Of a stretch of 64,000 nucleotides of DNA, positions 1 through 64,000 are shown in pieces (the first letter of the stretch is position 1; every line of letters starts with the position of its first letter). The position numbers and the translations under genes were made by a program. The notes beneath the pieces were generated by a model. The model searched no databases, was not told the origin of the DNA, and worked only from the letters and a program-made list of their open reading frames with translations. Origin of the DNA: Apostichopus japonicus (taxonomy: Eukaryota; Echinodermata; Holothuroidea; Aspidochirotida; Stichopodidae); assembly GCF_037975245.1 (NCBI RefSeq), contig NC_092583.1, positions 5,303,264 to 5,367,263 of the forward strand. The letters are read 5' to 3'.

Positions 1-6
1 TCCTTG

Positions 7-366
7 TAGAAGTTATCACTAGCTAATCCACCCCTAACTGGATGAACATGTTTACCATTCACAGCCTTCAATTTTCCGTATCAAATACCATGTTAATTTT
101 GAGCTATGAGGGCTCTAAGTTTTGGTCACTTGTTAACAAGCCTCTTTATTCACTAGTGACCTTCGTATGTTGCTCTCGGTAGGCGAGTCGTCTAAAAGTT
201 CCTCAGTTGACCTAATTTTGCACCACATGTACTTCTGTTCGTGTTCCACTGACATTCAAACAAATAAACAAAATGTCCTATTTGATAACATATCGAAAAA
301 GATGCTGTCCTGCTGTTTTCCTGTACATTTCCTGAACACTTCGGCGGATCGATATCGACTCTAATT
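7..366. repeat. Interspersed repeat, copy 1 (about 360 bp)
   Basis: This stretch matches 35908-36278 along its whole length with many substitutions and small indels. Shared landmarks are TAGAAGTT at the left edge, CAATTTTCCGTATCA, CACCACATGTACTTC and ACTCTAAT at the right edge. I see no reading frame shared by the two copies, so this looks like a non-coding dispersed repeat (MITE or SINE remnant). The copy begins at the window edge, so its true left end may lie outside. The open frames in this region are not gene-like. Confidence 0.75.
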
Positions 367-3300
367 GAGAAGGCATTTGTCACCATAATAATTGCAGCTA
401 GATGAAGCATACTAAATAGGAGAGATGCACTTCCAGAAAGAGTTATCGTACCCGTACTCCACCCCACCCCCACCCCTACTTGCAAAAAGTCACATGTTAT
501 ACGCACTCATCGCTGATTCACCGAATTCTTGTCAACAGAAAGTTCTTGAAATTTTTCAACAGTACGAAAACATGCATGGGCGTGTTACTTGCCAAGTAGA
601 ATTCTACTGAACGATAATGAACACAGGACCGCCGTACTAGGCCGGGAAAAAATGAGTCGTACCCTTCCATGCAGGCTATTGCGCTCCCCTTTCCCACCCC
701 CATATCTTGCTACAATGCCCCTCCCCCCCCCCCATATCTTTGCCACCATCATGTGTACAAAACGTCCCAAGTCTGGGCAAAAGTATTGTGCCCCTCTTTA
801 CATTGTTGGTGTTGACAAAAGTACTGTGACCCTCTTTACATTGTAGGTGCGGCATCCAACTCAGAATACCTGGCTAATGGCTTGACTAAATTTTTAACCA
901 TCATTTCTATAATCACCATCATTTTTCAAAGAAATATCAATCAAGAACATTTAAAAGATCTACAAGAAAAATGAAAGAATTTAGACACCAGCAATATCTT
1001 GACAATGCAAGCCTTCGAATATCCCATATTTCTTATCAAAAAGCAGACTTGGTGAATCTTGTATAAATAAAAAATATTGTCTGTAATGTTAGAGACTGCG
1101 GTCGTGAGTTATCGTTACAATCAGACGCGTAAGTATACGTGTTTGAAGAAGGGAGGGCGTGGTGTACCCTCCTGATGAGAAAATCTTAAGTCGGTCATAC
1201 CGATACCAAGTTGCTCTCAGATTGGAACCGAAATAACTGGTTTACACCCACGTATAATTCATAGAACAATACTGATTGAATCAACATTACCAAACCGGTG
1301 ATCAAACAACATTATCTGACTTTTGTTTTGATGAAAAGCACATTCATGAAATGATATTGCTATCTATGACGCTAGAAAGCGGAATATATGACGTACACAA
1401 ATACATATATGCTTTGCTTGCGATATAGATACATGGTGTACTTCAAAAATACATTTTTGACATATTTATATAGTTTGTTCGACCCCTCTTTGATAAACTA
1501 GACTCGAAAGCTGGGAGGAGACCTCGCCTCTGACAGAGGGAGGAGGACCCCAGTGGCTAGAACGCCATCATTAAACTTCACTTTTGTGGAACAGCCCGAC
1601 CTCCGCGGAGTTTAATTACGTCTCCCAGGAGGGAGGTTATGTCAGGTCTGGGCGGCCACACCCCCCCCCCCCCAGTGAAGTCAACTTCCTTTTCCTCCGG
1701 ATGGTTCTTGTCTTCTGATGAAAATGCTTGCCTAAATACCATTTACTTACTCATTTCTTACCATTTTGTAAATTTAATTTCGCTATCCTACATGAGCTCC
1801 ATACAACTCCTGAAGACGATTATGAAGGTTCGAAACGTCAGGCCCTCTCACTATTAAATATCTACATACACAGTCTTTTTGAAGTTGACGCAAAGTTTGA
1901 TGCTATTTGTTCTCAACAATGGCCTAACCAGACTTTTTCATCGGAAGGGTGAGGGGGGGGGGGGGGTAAAGAGTTCGAATCGGGGGAAAGTTTCGCGCGC
2001 CACTAATTCGGTCATTTTAGATACTTTTGCAATATGCTCCATTCCCAAACACTTGTAAACATTGTATTGGTACTGTTAATAATGATTCTATACCCAATTG
2101 AACAGTATATTTCTGAGCTACATCCGCTAAATTGTTGAAGGTATATATTGTCCAACTAAAAATGTGAGCTTGATATATTTGACCGAGTGGTTATGGAAGT
2201 CTGGTGGTGACATCCATGTGGGGGGGGGGGGGGTAGGGGGTGGGGGTGGGAATAAAGTACGGCTTGAGAAGACAGAAACTATGTTAGTTTCTTTAAGTGC
2301 TTGTATTGTGTTCCCACTAGCAAGCTCAAAAATAAAAAAGGGGAAGGTATATACAAAAACAAACGCATAAAAAGCAATGCCTGATAAAATCACAAACAGT
2401 TTTAAATGTTGGAACACTCCTTTAACGCTCAGGAAGTATGAAACAGTGAACAGCTCCTTTAATGTTAAGAAATTATTAAAATGTGGATGGCTCCATAATG
2501 CTTATGAGATATTAAAAAATCGAAAGCTCCTTTAAATGCTTATGAAATGCAACCCACTATGTTTCCCATCTTGACAAAATAATATGAAAATGGCACAGCA
2601 TTGCAGCCTTTGTACATGAACTAAAATTTGTCCGGATTGCACAACCAACTATAAAAGGATTTGCATTTTCAATATATGGTAGCTAAAGAGAAAAAATACA
2701 GCTTATTATTTTTTACAACTCACCTGTTCAACTAAACCAAAAGCAACGGACATTATTATTTATCAACGACAGCAACAGTTACATTTAACAGCCACATGGG
2801 CGCGGCCATCTTATAATACAAAGACTTGTGAAAAAACTAAGGGCGCTCTTGGCAAATACCACAGAGTTCTATCAAGGGCACAGAAATTTATACATAGAAG
2901 CTACTTCCGGCTTGTCGCTTGATCAACAGCTGAGGATAGTTTCAAGGTGTTTCGGTAACACAGCTAGACCTCTAACGTCACTTCCGTTTCAGATTAAAAA
3001 GTCCAATTTTTTTGGATAAAAAGTCCAAAAAGTTGACTTGATTTAATGAATTTGGTTTTCAAAATACTTTTAAGGTAACTGGTATCTTCATCTCTATCAA
3101 CAACACACCCAAAAGCTCCACAACGGATACATAGGGGGGGGGGGGGGGCAAGTGTCCCCAAATCTCAAAATGTTGACCTCTGCCCTTGATCAACTGCTCA
3201 CCCAAAAGTGTCAACCTACACTCCTATTTTACGTAAAGTCTTAACGTTAGGCAAGGAAGTGCCCAATTAATTTCCAGATTGTAAGAAATTCTTAACATAA

Positions 3301-6055
3301 AATATGAACAAATTACACAGAATATTCATCGATCCGTATTAGATTACCGCTAGACTGCGTCTGTCCTTTTGGTATTTCACTGACAGTAACACAACGGGCG
3401 ATAGCACATTGATTGCCTAACCTAGGCCTAGCTACAAGTTAACTAGTAGTGCTACTAGTACATCTATAAAGTTATCGTTGTATTAAAGTGAAAGGAGACG
3501 CGCCCAAGGGGGGGGGGGTCGTGGAACGGGGTCCTAGCAGTACGAAATACGACACAACGCAATAGTATCCAGTTTCATCAGTGTATTACAGCACAAGTTC
3601 AGAAGTGTTACTGAGAACAGCCTCTGCAAACAAAAACATAAAAGCAAATCATAATGACATAAAACATATCGACTAGTAGAAATACACCGTATGGAAAACT
3701 ATCCTGAAATGGAAACTGGAGGATAAGAATACAAAAGATAATTACTAACATATAGCAACCGACCACAGAATTGCAACTGGTTAAAACAAATCAAGGTTCC
3801 TTTACGATAAACTGAAACGACAGAGATGACAAGTTACCGTAATTTAACCTTATACAACTACTAGACAATAGGAAACTGAAAAATGAGAAATAGAGTACCA
3901 GCATATCAGTTAAATTATCTCTTAAGACAGTAAGAGCAACAACAACTTAGTCAATTACAAGAATGGTAAAATGTCCCTTTAACCTTCCTCTTAAAACTCT
4001 TGTCTTAAACTCTTAAATTTACCGGCCCAGTATTAATTGAAGATGATAGCCAGCGTCCTTCAAATGGAAGCAGTGTCTATAGGATAAGAATCAACATAGT
4101 ATTACCCTTAAATACAATTCAGCAAGAATGAATTATGAACCATAAAAGAGGGCGCTATCCTCCTTTCACTACCGAGGCTCGAACAACACAGTATGGCAAC
4201 ATATTACAACTGGTACACTAACAGAACCTAGCTTATGTAACATAACTTGGAAAAAATACTTAGAACATAACTCAGTACCATGCACACTAAACCCACAGTT
4301 GTAAAGAGGCTATATGCAAATAGTTAGCCCACTGCTACATCCTGTTTCTAGAAATTGAGTGTACAAAGGAAGGTGAACATGAGGACGAAGAAGATGACAG
4401 AGTTCACCCATGGAGAGCCAAACAGCCAAAATTTCACTTTACCACAAAAGCTACAGTAGTTTATAGGCCTAAACTATATCTAATTGCTGGGATAAGAAAG
4501 TAGAATTCAACACAAGTATTGGTGATAACAAGTTTTGTTGGGACTGAGATGACAGTCTGCTCTTGCTGTTAGTGTCTGTCTGGCAGGTCTAATTGATTTG
4601 AAATTGCCAATTAAGAAGCCTAAGATGCAACACGACGGAGTCCTTGTACCTTCCAAGGAAATGACGATGACGATTAAATGCTTATGGTGAATGTATCCAT
4701 CCTTAGTGATAAATTGTATTTCATAACATCTTAAAGTATGCACATGTGAGTCACCATGCATCACCGAAGGCATCTGAGAGACAACGATGCGCTGTGGCAG
4801 ATTCCTAAACATGCTGCAATACACGTTTATAACAATTTTTTGGGGGTGGGGGCTGCGGGTAGGGGGGGTGGTTGATAGTATTAGATAGGTTAGCTAGGCC
4901 TATTTATTTTTTCCATCTTGACTTTTATTTTGCAAGTATGTATATACCTGTATCCACTTGGACAAACTGATAAGTCCATTGAAAATAGTCAAACAGTACA
5001 GAGACATCTATTTTGGGAAGTTCTATCAAAATTCGTTTTGCGTTTCGATCCATTTTCCAAGCACCTGCATCATAAACTTATATACAGATCTTTCACTGAG
5101 CTTCAGCTTTTGTACACTTAAATTGCAATAAACATTTTCAATATTTTTTTGTACCTGAACATGACTTTGCAATGTGTAGCAGGTTATTATTCACTGAGCA
5201 TTTGTCAAATGTGGCTACATGGCCCACTTGAATATAATCCCCTCCCCAGCAGTCTGGGCCCAAATCGAGGGGTATACCCCTCCACTTTCAGACTAGTCTT
5301 CTTCCACCCTTTGTCCCACCATCGTTTTAACAAAAACTTCGCAAGTAACAGTACATGAGCATTGGGGCCCTCCTTTAATTATTGGTTGCCCTCCTTTAAT
5401 TATTGGTGCCCTTGCATAAATTGTTGGTGCCTCTCCAATTCGGAGTACCTGCTCCCCAGGGGCTCAAACATTTAAGTAAGCCGTCTCCCAACGGTCTACG
5501 GTGAACGATATAGACGGCTGGGCTTTGTGCCCTATGTATATAGTTAAGGGCCTAAAGTAAGATTGTATATTTGCGAACATGCTAGGATATTTATATTTCA
5601 AAAAGTAAGAACAACTGTGTAAGCATCGACTGAATACACCGTGAGTTGTAATTCATTTTAACTAGTATATTTTTTCCACAGATATTCGAGCTAATCTGGT
5701 GCATCAAGTGTTCCTAAATGTGAAAATGAAAGATATTTTGATGATGTGATCCGGATTTCGTCTAAAGCTTGGTGCTGTAACGTAGACAGCCTTTGCGCGA
5801 CTAATTATTTTGGGTGTATCAAGATGGCGCGAGCGACCTTCAAATAGCTGCAAAGCGTATTGTTGTCAGCAGGTGCGATATGTATTAATTTCTGTGTGCT
5901 GCAACTGTTAAGTACGGAAGCTTAAAAATGCCATCAACATAAGAACAACTTTGCCCCATAAGGTTGACATTTTTCAGTAAATTGTTTAGATAACAAGATA
6001 ATATCTTATCAAAAATCTGAAAAATGTTGGATTGCTCATTTGCTTTAACTGAGCA
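367..6055. other. Intergenic region, no gene recognised
   Basis: I find no recognisable exon on either strand. The stretch holds a two-copy 34-bp-scale repeat around 777-846 (ACAAAAGTA...CCCTCTTTACATTG), long C or G homopolymers near 728, 1663, 1950, 2220, 3135 and 3510, and about four copies of a 24-bp unit (CCTCCTTTAATTATTGG) at 5365-5445. YY1-like words occur at 2802-2812 (minus-strand sense AAGATGGCCGC) and 5821-5829 (AAGATGGCG), so a promoter of a gene lying to the left is possible, but no coding exon supports it. Confidence 0.6.
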
Positions 6056-6290
6056 ATTGAACAATTTTCTGCAAAATGTTTAAGTGACAACTTATCATAT
6101 CTCGTCAATTCAACATTCTTCTGCAAAATGTTTAATTGTTCACTTCATTCCATCTGAGAAATTGAACAATTTTCTAAAAAATGTTTATTGACAACTTATC
6201 GTATCTCGTCAATTCAATATTTTCCTGCAAAATGTTCAATTGTTCACTTCATTCCAACCGAGATTGAACAATTTTGTGCAAAATTTTTGA
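6056..6290. repeat. Promoter-proximal tandem repeat, about 104-bp unit, 2.3 copies
   Basis: Copies start at ATTGAACAATTTT at 6056, 6161 and 6263. Each full unit carries TTGACAACTTATC or a close variant, ATCTCGTCAATTCAA and TGTTCACTTCATTCCA. The array ends about 30 bp before the URB2 start codon, so it occupies the promoter or 5' UTR of that gene. Confidence 0.8.
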
Positions 6291-6319
6291 AGCTTCCGTA
6301 CAACAACGGTACAACAACG

Positions 6320-6331
6320 AAGATGGCTGCC
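6320..6331 (+). promoter_or_regulatory. YY1-like motif overlapping the URB2 start codon
   Basis: AAGATGGCTGCC matches the YY1 consensus core AAGATGGCSGC with one variable base and contains the ATG of URB2. YY1 sites that overlap the initiator codon are known in animal housekeeping genes. Binding here is an inference from sequence. Confidence 0.45.
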
Positions 6332-9300
6332 CCCTATGCAGGTACATGCTTTTAAAATTTAATAAGAAATTATTGTTAGGAGGCCTTTTAATACAACTTA
6401 AGTAATAGACAGACGCAAATTTGACGTAGGCCTTACAAACACTGTAGAAAATTGTATTTGTACAGATTTTGTTTTTCAGTGGCATTTGTAAATGGACGGT
6501 TAATTAAGGTTACTTCTGAAACACCATGGAAATTTCCCTACCATTTAAAGAGTACAGCGTAGGGACAGTTTTGCGACGAGTTCCGTTTGCGATAGTTAGC
6601 TATATCAAATAGGGCCGAGGCTAGGAGTGAAGTAAGATATAATGTAATTGTTTAAACCTAGGTCCAAATCCTCAATGTCACTTTGGATCTATTAGTCTTA
6701 GTTTAAAGTTGTCAGCTTCCCTTACAATTTTCACTTCGTTTCAAATTAGTTCGCACATGTACGTAACGTCAGCACTGTAGCCTAACTACACACAAATAAC
6801 ATGCATCAAGTACAGTAGGCTTGCTATAGCATGGTGGGCTCATAATTGACGCACTAAGTAAAGGATTTTATTAACTATCTCTATGAACGAAAAATCAAAA
6901 TCACTGAACTTTATTCGATTTTTCATATGTGTAGTTCCTCAGAAATGTAATGATCTCAACCTATTTATTGTTCTTTACCTACACAACATACAATTGAGCA
7001 GAATTTCACCACAAAATGTCTGCCGTGTCAAGTTCTTTCAATTACAGGTCCTAAATTGACACATTCGTTGATAAGCTAACTGTAGTGTAGGCCTAAGTAT
7101 ACATCCATTGACGTTGGATGCTGTTTGCTCTGAGCCTCTTAAGCTATGATAGGTCAGGTCCCAGAAAGTAGTGGTATTATATTGTGGTAATTTTGGTTAT
7201 TTTAAGGGCATAAGATTTCCGGCTTAGTTGCAGAATACCCCGCAACACAAAGTTTCACGCCGTAGCTTGCTAAACCGTCGCACTCTAGACTGTGTAGACA
7301 CAACAGCATAACACATTGAACTTAATTGGCATTTCTCTGACGATCGTATTCCCTAGACTATACACACGCTGAAGCCAACCTCTTATAAGGGTGATGCTTC
7401 GAAGTTGCGCAGTATTCTGCAATTACTCCAGATTTCCAAATGCCAAAAAAATGTGAAAAACTGGGGGTAGGGTGTTAAAAGCTTAAGAAAACCACAATTT
7501 AATCAGCATGCACGTGAAATGGATTAAAACTCATCAAATATGTAACTGAGTGCTTGTCTGCAAAAAGGTTAAGGTTGCCTGCTGTATCGTTGCTAATTAA
7601 TGATATTTGGAGGTGCGTCAATTATGAAGGTGCATCAATTACCAACTAGGCTACAGGTATCAACTATTTGGTTATGCATAGCGGGCCATCGCACATGATA
7701 ACTCTGTACAGAACGGTGTAGGTAGCTTACACCTGATACATACATGATGAAAGAAGAAAACAAAGTTTATCAAAGCTAGTGTCTACAAGATAAACATGTG
7801 TTGGGAAAGACAACAAAGTTAAGAAAGTCAGAAGTTTCAGCAAATTATGTAATATATATTGGCGTACTGTATAATTGCTAAATACTATTCATTATTCACT
7901 ATTCATTAAGAATAAAAATTACCTTTTGATCACCTCCTCTTTTGTAGGGATTAGACGTTTCTTGAAGGATAGCACTGCTTCCTGGGACGATAAATTGAAA
8001 CTAGCCAAATATTCCTGGGTGACTGATTCTTGTTACATTCCAAACAAATATCAAGTTTTGGTGGACTGGTGTTGCCATGCTGTGTCTGCTGATGAAAGGT
8101 ATAGAGGTCATACTGTACTGATATGACATTGTTCTTTCATGAATGAGAACCATTGTTTTCTACTTTTCTACGTAGTAATTTACTGTATAATACTCACATT
8201 AATGTAGTTTTCTCAGAGACTCAACAATTTTGGCACACGGTAGAAGAAAAGTGAATGAAGCATTAACCGTACTGTCCGACTAAACCATGGTACAGATAAG
8301 TTGTGATTGCTTACAAAATGCAGTCATGTCAGTCATTGTTACTGAAAGATGAGACAAACGAACTCTCAACATCAGAGAATGTAATGTATATATGCTTTTG
8401 AAGAGCACCAAGGCAATTGAGTAGAATTAGAATTTGCAAAACCAAATACTGTAGGCTACATACAGTAGCTAGCTACTTGAGCAAGTCAAAATATATCATC
8501 GCAGAGACACATGAGAGGAATTTTTCCTATTTTTCTTTTTCCATTAGTTACAGTATCTTATTTGGGTTAATGATACCTCTCTTGGCAAATTCCAAAAGCT
8601 CTCATAGTAGTTTCCAAGATTTACAATCTAAAACTTTTAATGGTATCAATATTAATATTTTGATTTACTTTGAAAGTGGAAGAGAAAGATAAAACAATGA
8701 AAAACTATGAGGTTTTACTTTTTGGAGGCTGTGTTATATGATAAAGCAACTGGAAATAGAGATGGCAGTTGTAAACTATAAATACTTTAAAATGCTGTAT
8801 TATGTACAGTATAGAGTTCAAAGCAACTGGATGTTTTTCACTACAAATACTTTACTTCATAACCTTATTCCACATTCTGCCAACTTCACTGAATTGCTTA
8901 TTTGCATGTGAATGCAATGAAGTACATATATACAGTACATGTATGCTATATGAACAGCTGGTGATTAGGTTCACTTATTAATGACAATAACAAATGGTGG
9001 CAGTATTGTGGTCCTGTGGGGAATATTGGTTTTTCTTTGAAACTTCAAAAAGCAATCTTGATGTGTCCAGTATTTAGTGCAATTCTGATTTGACCTGTCT
9101 CCAATTAGCATTAGCACTGCAATTGTATTCTAGCGCTTTGTCAATACTGTGCCATTTTCGGATCAATGTTCACTTTCTCTTCCTTCGAAAACATTCTGAA
9201 GACCTACAGTATACCTGTTGATATTGTTCGACAAGAGGGTAATGGGGTATTATATAACATGTTTTGCACTGATGTGTCTGCTGGAGGTTCGTTGAAAGAA

Positions 9301-12300
9301 TCAAATACGTATGTTTGAAGTTAACATTTAAATAAAGTAGTCTGATAGGTTTACTATTGTAAAAAAAAAGATGACAAAGCAAAACTGGCCAATGTAATAG
9401 CAATCTCGTCGTTTTTTATGACACATTTTACTTTCACGCCATCATTGATTGTGGGCTGTGATAGGCTTGCACGGTAAACCGGTTTTAGTACCGAAACCGG
9501 TTTTTTCCAACCGAATTTCGGTACTATTTTTTATTTTAAGAAAACCGAAAAACCGAAAAAACCGGAAAAACCGAAATGTGAATTGCAAATACTGGAAAAA
9601 ACAAAGTTTGTTGACTTTGGTTTCTCCTATTTACTGTTCTTTTTGCAATATGAAAGTAAATTGCAACTAGAGAAAGGTTTTCTGAAAGACGACATTGTCA
9701 GCTACGATCGGCACACGCCATAACCAGTGCTTGAGGGTGGATAGCTAGGCCTAACATTAGGCTATGCAGCCCTTATATGCGTGCATCAGTTAGGTACCGT
9801 GTAGTATTGAACTGACCTTGGTGGCCAACGTTAGTAGTTGTGAGAAGTACACACTCAAATGACGAGATGCAGTTCAAAATAAATTATATCCGACGTGTTT
9901 GTCCTCTTTGTTTTGTTCTTATTATTCAACTTCAATTTACTAGTAGAGGATATGGAGAAAATCTTTTCAAACACATTGATCACAGTTCGTGTTCAAAAAA
10001 TGAACTTTAAAACTTGAAAGGTACATTGCGCAATCCACAATACCATACGACATGTACAGTCGCAGGAGGGGGGGGGGGGCTCTGGGAGTTTAACAACTAA
10101 GATGCAACAAGTAACATTAGAACAATCACGGGGGGTCTCTGAGTTTAACAACTAAGATGCAACAAGTAACTTTAGAACAATCACGGGGGGGGGGGCTCTG
10201 GGAGTTTAACAACTGAGATGCAACAAGTAACATTAGAACAATGAACAATCACAGGGGGGCTCTGAGTTTAACAACTAAGATGCAACAAGTAACTTTAGAA
10301 CAATCACGGGGGGGGGGGGCTCTGAGTTTAGCAACTAAGATGCAACAAGTAACATTAGAACAATCACAGTCCATTATTCACAAGACACACCTGGCGTCAG
10401 GCTTGAGTCAAGGAATATTAAAGGAGTAAAACTGTTGCATACATGACTGGAAATTACAGATGTTGCTGTTGGGACAATTCTCCTTTGTACGCTAATAGAT
10501 TTTATTTTCTTTGTAAGTTTCCTTTAAACATTTCTTCTTATCAGTTATCAGACAAGGCGTCTCTCAGTTGGTTTTTCGTTTGCGTTGAAGAACACATGTT
10601 TCCAACTTTAAACGTTAACAATTTATATTCTTTGCCGACCTAATCCCCGCTTTTGCCAGGGATATTTTTCAACTTGTACTTGAAAGTGTAGACGGTAAAT
10701 TCTCTTCACTCCTTGAAGAGAAATTTATTTTACCGCCAAGATACCACCCGCGAACATGGCTAGAGCCTCGTGCAATTTGGTACCTTCATTGGACCAATCA
10801 TATTGTAAGGCATTTTTGTTTACGATCTCCAATTGGTCATAATGGGGTTTACGCTCGGCCCTCATCTCCGAAAATATAACATATAATATAACATTTAACA
10901 TGAACGTGATATTTTTTTTCTGAACACGAATTTGCAAGTACAGTAAACACAAGACAAACGATACGTGTACGGTGTACGTGATGTTAAAACTTTAAGAAAA
11001 ATTTTTACTAACACATTTCTTTTCGACATATTTACTTCAGTTTAGTTAACGTGGGTTATAAAATGAGAGTCATGAAGGCAGTAACATTTCTTGAATATAT
11101 TCTTCTTATTTTTAACAATTTACTGCGAACGAACATACTTGAACACGCTGTTGGTAAAGCTTCAAAAATACACATCTTAGCGATCGAGATTTGGATGTTT
11201 TCAATGCAATTCGGGAGGGAGAAAAAACCGGTTTTTGAGCCAGATTCGGTTTTTTGCTAGAGAAAAACCGGTTGTAAGTTTTCACGAAACCGTGCAAGCT
11301 TAGGCTGTGACATAGTGAGCAACATTGAATGTTATTCACACAATGCCAGAGCAATCTGAGAGGATATTGTGTTGAGGTCATCATCATTCCAGTCTCCTTC
11401 AAACTCACAAGCAAGAATAGTGGTGAGAATATGATGTATAATACAAACCTTTGAGAGAAAATTGGAAGTATCACACATATGAAGGAAAAATAGAAGACAA
11501 TTAAAATTTTGAAGGACATCTGTCAGGATGCCATCACAGACCGCTCCACTGTGACCAACATCCTGGAGTCTTGAAAAAATATATCATCTTTAAAGAGAAA
11601 CATCTTGATTCAGTAAAAGACATTGAAGCAGTGATTTCAACTATTTGTCAGCAACATTTGTCTCCGACCAGAATGTCCCGTTCACAAATGAGGTTTCTCT
11701 TCTTTCATTAATCCTCAGACATCCAATATCTGAATCTGATGTTGCTCCTCTTTGGCTGTTTCTGAAAGAAATTTTACAAAGTAAACAATTTGCCATTGTA
11801 GGAAAACCCATTACCATACCAGCGGCATTCTATAATGTAAGTATACCCAGGAGGAGCTCATTGAAGCTGTGATTTCATTCTGGTCTTGTTAATTAATAAG
11901 ATACATTTCAGAAATGTACTGATTATTTGATTCTTCAAATACATTAAAAGTTTGAGAACATCATAGTGAAGAAATTGATGGAGACCCTTAGGGGGGGGGG
12001 GGGTTCTGGAATGCAAGGTACTTACTATGTTCTGTTTGAAAAGTTTATTTTGGAATCCAGTGGGAGTCATCATTGGTAATTGGGTTCAACATAAGGATCT
12101 TAAAATTATTGAGGATGATCAACTGGAAAACAGGAAAATGGCAACATAAATGGCATTTGTTCTGATTGCTGATACCTTGATTTTCAGGCCTGCAGCTCAG
12201 TAATTTGTTATGTGGGTCTGGTAATGATCAGTGGATACTGGAAAGGACCAGAGAGAAGTGTTCAAAGTCATCTTTGTCACCACACATATGTTTGATACTG

Positions 12301-15300
12301 TACATAGACACAATGGGGATCTTCAGAGTTTCGACATAGGACAGTCTCATATCAGACCTAACAGTGCCGTAAATACGGCTCTGGGTCCAAACCAGCGGGA
12401 TCTATACTGTTTTAAGATCTCCAAAATTTTGTAAAGGGCTGAAACATAACTCAATTCTACCGTATGTGCTTGTTCTGAAAATATGTTTAAAAAGATCTCG
12501 TCTTTTCGAGAAGAATGGCAGTATTCCAGTATTTTCCATTTCGGTGACTTGGATACAATTTTACTGACTCTCAAAGCTTAAAGTGATAGTGAGAGCCTTC
12601 CACGTAAGCTCTGTCTACGTGCTGACAACAATATTAAGATTCCGGAGACGTTTCTATGGTTATTAAAATATTGTTTTAAATATGAGGTAATATTATTGAT
12701 GTTGCTGAGGTAAATCACATCAAAGTTTGATATCATTTCTAGTGTGAAAAAAACATTATAATTATCATGGAGATCACTCATTGTACGGTACCATCATTTG
12801 TGATATTATATAAATTATAAATTATAAATATATGTATATTATATTAAATAAACCTTCCATCATCTCAGTTCTCTTTGATATTATTGACATTCTTCCTCTA
12901 CAAAAATGTGAAATTTTCAAAATTGATTTCTTTTTCCTCATGTAAGGCCTTACACAGTACACTGCAAAAGGAACCACAGTACCTTAATGATGTTGTACAG
13001 GTTACGAAGGAAATCTTCAAGCGACCACAACTTTCTGAACAATGTTTGGCCAAAGTAGCAGCTTCAGTAAGTAACTGATCGATACCACCTCAGAATGAGT
13101 GGGACAAGTGGGGGTTCAAAATGAAAAAGTATGTTTTGCATAGTGTATGATAGTTAACTAAGTGACCCAAGATAAGAGTATTGCATGCTTTGAGCATGCA
13201 CAACCTTAGTAATACTGTGTGTTTACTCTTGTTACACTTATTCTAGGTGTTGTGGAGATGTTGTGTGTGTATGATATGGAATATGAAGTTAGTTCAGGAG
13301 GAGATGTTGTGAATTACTCAATCTATGCACAGAAACAATAAAAGTGTTTGCTCAGTCTCAGGTATTTCTTCATCCTCTTTATTTTCTGCCTCATCTTGTT
13401 GTTTTGGAGCATTGTTTATTTCTGTTTTCTTTCCAAGCTTTTAACATAAATGTGGAGATTTATATCTTCACTATTGAAGATTATACTATATCCTTTTTGA
13501 CATCATTAGCCTGTCTTCTTAAATTCTCTTCCTGTGTCTTGGTAAGAATACAATTAATTTTCTAAAGGTTACACCATCAACACCTTCATGTGAGCTTGTT
13601 ACACACGTGACTGACTGCTTATTTCTTTCAATACCTCTATAAACTTGACTGATTGTCTCTTTCATTCCTTATTTATCTCTGACTGGTTGTGTTTTTCAAT
13701 TCCTTAATTGCTGACTGCTTGTTTCTTTCCATCTCTTATATTTTTGGAATGGTCGTTGCATTCAATCCATTTACAACTGTTTTATTGTACTTTTTTCTAT
13801 GTATATATCTTCCTCTCTTACTCGATAGGTTGAAGTTCTTTCTTGCTTACTGCATTTGTTGAGAAGAGAATTAGAAACTGTGAACAACACCGAAACAGAA
13901 CTGACAGCTTTGGTGAAGAATGCTTTGCAGGTTTTCGCTGATAAATACAGATTCAGACTAATTCAGAAGAAGGTGAGTGAGATTGGAGGCTCACAAAATG
14001 ATGGTCCTCATGAACATAATTTAAGAGTCACCAAACTTATCAAGTCATCAATTTCATTTGTTCTCATATCACTGGCCATAGCTCAGTGGGTAATTGTTAT
14101 GATGGTGATGATTATATTTAAAAGCTGTTTATTATACATCACTACCTGACTATCATGTTGTGGGAATAAGTCCACAAAGCAAACACATTTGCTGATTTTT
14201 TGTTTTTATTTTGTTTGTTTTTTGGATTGCTATTTTTTCTATGCATTGAGAGAGTTTTCTAGAGGAGGTTTCCTTGCATCTCAATAGATAGTGCTTAAAT
14301 AGTTTTCATCTTCTTATGTAAACAGTGAGCTGATCCATGACCATCAACCAACCATCCCCCCCCCCCAACACCCATCCCAAATCAGTTTCTACTGGTCAGA
14401 CATAGTTTCTTTTATTGTGCATAACCATCATAAGCTTTCATTTTGGTTTAATGACTTTCATTTCATTTTTGTAACCTTTGTTTTAGGTTTTTGAGGATCT
14501 ATCAAGGAAGACTCTTGCTTCCTGTCTTAGTCTCCACAGACAAGTAGAACCGCCTGGTTTCAAATCAACTATCGAGAGATTCCTCTCTGAGACTATTTTT
14601 AGCACGTGAGACATTTGTTTTATCATTTACTGATGCTGTTTATCAAAGATTTGTTGTGAACCATAGTAGTGAAATCTATTTATCTGTTGCAGTGCTTTGC
14701 CATCCATGGTGAAAAAAGACAAATTGTCACCCACAGAGGTTCAAGTGAATTTCAAATTGAGGTGGTCAAACATTTATTGTGGTACTACACAAAGCTGGTA
14801 TATATTAAACAAAATTTTTTTTTAAGTAGACAGATGCCAATGAATATATATGAATGTATCTTAACAAGTAAGACTGTATTTTAGCTTGTACTTATACTGT
14901 GATCTGCATATTCCATGACCAGTGCGGTCCTAAACACTCTCATATTTGTTATGTTTGTTGCGACGTTTACAGATTTCTAACAATGTTTATAATATTTGGA
15001 GTTACTGTTATTTTAACTTATGTCCCTCACTGTATGGGTCCAGTACAATTCTGCTGAAAACTATAGTTTGATACACTTGTCAAATTCTATGGAAATCCCA
15101 AAATCAAATTTTATGATACAAGTTTCCCACACGGTCTAGAAAATGGGGAAAGTGTGGAAAGAGTAGGAAAAATATCTTTTCTATGTCTTTTGAAGTTTAG
15201 TCTGGAAATAAAAATAAAAATCCTCATTTGAACACTTCTTCTTATATGGCATGACCTATACCAACAAGGTTTTAAAGAAGTGTTACTGTTATGTGAACTT

Positions 15301-18300
15301 ATATCCCTCACTGTATGGGTCCAGTACAATTCTTCTGAAACGTTAGTTTGATACACTTGTCAAATTCTACAGAAATCCCCAAATCAAATTTTATTAAAAA
15401 GTTTTCCACACAGTCTGGAAAATAGGGAAAGTGTGGACAAATAAGGAAAAGTGAGATAAAGTTAACTCCATATATCAAACTGTGGAGAAAACTAATGTCT
15501 ACAGCATGTTATGTTTGGGGTGTATGGCTCTTTGAATGTCCACCTCAACCAAAATTAATGAAAGGGATAAAGCACATATATTGTAAGAGTAACAATTGTC
15601 AGGGTTACCATAGCTAGCCTAACATTAGTTCATCATTAGTGTGTACAGTAGGCTATACAGTCAACTGTACAAAGTGCTTTGGTCTTTAAACAAGCCTGGA
15701 GTTTCATTTCTTTAAAAGTGTGGCAACCATGATCATACTGGGTGATGATGATGATTTATTAGCCTGCCTGGATTCCAGAATTTGAAAATGCCAGATATGA
15801 AGATTTCTCTTTGTACAATTTTTCAATGTAATGATAATTTTAAGCTTTGCCGATATTTATTTCTAATAAATTCTTCCTTTCTCAGGGATTTGCTGTCTCT
15901 CTATGTTGACTTTCTGAAAAGGAAACCAGAGACAACCCCATCAGAGAAAAAACAGCCACAATATGTTTCTGTTGCTATGGATACACTGCAAGAGATACTT
16001 AATGACAGTGAAAAGGTATTAGACCAGATGTTATAGCTGTGAATTACAGAAAATTAACCTTAATTCTGATGCACAGTGCCTTTGAAAATTGAAAGATTTT
16101 TGCAAATATCAATAGTTTATAGAAGCAGTGTGACTGAGCACTCAACATTTTATCTCTTGAAATATAAATAACTTCTTACACAGATGTTACATGCGATCTG
16201 CGTTAAGTTTTCATTGAGGAAAGTACAAAACCTGATTTTTCTTGTTCGTCATAGGCATAAGTATGTCCCGCCCAGCATATTAAACCAAACAAAGTAAAGG
16301 CTGCACAGATTGTGATTGAGCAACTGCTTGTGGTATACCCCAATTACACTCTGCCATATTTCTTTTAAACATCAAATGTCAGAATCAAGCCAATCATAGT
16401 TTGCTTGGTACATAAACTTGGGTTGTTATTGTTTTTAAAACATTTTTTTTATAATTCAATAAATGGTATATTTGTGCAATTTTGATATAGTCATTACCTG
16501 AGTTTTATATCAATACCAATGACAATACCAATACATACGGAAGAAGTATTGATGTCTTTCTTTATATATTAATAAGTTCTATCTGCAAAAAGAAATGAAT
16601 TGATACCCATCTTGTTTTCAGCCCTGCAACTGGAATTTCTGCCTCTGTTAATATTCATTGAATGATATATGTAGTGATTACAACACATTTAAGTTTGCTA
16701 ACCCCTCTGTGACTTTCCTTTTCAGCATAAACATGAATTCAAAGATGTGATTGATGGAATACCATTGATGTTTAATCTGTTTGTAACATCCTTAAGGTAA
16801 GTTAGCTTTATAAAGCATTAAAATATTCAGTAAGTTACAAAGCAATGGTTTTCACCAAATAGAATTAGTGTTAAAAGATACTACAATCCAAACACTGCAT
16901 GTGTAAGGCTGCATGAAGGAAAATAAAAAAAATATTAAATAATTCAACCTTGGAAAATGGATTAAAAGGAATGCTCCTGCCATTAAGTTCTGTTGTTGAT
17001 TTCAATCAGTTACTATATTTTAATATGATGAACTTAATGTTTCTCAAATACTGTTGCTTTCTGTTTTCTTTCATTATAAGCTAAAAGTATTGCTTACTTC
17101 TGAGCTTTTTCTTTGCAAATAAGGAACAGCCTTGTTTTCTTGTATTTGGATAATTTAAGCTTTTATGTATCTTATTTATTAAGAAAGATGAATGCTTTAA
17201 CAAATTGATTATAAATATATAATCATACAGAATACATTTACATTTATCATAAGTTTCTCACTCATAAACTCTATCAAACTTAATGACAAATTTAAGTCTT
17301 TTCACTACATCTTGTTTCTGCTGCAATAGTGGATACTGGACAATTCCTGATACTTTTGGGTACAAGAACTATGAGACATGTGCTTTACTTGAAGTAGGTC
17401 AGAATAATGTGAGCTGATATGATTGTACTGACAGTAACTTCAAAGAGTTACATGTTAACAATTATATGATATTAACCTACTTCTTTTCAGACCTAAAGTG
17501 GATACAAGCTTTTTGATGTTGAAGAAGTTACTGCATCTGCTGGGATTTTCAGAGACAAAGGCATTGTGGGATAGTTCTGATGACCTAAGACCATCTGTGA
17601 TGGGCAGTGTACATCTTCTTCTCAAAGCAGTGATTCAACATGATATTTACAAGGTACAGTGCCATTCCTCTTAGATACCAGCTGCATTGTACATTTATGA
17701 AAGACAAATGGTGGAAATGTTGTAACTTAAGTAACAGTCAGTGATTAATTAGCTATGTTTTAACTCATATTAATGAATATGAACAAATAATAACCACATA
17801 TGTTTGTTGAAAGGGTCATATGTAAAGAAATTTAAGAGTGATATGGAAGTACAACCTGGGCCGATAGCAGTTGTTTTTTAATGGTCTACAACATATCAAA
17901 ATTAGTTTTGTGCTTAAAGTTATCCTGCAAGAGATACAGTGAATGTAAACAATTATGCTGAAAATAATGGCAACTAGAGAGCCATCAGAAATCTGGTAAC
18001 AGTATTGTATGACTGAATCACTGGTTGCTGTGACTCTCATGTGCCTTACCAACCCCCCCCCCTTCCCCCTCCTTTCTTTCTCCCACCTCTACCTCCTCTC
18101 AAACACATTTGTGGGCAAAGGTTGTCTTGTAACATTCTCTCCTCAAACACAGGTCACAGACGATGAAGCAGAAAATGGGAAGCAACAGGTTTACCTCAAA
18201 CATCTGACAAGTCAGGTGATCGCCTTTAACCAATGGTAAGCTACCATTGCTTCTGTTTACATTATTACAAGTACTTTATAGTGATCTATGCAGCTAGGAG

Positions 18301-21300
18301 GTGTACCATGTACAAACATCATGTCTTCTGGCTTTAGCTTGAGTTGACTGTTTCCTACATTTGTCCAGCCACTGATGGGATTTACCAAAATGTAACTTTG
18401 TGTCATGCTCTGTCTTTGAGTATTTCTGCTTCTCTTGTGAAAATGAAAAAATGGAAATAGCTTTGTTTCTCTCTGTAACTTTGACAAATAGTATGACAGT
18501 GAACCAAACATTTGAGGATCGTTACAAGTATAGCTATTTAATGAATTCACATGTAATGGTTTACTGTGGTCTTTGCTACAAGAGAGTAGAGCTGAACCTG
18601 CAGGTAGTGTGTTTTAGAGTAGTACCTATAAGTATTGATAAATACATAGTACATGCAGGTAATATGTAGTGGAGTAGCACCTGCAGGTAATGTCTAGTGA
18701 AGTAGCACCTGCGGGTATGTGTAGTAAGTAGCACCTACAGGTAATGTGTAGTGGAGTTGTACATGCAGGTAATATGTAGTGGAGTAGCACCTGCAGGTAA
18801 TGTAGTGGAGTAGCACCTTCAGGTAATATGTAGTAAAGTAGCACCTTCAGGTAATGTAAAGTGGAGTAGTACATGCAGGTATGTGCATGTAGTAAGTAGC
18901 TCCTGCAGTTAATGTGTAGTGGAGTAGTACATGCAGGTAAGATGTAGTGGAGTAGCATCTTCATGTAATTTGTAGTGGATTAGTACATGCAGGTAATATG
19001 TAGTGGAATAGCACCTGCAGATATACATGCAGGTAATATGTAGTGGAGTAGTACCTGCAGGTAATATGTAGTGGAGTAGTACCTGCAGGTAATATAGTAT
19101 GTAGTGGAGTATGTTAAGTGGAGTAGTACATGCAGGTAATACTGTATGTAGTGCAGTAGCACCTGCAGGTAACATGTAGTGGAGTAGTACCTGCAGATAA
19201 TGGACATTCTGCTCATTTCTTTTTTTTCTTTCAATATCAGCTATTTTACATTCTAATTGTAATTTTACTCCTCATTTTTTTTTAGGAGTCAGCCATCTTG
19301 GTTTTCCTGTCTTCGTCTTCTCTTCTCCATCGATCATAAACTTTTGGAGATCCATCAAGTCATTGCTTTGAGGGCTGTTCTCACAGAAGATAGCAACGAA
19401 ACCAAGGAACTTGCAGAATCTAAACTGGAATTCTTTCGTGAAGTTTGTGATACATATCTCAAATTAAGACAGGTCAGTCATGACATTATAAAGTGACCTC
19501 TTCTGAGTATTTGGCCTACTCGTATAAAGGTGTACTGTACTGTATGTAGACAGCCATGTGAGATCCTGGCTGAAGAAGCATTTGTTTGAAATCTTTAAAT
19601 GGTGGGGAATCAGCATCAAGATTGCATCTCCACAAATAATAAACTATTTGTAGTAAACCACCAAATATAGAAAGGATGAAAAGAATGGGAGCTTGTTACT
19701 AGCAAGGTTGGTAATTAATACAGATTAAATATAAATGTTAGAAATAATGTTGTTTCAAGTGTTGAATAAAACTAAATGTGAATTGGTATTAGCAAAGGAG
19801 TGTTAATTGATTTGTTTGTCGATAAATTTGAAAATTGAAAGACAATTTTTTGAACGACACTTGGGCCAATGAGTAGGCCAAAGTCTTCTTCCTGACCCTT
19901 TAACAGTGGTGTTGGGATGCGGTGTGAGACTACAATATTATGTCTACTGAAGTAGCAGGGCAATAAGCTAGCCAAATGCTTCATAAAGCTCTTAATAAAG
20001 GACTGGGAGTATGAGGCATGAACCCAAGATTGGTGATGTGATAAGTAAACTGACCTCTGATGTTGCTCACGTAATTTTCTGAATAGTGCAGTCATGAGTT
20101 TTCTATGTTGTGTTACTTTGGGAAGCATTCCTCATTGACTAAATTTTCTCTATTTAATGGCGAGATTTTCTGCCATATTTGTTGGCAATCAAAAAGATGT
20201 CTGATGTATTTCAAGCAAGCATATTCAACCCGTCCTGAATAATTTAATGATGATTTATAGCTTCTTACAGAATAATGTTGTCAAAGTGAGAAGTCATCAG
20301 TTAGTCATCAACATTAAAAATTAAAATCTAAATAATCTTTACTTTGCATGTATCAAAATTATTTAATGGAAGTTGGGGGACAGGGTGTTAAAGATGTTTT
20401 CCTTTTCATAAGTTGAATGACAAACCACCAAATTTAGTGTCATCCATGTTTTTTATCTTTTCAGTTTCCTAAATTTTGTGACTTCTTGATTAAGTGTTGC
20501 TCACTGGAATCACCAAGAGGAAAACTGATGTTTCCTGCAAGGTATCTGGCAGAGTAAGTTGAAGCATTGGTCTGTATGAAGCATTTATAGTTGTTTGTGA
20601 GAATGATTGATATTATTTGTATGCTCTTGAAGCATTGGTCTGTATGAAGCATTTATAGTTGTTTGTGAGAATGATTAATGTTATTTGTATGCTCTTGAAG
20701 CATTGGTCGATATGAGGCATTTATAGTTGTTTGTGAGAACGATTGATATTATGTTTATGCACTTGAAGCATTGGTCTGTATGAAGCATTTATAGTTGTTT
20801 GTGAGAATGATTGATATTATTTGTATGCACTTGAAGCATTGGTCTGTATGAAGCATTTATAGTTGTTTGTGAGAATGATTGATATTATTTGTATGTTCTT
20901 GTCAAATTTAATGAGACAACAATTCCTGTGTTTTATTCAATCATCAAAGTAGTGAATAGTAGCCTAGGGTTGCTTTACTGAACAGACTGTTTCTTTTGCA
21001 TTGAATTATTCTGTCGGTAATGTTACCTTTTTTTGGCTTAGTTGCTATCTTTTCAACTTCATGGGCTATATTTTCAGCCGATTTTTTTTAAATTCAATAT
21101 TCAAATAGATTCTTTAATAACCCCATAATTAACATTCATCTAATGAGAAAAGTGTGTAGTCTATCTAAAGTAATCAATTATAATCTAATTGTTTTCTTTG
21201 CTTATAACTTCATGTGTTGCTTGTGTTGTTGTCTTTTGAAGGACAAGGAACAAGTTCACATATAATTTCTTTTAATATCTTAGCAATATATGGCTTGAAC

Positions 21301-21463
21301 AGCGTAGAATGATTTTACATGATGAATGAATGAGTACTTTACAGTAGGAATGTAATTATCCTGATATATATATATATATATATATGGCTTTAACAGTATA
21401 GAATGATTTCACATGATGAATGAATACTTTATAGTAGGAATGTAATTATCATTAATTATTAAA

Positions 21464-21494
<31 letters not shown>

Positions 21495-24400
21495 ATCCCG
21501 GTGGAGGCTGAAAGTTTTTTCACTGTTCTTGATTTTCCAACTCATTACGATTTTCATTTATATATATTCATTTGCCTTTGTCGTTTACCTCCATTGCATT
21601 AACATAAAGTCTGTTCAAAGTATCTCTTTCGAGATCCGGCTTTAGGAATCACAAATGATTTTCGAGTTGGTTAGCATCATGTTTGATCTCTAGAGTAAGG
21701 CAAAATATGTCACCAAAAACAGAACTAGTATTGTTCGATACAGGTGACAAACGCCTACAGTGGAATTACGATCTTCCTTACCGGTTTCGAACCTCTGGAC
21801 ATACAATCAGCGTCCATAGCCTAGTGGTTAGGGTGTCCGCGTACAGAGCGGGAGGCCCGTGGTTCGAATCCCGGTGGAGGCTGAAAGTTTTTTCACTGTT
21901 CTTGATTTTCCAACTCATTACGATTTTCATTTATATATATATATATAAATCAATAAAGAATAACACACCAGAATTTCTTGATATTCTTCATTGATTTATA
22001 TATTTAAGTTACTAGTTTTCGCCGACAAATCTAGGAACATGTACAAAATGGACCCAAACGCATACAACAAGATCCTCAGCGAAAATATAACGACAAAGTA
22101 CAAGCATGCAGACCCCGGTACTTCGGACAGCATATCCACTGAGTTCGTCAAAATATCAAATGAGCTGGATATCTCTGACAGAATCGGCAAGTCGGTTGAA
22201 ACTCCTGCATACATCACACTGAAAGACCACAAAGACGACTTCACCAGCCGCCCAACCTGCAGACTAATCAACCCATCAAAAAGCGAGATGGGCAGAGTGA
22301 GTAAGCACATGTTAGACCGCATTAACACCAACCTAAGGAAACGACTACAGGTCAACCAATGGCGCAGCACCCCTGCTGTTTTAGAATGGTTCTCAGCTCT
22401 GAAGGATAAAGCGCACCTCTCATTCATGATCTTCGACATCGTTGACTTTTATCCTTCCATCACCAAAGAGCTACTCAGCAAATCACTATCATAGGCCCGC
22501 CAGTATACCCCTATCCAGGACACCATCATGCACGCCAGAAAGTCCCTCTTATACGATCTCGTGGGACGCCCTTGGGTAAAAAAGGCCACCACAGATGCCT
22601 TTGACGTCACTATGGGCGGTTACGACGGAGCTGAAGTCTGTGAGCTGGTGGGCTTGTACATCCTTCATAAGTTAGGTGATCTCATCGACTCGCACGATAT
22701 TGGCCTCTACAGAGACGATGGTCTAGCTGTACTCAGGAACCACTCGGGCAGCCAAGCGGATAGAATGCGGAAACGTATCGTAGCAGCCTTTCATACCTTC
22801 GGTCTAAAGATAACCACCCAAGCCAACATTAAGACCGTTAACTACCTCGACGCTACGCTGGACCTATGCACCGGCACACATCGCCCATTCCGTAAGCCTA
22901 ATGACCAACCCATATATGTTCACTGCCTCTCCAACCACCCCCCAGAAGTCACCAAACGTATTCCAGAGAGTATCAGCAACAGGATCTCCACTCTTTCATC
23001 TAACGAAGAGATCTTTGACAACGCTGCCCCCATATACAATGATGCGCTCCGAGATAGCGGCTATATCGACCACCTAGTATACAACAACAGTACGGAGAGC
23101 AGCAGGAAGCAACCCAGAAAGAAACCCCGTACCAGGAACATAATATGGTTTAACCCACCTTACAGCCGTAATGTCAAATCTAATGTGGGGAAATTGTTTT
23201 TCAGACTACTCGCCAAGCACTTCCCGAAAGGAAATAAGCTCCACAAAATTTTCAACAAAAACAACGTGAAATTGAGTTACAGTTGTGTGGGCAACATGCG
23301 ATCAATCATCAACAGCCACAATAACCGGCTTTTAACACAAAACAAGCTTAGACCGCAACAGGCTCAACGCATATGCAATTGTAGAGAAAAACTTAATTGC
23401 CCCCTCAACGGGAATTGCTTGGTGAGCAGTGTAATATATAGGGCCGATGTTACCACTGGTGATGACACCAAATCATACATAGGGCTATCGAGTGGCCCCT
23501 TTAAGCAAAGGTACAGTAACCACAGTAAGTCCTTCCGCCATGAGCGTTACGAGAAAGAAACAGAGCTTTCCAAACATATATGGGACCTGAAGCGTAAGGG
23601 TGCCCCCTTCGTTATTGAGTGGAGCGTACTTAAGCATTCCAATACACGCATGCGTAGATCCGGTCAATGTAACCTTTGTATTGATGAGAAGCTTTGTATC
23701 CTCCTGTCCAAAAACCCGCATTTACTCAATAAGAGATCTGAATTCATCTCCAAGTGTGGCCACAATAGGCTCAAACCAATGAACCGTGCACGTAAGAAAT
23801 AGGGTTCGTGTTTCCCATAGAATATATCCGCGCAGCGAGTATTTGTTCAGTTGTCTGACGATCGCCACCCTAAGGGCGTGAAACTCCGAGTAACAGCTGT
23901 ACTTACCAAGGCATCTACTTATATATATATATATATATATATATATAGGTTTAACAGTGTAGAATGTTTTCACATGATGAATGAATGAATACTTTACAGT
24001 AGGAATGTAATTACCCTTCCCTTTTCTTTTTCGTTTGTGTTTTTTTAAGTTTGATGACATCGAATGACAAGTAACTAACTTTTCTTGATCAATTAGATTT
24101 GGCAAAAATATACAGGAGCTGCCTCAACAGACATCTCTTGGGATTTGGACAAGTTTGAGAAAAGCACTGGCCAACCTGATCAGTGACCTAATTGTAAGAC
24201 TTAAAGAGGAACAGATGTCGGAACCGCCTTCGAAGAAGAAGAAAAAGCGACAACTTGTTGCTGACATTGAATCTTTAGATGATTTTGAAGGCTTAGCTGC
24301 TCTCTTTGGATGTGTACTGAGGAACTGTAAAGTGATTGAATTTACATCGATACCACAAGGGGCACAGACAGTCAGAGTTGAGCTACAGCAGATAGTGGAT

Positions 24401-27400
24401 GATATGATACTGCCCTCATTAAATGCTGTGGTGGCGATGGACACTGAAGACTACATGCCAAAGGTAAACATCTATATACTGAAGGTAGCACTACAAATGT
24501 ATCCAGAAATTAGAGGGAGGCAGGAGGGAAGGGAATGTGTTTCTGAAAAGTCTACCCATCATGTCAACCAAACAAATTCCTAAATTTTATTGATGTCTCA
24601 TTCCAAACAAATTGTTCATGCTGAGAGTCAACTTTCATGTTCTGTCTGACAATATTTTCAAGTTAATAACAAGTTTAAGTTTGTTTTAGATGGCATTTTG
24701 TAATTTTTTATATATAAAAGCACCTCTGGAAATGAATATTCAAATGGTTTTCTTTTAAAGAGCAACATTTCAACAAACTGCTACATGTTTCTAAGCAATG
24801 ATTTAAATGAAATTCTGCATGAGCAATAAATGAACAGGTTTTACACTTGTTTGCTGCAATGAAAAACTGAATGTCATTCTTCAACAATGATGCATGACTA
24901 TATGGCTACATTATGAAGGGATTTATTTTATAAAATTAGGTATCCCAAATTTCTGCAGTTGTAACTGTTTTGGCGTTTGTGTTGCAACTGAGATGTTATC
25001 TACCTAAAGTTATTAATAAATATCTTTCAGGGAAGCCATGGAAAGTAAAGTTGTAATTACATTTCTCTTTCTTGTGACTTTTCATCATCTCTCTGTAGGG
25101 TCTGGTTTCTTTCTTGTCTGGTATTCTGTATGTAGCATGTTGCTATGGTGATGTTCAGCTCTTACTGTATAACTACATGAACAGGGAAGACTCCTCGTAT
25201 CAGAGTTTGGAAGGACCTTTGAAGAGTCGGGAGTTCCATCATCTTCACAACTATGCCACTCAAGATACTTGGAAGTTGGTTGTTACAGCCTGTGATCAAG
25301 CTAAAAATGAGAGACTAACATTTCATCTGGTCAGTGAAAAGTTTATACTTTTGGTTTTAATTCTTCCAAGAAATAATTCATGAAATGCAATATATTGGAG
25401 GTGTTTTTAATTTTTACAACGTTTGAAGGTAAAACAAAGAAATTTAATTTTCGTTGCACACCTCCATTTCCTGTAGTCTCTGTGAAAATCACCATTGTTT
25501 TTCCCTAACAGTAGCAATGAATTCAATTTCATTATTGGGTATATTTGTAGATAAGTATAAAATAAGTTGTATTGAGCATATGTGATTGTTTTGTTTAATT
25601 CATGCTGAATAATTTGTTCTCTTCTGCAGAATAATCTGGTCATTCAGCAGATAAAGTTGTTAGTGTTAGCTACGGAGCCAATAATCGGAGTTATCAAGGA
25701 CAGTCTCGTGAATCTCACATCAGGGCTGTTCACTGACTGCAGAGCATCCCTTAGCAATTTGAGTCCTTCCGGTACTTCTATAAGCAAATCCAAGTACCCA
25801 GCAGCTCACTTGCAGCGACTTACCAGCAATTATGCCATTCTAAGACATTACATGTCAGAGGTGGACAGAATTAACTTTGCAACTCTCCTCTCACAACTTC
25901 TCTTTGTCCATGAGCCCTTATTGGACTCTGGTGGGCAACATACCATGCTGCAACATGACACCTCTGGCTCTGAGCTTGCAATCAATTTCCTTGAAAGTGA
26001 TCTTTGCATGGAGGCAAGAGATCTTCAAAGTCACTTGTTAGCCAAAGCAGTTGAGGTCTTTTCCTCCTTGATGACTTCAAGGTATGTTTCATACAAGACA
26101 TGTGGATGTTCCTATGCAATTTTTGGAATGTCATTTAAGGTCAAGAGGGGTCAAACATGTTTTAAAATATAACTCAAACATTACATTTAAAGTGGAGATC
26201 TAGGTTCACTTGAGGATTAATAAAGTAAAAAAAAATTAGGATCCTTAGTAACATTAAATCTCAAAATTAAAACCAAGTTTATACTTCCTCTCATATATTC
26301 AGCTGATAGGTCATATTCTCCTCCCTGTTGATCTGCCTGTTGTTCTCATACACAAGGTACTCTCAGCCAGGGTATGTCAAATCAAAAAGTGGTGTTATTA
26401 TCATCTTGAGAAGCAAAGGGAGTTGTAGTTTCATCACATGATCATCCCTGTCACTGTATGAAATCAAAGTGGTTTTGACATTTCATGTACACAACTACTG
26501 TACTGTATGGATTTCAGAGGTTGCTTTCTTCCAACACAACAAAGAATTCTTGTTTCAAATGGAAAATCATTGGGATGTATTATGTCATTTCAACCATAGC
26601 TTGCTGGTGCAATAATGTATCTTTGATTTTAAACACACTGGAAGGAATAAGAGAAAAGTCTTGAATCTTGGAATTATTTCAATGTTTTACAGACCATCTC
26701 TACAAAAAGGCCAACATGTTCCAGAGCTACTGACAATATTGGACAACCCTAAAGACCTGCACCTTGTAATGAAAGTGATGAGTTCAGGAGATATGAATGT
26801 TCTACAAGATTCTCATCATCATTACATTGAAGTCTTTACTAAGGTATGGACTGTGTTAGTTTAGTTTATTGGATCGATAAAGTAAGAGGCAAGACTATGC
26901 AACATATTCTTGCACTTCTCATTTTACAGAAGGATATACTCTTGAGCTTCATAATTGAAACATTGGTTAAAGTACAAAATGACTGTCAACAGACTTATTC
27001 TTGGAAATGTTGAGAATGAATTATATGATGTGTCTGTTGTGAAATCAGTGGTTAAACTGTTTGTAGCCACTGTGATTTGAAAATGTCATATGTGTCTTGA
27101 AACAGTACCAGACTAATGTTTTAACAAGGAAAATCCAGGAGAAAATATTGTCACTGATCATGTTTAGGCAAGGTGTACTTTGGTGGTTTAATGATATTAT
27201 TTCAACAGGCGTCATACTATTCTTGTTTTATCTGCAGTAATCTATCACCTGGGATAACAGTTACATCGTCTGAATTAATTCATCTAGAAAGGCTAATGTC
27301 ATGCATGTTATTCATCCTTCAACTTCACATGGTCAAAAGAGCCATGTTTGTTAATAATATTTTTTGATCCAAGGCTGTTGCACTTTCACTAAAATGCAGA

Positions 27401-30400
27401 AGTTGAGTAGATCAAACAATCGGTCTCAAATTCTCTACAGACGAGGTATTTGTGAGAATATGTGAGATTGTGTTTGGTCATTCTTCTGTTATCTTAATGT
27501 TGATTGTAATCCTTTTCTGTCTGTATTACATTAAGTATTCATACATGAAATATTACTGTTTTGGTCATTTGCAGTTTCCAAGTGCACTGCCAGTTGCTGT
27601 CTGTATTGCATAAAGTATTCATACATGAAATATTACTGTTTTGGTCATTTTCAGTTTCTAAGTGCGCTGCCAATGGCTTTACTCCCACCGAATGACCAGG
27701 CCTGCTGTTTGGTGTCTCTAACATACCTTGACTCCTTGTTAACCAAGAGAAGTGAGCTTCCAACTGATGACCAACTTGTCTGTTTGTCTGGTATTAGGAG
27801 ACTAGCAATGGAATGTGTGAAAGAACTTCCAAAGTCAGATGCCATTTCGCAGATCGACATGAAGGCCATTATTCTTGAACTTGCTGCAAGTCATGTACAA
27901 TTAAGTCAACAGGTGGGCATTTTATGTTCCTATTGCATTAATTGATGTATGTTATTTATGAACCAATTTGTTTTGGTACTAAAAAGAGTTTGGTGCAGGA
28001 TGGATGTTAATGGTAAAACAAATCCAGAGATTATCTTGAATGACTCCCTCAAATATCTAAGGAAAATTTTGCTCTGTTTTGGAGATATTTAGGATAAAGT
28101 TGTGTCAGTTGGCTGGCATGTTGCCAATTTGTGATATTCATAATGCCAGTAGGATGTGAAACTTTCCCTTTGTGTTTCTTTTCATATTTTTGAGGTGAAT
28201 TTAAATTGTGGAAACACTTCTAAAGTTTTTTATGATTGCCGTTACGTTAGATTCAGCATATGCAAAACCCAACTCCATTACGAAAGAAACACATTGTAAG
28301 GCATAAAAAAAACCATGAAAATTCAATGTTATGTTGGTTGATGGTGGTATCATCCAACTGCCCAAGTCTTACCACTTTTCTGTGAAGGAAAATTACACTG
28401 GTGAAATCTCACAACTTATAAAAGATTTATTTTAGCTTTCTTGGATAGTTGTTCATCAATGATGTTGGTCAGGATTTGCTTCTTCTTCAAAGATACAAGT
28501 GTTGTAGTAAACAAAACTATTGAAATTATCTCATTATGTGTTTAAAATTAAAACCAGTCAAGGGATCTAGGTAAAAGGCAGAGTATGATTGGAAAAGAAC
28601 ATTATTCTCAAGCTGTGCACAATGCGGTTAGACTCAGCCCATGAGTGGTTTAGTTTGGGACATTACTTTTCTTTGTAATACATTTTCACTATCTTTAGTG
28701 TAAACTATTAATATCATTATTATATCCCATGAAACAAAGTTGCTCAATGAATTAAATGGATTGACCTTCAACTTGAGTACCTATGTCATCGATGTCATTT
28801 CAAACATACCCTTTATCGTGCAATGTGAGACAGACTTGGCTTTTAATATCACTTCAAATTGAAAGGCACAATTTCTCCACATGTTTTCTTGATTAGGTCT
28901 TGAGCAGCCAATCAGCGGAGAGTGTGGTGGCATTGCTTGAAATCACTCAATACACGACTGAGTTGATCTTCCATTGGCTGAGGAGAGAAAGGGTCTGGAC
29001 TGAGGGGAGTGGCTCTATCAAGGGTCTCATTAAGAAGGTCAGATAACTGCCTCATGCTTTCATTTATTATCTCATCTCCCTACATGTAATGTATAGGGAG
29101 ATGAGATATTCTACTGCACATCAGAAATGTGAGGATGTGTGTGTGTGTGAGTAAGCAAAAAAGGCCATAAGGCCAACCAAAATCAAATGTGGTTGGTAGG
29201 TGCCTGACCAAGTAACCTTGTGCCTGCATGATTGATGACATCATAGGTTTAAGGTCAGAGGTCAGTTAAGATAAAAATTGGTTTTCAGCCTTTTTCTGCT
29301 TATCAACATGTAGGAAAAATTCATTAAACCAAAGATATGCAGAGAAAAGATGTTGGTGTTTAGGGTCAAGGACAATGGTCAGTTGAGGTCAAAGGTAAAT
29401 TTGGCCTAATTTGTGAGAAAAAGTGTTTCGCAAACTCCTCCCACACTGTAAGTGTGTTCAAGTTTAAGCTAACTGTGTGAAGATATGGCATACATTGTAG
29501 CAAAATTACAATGCCAAGAGTAAAGTCATGAAGAAGGTGAGATGTGCAACTCCATGGATTGATTGCCATCTTGTTGTTCTTGTGCCATGGAATTGATTGC
29601 CATCTTGTTGTTCTTGTGCCATGAAATTGATTGCCATCTTGTTGTTCTTGTGCCATGGAATTGATTAAATTGCCAGTGCCTGCTTAGACTGCTGGTTGTA
29701 AGAGTGTATATTGGATTAAACTACAGGAGCATCCAACCCTTTTTAATTACGGTCGCCATGGTCGCATTGGCGACCAAAATTCTCGGCTGGCGATGAGAAT
29801 TTCTGGAAAAATTAATGCTAGTCGCCAGCCCTATAAATACTGTGGCGACCAGATTTTGCAACTGAAAATTTCACCAATGCTTTACAAAAATCTGAAATGT
29901 ACTTACTGACTAAACGCACGTTGCTATAAAATTAATATTGAATGGATTTCCCGTTCCAAAAAATCGCAAAGTACAAAGCAACAATAATTTCCTAAGACCG
30001 CTGTACACACATGTCGTAGTTGTCTACGTACCATACCGTTGTAACATGCATCTAATTCCCATTGACATTAGTCACAGATTATAAGTAGGTCATCGACATT
30101 CGAACTTGGCAACTTGCCCAAGTTCATCGCACCGTGGGAACGACACTACACATTGAACACGCTGATACATTTTCTCGCCATCTGGACGCCTGTAGTGTAA
30201 ATTTTGGTGTAATATGCAAATTATTGTACTGCGCGGTTAAAACTTAACCTTATTGCTACACAAATATTTTGGGAAGCTGTTGTAGAAGTTACTTTTGTAT
30301 CAAATGTTAAGTACTGTAAGGTACTATAATTTATAAAAAGAGGGTTTTCTTCAGGTGGTAAGGAAAAGGGATTTTCGGTGAACTGAATCTCTTTGTATAG

Positions 30401-33400
30401 TATTTGGATACTTAAAATGACAATGTACATGCAATTTCTATTTGTCTTTAAGTAAGCTCTACTTAGCATTTTTAACCTTTGTGGATCTTTATTGGAATAA
30501 ATACGAAATGTATTGTTTTACGCCAGTATTTAACGGTAAGCATTTTTAAATTGTTGTACGTGTTTATACGTATTAATACGATTCTGTGCGCGTAAACGTG
30601 TCCAGTTATACGTGAGCGGTACTGTAGCTATCATTTACGTTACGGTATTGTCCCATACATGTGTGTACACATGGGTCTTATGTTGCCACGACTATCAAAA
30701 CGCGGGAATTAGAACTTAATCGTACCATAATTAAGGCCCGTGTGTACACACATGTATGGGACAATACCGTAACGTAAAACGATAGCTACAGTACAGCTAC
30801 ATGACAAGAATTAGTTCATTAGCCATATGTTGCATTTTTCAGCTCTCTTGACTTCAACTTAGTGAAACTTTATCTCTTCTGCAAACAAACTGATTAGTTT
30901 GGAAGAGTTGATTTGATCGCACCTTGACATTCTACCTTGATCTGATAGTGATTTGGCTACTAGTTTTGTGAAGAGTTGCGTAATAGGCAGCTCAACTGAG
31001 GTGTGAAAAGATGAGAAAAAGATGGGAAAAACCTGCCGTTCAGTACAAACGGCAGGTTTTTCGATGCAACCTAAAGCTAATGTACAATTTCGTGGCATGT
31101 ATAATTTATAGCACAACTTAAGTCATTTGAAGTTCGGGTATAGCGGTATAGTGCGGTTTTAAAACTAGAGTCACTCACTTTGCCTTTCTTCACTGGATTA
31201 ATTTAGACGTAGTTCATAAAATGTCTCGGCAACTTTCTTTAGCGAATTGTTTGGGAAAAAAGAGAAAAGTAGACGATGGGGGGCTCTCAAGTTCGTCGTT
31301 TGAATGTGCTGAGGATTCTGAGGAAATAGAAACTTTCCCAAGTACGTCAAGCAAGACAAAACCACTTCAAGCAAAAAAAGTTCAAAAGGTGGCAAGGAAG
31401 TTTAACGAAAGTTGGTTAAAAGACTTTCCATGGGTGAAATACATGAAAGAATCTGGACAGATGTTTTGTAGTGTTTGTGAGCAGTACCCTCATCTGGCAG
31501 ATAAAAAAACCAAACTTGTTCAAGGCACGGATATCCTTAAGAGAGAAACGCTTGTGCTTCATTCAAAATCGAAAGCTCATTTTAAATGTGAAGAGCACAA
31601 GAAAGTAGTCGAGAATCCTTGTCAGCAACCACTGGCGCATGCAGCTCGCAGGATGCAAGCATCTAAGTATAAACATTTAACAGTACTTTTCAACACCTCA
31701 TACTACGTTGCCAAGCAGAACTTAAGTTTTATGAGCTTCTCAGGTTTGTGTGGGTTGCAGGAAAAAAATGGTATTCCTGTCGAGGATCAGTATGTTCATA
31801 ATCAAAAATGTGGGGAGTTTATCGAGCACATTGCTGCTGTTCTACGGGATGAAACACAATCGAGCATGAATGCTGATTCATCGACACGGGCCCGGCCTTT
31901 CTCCATCATTTGCGATAGTTCCACCGACAGGGCCATGCTTGAGAACTGTAACATTTACGTCAAATTCACCGACGAAGATTCCCCAAAGACAATGTTATGG
32001 AAGGTTATCCCATTGGAACAAGCAAATGCAGATGGGTATTTCGCAAAAATTAAAGAAAGTTTTGGCGTTGAAAACTGGGACGGAATAAAAGATTCCATTT
32101 TAGCTTTAGGGGCAGATGGGGCAAGTGTTATGAGTGGCTGTGAGGGAGGGTTGTTTGGCAAGATAAAGCAAGAAATCCCAAAGGTGATTTATGTTCATTG
32201 TAGTGCACATCGACTACAGCTCGCACTGCAAGATGCTTGGAAGAAGATACCGTACATGTCGACTTTTGACACAACCATTTGCAGCATTTATGCATTGTAC
32301 CATAGATCGCCCAAGAAAACAACTCAGCTTGAAGAAATAGCCGCCATTTGTAACCAGACAGTCAATAAATTCCACACTATTCACGCGGTTCGATGGGTGG
32401 CCAGTAAGCACAGAGCTACCAAAGCATTGGTCAAAAACTTGAAGCCAACTATCTTACATCTCCAAAACATGGGGGCAGCGGACACAACAGATGCGGCAAC
32501 TGCACGAGGGCTGCTTAAAACCATATCATCATACAAGTTTGTTTCCTTTCTACATTTTGTAACTGACTATTTAAACCCCCTGTAGCAACTGTCTGTTACT
32601 CTTCAGAAGGACACCATAGTCGCGGCACAACTACCCCACGTCATAAATTCAACCATCATCAGCTTGGATAACTTGAAAGAAAGTCCGAAGTCGGGAAGTT
32701 TTTCCGAAATGTTTTTCAACGAAGTTGGAGAGACAAATTTGTACCATGGTATTGTTTTGAGCGGCATTGGGGCGAAAGATTGCTTTGTCGAGCATTCTCA
32801 AAAACTTGTAGCAGAAACGAAAACTGCCATACAAAAGCGCCTAGTAGAGGACGAAGATACAACAATACGCGCTTGCAGAATTTTCGACCCACGTACATGG
32901 AGCAAGTCCAGTGACAAACTAGCCCTCATCAACCAACTTGTCCATAGATTCGAACGCTTTCTACCCCTCGACGCAGCAAATGCAATACTCAAAGCTCACC
33001 AAGAATGGAACTCGAAGCGCACATAACCTCACTACAAACTGAAAAAAATATATATTCAGAGGTACATGATTACATCGTTGCCAGCTACACTGAATACCCT
33101 GTTATGCACAGTCTCCTCAACTTGATGGTTTCTTTACCCATTTCATCTGCTTGCTGTGAAAGGGGATTCTCGGCAGTCACTAGAATTAAAAGTGTCTACA
33201 GAACCTCACTCCTTCCCAAAACTCTGGACAATTTAATGCAAATCACTGTCAATGGCCCCCCACTTGCAGATTTTGATCCGATTCCAGCAATAGAACACTG
33301 GTACTGGGAAAACGATGGTCGAAAACATGTTCATGGACATCGAGTACCTGCACGCAAAAGTCGCTAAACAGAAACAGAAAATGCCGCAGAAGAAAGTAAC

Positions 33401-36400
33401 AGTGGAGAAAAGTAATAACTATGTCATGGATCTATTTATTGAGACTATACAGAACTTATCAGTTTGCCCGTTTTACAATCAATTCATGCTAGGCACGCAT
33501 GCTGTTTACTTTATTTACTAGTTAAAACTACAACTTACTGTTGTAGGCGTGGCTTTCGTATTTTGCGCTGACATCTTTGAGAGTTTGAACTCAGAAAATT
33601 ACATTATTTGGCAGTACGCCAGCCAGTCAGGGCCTGTACATGTGTTAACGTTATTAAATTTAGTGGTGTTTACGTTTATAAATTGTTTGACTGATATTTG
33701 TGTACGGACGGTCGGGACCTAGTATTTATACATTACGACCCTTTTTGAATTTGGGAATAACTTTAAAGTCAGGACTTGGCAAATCTGAACAGGTAAAATA
33801 TTTTTCACCGTACCATTTTGTTAGAAAATAATATACATTAGCCTATGTCATTATTTTAAAATCAAAATGTACTACTAGCCACTGTCATCAGTATAACTAC
33901 TAGCTTTCAAGTTCAACGTTAGTGTAGTAAGTACTGACAGTAGTGCTACTCGATGTTGAGCCTAAGCCTAGTGTTTTTTGTACTAATATTTAGCATATCA
34001 AAGTGGCGATCACATTTTCATTCTTGGCGACCAGAATTTGGGAAAATTAAAGATCTAGTCGCCACAGGATTTTCCTCCTGGCGACCTCATTCACTGGGGA
34101 ATTAAAAAGGGTTGGGAGCATCATACTCAACTTTCACAACTTGGTGTTTGTAACTTACAGTACCTGATGATAGACCTTTAGCAGGCATGTGTAGATGGTT
34201 TCAAAGAGTTCTTGAATGAGAGGTATGGATCCATAAGAAGGCATACAAATTTAAATTGATTGTTCATATGAACACCATGAATGTATTTCAATAAGGATAA
34301 TTGCAGCAGGAGCAGCCCTGTGTAGTGTTACAACATATTAAAGATACAACCTGATCATATCTTGTCATTACATTCAACTATATAATAAGGTTTCAATATT
34401 AAGAACAGCACTTTTTCAATCTGCTACAAATATTATGCTAATGCAAAATTAGATATTCAACATTTCAAATGAATCACATTTCATATTATATATGCAAGCA
34501 ATTAGGTGTACTGAGATTCTCTTATTTTTCTATTCCAGGTGAAATCTCTTACAAAAGAATTTGTGTCCGGAGAAAGTGATGAAAATGGTTTCGGTCAAAG
34601 ATCATCAGTCATTGATCTTACAGCTATCGTTTTTAGATTCTGCGAGAGGCATACTGAAAGTGTGCCATCCAATTTCCATGAATTTTCACAAACATTTTTC
34701 CAGTTTTTGAATGAATTCATCATCAGCATTGATTTCTCAAACTGTTCTCCAGCTATTGTCTACACAGTTTCATCAATATCTAACTTCTTTGTGAGTCTAA
34801 ATGAATGGAAGCCGACCAAAGAGAAAGAGGTTAGCCAAAATGCAAGCATACAGTCTCTGCAGAGTGCTTGGCTGAAAGCAGTGTTGCAGTGGTTGCCTAA
34901 ATGGAAACCATTAACCAAAGACAACAACTTGTCCAAGTTACTTCAAATGGCTACAGATAAATGCCTGAAGTTGGTATCAACAATGAATGAGGAACAACTA
35001 AGAGATGCATGGAGCTGTTTGTATCTTCTACTGGGATACCAAGAACATCATTTATCAACAGGTAGTTAAGAGACCCTTATTTGAATTTTTATTTTTATTT
35101 GCTTATAAAATGGACTCTATGTTGCTGTCCTTGTCAATACTTGCCCATGCATACACAAACATGCAAAGCATGATATTAGTTTGCAGTGTGTGAGTCTGAC
35201 TGTTGTAATGTGCTTATAAACTTTGGAACATTAACCAGATAATGTGATATGTTAATCATTTCCTCCTTGTTAGTGGGGTAAGGAGGACACGAGGGAGGTG
35301 AGTAGGATACTTCATGTAAATGGGTGTGAAACGATGATTGTTTTTACTTTTGTTGAGATGTTAGTCGAAACATGCCTTTTTTTCGGAAAATTGGCTCAGA
35401 AGTATGAAGAAACTATTAAGTACTTGTTTCACAAAAGCTCAATTATTCTAATCTTTGTTTTCATCCTCCTCCCATAAAAGAAACTCTCAGAACTTTCTTG
35501 TTTTTGTTGAAAGATATGCTAGGAACTTTCAAGGCAGCTGTACCTTTGATGGCCATCACAGAAATTGAGCAGTATCTAATAGAATCTATCAAATCATTGG
35601 TAAGTGGCTTAACATCATAACATGTTTCGAGTTTTTATTGGTATGCAGACATCTAAGGTTAGAATTATATAATAATTTCAATTTACATTTGTTCAATGAA
35701 GAAGTAATTTAATTTTGATCAGTGTTCATGATAGTGGTGCAAGCAACATGGTAAATAGCTCGATTCTACATTCTCTACTTTAGCTATTATGTTTAAGTTA
35801 TCAGGCTGTGTGGTTCTCAAAAGGAGTATTAGGGTAGCATATGCCCATTAAAAGCTCCATTGACTTACACACTAAATCACAAAAGTAATGTGGTCTCTAA
35901 GTCTAGATAGAAGTTCTCACTAGCTAAACGCTACCCATCACCGGATAGCTGACAAGTTGGCCTTTCATGGCACCATCAATTTTCCGTATCATGACCATGT
36001 AGACTTTTTGCTATCCGAGCCGGAAGTTTTCGTCACTTGTAAACAAATCTCTTCACTGAGTAGTAAACAATTTTCATACGCTGCTCCTGGGAGGCCTAAA
36101 TGGGTCTAAAATTGACCCAATTTTTTCACCACATGTACTTCCATTCATGCTCTTCAACATGCAAGCCACAAAAAAAACTAGATCATGATTGATAACAGGT
36201 CAAAAAAGATGTTCTCCTGCTGCTTTTCGGCACTTTTCCTGAAGGAGAACAATCGGGCGGATGGATATAGACTCTAATAGGAGTATGCCACCTTAGGCAT
36301 TGCATTGTATCTGTGCATTGTTCAACATCCACAATACTGCTGTGTTTAGACTTATACATAGCTACAAACAATGATGAGATCAAACGCCAGTGTTGGTGTA

Positions 36401-39400
36401 GTACATACTGTAGTCTGTCCAGTGGAACACATGTATGATATATGTTATACAAATCCTTTGGAAAGAATTACCTACACCTTGACAAATGAATGTTGCCTTG
36501 TTTTGGTTCTAGACAATTAATGGAGGCAACAGAATCAATCTAATGGCAGGACTTTGGCTGTGGCAGGTGATTCCATACAGTCAACTTGAGGAATCAAAGC
36601 TTGCTGTTGTTTCTAACCTGATTCCAGAGCTAATCAGCCAGTCGATGCATCTCATGCAAGAAACATCACTGGTCAGAGAACTAGATGGTAGCATGATTGC
36701 CTTGTTGTTTAACAGCTTAGCTTATATCATCAGTCAAGGAAAGGTAAGGATATCCTAATAATTATTATGGTTTTGTACTTTCACTGTAGCCTTCCTCTAA
36801 AGTAGAGCATTGAGTTTAATAAATATGTTTTTTATACAATGTTAACTCTTCATTGATTCACCTGCCAAACCTCATACTTTATTTAATCACAAACATTTTT
36901 GGCAGTAAATGTCACAGATTTAATATGTAATTATTACCACTCATTCCTGATTCATGTTCTACTGATTAAGTTTAAACAGTTATGACAATGCGGTGAACAA
37001 ACTCAAGGGATTTGCTGTAAACCAAACTCTATGAGCTGCACTAACATTGATGATCGGGCCTAGAAATCACAATTTTAACCAATTGCTATAAAAGGCTAGT
37101 GCTTAAAGAGTTCACTGACTTGCAGCACACATTAGTTTTGTACAGGCTTATTGGAACAACTCAACCATAGTTTTCGATAATAAGCAATAATGCAGGGTTT
37201 ACTTTGGTATGGAAATCATGCGAATGTTTTACTGAGGACTGTTACCCAACTTACACGTGTTTATGTATTTAATGTCTATTGCCAGAAAAGTACAGGTGCC
37301 TTTTTTATCTATTGGCAAACAGCAAACAACACTGGCACTTAAAATGAGTTGAAATATGCAAATTGAGAGATAACTTACATGGTTCACATCAGTGTAAGGA
37401 CCATCAAGCTTGATGTCTTGGAACTAATTACTATCGTTTAATTACTATCATTTAATTACTATGTTTTGTTGTTGGCTTTGGTTTCAGGACTTGTTGGTGG
37501 AAGAAACTGCTGTGTCATCTCTGACTCTCTGCCTACTCCTTCCTTTAGAGCTTGTCCCCGCAGTTTGCTTCCCAGCTGTAGTCCAATCTGCTTGTAGGTT
37601 GGTGAATGACATGATGCTAGCATTTCCACAGAGTATCTTACGGTCATCTCACAGCTACCTGGCATGTCTGCAATATATCCTTTTGTTGAACCTCTTTAAT
37701 TATCTTCGTTGAAATAAGCTGTATTCTGCTTATTCACTGACTCCCTGAGTCAGATCTTCAGTTAATGTTACTGATAGTGCTATAGTAGAGTGTTTCTATC
37801 ATGTTACTTTTCTTTATTATTTTTTGTATTTGAGTAATACATCTCTGTGGGGTGTTGTCTGGTTGAGAATACTTACAATGATGTGACTCTAAATCTGTTG
37901 TTATTCTTGAGTGATAACTCCAGTTGACATTGGTAGTTTCATGTCCACATAACACACATACAACAACACTGTATAAGTGTATTACTTCACTTCTTATATT
38001 TAACTTCTATGTTTGACCTTGATAATCTAAAACCTTGACAATTCTAGCACATCTTCTTAAGCATGTAATGAAGCGAGGGCAACAAACTCCTGCAAGTCCA
38101 ATTCCAGATGAGATGCTGATTGCATGTGCCGAAGATATGGAAAGGTAAAGTGGCTCTTCAAGGTTTTTTTTTTTGCTGTTTTGATTTATCAGTTTAGTTT
38201 GCAGCAGCGTCACAGAACTTAAGTCTATAAACTTTAGGATAATTTGTTATTACAAGGCAATATAAACTGTCTGTACATGGCTTAAGGAACTTGTTAAAGC
38301 TAAAGTAGTCTCTGAATTGCAAAGCTAGGAATTATTTAAAATCTGAATGTATTGTTCAAGCTTTATTACTACTTCAACAAAAGCACTACCAATATATAAT
38401 GTGCATCGAAACATGGATGGAGGCATAGTCGAGTTTGTAGGCAACATAATTAAAAATGTCAGCATTCATAAATCTGATATTAAAGGTTTATGCAACCATT
38501 TGTCATTGACCTCTTACCTTCCCCTTCCTCTTTACAGATATGCATACTTTGATCTGGTTTCAGAGAATACTTTATCCATCACTATACTATTCACTTATCT
38601 TTCTTTCCACCAGGTTGTTGACTTTGTTTGCCTCTCACAAGGAAGCCAAACAGGTGACCTGTTTCTTGGTGGCATCCTTCTTCCAGGAGATGCAGCAAGG
38701 CACACTCTTACCTGCTTTCAAAGTAAGCAACTCATTCCTCAAATGTGTGAAATCTTGTTAAAATTCCAACACAATGCATTTGATAAGCTTCATTAGTCTT
38801 TACTATAGGCTTTACATGGAACTTTCATAACATTCGCCATACCATTGGTGTATCCTTCAGAATAGAATACTTGACTATAATTGTTATATACTGGACAAGG
38901 AGGGGGAGCATTGAGCTACGAATGAATCCATACCATTGGTGGGTCCTTCAGAATAGAATACTTGACTGTTATTGTTATATACTGGACAATGTGTGTTGAG
39001 GGGGAGCATCGAGCTACCAATGAATCCATACCATTAGTGTATCCTTCAGAAAAGAATACTTGACTGCAATAGTTATATACTGGACAAGGTGTGTTGAGGG
39101 GGAGCATTGAGATACCAATGAATCCATGCCATTGGTGGATCCTTCAGAATAGAATACTTGACTGTAATTGTTATATACTGAACAAGGTGTGTTGAGGGGG
39201 AGCATTGAGCTACCAATGAATCCATACCATTGGTGTATCCTTCAGAATAGAATACTTGACTGCAATAGTTATATACTGGACAAGGTGTGTTGAGGGGGAG
39301 CATTGAGATACCAATGAATCCATACCATTGGTGTATCCTTCAGAATAGAATACTTGACTGCAATAGTTATATACTGGACAAGGTGTGTTGAGGGGGAGCA

Positions 39401-42213
39401 TTGAGATACCAATGAATCCATGCCATTGGTGGATCCTTCAGAATAGAATACTTGACTGCAATAGTTATATACTGGACAAGGTGTGTTGAGGGGGAGCATT
39501 GAGATACCAATGAATCCATGCCATTGGTGGATCCTTCAGAATAGAATACTTGACTGTAATTGTTATATACTGAACAAGGTGTGTTGAGGGGGAGCATTGA
39601 GCTACCAATGAATCCATACCATTGGTGTATCCTTCAGAATAGAATACTTGACTGTTATTGTTATATACTGGACAATGTGTGTTGAGGGGGAGCATCGAGC
39701 TACCAATGAATCCATACCATTGGTGTATCCTTCAGAATAGAATACTTGACTGCAATAGTTATATACTGGACAAGGTGTGTTGAGGGGGAGCATTGAGATA
39801 CCAATGAATCCATGCCATTGGTGGATCCTTCAGAATAGAATACTTGACTGTAATTGTTATATACTGAACAAGGTGTGTTGAGGGGGAGCATTGAGCTACC
39901 AATGAATCCATACCATTGGTGTATCCTTCAGAATAGAATACTTGACTGTTATTGTTATATACTGGACAATGTGTGTTGAGGGGGAGCATCGAGCTACCAA
40001 TGAATCCATACCATTGGTGTATCCTTCAGAATAGAATACTTGACTGTTATTGTTATATACTGGACAATGTGTGTTGAGGGGGAGCATCGAGCTACCAATG
40101 AATCCATACCATTGGTGTATCCTTCAGAATAGAATACTTGACTGTAATAGTTATATACTGGACAGGGTGTGTTGAGGGGGAGCATTGAGATACCAATGAA
40201 TCCATACCATTGGTGGATCCTTCAGAATAGAATACTTGACTGTAATTGTTATATACTGGACAAGGTGTGTTGAGGGGGAGCATTGAGCTAGCTACCAGTG
40301 AAATCATATCATTGGTGTATCCTTCAGAATAGAATACTTGACTGTTATTGTTATATACTGGACAATGTGTGTTGAGGGGGAGCATCGAGCTACCAATGAA
40401 TCCATACCATTGGTGTATCCTTCAGAATAGAATACTTGACTGCAATAGTTATATACTGGACAAGGTGTGTTGAGGGGGAGCATTGAGATACCAATGAATC
40501 CATGCCATTGGTGGATCCTTCAGAATAGAATACTTGACTGTAATTGTTATATACTGGACAAGGTGTGTTGATAGGGAGCATTGAGCTACCAGTGAATCCA
40601 TACCATAAGTGTATCCTTCAGAATAGAATACTTGACTGTTATTGTTATATACTGGACAATGTGTGTTGAGGGGGAGCATCGAGCTACCAATGAATCCATA
40701 CCATTGGTGTATCCTTCAGAATAGAATACTTGACTGCAATAGTTATATACTGGACAAGGTGTGTTGAGGGGGAGCATTGAGATACCAATGAATCCATGCC
40801 ATTGGTGGATCCTTCAGAATAGAATACTTGACTGTAATTGTTATATACTGAACAAGGTGTGTTGAGGGGGAGCATTGAGCTACCAATGAATCCATACCAT
40901 TGGTGTATCCTTCAGAATAGAATACTTGACTGTTATTGTTATATACTGGACAATGTGTGTTGAGGGGGAGCATCGAGCTACCAATGAATCCATACCATTG
41001 GTGTATCCTTCAGAATAGAATACTTGACTGTTATTGTTATATACTGGACAATGTGTGTTGAGGGGGAGCATCGAGCTACCAATGAATCCATACCATTGGT
41101 GTATCCTTCAGAATAGAATACTTGACTGTAATAGTTATATACTGGACAGGGTGTGTTGAGGGGGAGCATTGAGATACCAATGAATCCATACCATTGGTGG
41201 ATCCTTCAGAATAGAATACTTGACTGTAATTGTTATATACTGGACAAGGTGTGTTGAGGGGGAGCATTGAGCTAGCTACCAGTGAAATCATATCATTGGT
41301 GTATCCTTCAGAATAGAATACTTAACCGTAATTGTTATATACTGAACAAGGTGTGTTGAGGGGGAGCATTGAGCTACCAATGAATCCATACCATTGGTGT
41401 ATCCTTCAGAATAGAATACTTGACTGTAATTGTTTTATACTGGGCAAGGTGTGTTGATGGGGAGCATTGAGCTACCAATGAATCCATACCATTGGTGTAT
41501 CCTTCAGAATAGAATACTTAACTGTAATTGTTATATACTGGACAAGGTGTGTTGATAGGGAGCATTGAGCTACCAGTGAATCCATACCATTGGTGTATCC
41601 TTCAGAATAGAATACTTGACTTTAATTGTTATAAACTGGACAAGGTGTGTTGATGGGGAGCATTGAGCTACCAGGGAATCCATACCATTGGTGGATCCTT
41701 CAAATAGAATACCTGACTAATTGTTATAAACTTGACAAGGTGTGTTGAGGGGGAGCATTGAGTTACCAGGGAATCAATATTCATCACTTGTACATTCAAC
41801 TTGAACTAAGATGTCTGCACAAATACAAATTGTAATTATGTGAAGTTTCAGTACTCACGTAGAAAGTAAGAACTATTAAAGATCCTTTCACAGGTGCTAT
41901 TTGAAATTAACCAGCTTCCTAAACCTCCATGTTCAGATGTGCCTCTTCTGTCAAAAATATTTCTGTAAAATATTGCCTGTTTGGACTCTATTCATTATTA
42001 ACACCTAACTTTATTCATTATTAACACCTAACTTTCTGTTTCTTAATTTCTTCTCAGAAACCTCTCATCCTTGGCATTTACAATCTGGTAGATTCCAGTG
42101 ACTTTAAAAGTCTTTCTCTAGTTCAGAGAACCATGCCAACTGATTTGCAAGAAGTTTACAAATCTTTTATGGGCGATTACTACAAGTACCATCGGTTTAA
42201 AGGAAATATTTAA
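6323..42213 (+). CDS. URB2: Unhealthy ribosome biogenesis protein 2 homologue (URB2), 26 coding exons
   Basis: Coding exons: 6323-6341, 7948-8098, 11719-11836, 12947-13066, 13829-13972, 14487-14605, 14693-14797, 15886-16015, 16726-16796, 17491-17653, 18153-18235, 19286-19472, 20465-20553, 24097-24463, 25099-25329, 25630-26081, 26693-26843, 27655-27912, 28897-29037, 34539-35061, 35481-35599, 36513-36743, 37488-37674, 38051-38144, 38614-38722, 42058-42213. Every junction keeps frame and the sum is 1505 aa; human URB2 is about 1520. The start exon gives MAAPYA then GIRRF, like the vertebrate N-terminus, and ASWDDKLKLAKYSW follows. A basic KKKKKR run lies at 546-551. The C-terminal about 200 residues fit the Urb2/Npa2 C-terminal domain, ending YYKYHRFKGNI. 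URB2 is a large helical nucleolar protein needed for early 60S pre-ribosome assembly. All introns are GT-AG except 37675-38050. Transposons and arrays listed separately sit in introns 2, 11, 13, 19 and 25; other introns hold nothing I recognise. Confidence 0.93.
6342..7947 (+). other. URB2 intron 1
   Basis: This intron separates the 19-nt first coding exon (donor G|GTACATG) from exon 2 (acceptor TTTTGTAG). I see no gene, transposon end or tandem array in it. A TAGGCCTA word lies near 7090. Confidence 0.8.
9462..11302. mobile_element. Non-autonomous hAT-superfamily DNA transposon, 1841 bp
   Basis: The element is flanked by the exact 8-bp direct repeat GGCTGTGA at 9454-9461 and 11303-11310, the target-site size of hAT transposons. 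Its ends are inverted: left TAGGCTTGCACGGT, right the reverse complement with one mismatch. AACCGGTTTT, CCGAAA and related words cluster just inside both ends (9478-9580 and 11220-11280), as expected for transposase-binding subterminal repeats. No transposase-like frame is present, so it would need another copy's enzyme. It sits in URB2 intron 2 and contains the G-rich minisatellite at 10065-10368. Confidence 0.85.
10065..10368. repeat. G-rich minisatellite, about 60-bp unit, 5 copies
   Basis: Five units share GAGTTTAACAACTAAGATGC, then AACAAGTAACATTAGAAC or a variant, each followed by a G run of variable length (about 6 to 13). One unit has an extra duplicated AACAATGAACAAT. The array lies inside the hAT element at 9462-11302. 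Confidence 0.9.
11837..12946 (+). other. URB2 intron 3
   Basis: No exon or mobile element end is recognisable. A G13 run lies near 11992 and an AT-rich stretch near 12810-12850. The reading frame of exons 3 and 4 joins directly across this intron, so no coding exon is missing here. Confidence 0.75.
15000..15453. repeat. Two-copy duplication, about 170 bp, in URB2 intron 7
   Basis: Segments 15000-15170 and 15285-15453 share GTTACTGTTAT, CCCTCACTGTATGGGTCCAG, TTGATACACTTGTCAAATTC and GGGAAAGTGTGGA, in the same order and about 286 bp apart. The copies have diverged by substitutions. No coding potential is shared. Confidence 0.8.
18600..19200. repeat. Minisatellite, 25-30-bp unit, about 20 copies, in URB2 intron 11
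   Basis: The unit is roughly GTAGTGGAGTAGCACCTGCA followed by GGTAATAT, with length variation. Most units contain CACCTGCAGGTA or TACATGCAGGTA, so the array multiplies CAGGTA and PstI-type CTGCAG words on the sense strand of the gene. Minus-strand open frames here are by-products of the repeat. Confidence 0.92.
20561..20900. repeat. 68-bp tandem repeat, 5 copies, next to the exon 13 donor
   Basis: Copies start with GAAGCATTGG at 20561, 20629, 20697, 20765 and 20833, giving an exact 68-bp period. Each contains GCATTTATAGTTGTTTGTGA. The first copy begins 7 bases downstream of the exon 13 boundary (exon ends 20553, donor GTAAGTT). Confidence 0.93.
21286..21452. repeat. Two copies of a (TA)n-linked 70-bp repeat left of the retroelement cluster
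   Basis: Copies at 21286-21360 and 21382-21450 share TGGCTTGAACAG or TGGCTTTAACAG, ACATGATGAATGAAT and AGTAGGAATGTAATTATC, separated by (TA)n. A third copy lies at 23942-24014, on the other side of the SINE/Penelope-like cluster. The cluster therefore inserted within, or beside, a TA-rich tandem repeat. Confidence 0.85.
21495..21567 (+). repeat. Truncated copy of the tRNA-derived SINE
   Basis: This stretch repeats 21868-21940 at an offset of 373 bp. It begins inside what would be the B box (AATCCCGGTGG) and continues through the GGCTGAAAG body to a (TA)n tail. It is a 5'-truncated copy preceded directly by (TA)n. Confidence 0.8.
21810..21947 (+). mobile_element. tRNA-derived SINE with (TA)n tail
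   Basis: The first 72 bases (21810-21881) resemble a tRNA. There is an A box TAGCCTAGTGG (21817-21827), a perfect B box GGTTCGAATCC (21861-21871), an acceptor stem GCGTCCA/TGGAGGC with one mismatch, and an anticodon stem TCCGC/GCGGG around a 7-nt loop with ACA in the anticodon position. The T stem has mismatches, so it is not a working tRNA. A short body and a (TA)n tail follow, the usual SINE order. It directly precedes the Penelope-like coding region. Alternatively the two tailed copies are terminal parts of the retroelement itself. Confidence 0.65.
21991..23802 (+). pseudogene. Penelope-like reverse transcriptase / GIY-YIG protein, one in-frame stop
   Basis: One frame runs through the region, broken only by TAG at 22492-22494. 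Upstream of the stop are a PLE-type thumb/finger segment (AYITLKDHKDDF, CRLINPSK) and RT motif A (FDIVDFYPSI). Downstream are GYDGAEVCELVG and the catalytic LYRDDGLAV (YRDDG about residue 61-65 counted from 22528), a NPPYSRNV segment, a Cys-rich CNCREKLNCPLNGNC stretch, then IYRADV...SYIG with YIG near residue 317 and TELSKHIWDLK of the GIY-YIG fold. PLE proteins copy RNA into DNA and cut target DNA. The stop and the truncated N-terminus make this copy inactive as read. Confidence 0.87.
23848..23899 (+). ncRNA. Candidate type I hammerhead ribozyme in the PLE 3' region
   Basis: The core CTGACGA (23855-23861) and GAAA (23880-23883) are in the right order. Stem I pairs CAGTTGT (23848-23854) with ACAGCTG (23893-23899), 7 pairs with one G-T. 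Stem II pairs CGCC (23863-23866) with GGCG (23875-23878). Stem III is minimal: A-T and C-G around TCCGA, followed by the GTA cleavage triplet, so cleavage is predicted after 23892. Small stem III hammerheads are known in Penelope-like elements. The position next to the core stem II is T opposite T rather than G-C, which could lower activity. Confidence 0.75.
23942..24014. repeat. Third copy of the (TA)n-linked 70-bp repeat
   Basis: It matches 21286-21360 and 21382-21450 (TTTAACAGTGTAGAATG, ACATGATGAATGAATGAAT, AGTAGGAATGTAATTACC). It marks the right border of the inserted SINE/PLE cluster, about 80 bp upstream of URB2 exon 14. Confidence 0.85.
27518..27677 (+). repeat. 80-bp tandem duplication spanning the exon 18 acceptor
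   Basis: GTATTCATACATGAAATATT, then ACTGTTTTGGTCATTT, a CAG and the first bases of the exon occur twice, 80 bp apart. The upstream copy keeps an acceptor (TTTGCAG ending 27574) followed by TTTCCAAGTGCACTGCC. The downstream copy (TTTTCAG ending 27654) opens exon 18. Reading from the upstream acceptor meets TAA after 12 codons, so only the downstream one keeps the frame. Confidence 0.88.
29068..29108. other. 15-bp perfect inverted repeat (hairpin) after exon 19
   Basis: TATCTCATCTCCCTA (29068-29082) and TAGGGAGATGAGATA (29094-29108) are exact reverse complements separated by 11 nt. The structure starts 31 nt after the exon 19 boundary at 29037. Confidence 0.85.
29180..29410 (-). repeat. GACCT-type dispersed repeat, inverted orientation
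   Basis: AGGTCAGAGGTCAG near 29262 and GAGGTCAAAGGT near 29386 belong to the diverged repeat family seen at 46.8-48.2 kb on the plus strand. The intervening sequence is weakly similar only. Confidence 0.5.
29557..29660. repeat. 34-bp tandem repeat, 3 copies
   Basis: GATTGCCATCTTGTTGTTCT, continuing with TGTGCCATG, recurs at 29561, 29595 and 29629 with nearly no divergence. Confidence 0.9.
30619..30794. repeat. Foldback inverted repeat inside the hAT element
   Basis: Arms 30619-30675 and 30737-30794 are reverse complements over about 57 bp with a few mismatches (shared CGTTACGGTATTGTCCCATA then CATGTGTGTACACA). The loop is about 61 nt. It lies in the 5' part of the transposon, upstream of the transposase, and could be a nested MITE or a transposon-borne regulatory structure. 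I see no clear target-site duplication around it. Confidence 0.85.
31027..31061. other. Perfect 14-bp hairpin upstream of the transposase
   Basis: AAAAACCTGCCGTT (31027-31040) and AACGGCAGGTTTTT (31048-31061) pair exactly around the 7-nt loop CAGTACA. The T run at the 3' side makes it look like a terminator, but this is eukaryotic DNA. It lies 160 bp before the transposase start. Confidence 0.85.
31221..33367 (+). pseudogene. hAT transposase with BED-type zinc finger, one stop and one frameshift
   Basis: The first frame (31221-32585) gives 454 residues. There is a KKRKV nuclear signal at 13-17, a BED/TTF-like finger from C83-x2-C86 to H114/H120, CDSSTD with the likely first catalytic Asp at 232, GADGAS with Asp 299, HCSAH (327-330) and the conserved RW (391-392). 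TAG at 32583-32585 interrupts the frame, which continues in phase to 33026. A frameshift near 33005 moves the C-terminal part to 33005-33367, carrying the hAT dimerisation region (SSACCERGFSAVTRIKS). The enzyme would cut and join the element ends. Two lesions make this copy non-functional as read. The architecture resembles domesticated hAT proteins such as ZNF862, but the intact ends show a transposon. Confidence 0.88.
35908..36278. repeat. Interspersed repeat, copy 2 (about 370 bp) in URB2 intron 21
   Basis: It matches 7-366 from TAGAAGTTCTCACTAGCTAA at the left to GATATAGACTCTAAT at the right. The inner part keeps CAATTTTCCGTATCA and CACCACATGTACTTCC. The two copies are in the same orientation 36 kb apart. 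Divergence suggests an old family. Confidence 0.75.
37675..38050 (+). other. U12-type AT-AC intron of URB2
   Basis: The intron begins ATATCCTTTT, the exact U12-dependent AT-AC donor ATATCCTT, and ends CTAGCAC with terminal AC. A branch-site match AACCTTGAC lies at 38031-38039 with the branch A at 38038, 12 nt before the end, which is in the normal U12 range. With these borders exon 23 joins exon 24 in frame and the protein reads YLACLQYLLKHVMKRG, gapless against the human SFLNCFNRLVFSVMREG segment as I recall it. No good GT-AG pair restores that alignment. Confidence 0.85.
38835..41773. repeat. 98-bp minisatellite array, about 30 copies, in URB2 intron 25
   Basis: The unit contains CCATACCATTGGTGTATCCT, TCAGAATAGAATACTTGACT and GTGTTGAGGGGGAGCATTGA and repeats every 98 bp with 1-5 base variants. 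Units fall into recurring variant types (GTGTATCC or GTGGATCC; CAAGGTG or CAATGTG). Two units carry an extra four bases (GAGCTAGCTACC) at 40287 and 41271, exactly 984 bp apart. The array covers most of the intron, and divergence increases toward the right end. Short minus-strand frames in it are by-products. Confidence 0.95.
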
Positions 42214-42372
42214 ATGTAGAAAAGAACTAGTTGTGACTCTGTAAGGCTATATGAAGGTGTACTCCTCTAGGTTATAAACAGATATTGTATTTTCTAGGGA
42301 GTTTTCCATTTGGCTACAGTGGTCTATTGACAGTTGTACATTAACAGAATACATAAATCAAATTCAATAATG

Positions 42373-42378
42373 AATAAA
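42373..42378 (+). terminator. Poly(A) signal of URB2
   Basis: AATAAA lies 160 nt downstream of the URB2 stop codon (42211-42213). It is the first canonical hexamer after the stop. Confidence 0.7.
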
Positions 42379-43371
42379 GTGTATTTGACACCAAAAGAAG
42401 TTAGCTATTCTGGTACTGTATAACATCAATTATAAAAAAAAGAAAGAGTGAAACTTAAAGGAATGTAAATCTTCCCACAATGCATACAGTACGTCCATTA
42501 GGCTTGTTAATCTACAAACAATTACACCATTTCTTGTTATCATGAATTAAACCCATGACAACATTAACCCAATCTTGATCAACAACTTTATATTTGTCAC
42601 TATTAACTTTGATACTAGACCCAGTCTTTTGTCTACATTAAGAAAATCCAATACTAAAAACAGCATTTTGCCCAGAATATGTTAAGCACTCACCCTATTT
42701 AACAGTTTAGTTCTCCAAATTAACTCAAGGAGCAAGTAATTATTGCATAAATATAATATTACTTTGTCTTGGATAAAACCATTAGAGTATGATGGTAAAG
42801 GGTGTTCAAAACAAGGCTGTTCAATAGAGCTTTAAAGCTTAAATATTTGTAGAAGATACTACCTTTTAATCCCATGTGACCTTGAATGTTTTGTGATCAT
42901 ACTGTAGGTACAGCTGATGTCTTTAACTGTCCTTAACTTGGTCAAAGTACACTCAAACATTAAAAATGATGTTAAGTTTTAAGATACTCTATTACACAAG
43001 TTTGCAATAATAGCATGGCCAGACAGTGTTGGGTTCTCAGTGTTGTGAAAAGCAATGAAATTTATGACAGTATATAGATCCTCCTAATATGAAAACAACT
43101 TATGGCAGCTATCAAGTTTATCAGTTATTACTAGTGATTTGGTGGGACACTTGTGAACTTAAGTATACAAGATATACATTAAAATTAGTTATATACTATT
43201 TAATTAGAATTAGTAATTACACATTAATATTACAACCTTTTCCTGAACATCAGTGGAAATAAGATGTATTACTCAACATTCCCTTTAAGATAAATACTCC
43301 TCTGGACTGAAATGTGAATGCCAATCAAATTCTGTACTCATTGTATGAAGCAAGGCATCATGTCTTTGGTA

Positions 43372-43385
43372 TTTATTTCAATAAA
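43372..43385. terminator. Bidirectional poly(A) signal pair
   Basis: TTTATTTCAATAAA contains AATAAA on the plus strand (43380-43385) and on the minus strand (43372-43377), separated by two bases. It lies between the two convergent genes and could end EBAG9 and a long URB2 isoform. Confidence 0.55.
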
Positions 43386-44747
43386 CATGAAAAAGAAAGA
43401 AAACAGTGCTTGTCTGTGCTTTATACCAATTCTTTTTATGGTATGATTATTTTGAGAGCAAGGATCTGTTTCTGAGGAAGTTCACAGCACCAGCCATCAG
43501 CCGCAGTTAACATTGAATTACAATTGTAAGTACCTGTGTTGGTGTGACCTCCCAACACCTTAAATAATGACAAGACCAACTTGAGTATCATTTCATATGT
43601 AGATTAATTGCTGATATGAAATTATGGTTGATCTTGATCAAGTTTGTAAAAGTTTTGTAAACGTATCTTTAATTTCTTCAGATTTTTTATAACCCTGCCC
43701 CAAGATTAATACAACAAACTAGTACTATCGGCTTTGTTCAAATGGCTCTGATAGAAGGAGAAGTTTCATTTTCATAAATGCAAAACAGTTGTTTTACACA
43801 GCATTTCACAGTTTGTTAAGTCTAAACAATATGCTGTTTCTGATAGCCCTCCTCACAGCATGATATTACTGTACTTGTATGGATCACTATCACAACATCT
43901 TTCACAAAGTTTTCTAATCCTCTTGGGAAACAGCATAATGTCAGTCACATGATCATCCCAGCAGACAAATAAGACTGCTATGCAGCTGCTCAGATCACAA
44001 AGTCAATTGTTCAAAAAAAAGGTCACTTAGACTTGCTCCACAAGAAATTGTTCCCTTTCCTATAGAAACTGTTTTTTACAAAGTTTCTATTAAGTAAGAT
44101 TTCATCAGCCTTCCAAGCTGGTCATGATTGTAAACACATTTTTTTAGATATTTCTATATTTATGGCAGATATTAAATTACACAATGAAGTTGAAATTGGC
44201 AGTGCCTTATTCTAGAAATAAGCATTACATGGACACAGAATAGCAACATCCCATAAATACCATTTCCTACAACATGTGATTTGTTAAGAAAGATCAACAT
44301 CACAAGATTTTCTTCCCAATATGCTGATACAAATCGTAAAGATAGTAAACATTCACTTAACACATAACTTTTTGTATGATATTTTGCAGTCTGAGTGACT
44401 CCACATGATCAACTATAGGATAAAGTAACAAGTGAACATTTAGATGATAATACAAATGATTGAAATGGCTCCTTTTGTTTAGTTCACTCTTTTTCTGCTG
44501 CTGTGCTTATGAGGTGAGATGAAACGGTATAACTTCAATAAAGGCTACCATTCTGTAGCTAACAAGAACTGTTAGAGCTACTCCTAACGCTCTGTATTAT
44601 GTCTTTGTTTTCTTCATGTTGCAATCAGTGTTGTTTGCAGCCGGTATACCTTTGATATATTTCTCTTTTCCCTGTATGGGTATAATAACCTCAGCAGCTC
44701 AGTCTCCTATGGCAAGAATATAAGCATATTCTATATGTATTTGCTGA

Positions 44748-47700
44748 CTAAGTAAGCTTGACAGCTAATTTTGAGCTTCCTCTCTGACTATTTCTTTGGG
44801 CTTCCCGCTCGGCTTTCTTTCTCTGTTGTTCGGCTAATCTTCTCTGTCTTTCTGCTTCTTTCTTCTCTTTTAAAAAACTGTCAGCATCTATTCCCAAATC
44901 ATCATCTTCTGCCTCATCCTCCCAGCCACCTGTAGATTCTGTCCAAGCTGCCAACTCTCCCTGTAGATAGAGAAGAGATGAGACTAGTTAATAACATCAA
45001 TCACTTTCAGCTGCAGACAATCTTCTTTAAGTACATCACTTTTTCATGCTCAATATTGCAACACAAATGCCACCTTTCTGTCAGCTTTTATCTGCAGCAC
45101 CAAAACCTTGGTCATATATTTAAATGAGCCCATCACTTCTGTCTAGCTCACAGCATAGCAAAGAGTCTTCATGAGGTTATGATATGATCACTCATTTGAT
45201 TTTGAATTTGAATGAACCACTGTTCAAGGTGATTTTTATGTAACAAGACATTCTGTGACTCACAGACCCTGAAACTTTACTTAATAATACTCACAGACAA
45301 GTTTGCTGTGTCATCAACTCCCAAAGAATATTTGGTTTGCAATCCAGTTGAGGAGGATGGATATCTTGCTGCAGATGTAGCAGTTTTCTTCCGTATGAGG
45401 GCCTATGAAGGGAAGTAAATGATGGTACTGTACTGTATGTTAAAACACTAATTGCGTTAAGCATGTTTAAAGCTCACTTTTCCTAGCTATGAAAGATCCT
45501 GATGATGTTTCTGATCAGTGATTATATTAGCCAATGTATGGTCAGATTATACTTAATCTGTATTACTATGTTAATAAGACTTCCTTAGCTTTAAATAAAT
45601 ACAACACAGGCTGATTTTAACTCATATATAATTTAAAGCCAAACAAGATTTGTACACACACATATTACATCTTATTAGGGTCATTAGTTGCCCAAACAGT
45701 TGAAAGTTAAATAAAGCTGCCCTTTGACTGGCTACATACTGCTTTCTTAAAACTGGGAGTCATGTCTGCAAAAAAGTCTGGTTCCATCTCTGTTTCCTGT
45801 TGAGAATCTTGGGCAGGGTCTACTCTTACCCCAGTAAGGCCACCTCCGTCATCATCCCATGTTTCCCAGTTCTGAAGCTCTTCCTAAAAATGAACAAATC
45901 AATGCTACTGTAGTTAGCTGACAACCGTGAAGGTCCATGCAAATGCCATTCTTAACAACAGTTCCTCTTCATAAAATTATCAATTGAACTTATCATGGGA
46001 GAAGCACTTTACTTTTCAATTCCAAATTCACAAGGTATTAAGGTTAAATATTTTCAAGGGTGGCCAGTGTGTTTCTTCAAGAATTAAGTTGCTTTAGAAA
46101 GGTTAGGGCAGGGGTGACAGAGGCTAAGGGATTTCCTTTTGTGATGATTAGACAATCAGGTTTGAAGTTAGGTGGTGCAAATGTCTTGCATCAACAGTAC
46201 ACTGGGATTAAAAATGTAAATAATGAAGCCAATTACTCAATATTCAGTGCACTGCAAATTGTTGTCAGATACAGCTATATAGTTAGGAGTTAATTAACAG
46301 TTAACATCATATTTGGGCAAATATTTGGACAATATCTGTCACTAAATATACTTGTTGTAATAACAAGCACTAATAACGGCAACTGTAGTAGGTTAAAGTC
46401 AAGTGTTTTGTGTCAAAGTAAATCCTGAGGTCTTTAACATTGAGAATTCAGAGCAGTTTAAGATATTGTGCAGTAATTTCTGATTAAACTTAGATACATA
46501 TGACATCTTAAACAACATCTTAAACCTGTACCAATTAAGTATGGTGAGAGCATGGATGTATAACAAGATAGTGAGAGCAATGAAAGATTACCCTGACATG
46601 GTGTAAACTTTTAGGAAGTACTAATTAGGCTCTTAAAAATGCTAATCATTTTCAATTCCATAACAACAATATCAATTCAGATCTGACCAATTAGCTGCTT
46701 TTCTGTACACTATATCCTTGCACAAAATGTCAGAGATTGCATTCTGCTAGCCTTAAACAACCATTGACTTGAAGCAAATTAGAAGTCTTGAAAACAAAAT
46801 GTATCCAGCTACAGTGCTTTTAATGTTTTAACCCCTTGCTGACCTCACATGACCTTTGACCTTCACAAAGGATTACTGGGCTCTTGTACTCATTATAGGA
46901 AATTTATATATGCCAATATGACATCTGATGAAACTGACTATCTTATGATGTCATGTTTAAAGTATCCAAGTGTATCTTCTGCTGAACCCAAACGACCTTT
47001 ACCCTCCACCAAAAACAATAGGGTTCTTACACTCATTATAGAGAAGCCATAGCTATATATACCAGCTACTACAGATTTCTACCTGGAAATATCATATTTA
47101 CATAGCGCTCAAGCTTTGACACCTGACACCTTTGACACCTGACACCAAGCTTTGACCTTAAATGAACTCTGACCTAAATCAAATTGTGTACAAACTGCGT
47201 ATAAATTACACAATGTATCATACCTTGCATACGACCTCCTTTCATGTTCTGGTTCTGGAGATATAGCACTTTTGGTATATTCACATTTTGCTCTCTACTG
47301 ACCACAAGTGACCTTTAACCTCCCACAAACAATAGGGTTTACTGAACTAACTACAAGAAATCCACATGACAAATATAAGAACTGCCTATGGGACCTTCTT
47401 TGAGATATTGTTTACACACTTTTTTCCCTCTGTTGACCTCAAATGACCTTTGACATTCATGAACCAGAATGCAAAAATGCATTGTGGTTTCGATGATGTA
47501 ACATTGGCAGTTTTCTTCATGAATCTGACGTAATGTATAGTGAGGGTGTACAACATACTTGATTTTAGTAATTAATACAGCACTTGAAAAGCAGTGTGCT
47601 GTGACAAGCAATAAATTCACAATGACACAGGCTGTCCTGAAATGACCATTGACCTCAACAACATGCTTCTTGTACTAAATCTGATAGATACATCAACATA

Positions 47701-48531
47701 CTAAATATGACATCTGTATATACTTGGTGAAATACTATGTGAAACATGGTTTTTCACCATGTGACCTCTGGTGAACTCAAACTACCATTGACCTCCGCCC
47801 ACAACTTTAGTCTTGTACTCAATGTGATACAATTACATACCAAATATGCCATATGTCCAAGCTTCCCAAGTTGCGATATGTTTAGGAAGCTGTGTTAGTG
47901 TAGAGAGACAGGTAAGAGGGGAGTGAAGTAAATGTTTTTGCATTTGTTGACTTCAAATGACATTTGACCTCCACCAAAAGCAATAATAGGCTCGTTAATT
48001 GTGATATGGTACATCTACATATATTGAGATAATGTGTTTACAAGGTTTTCACAATTTGACATCTGATGACCCCAAATGACCTTTGACTCCACCAAAAACA
48101 AAAGGCTTTTTGTACTCAATATGGTACTTCTACACACTTAATATGAAATTGGTCTGACCTTCCCTTCTTGAGATATCATGTTTACAAGCTGGGGGTCACA
48201 AATGCACTCACAAGCACACATACACATAAGCCATCATGAATGCATAGGTTACGATTATCATCGAACCAAAAACTGAGTAGTCTAGTCCAAATTAACACAG
48301 AAATATACAAAGATGCATGTTGATAAGTTGATAAACAATACAGCACTTGAACACACAGATATACTCTACCTCTTGTTCTGTAGAATCCTCCTGGCCATCT
48401 GGTCCTTGTCTTTTAGTGATGGGTAAATCAAGTTTTTCCTTACTTGATTTTCTAAATATAATGCTTTTCAGTAAACCTAAGAAGGCTGCTAGACAACTGC
48501 ACAAGATCCATTTGTTGAAACGCATGGCCAT
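44748..48531 (-). CDS. EBAG9: EBAG9 / RCAS1 (receptor-binding cancer antigen expressed on SiSo cells) homologue
   Basis: Coding exons on the minus strand, in transcript order: 48531-48370, 45883-45740, 45402-45295, 44960-44748. All junctions are phase 0 with GT-AG borders, and the sum is 208 aa (human 213). The N-terminus MAMRFNKWILCSCLAAFLGL carries a single hydrophobic segment (about 8-26), as in the human Golgi-anchored protein. The acidic centre has NWETWDDD and MEPDFFADMTPSFKK, matching human EEWTSWDED and LEPDYFKDMTP. The C-terminus is a charged coiled coil with RLAEQQRKKAEREAQR ending KLAVKLT. EBAG9 is a secretory-pathway membrane protein that modulates vesicle trafficking and glycosylation. 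The exon holding the start has an acceptor 10 nt upstream (exon begins 48541), so a 5' UTR exon must lie further right; I cannot place it. Confidence 0.93.
46830..48230 (+). repeat. Diverged tandem GACCT-type repeat in EBAG9 intron
   Basis: About seven to eight diverged units of roughly 150-200 bp share CTCAAATGACCTTTGACCTC, CACCAAAAACAATAGG, TTGTACTCA and AGATATCATGTTTACA. Similar words recur at 48.8-49.2 kb and, inverted, at 29.2-29.4, 55.7-56.3 and 59.1-59.4 kb. The family is non-coding; short frames here are fortuitous. Confidence 0.7.
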
Positions 48532-50524
48532 TCTTCAGAATCTATGGAAATAAGCAAACCAGAAAAGCCAATTAGTTCAGTGATTTCTTGCCACATTTTA
48601 TATGAGAACAATCAAGAGTAACACTGCACTTGGGCTTTTAAGTGCTGACTATAATTGACTTCAAGTGATTAGTACTAATGAGAACCAATATATGAATGTT
48701 ATATCAACATCATTAATTGTTTATGTTTAATAGTTTGTGTATTTATAAAGTTAATCCAACCTATTGATTCTGCAGTTATCCTGTTGACAAGCCGGTTTCG
48801 AGACTTTTAGTGCTTCCTCGAACCTTTGACCTTACCAATTTGACTGGGATCTTGTACTTATTAGGGAGTATCTACTACTTACTGTAGTATAAAGTTCAAA
48901 TGAGTTGCACATCTTGCGTCAATTCAGGTTTAATAGGTTTTCAGAGTTGACCTCATATGACCTTGATCTCCACCAATTTCAAAACATTCCTCGTTATTAC
49001 TGAGGTGAATCTACATGTACCAAGTATGAGGTTCAAACAAGTTTTGAGTTAGCATTTATCGTGATTAGAAGATGTTAAGAGTCAGTTGACCTCAAATCAC
49101 ATGTGCGTGTTGGTTTCTTGCATTTTACCTTTGTGACTTTTTACAGGAAATTTGGACTTCAGTGCAGACATAGATATGGCCCCCCCCCCCCAAAAAAAAA
49201 CCCTTGCCAATGACCTTGTCTGACCGTTATATATTATTTATTGAGGAAACCTACTGCATGGTGTGAAAGTGGTCTCTCTTTATGCAGACAGATATGTACA
49301 TGACTTGGATGTTTTGTGTATGTTTTATATTAAAGGGAGACAATGTAAAACTTATGTTGAAGAGAAAAATATTGTACTGTTAATTGAAAATCCTATCTCA
49401 ATATCTGGTCCCTAAGTGGTAATTGTTGATTGAATGTACAGCTAGTTTTTTTGGCAAAATCTTCCCTTATTACGTGCATTGATCATACAGTAGTTGGTGG
49501 TTTGTGCTTCAAATGCTTTTAGACTACTTTAATTGCTTCTTGCTTTATCCTTGAAACCTGAACATTTGAAAGTTCTGCTTTTACCATCCATGTTATTTAT
49601 TAAACAATTATTATCTGTGGATCGATGATTCAGATATTATCAGCAAAAACACACTTCAGCTCAATTGGCCGGATAACATTAATAGTAAGTCTGATATTGA
49701 CACAAGAATTTACAAACTATCACTGCTTTTTTAACAGTTATAGTTTGCAATACAAATTACTAAGAGGTTATGGGTTTGCTAAGCAATCCACGTCAGCCAC
49801 TGGAATATCCCTGACATTGGTTTGAATTTTGTTCAGCCTGTATGGATAAAACATATTATTCAAACAATAACTAATTCCACTTTAGACATACTAGAACTAT
49901 TCCAGGTTAAGGTTTGCTTATAACATATTTTTTTACTTCTTTTCAAAAGTGTTTCATTGAGAGTGGTTTTTCAAATGTGAATGTACATTACTTGATGTAG
50001 CTCAGGGCTTCTCTAAAAGGCATATCTTTTGTAAGAAAGACACCCCCTTTATAGATAAACACTTTGTGCATTGAACAACAAAACAAAGACAGGTTCTGAT
50101 CATTTCTTCACAAAAAAGATGAGGGTCTCATCTAGACATTTTCCTTCTGGTGAGAGCTATTTACCCATTTGTATGTTAACAAGGATGGCGTTCTTCGGCA
50201 GAAGCGGTGTAAAAACGGTATATTTTGACATTTTTGAAAAAACTATTCTCATTTTAAGAGCTATATACCATGCCTAGATGTAAGCTTAGTAATGTATATG
50301 CAAAATAAACAGCGTTTGTGTCACCCATGTAACACATGCATGATATTCAAGTTTTTTTTTAGATTCCAAGTGTGAGATAAAATGTTGAATTGGAAGCCAC
50401 CAGACCTGATGATGTAATCCATAAGCCCTTCTCCAATATTTGTGGAAAATAAAATAACTAAAATAGGCTTAAAAGAACACTTCTACTCTTTGGGATTCGT
50501 AAGTTCAACCGGTGATATAACCCT

Positions 50525-51290
50525 GTGTGCGTCATGAAGAGAGGAACCAGTTGTTACTGAGGGTGCGTGCGTCTGTTGTAGAGGGAATCTCACCGAGGGT
50601 GCGTGCTATGGTCACAAAGAGAGGAACCTGCTCTTACTGGGGTTGCGTTCTTCTGTCGTAGAGGGAATCCAGACACTGAGGGTGCATGCAATCGTCACAT
50701 AGAGAGGAACCTGTTCTTACTGAGTGTGTGTGCGTCCGTTGTAGAGGGAATCTCACTGAGGGTGCATGCAATCGTCACATAGAGAGGAACCTGTTCTTAC
50801 TGAGTGTGTGTGCGTCTGTTGAAGAGGGAATCTCACCAAGGGTGCAGGCATGCGTCACGTAGATAGGAACCTGTTCTTACTGTGGGTGTGTGCGTCTGTT
50901 GTAGAGGGAATCTCACCAAGGGTGCAGGCATGCGTCACGTAGAGAGGAACCTGTTCTTACTGAGGGTGCGTGCGTCTGTTGTAAAGGTAATTTCACCGAG
51001 GGTGCAGGCATGCGTCACGTAGAGAGGAACCTGTTCTTACTGAGGGTGTGTGCGTTTGTTGTAGAGGGAATCTCACCAAGGGTGCAGGCATGCGTCACGT
51101 AAAGAGGAACCTGTTCTTACTGAGGTTGCGCTCGTCTGTCGTAGAGGGAATCTTACTGAGGGTGCGTGTCACTTCGAGAGGACTCTGTCTTACTGAGGGT
51201 GCATGCTTCCATCGTAGAGGGAATCTCACCGAGGGTGCTTGCGTCGGCTCTGGCAGGAATCACATAGAGGGTGCGTGCGTCGGTGACGAC
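50525..51290. repeat. 80-bp minisatellite, about 9 copies
   Basis: AGAGAGGAACCTGTTCTTAC or a one-base variant recurs at 50701, 50781, 50861, 50941 and 51021, an exact 80-bp period, with more diverged units on both sides. Each unit also carries GTAGAGGGAATCTCACC and GAGGGTGC. Confidence 0.93.
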
Positions 51291-52678
51291 CAGCTTCCAT
51301 ATATATTTATATATGTAATAGGGGAGTTCTGACTTACATTGTTATGTTGAATTTGATCCGGTATGTAATCTACAAAATCGGTCATTTAATTCAACAATCA
51401 GAATCTTTTTAATTAACAATCAACTTTAGTTAACTCGATTTATTCAACTATATTATATATTTGAAAACAGTGTATCAACTCTTACGAACTTTCAATTAAA
51501 AACTATTCAATCAACAAGTACATTAAAATATTAAGGACTGTGTATCTATTCCCCAATCTTGTCAAGTAACGGTAACTACAATTCAGTCTATAACCTATGG
51601 CGGAATGGTATGGCGGTATGTACCTATGGCGGAATGGCACTACAACCGGCGTCCATACACCTAACTTCATTCGGATACTTAGGCTAGGCTTAGGCCTAGT
51701 CTACAACGTTTGATCTTCCTTTAAAAAAGGGATAGAGAATTTCGACCAAAAGTCAAACTGCATATGCTGCACCTGGAGTTTTTTTTTTTTCTTTTTCTCT
51801 GGTTTGGACAGTTCTCTCTCACCAGCTGGGGATCGTAATCTGAAATCACAAAAAAATGCCAGTGTCCAGAAATTGCATGGCAAAACTATCGCCTACACGT
51901 TTACACAGGTTGTGTCTTGTGTTCGTACGTATTATACTGTAGCATATGTTGAGTTATTTTGGTTTGGCTAGTTAATAGCATGTTCGATAGTGGGTTGTGG
52001 TCAGTCAAAGATTACGATTTCCGTCACACAGTGAACCTGTTTGAAGGTAGCAGCCACTAACAGCAGCCAATAGTGTATACATCAACGTTACGCGCCGTTG
52101 GCCATTGATGTTTGTACATTGTGACGAGCGCTGGGTACGGTTTGGTGGGAAAGTGGATCCCCAGCAGCCACTGAAGGGCAGACTCAATTAGCTGACATTA
52201 AAGGCATTGAAGACTCGCCCAAACCGCATGCTGCGCTCTGAAAAATTTCCGTTGCTTGCAAATGACGTGTTTTCTTGTCGCTACAAAATGCAGACAGTAA
52301 TGAAACGCGATACCTTGTTATCTTTTATCTAGACCTGAGATGTCCACGCTGCTATATACACTGTGATGTGGGTATATTGACCGTAGCTGTATGTATTGAC
52401 TGTAGGCCTACACTAGTTAGTGTCTAATTACCGACGGTAGCAAGCTGTGTGTGTATTTTCTGGGATCGATGGTGATGTCTAACACTTCTGTTACACCTCA
52501 TTCGAAACTAGGTCAGATTACCGGTATGAGACGTTTCTTTGTTCGCGAGTCTTCACACCCTTTAACAAGACGGTTCCTTTTTCTGACCTGTTTTAAAGCG
52601 ATAATAATTCACGCTATGCATAGCCTACTGTAAAAAGCCAAAAATGGCACCATAATGGAGATGAGATGTTGTTCTTTC

Positions 52679-52680
<2 letters not shown>

Positions 52681-52752
<72 letters not shown>
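52681..52752. repeat. (TA)n microsatellite
   Basis: About 70 bp of nearly pure TA dinucleotides, extended by ATTATATAT at each edge. Confidence 0.97.
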
Positions 52753-52758
<6 letters not shown>

Positions 52759-53084
52759 TCGAATTCTGCATCCATAGTCAACTTAAACTTGTGATCCTGC
52801 CCAAACTTGTGGAGAAAGGCGTAAATTGCGGCAATTTTTAAACCAAACGTTTACCCCTCCCCCCCCCCCCCCAATGTCTAAACAATTAATTTATGAGAAT
52901 ATGCAACAGTCACGTTTGGTACAATGACGTGGTGTGAAAAAAACAGTCAGTAGTACTCTGATTTATTGAATACCGATGGCTACAAACCGTTCGATCCTAG
53001 TATGGGAAGGGGATGCAAATATGAAACGCGCCGTAATGTGCATGTTACGATCTAAAAGAATTATTATTTCAAAATCGATTTAGT

Positions 53085-53880
53085 TGAGTTATCGACCTAG
53101 TTGAGATGTCCGGCTTGCACCACATTAAAGTAGAAAGATTTTTCTTTCACGTTGTATATCTCTACTATCGGTAACAAAACCGATTTCTTTACCAAAAGCA
53201 GGGGCGGATGCAGGATTTGTGACAGGGGGGGGGGGGGGTCTGACTGGTCCAGCCGCGCCTCGGAACGTAAGACTATCTAAGCGGAGCGCCACTATCGGTT
53301 GGCGCGGAGCGTACCATAACATTTTTGGCTCTGCAAACCCCCCCCCCCCCCCAGATGGCCGGAAACGGCACTTCCCGAGTATTCTAAGCTGCATGTACCT
53401 AGCCTGAAAATATGGATCTCATGTCTGCAATTTCTCAATTGATGAGAAAAAAACAATCTATGAAATATGGTAATACATATCAGATGAGTTGAGATGATAC
53501 AAAAATCATAATGCCTTTAGCCCCCCCCCCCCCCTCTTTACTCAAAAAAAATCTGTACGCTCCGCGCCAACCTGTGGTGGCTCTCCGCTTAGATAGTGTC
53601 AAAAGCGCCCCTACAGACAATTCTCGCCCCCTCTGACCAATACCCCTAGCTCCGCCACTGGTTAGCACCACATTAAAGTAGAAAGGTTCCTCTTTCACGT
53701 GGCATATCTCTACTATCGGTAACAAAAGTTTTAACCCCGACGTAATGAATGATCCCCAAAAAATATTTTTTAAATCGATTAATTTGAATTTTCGACGTAG
53801 TTGAGACGTGGTACTAAATGCGGTGCTAACCGGACATCTCAACTAGGTCCATATCTCAAATTAATCGATTTAGATAAAAC
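53085..53880. repeat. Mosaic of direct and inverted repeats with G/C homopolymers
   Basis: Segment 53271-53313 (ACTATCTAAGCGGAG...GGCGCGGAGCGTAC) is repeated inverted at 53555-53598. Segments 53118-53179 and 53666-53727 are direct copies (CACCACATTAAAGTAGAAAG...CTACTATCGGTAACAAAA). TAGTTGAGATGTCCGG near 53100 has an inverted partner near 53830. G and C runs of 12-15 flank the GCGGAGCG parts. This looks like nested copies of a non-autonomous element with a GGCGGAT/CTCCGCCAC edge. Confidence 0.75.
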
Positions 53881-54160
53881 GAAAACAAAAAACAATACCT
53901 TTCTTATTTATGCACTAAATTGAACAACACACTCGACCGCAGTGTCGTTATAACACACACACACACGGCGGCAGTACTGTGTGTCATGGCTTTTAGTGTC
54001 TGCTCTTAGTGGCTGCTACCTTCAATGAGGCCACTATTAAACATCTGCTGCCATAGGACAAACAGTTCAGTTAAATGTCAGAGAAAATAGGCCTAGATAA
54101 CGTTCAAGTTTTAAAGAATTAAACTGGTTGTCTCACCCTCTAGGTTAGTCTCCGTCGAAC

Positions 54161-57100
54161 ATGAGTTCAGAAGGAGCTGATGTCGCGGCTGAAGTCGTGG
54201 ATGTTCAAGGAGACAGAAGATGGATGGATCTTGTAAACATTTTTTTGTCATTGCATAGACTAGACTTGTTTAGCGTCAACAGGGCTACATAATACTGTAG
54301 GCTAGGCTAGGCTAGCATATATTTCAACTTTGGGTTGGCCCAACTCAGTAACCAACTGAACTGTTATAATAATAATGTTACATGGAATTCATGAAAACTT
54401 GAGTTAGCATAAAATAAAATCGCAATCAATAACACAATGTATCTGGGCTTTCATACATAAAATGGCATGCTAATGTAGGCCTAGCTGATAGGCTTGTATG
54501 GCATTTGTTGTGGTGATATGATGTTGGATGTACTTAGACCTAGGCCTACTGTAGCATAGCCTTTGTTGATGTGACTGCTTCTCCCAATATTGTTAGCCAG
54601 ACCAGTTAGGCCTAAGGGTGGTCATAATACCCCATAACTCTACCATCTTTGTTGGTACTATTGTGTAGTAGCATATGCTAAATAATAACACAATCATGAC
54701 CATGTAAATTTTGGGTCATTCCGTGTCAACTCACGGATGGCTGTGGTTCGACCTCTTCTTAAAAGTACCAAATTTATTGTGTCATTCATTGGACCACAAC
54801 ATACTGCAAAATCTGATGATTTGATATGGAATGACCCTTTTAGTCAATGATTGAAAAAAAAAATCAATCAAAGGCAGGGGTTTCATTAATGTTTGCATAA
54901 AAAGTTAGGTTAAAGTTTTTATCAGGGAGGGGCGAAGATTGATATCAATCTTCACCCCTCCCTGATAAAGAAAAACATATCATAACAACCCGTAAATATG
55001 TAAAAACATGAGATCTACTGTTAGAATGAAGTTGTAGAAAACTGCAATATGTTACATTTAGTGTGTACATTTTATTGTAATCTAATTTCAGCATGAGCAA
55101 TTTGTGAAAGATTCAAAGAATAAGGAACCAGATGTTCTATTTATTGGTGATTCCTTGATCGCACGATTGCAGCAGAGTATTGTTTGGTCAGAGCTTTTCG
55201 AACCTCTTCATTGCCTTAACTTTGGCATAGGAAGTGATACCACACAGAATGTGCTCTGGAGGCTTGAAAATGGAGAGATTGAGGATATCAAACCAAAGGT
55301 ACAGTGGCATGTTTTACTTTTTGCTCTTCCGATCTGTTCAATTACAACTTTGAGCTAAAGTTGTTCAATTGATAACTGTATATCATGGTTACTTCTAACT
55401 GGTTACTTTCAAAACTGTTGACAAACTGCAGTTGACTGTGGGGATAATTGATCACTGTGAAAACGTTTGTGAATATATGGATGAAGTAAACATGGTTTAT
55501 GCATGAAAACATACAATACCATTTTTGATTCCTTGCCAGAGGAAAAAGGTGACTGTGATGGCTTGTTTACTTGTGTACATGTATGATGCCTTCGCATGTA
55601 AAACACACTGGAAAAGTAGATCCATAGTGTATGAACTTCATATTTGGCATGCATCCTATTGAGCACTTAGAGCCCTATTGAATTTGCTGAAGATAAAGGT
55701 CATTTGAGGTCAACAGCGGTCAAAGTCTGAAACTGATAAATTTTGAAAACTTGCATGCATAATAAAGCATGGATGAAGTTCATACTTTATATGTTGAGCC
55801 ACCTGGTAAGGCAAAAAACTCCAATGAAATAGGTCATTTAAGGTCAACATATGTCAAATTGTGAAAAGCTTTAACTACAATAACTTCAAAAGGAAATATT
55901 GGATGTGCCTATTACCACTGGTGTTCAAAGTGGAGGGTTGCCGAAAATGTTGACATGTTGTAGTTGACCATGTGGATAATTGTTGATCTATGATGACTGA
56001 GAAAACATGTATCAGTATGGATGAAGTAAACGGTTTAGGTATGAAAAGATACAATTCCAGTTTTGATTCCTTGCCAAAGGCAAAATGTTACCATTTTGCC
56101 AAAACTTATGGCGGTCAGAGGACATTTGAGGTCAACAGTGCCTGCTCAAAATATGAGAACCTAGGAAGCACTATAACTCCTAAAGCACAGCATGGTTGAA
56201 CTTCGTACTTTGTATGTAGATTGTCCTTGGTGAGTGTAATAACACTAATTGAAATTTGTGGTGGCAAAATAACTTTTTGAGGTCAACATAGTGAAAAGTC
56301 TGAATAGCTTTTTAGCATGACAATTCTAAAGGTAAAAAAGCTTGGATAAATATACTGGTTGTGTAAATCAACCAATAAGAGTGTGCAACAATCCTATCGA
56401 GTAGAAAATTCAGCATTGTGAAAGATTTAGTGGGATTTCATTCCCTTTGATCATTTTCATTGACCGATTGTACTACTCATACCTCAGGAACTTATATTTT
56501 CAGGTGTTTAATATAAAGATTTAACATTTCATTTGACCAATGTTTTTGCTGATTTGCCCTACTGCATAGAAGTTACCTTTGTAGATAAATAAAGGGTTTC
56601 TTTTTTCTATGTATAGCCAACACTTATCATCTTGGAATGTTGTTCTACCGGTGGTCTTTTGCATACATATTTCACCGTTTTCCCCACACCAGGTAGTGGT
56701 CTTACTCATTGGTACCAACAACCATGCGCACACCGCTGAGGCAGTAGCTAAAGGAATCCAAGCTATTTCATTGTACATTCGATCAAAGCAGCCAACGGCA
56801 CATTTATTAGTACTAGTAAGTTCTTCTCATTTTCATTTGGCAGAAAGACAAATTTCTTCATTAAGTTGATACATGTTGCTTGTCATAAAGATCTGTTTAT
56901 ATCTAGGCTGAGTACATTCATAAAGCAAAATGGCAGTCCCAAAAGGAAAAAGGCTGCAAGGACTACACAAAGGACAATGCCTTAGCTTTAATAGATTTGA
57001 TTTTCATTGTCAAAGGTAATTGTTTTGCAAGTATGTTGTTGCCCGAGATTGTCAGAGATTTTAATGCTGGCTAAATAGCATAGTTGATCATTCAACAACA

Positions 57101-57530
57101 GTAATGTACTCAGTTGTTTTACTGTAAAGTTGTTCTCCTGATGACTTCACTGAGCATTGAAACCTGATAATAGTTTAGATCCCAGTGCCTGGGTATTGGC
57201 TGTTGTCTCACTGACTTACTCATAAAAGAGATGATCACATCTTGCCACTGTCTTGTGTGTGTTTTTCCCTGACAGGCCATTCCACCCAGAGGCAAGAATG
57301 ACAACCCATTGCGAGCCAAGATGAAAAAAATCAACCAGCTGTTAGCTGAAGCGATACCAACCATCCCCAAAGCAGAGTATTTTGATCCGAAAATTGAATT
57401 TATTCAAGCAGATGGCTCATTAGATAGGTCAGACTTCTGTGATTTCCTTCACTTTACTTCAAAAGGCTACAGAAAATATTGTAAACCATTAGCGGACAGG
57501 CTAAGCCAACTGTTAGTAGTAGAAGATTGA
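54161..57530 (+). CDS. PAFAH1B2: Platelet-activating factor acetylhydrolase IB catalytic (alpha2/alpha1-type) subunit
   Basis: Coding exons 54161-54232, 55092-55298, 56693-56815 and 57276-57530, all phase 0 and GT-AG, give 218 aa (human PAFAH1B2 229). The start follows the vertebrate pattern, with DVQGDRRWMDL then HEQFVKDSKNKEPDVLF. The GDSL motif provides catalytic Ser45 (FIGDSL), the Gly-containing block is NFGIGSDTT, the oxyanion Asn is in IGTNNH, and DFLHFT supplies Asp190 and His193. The enzyme is a cytosolic SGNH/GDSL hydrolase that removes the sn-2 acetyl group of PAF. In vertebrates paired catalytic subunits bind LIS1 (PAFAH1B1). An invertebrate copy may be the common ancestor of the alpha1 and alpha2 subunits, so the symbol marks the nearest relative. 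AATAAA at 57809-57814 is the likely poly(A) signal. Confidence 0.94.
54918..54969. repeat. 52-bp near-perfect palindrome in PAFAH1B intron 1
   Basis: Two 26-bp arms meet at GATATC with no loop (centre between 54943 and 54944). Only one pair (C54933 opposite A54954) fails. The arms contain TTTATCAGGGAGGGG and its complement. Confidence 0.92.
55680..56340 (-). repeat. GACCT-type dispersed repeats, inverted orientation, PAFAH1B intron 2
   Basis: Three diverged units carry AGGTCATTTGAGGTCAACA, AGGTCATTTAAGGTCAACAT and GGACATTTGAGGTCAACAGT about 150-300 bp apart. TGGATGAAGTAAAC and TTTTGATTCCTTGCCA also recur at 55478/56017 and 55525/56065, showing a roughly 540-bp duplicated block. Confidence 0.65.
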
Positions 57531-60500
57531 TGTCAGCAGAGTAGTTACGTCAATCAAATCTGGTAAATGTCGTTTGAGCCGTAGATACTGTACATAATGT
57601 GCATACTTGCTATAATGAGCTGAGATCACCTGGTGGTTGGTGGTAGCTTTCAAACAAGTTTCTGTTTTAAGTGTTTCGATATTGCAATGTTTAGTGTCTT
57701 CATTGTCAAAGATAAGGAGGCACAAATGTTGAACCACTGAACTAAGCAGTTTGAAGTCATAAAAGAATTGAAAAAGTTGAAATGATTCTTATTTCTGTAT
57801 ATAGTGGTAATAAAGGTAGAGGTAGCTTCATAGATGTTCTTGTGGGATAGTTTAATATTACAATGGTGTTATATGCCCAATAGTCCAAGCAAATGTCAGA
57901 TAGGTGTAGCAATTAATTGTTCCAGTGCGATGTGTCCAGTTAGCCTTGGTCAGGTGTGTTGAAAAGTATAAAACTCAGTCAAATATGTGATTTCCTGTGG
58001 CTTATCAAAGAGAAAAAAGTGTTAAGTATTTCAAAGCAGTGTCTTAATTAGCCTTGTGAAAACAATCAACTTAAGCTGCCATCTTTTCTGATTTTCTTGC
58101 CGTAAACGTTGCGAAGGGATTTTTTATTTTTCTTGAAATGTTTAATTTCAGTAGGATTGTGTTGTGTAATTATGTATGAAATATTTTCAAGTAAGAGATT
58201 TAAGATGGTCTCCCCTTAAACTTTGTTCTAGTTTATCTAAAGTAGCTTATGAATTATGTATATTAAACTCTCAAAAAGACCAATTTTTGCAGCATTTCAG
58301 TAGCATGGGTTTATCCATGCCTACTGTAGGGAAGTTTTGGCAAAGTCAAGAAATTCGAACAGTTCATAAAATAAGTAGTTGTTTGTGATCAATTGGTAAT
58401 TTAGCCCTAGTGTTCAAGTCTTGACTGATTCATGTGTAATAGATTATTAGTTTGAGCACTGAAAGGAGGTTAACTGAACCAGCAATCATCAGAAAGAGCC
58501 ATTTCTATTTATTGGGAGAGTAGGTTCACCTGGTATAAGTAATGATAAGGATAAAGATAGCAGTTCTATTTGCTTTTTGCAAACAGAGAAGTATTAATAT
58601 CATGCTTTTTTGTATCAAATGTAAAAGATTTTCCTCATTCATATGAGGTGCCAGAATATTGTGAAGTTTTTGCAAACTTAGGTTTGGCAGAAAAGCTGTG
58701 GACAGTGAATATTGTTCTGTTTAGAGTTGTTATGAAGGTTCCAAAAATGTAAATAAAATTGTACAGTTCAACTATTGCAAATGGTCAGCTTAGTTGAATA
58801 AGGAACTTATTCTAATGTAGCACTTGTAAGCAGGGATTCCATGTTACGTCAAATAAACTATGTTGTGTTTATTTTTTATTTTAGCCAAATCAGAAATGTA
58901 GCAATTTATCATTGTTTAATACCAGACCAAGTAATGTTTCTGTAATAATATTTTGAAAGAAGCTCGATGGGAGTTTGTGACATGGATCAACAATTTGTGA
59001 TGGAATTGTTAGCTCAATTGGCATAGCAAATGATGCTTTTGCCATAGCAAAGTGTCTATGTGTCTCTCAACAACAGTTCAAATGCAGGAATTCCATTAAT
59101 GTTTGCACAAAAAGTAGGTTAAAGGTCATACAGGGTCATGGTTATTGTCTAGTTGATAACATGAAACAATTGGTAGTTTAGTAAAAGAAAGAGCACTGGA
59201 ATATGAAGACGAAGTATTTTAGTGACTAACAAGAAGAATGATTTAAGCCTGCATCTGTCAAACAGACCTGCTCAGGTAGTCAGCAACTATTGGTCAAGGG
59301 GCACAGCAAACTGTACAGAAAAATAGGTCAAAGGTCATCTTGAGCATTTTATAGAATGAAAAATATGGAGTAAGTTTCACAACATAGGTTTTCTGAAAGT
59401 GTTTGAACGCTCTCTTTAACCAACCATCACTTTATAGAGTAGGCCTCAAGCATGGTAAATTAGTTTATGACAACTTCTATTGAGTAGGAGTGGCCCTTTT
59501 ATTTTTAGTGTGCAGTTCAAAGATCAGCAGAGGTGAAATTCTTTAAAGTCTTACACCTTCAGAGCCTTTCCACCTGAACAAAGTTTGTATTGCACAGAAC
59601 ATTCCTTGTGAGTATTGATATGTAACTACTGTAGTTATCAGTTAAGCTGCATTAAGCAATTCAGCTTTTTTGTTATAGGTAGCAGCGACTCAGAGTGTAG
59701 TTAATATGCTTTTATTTCTTCTTTCTCTAAAGTCTGTCTGGTAAGATATAAGCGTTACACAAAATGCCTAAAAGTAGACAAGCTTTGTGCATTGTGAAAG
59801 AAAAGGTTGTTCCTAGAATGATTACTGTAGTCCATAAATCATTTGGCTTCGTCTGCTTCAAATACGCTCAATCACATCAAATGGACAATTTTTTCAATCT
59901 CCACCCCTACCCCACCCAAGAATTATCATACATATTTATTCAGTTCTGTGTATGGTACATACCTTGCAATTATGGGAGTTGTGCAGTGTTAACTGAAAGT
60001 TAGCAATTTAGAAGCAGGACTGGCATTCAAAAAGGTGTTGTCATTTTGAGCAACTATTTGTCAGGAATGTACATTTAATGTCAGCTTGCAAGGCTCCAGC
60101 ATGTGTTAGATTTGCAACATTTTTGAAGTAAACATGCTGTTGATAAGTTTGAAATGCACTTCAAACAATCCATTTAGATATAATTGTGATGTTGTGAGGA
60201 GTATATTGACATTGTTGTAGCTATAAATTAACAGGTGTGGCAATATCGTGCATTCTACTGTAGCTGTGGTGGCAGAATGTTGGCATTTCAACATCGTAAA
60301 GGTAAATCAATGTTATTATCTACTTTAGTTCTCACTTCTCATCCACCTTCTTTGCTGTCTGGTTTAATATACAATATGACCAGAGAGATCTGTACAGAAA
60401 CTCTATGACAAAGGGATTGCTACCATACCCTTTATCACAGAGTAGAGTTTATATAGCAATTACTGATCATGCTTTTAAAAACTACCAGTAGGTTCTGTAA

Positions 60501-62089
60501 ATGTCAACAAAAAATTTAATGACAGTATGTAAACTGCCAAATATCATACTATAAAGTGATTAGGTACTTTTTATGACAGCATTTTGTAGATATGAGGCTC
60601 ATTTTCTTTTCTTTTTTTGCTTCTTCCAATCTTAGTCTAGCTAAGAATGTTCATGTACATTAAATTTACTCTGGTCATTCCAACTGCTGATAGCAACTGT
60701 CAGTACTTGAAAAAAAATAGTACTTTTATTATTGAAGCTCCATTTAAAATATGATTATTTTTAGCAATTATGTACCACACGGTTAGGTGGCCAGTCCAGA
60801 TCTTACACCAATGAATAGATCGGTGGGTGTCTGACAAGGGATGGGTTCTCCAGCTTGTATAATTTCTAAAGTCAAAATCAATGTAATCCCTGTGACCACA
60901 ATCATGAATTTAACCAGTATGTAGGTGAATGGTCAGGATGGTGGTGCTATCATAATGTGTTTCTGATGACAACATACACATGATGGATGTACAGTATGGA
61001 CACGATTCTACTCATATTCATGTGACAACTGCTGCACACAATCATCTCCTCTCTATATTAGCCTGTGACATCTAAGGCTATGAAAAGTTTAGCGAAATTG
61101 TCTCATTTGTAATACAAAAATGCTAGGATGTCAGTGATAGATTGATATAGTACCCTCATCAACATTTGGAAGATGCTACTTGCGTTTGTCAAAATGTCAC
61201 AATGCTCTGAGGAGATGGTATCCTTGTTTAAATTTTGAGGTAACATATTGTGTTGCTTTCTATGCAGCAATCTGTGATCTAAAAGCCATTATTTCATCAC
61301 CAAACTGCCCACATATTTTCATGTAGTTTAATCTTCTGTACTGTTTAGTGTTAATTTTGTAGGCTTATTATCTGTATATGCCACGTTCTCTGCATGCGTT
61401 AGTAACTTCTTTGTCACCGTGGTCTGTGATGCAGTAACACAGCCCTCTGTCATGTAAAATACATTGATTTGTGGCAATGGAATGTACCATATCCGCCAAT
61501 TAATATATAATTGTTTGTTCTCATCTTTCTACTCTATCATGGCTTATTTGATTACCTTTTATTTCAGTGCTCTGGTACAAGACTATGTCATCAGGCATCA
61601 TCAGCAATAGTTACTCAGAGACATACCAAACCTTTGAGTTCAGTCACTGTTTACAATGATTCTCCTCTACCCAATCATTAAGTTTCCATGATCAGTAAAT
61701 GACCACAAATCTAAGAAGGAAACCTGCCTTTAATCTTTGGTTACACTCTCAATGGTACACCTCCTTAAGGTAGCTATGCTGTGTTCATCTAGTCAACGAT
61801 TTGATGGTTTTGATGATAAAGCATCTTTGTTTTTCAGCTCTCAGCACATATGACAAACACCAAATGAGTTTATAAATATTTCCAATCACTCCACTTTCAA
61901 ACACTCATGCTTATGAATCAAGGTTACCATGACTATCTTATCACATGGTACATGAATTGCTTCTCTATGTTGACTCTTCTCCTAAATATACCGGGAGCCT
62001 GTATTAAAAGTTTCCAACTGTAACATCTATGACATTGCTATGACAGTTAATTTAAGGAAGGAAAATGTCATATCCATATTTAAGGGCAC
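57531..62089. other. 3' flank of PAFAH1B and intergenic sequence
   Basis: After the stop codon I see poly(A) hexamers at 57809-57814 and further AATAAA words near 58751 and 58852. No exon is recognisable on either strand. A GACCT-type repeat fragment lies at 59100-59360 and includes a perfect AGGTCA direct repeat spaced by one base (59325-59337). The remainder is AT-rich and without visible structure. Confidence 0.6.
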
Positions 62090-62965
62090 TGTATAAGTGG
62101 CTCGAAATCTACTACAGTGGGCAGGCCTTAACAGAAAATTCTTCTAAGGGCAATATCTTCAACTGTATGTCCGATTAAGTTCATTCTTGGTATGGTAATG
62201 TAGATACAGTAGTCAGTACACGTTCTTTTCAATAACCATTTTTACCTCATTTATTACTAATAAGTGGGTGGGGCTAAATTGGAAATTGTCAAATGACTTG
62301 TAACAGGATATCTCAACAAACACAAGTTGAATCAATGTCATACTTGGTAGATAGATTACCTACAGTATTATGAGTAGATGTGCCCTATTGGTTTTGGTTC
62401 CTATCTCATAAATATTAATAAGTGAGTTGGGGCTGCACCATAAAAGTGTTAAACTCAATATCTCTGCAACGATATGTCCGATTTCGTTTATACTGGTATT
62501 TTGATGTAACCACATATAAAGTACATGTTCCTTTCAACAAGAGCTTTTACCTTATTAATTTTCATGCATGGGTGGGGCTTAATGGGAATTCATAGCAAAT
62601 GGCTTGTGAACACAACATCTCAACATGCACAGGTTGAATCAATGTCATACTTGGTAGGTAGATGAGTAGATGTGCCCTATTGTTTTTGGTTCCATATCTT
62701 GAATATTAATGAGTGGGCAGGACTTAACAGAAATTCTTAAAATGTCAATATCTCTTCAACTGTATGTGTGCGATTTAGTTTATAGTTGGTATGGTGATGT
62801 ACATAGTAAAGTACATGTTCTTTGCAACAACAATGTTACCTCATTAAGATTTATAGGTGGCTTGGGTTTAAACAGGAAATCTTCACAAACATCTTGTAAA
62901 CACAAAATCTCAACCAACACAGGTTGAATCAATGTCGTACTTGGTAGGTAGATCCAGATTGGTGA
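62090..62965. repeat. About 300-bp tandem repeat, three diverged copies
   Basis: CAATATCT(C)TTCAACTGTATG-like words start near 62152, 62456 and 62747, and CACAGGTTGAATCAATGTCA-like words follow near 62320, 62628 and 62920. Each unit also carries GTACATGTTCTTT-like and GGTGGGGCTTAA-like words. The copies are diverged and non-coding. Confidence 0.8.
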
Positions 62966-64000
62966 ATGTAAGAATGTAATTGAAATTGGTAGAGGTCAAA
63001 TGTCACATGAGGTTGACAGACTGTATCAAAGTCTGAAAACCTTTTAAACATGAGAACTCCAAATTACAAATTAGCTACAATTTATCTGTGAATTCTCCAA
63101 TGCTATGATTATTTTTGGGGGGAACATAGTTTGGTCAGTTCAGATTATTGAAGGGTCTCTATATGAGATTGAGCATCCGCATTGAGTTTGACAATATTTA
63201 GTCCATTTATAAAGAGGTAGTACAAAGTTTACTCTGACACTCTCATGAACTGTGCGATGATAGTGATCGTTCATTAATTGTTGCAAACAAGCCATATTTT
63301 CTGAACAAAAAAGAAAAGTAAACACAAATATCTGTGCCAAAATAACTTTTATCTGGATCAAAATTCACCAGGAAAACCATTTGAATATTGACACACTTAA
63401 CAAAACCAACAAGGTTACTTAATTTAATTTAAAAACCACAGTGACCCATTCAACATATCAATAGTATCTTTATTCACAGTTTTACAACCAGCATCTGCGG
63501 TTTAGTGTTCAACATACTTGTGGCTACAAATGTTAGCATTATCTTCAGTATTCCTTTGCTGTTGTCTAAATCAGGTTGTGGGTCTCTTGAAGACATCTGT
63601 AATAACATTAATCAAATAATATTAGGTGAGACATAATTTAGGCAAACAACTGATTCAGCATAGCCATGGTACAGGCTGTTTTTTATTCAGCAAAAATAAC
63701 CATATTCCCTTTTTAATGTCAAAGACCTCTATTATTTCCCTTCAATGTACTGTATTTGAATGGAAACTGAAGTTACAGAATATACATTGTTGTTAACATG
63801 CAACTCATAAGCCATTGCTGCTTGATTTCATTTTTATCTGTATCATTGCAAAACCCAATAAAGAACCTTTTACAATTACCTTCTGTGACCTCCATTTGAT
63901 TTTATTCATCCATTAATAGACTCTTTGATGATCATCTTAGCTAAACTGAATTAACCATTGTGTTTGCCTATCTTTGAGCTTGTTTCATCGACCACTTCTC
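62966..64000. other. Right end of window, no convincing gene
   Basis: A short GACCT-type fragment (AGAGGTCAAATGTCACATGAGG) lies near 62991. On the minus strand, an acceptor-like TTATTACAG followed by an open stretch from 63596 to a TGA at 63474-63476, with AATAAA overlapping the stop, could be a last exon of a gene to the right. I do not recognise its product. Confidence 0.4.

Follow-up and report, generated by a model that had tools for sequence, protein, structure and literature searches.

We found that the 64,000-nt stretch of Apostichopus japonicus DNA analyzed here (the window) carries a 52-nt motif that is likely, in our judgment, to be a minimal type I hammerhead ribozyme, present as the 3′ copy in the pseudo-LTR (pLTR) of a Penelope-like element (PLE), for which we propose a cleavage scheme. 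The motif is real, and its letters match those described in an earlier reading made from the sequence alone (the sequence-only reading). Among described elements it is a PLE minimal hammerhead, a kind that is already known. Its parts are located in the window as follows.

23848 to 23899, forward strand: minimal type I hammerhead of family A, stem I open outward (from sequence, stem-demanding shuffles, covariance model, and covariation)
23862 to 23879, forward strand: stem II, including the basal U10.1/U11.1 mismatch (T23862 and T23879, respectively; from sequence and T-T counts elsewhere)
23883 to 23891, forward strand: stem III quasi-palindrome ACTCCGAGT, 2 to 3 bp in the monomer; two copies would form 4 + 4 bp around a C-C mismatch in a putative dimer
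23892 to 23893, forward strand: predicted scissile bond, GTA / ACAGCTG (deduced from the fold; the homologous bond coincides with some ends of sister-family cDNA)

Written by parts, the sequence reads CAGTTGT-CTGACGA-T-CGCC-ACCCTAAG-GGCG-T-GAAAC-TCCGA-GTA-ACAGCTG. The core comprises C3 to A9 (CTGACGA, 23855 to 23861), GAAA (23880 to 23883), and GTA (23890 to 23892), and self-cleavage is predicted at this NUH site. Stem I pairs 23848-23854 with 23893-23899 over 7 bp, one being G-U, and stem II pairs CGCC (23863-23866) with GGCG (23875-23878) over 4 bp behind the T-T mismatch. In the monomer, stem III has two pairs, A-U and C-G, with T23885-A23889 possible as a third. The claim that all core bases and three stems, with a 7-bp stem I and a two-pair stem III, can be drawn in 52 nt thus agrees with the letters, the third pair of stem III being optional.

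The bare core pattern alone is not special, since it matched the window four times versus 1.84 expected and 8 of 100 shuffles reached four. When stems were demanded as well (at least 5 pairs in stem I, at least 3 in stem II, and at least 1 in stem III beyond A15.1-U16.1), 23848 to 23899 was the sole match on both strands of the 64 kb, and none of 300 dinucleotide shuffles produced one. Rfam, run on the whole window at gathering cut-offs, returned tRNA only and no hammerhead, and its hammerhead models gave no match in 23700 to 24050 at E values up to 10; the motif does not reach the Hammerhead_1 gathering cut-off and is therefore not filed under that model. A covariance model made from the other PLE families of the genome, with family A left out, scored 23848 to 23899 at 58.9 bits (E = 7.6e-16) as its only match in the 64 kb. 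The covariance-model score to which the sequence-only reading had looked for a decision was thus insignificant with Rfam and highly significant with the sister families.

The motif starts 45 nt past the stop codon of a 435-aa open frame, and the remaining features of the host element surround it.

22495 to 23802, forward strand: open frame with RT-like motifs and a GIY-YIG-like C terminus, 435 aa plus stop (motifs by eye, alignment)
21982 to 22494, forward strand: upstream part of the same frame, closed by an in-frame TAG
23893 to 23922, forward strand: pLTR remnant whose 3′ end is of the "short" form (..CTTAT running into (TA)n)
23920 to 23947, forward strand: 3′-terminal (TA)n tract, either target or tail sequence

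RT-like motifs and a GIY-YIG-like C terminus, read by eye, share one ORF; the first RT motif sits in the frame preceding the in-frame stop, and the remaining motifs align in four families. Searches of the ORFs against Pfam and PDB sequences gave no useful match, and the AlphaFold model of the ORF (pLDDT 33.7) was uninterpretable, so that the PLE name rests on motifs and anatomy. Regarding anatomy, a pLTR, an optional tail, head-to-head copies, and an AT-rich target were all found, and published PLEs show a (TA)n or AT-rich setting, a pLTR with two 3′ ends, and head-to-head pairs (PMC11167929 and the accessible part of PMC3846280). The very short stem III, the open stem I, and the location in a PLE pseudo-LTR are those of the minimal PLE type. 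These data bear out the Penelope-like host that had been proposed from the letters. In the tandem copy at L054 the ribozyme stretch lies between the end of one ORF and the start of the next, and at L145 it lies between two copies. DNA homology to the other fetched copies reaches back to 22035, which is the start of the compared locus, and visual comparison with the family G ORF shows that some 140 of its N-terminal residues are unmatched in the window; the window PLE is a 5′-truncated copy. A 2,159-aa "open frame" at C17:2796681 (L215) was dropped for the long N runs inside it.

A protein search with the C-terminal 140 aa gave 150 scored matches, many of them below 65% identity, and 40 3′ flanks were fetched, 38 at matches of 44 to 58% identity and two (L087 and L088) at closer ones. 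By sequence, we assigned these flanks and the window's own to seven families, labeled A to G. The motif was present in 36 of the 40 flanks, which had been selected by protein match alone, and all 36, like the window, keep every base of the core (CUGANGA, GAAA, NUH), an invariance that is partly by construction because the collecting pattern required the core. In the other four flanks the motif is missing wholly or partly, by eye, rather than altered by a point change in the core: a SINE stands in its place in L064, only the second half is found in L090, and L077 and L087 show none in the fetched stretch. These four, together with chance or second matches in L085 and L076, were dropped before counting.

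Among 14 representatives, both-side changes were seen in 9 of 14 pairs, including 6 of 7 in stem I, 2 of 3 in stem II, and 1 of 3 in stem III, where the covariation concerns one pair in one family and two pairs never vary. The covariation score, inflated because several rows share one family, was 0.347; shuffles gave 0.178 (none of 500 reached the observed score), and slid controls gave 0.076 to 0.143. Further pair types were not in excess (15 versus 14.3 in shuffles), and the outer two pairs of stem I mostly fail in the 14 representatives. Covariation across the seven families, which have 44 to 58% protein identity to the window element, therefore supports the hammerhead reading, and the aligned sequences show a common predicted fold with compensatory changes in all three stems.

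Within family A, the 3′ end has at least 40 copies at 97 to 100% identity among the best 40 candidates scored in the genome (672 Mb, 35 contigs). The sequence-only reading had named absence of the motif from other copies as evidence against it; the core proved to be kept in 30 of 30 fetched family A copies and all 52 letters to be identical in 26 of the 30, the window's own copy being counted in both, although copies so alike make intrafamily conservation tell little.

The T opposite T at the base of stem II had been called unusual and taken to raise doubt about this copy. It is indeed unusual compared with canonical hammerheads, but it is no mark of a doubtful copy: U10.1/U11.1 replaces the usual G-C pair in 36 of the 36 motif-bearing family flanks and in 29 of the 30 fetched family A copies, the remaining one (L024) having A-T. 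A pattern with 10.1 and 11.1 left free matched the genome 994 times, versus 5 times for the reversed pattern, and of the 100 matches listed among the 994, 99 had T-T and one had G-C. Judged by these comparisons, T-T is a feature of the lineage or group and not damage to one copy. The sole G10.1-C11.1 among the 100 matches listed, L110 (C3:4697940-4698173; stem II GTGGATCTATCCAC), possibly belongs to another PLE lineage in which the canonical pair was retained. Uracil has no N7. A metal at A9/G10.1 of the hammerhead has been described (accessible parts of PMC7151607 and PMC6257768), and given this site the U-U pair poses a sharp chemical puzzle.

Stem III is palindromic with an odd or empty center in all seven families, the forms being ACUC-C-GAGU, ACCC-A-GGGU, ACUC-GAGU, ACUC-U-GAGU, and ACUU-U-AAGU, and hence it is a conserved quasi-palindrome. 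The bases of its fourth pair are complementary in all 14 representatives (equaled by 8 of 500 shuffles), with a single replacement of C-G by U-A, in family F, and this pair cannot close over a one-base or empty loop in the monomer. We infer that stem III is better suited to a dimer than to a monomer. When two copies were cofolded freely, families C and E (two of seven) yielded the exact double hammerhead, and family G yielded the double hammerhead arrangement with A14 additionally paired to U17; for A, B, D, and F the computed optimum was another structure. A single 52-mer folded freely into an alternative structure at -11.4 kcal/mol, versus -9.8 kcal/mol for the hammerhead. According to the accessible part of a review (PMC7761336), cleavage of PLE hammerheads may take place in dimers.

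In family G, cDNA ends were examined for footprints of RNA start and cleavage. Among the 100 matches listed, 19 neighboring pairs are 5 to 40 nt apart, all head to head, and none in another orientation is closer than 100 nt. These pairs are small elements made of two pLTRs joined by their 5′ sides, with one hammerhead each. The 3′ end occurs in a short and a long form, and 18 of the 19 pairs combine a short with a long end (16 were scored by script, and L100 and L101 were judged by eye), while the end forms of L107 were not assignable and this pair was excluded from the rule. The same rule was found in five of five close family A pairs (L010/L029, L013/L014, L015/L016, L022/L023, and L024/L025), from which L007/L008, 9.4 kb apart, were excluded. 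The shorter rows end at query base 40 to 43 in 23 of 24 cases, and at least one of them (C3:14930372) is not itself a head-to-head partner.

Between the short and the long ends, families A and G have a bulged hairpin, GCUC..GAGC, followed by ACUCU (e.g., L094, 232 to 255), and similar hairpins lie behind the hammerhead in families B, C, D, and E. The hairpin formed in 8 of 8 sequences folded, those of D and the second E being beaten or equaled by 104 and 41 of 200 shuffles, respectively; MAFFT and RNAalifold misaligned it and predicted no pairs, leaving the individual folds as its support. It is possibly a protein-binding or reverse-transcription start element. By eye, the hairpin is doubled upstream of the ORF in L054 and L084.

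For the 5′ ends, 53 loci (19 pairs and 41 long-ended places, six shared) contained 89 arms matching the core pattern, of which 10 run on into upstream element sequence and were left out. Of the 79 counted, the two arms of one pair not being independent, 41 have their end at AGTTGT; another 14 extend one base beyond it, roughly the number that random matching would contribute, and 9 fall short of it by one base, amounting to 64 within one base. Most ORF-less family G cDNA copies thus stop at the outer edge of stem I, and the simplest reading is that the RNA has a fixed 5′ end at this edge, where reverse transcription ran off. The edge reads TCAGTT in families A and D and in part of G, which we take to resemble an initiator string.

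At L142, two arms meet exactly at the homologous cleavage site. A search at the bond for copies with a non-native base (not T) two positions before it gave 33 candidates, all of which were read: 20 are 5′ ends by script, and the other 13 are uncut copies with a mutation. Several of the 20 carry short microhomology (..GTGGA/ACA..), so that their end could be shifted by as much as 3 nt, and L157 and L160 are doubtful. The control 3 nt downstream gave 25 candidates, with 13 ends by script and 11 by eye, L188 and L200 looking uncut. With 20 of 33 versus 13 of 25, the bond was not established as a hotspot for single-arm cDNA ends, and single ends are at best mildly enriched there. Elsewhere, family E yielded four candidates at the bond and family C one, of which L212 (E) and L214 (C) are true by eye.

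At four loci the two head-to-head arms stop precisely at the predicted bond, with 0 to 6 nt of filler; these are four events rather than eight if the second arm was copied from the first. The control, with ends up to 6 nt further in, also gave four loci, three with one arm at the bond and one with none. A structural stop is expected before stem I, not after it, and the four symmetric junctions are suggestive of a cleavage footprint; DNA-level deletion in the palindrome could also have generated them. The predicted site is run through by 797 uncut matches, a number obtained with a pattern that allowed the native base and used as a denominator only. They rule out template cleavage as the normal route and leave cleaved templates a small minority. 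In 28 of 33 pairs the arms show no difference across the ribozyme, which makes two independent templates for the two arms unlikely and fits one source RNA, or self-priming as proposed in the accessible part of PMC3846280.

Hammerheads of another kind occur in a SINE. Among the candidates examined, 50 other places in the genome were above the Rfam Hammerhead_1 cut-off, and the 20 matches fetched (18 above the cut-off) are SINE-like, all with G10.1-C11.1, a pair that the model used favors. In this SINE (L031 to L050; L009 at 2238, forward strand; L064), a canonical hammerhead stands right behind a B-box-like string. ARAGORN found no tRNA beside the SINE hammerhead in 20 loci, its two hits (L031 and L044) lying elsewhere in those loci, so that the tRNA-like head rests on reading by eye. 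Head-to-head SINE copies were observed in L033, L040, L042, L044, and L064, with an anatomy resembling that of the PLE copies, and PLE machinery may therefore mobilize the SINE. The 5′ end of the SINE holds an inverted piece of its own tail. The window, too, has an inverted tail of this SINE, close to its PLE.

21929 to 21973, reverse strand: inverted tail of the hammerhead SINE, no more than about 60 bp before the point to which PLE homology was traced

By this tail, it looks as if SINE and PLE cDNAs had been joined head to head in one insertion. A tRNA-like SINE without a hammerhead occupies 21810 to 21882 (Rfam tRNA, 47.2 bits), and its last part is duplicated 373 bp apart, at 21494-21567 and 21867-21940, both copies ending TA-rich. 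Copies of an approximately 94-bp repeat at 21286-21456 and 23941-24017 flank the SINE and PLE cluster, which therefore appears to sit within a (TA)n-rich tandem repeat. Two minisatellites were also seen, at 18585-19201 and 20491-20969, with units of about 28 bp and 68 bp.

Taken together, these results led us to the following scheme. The RNA would cleave after GUA, chiefly when two copies pair and stem III forms between them. Loss of G10.1 would make the ribozyme slow, probably dependent on a second copy and perhaps on the element's protein. Judging from the ends of ORF-less family G cDNA at the outer stem I edge, the ribozyme seems to fill roughly the initial 50 nt of the transcript, with a second copy 3′ of the ORF; a cut at the 5′ copy would take off the leader, and one at the 3′ copy would separate the ORF from the downstream reverse-transcription start sites. 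Since nearly all counted integrated copies span the site, the usual template would be uncut and cleavage minor or late. A more specific version, which we advance tentatively and with more doubt than belief, holds that these ribozymes form a U10.1/U11.1 subclass that has lost the G10.1 metal-ligand position and acts only as an intermolecular double hammerhead at the RNA start, that the junctions are its in vivo footprints, and that PLE machinery also mobilizes the hammerhead SINE. If it is true, junctions with both arms at the scissile bond would let ribozyme activity be read from DNA alone. The genome has hundreds of copies whose 5′ ends record the template stop, so that existing DNA and RNA data can be used to address the question.

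An unlikely alternative is that a conserved hammerhead-shaped element is kept for another job, such as promoter or initiator function, protein binding, or control of reverse transcription, cleavage having been lost with the change from G10.1-C11.1 to U-U. It would accommodate the clustering of family G cDNA ends at the outer stem I edge with its initiator-like TCAGTT, and also the uncut state of most counted copies (797 matches). However, conservation of G8, G12, A13, and A14 is not required of a structural or promoter element, whereas 36 of 40 protein-selected flanks keep every core base while their stems change, and symmetric ends fall at the predicted cleavage site. It is far less probable still that the window copy is a dead relic whose ribozyme was broken by the T-T mismatch: although the copy is 5′-truncated, contains an in-frame stop, and has a mismatch foreign to canonical hammerheads, T-T is the group norm, 26 of 30 fetched copies agree in every one of the 52 letters, and the ribozyme letters have stayed at the family norm even though the ORF is interrupted. 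Chance resemblance, in favor of which stand the four bare-core matches versus 1.84 expected and the absence of an Rfam match, has a negligible probability and is refuted by the 0 of 300 stem-demanding shuffles, the covariation, and the independent model.

We thus retain the PLE hammerhead reading and compare it with known systems. Minimal type I hammerheads of PLEs have reportedly been described by Cervera & De la Pena in 2014 and by Lunse, Weinberg & Breaker in 2017. A literature search found no statement on a U-U pair, a weak result because these founding papers (Cervera 2014, Lunse 2017) were not covered. In the present families U10.1/U11.1 is nearly fixed, and stem III is a quasi-palindrome. 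Rfam Hammerhead_1 (RF00163) has the same core and three-stem fold but does not score the window PLE motif. The Penelope element of the rotifer Adineta vaga likewise has head-to-head inverted pLTRs, palindromic junctions, and an Inr-like site (TCACT, in the pLTR), with an optional tail on one inverted pLTR, according to the accessible part of an account in whose text the word hammerhead is absent (PMC3846280).

PAc, a Poseidon element of Anolis carolinensis, likewise has a pLTR hammerhead, two reverse-transcription start sites, and an AT-rich target (PMC11167929). Its ORF reportedly opens where stem II begins, G8 preceding the start codon, which by our reading gives PAc a U at 10.1. The PAc hammerhead overlaps the ORF start, whereas the copy here lies past the stop codon, and, unlike PAc, the tandem copies here have another hammerhead preceding the pLTR and ORF. 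For the lizard PLE, hammerhead cleavage was reported only with protein added, its inactivation had no effect on in vitro insertion, and no RNA-seq ends fell at the site (PMC11167929). As the sequence-only reading had stated, PLEs do carry minimal type I hammerheads, and the motif resembles those published in its pseudo-LTR location and tiny stem III (accessible parts of PMC7761336 and PMC6155905); action as a dimer, given as a possibility in the same part of PMC7761336, may be a further parallel.
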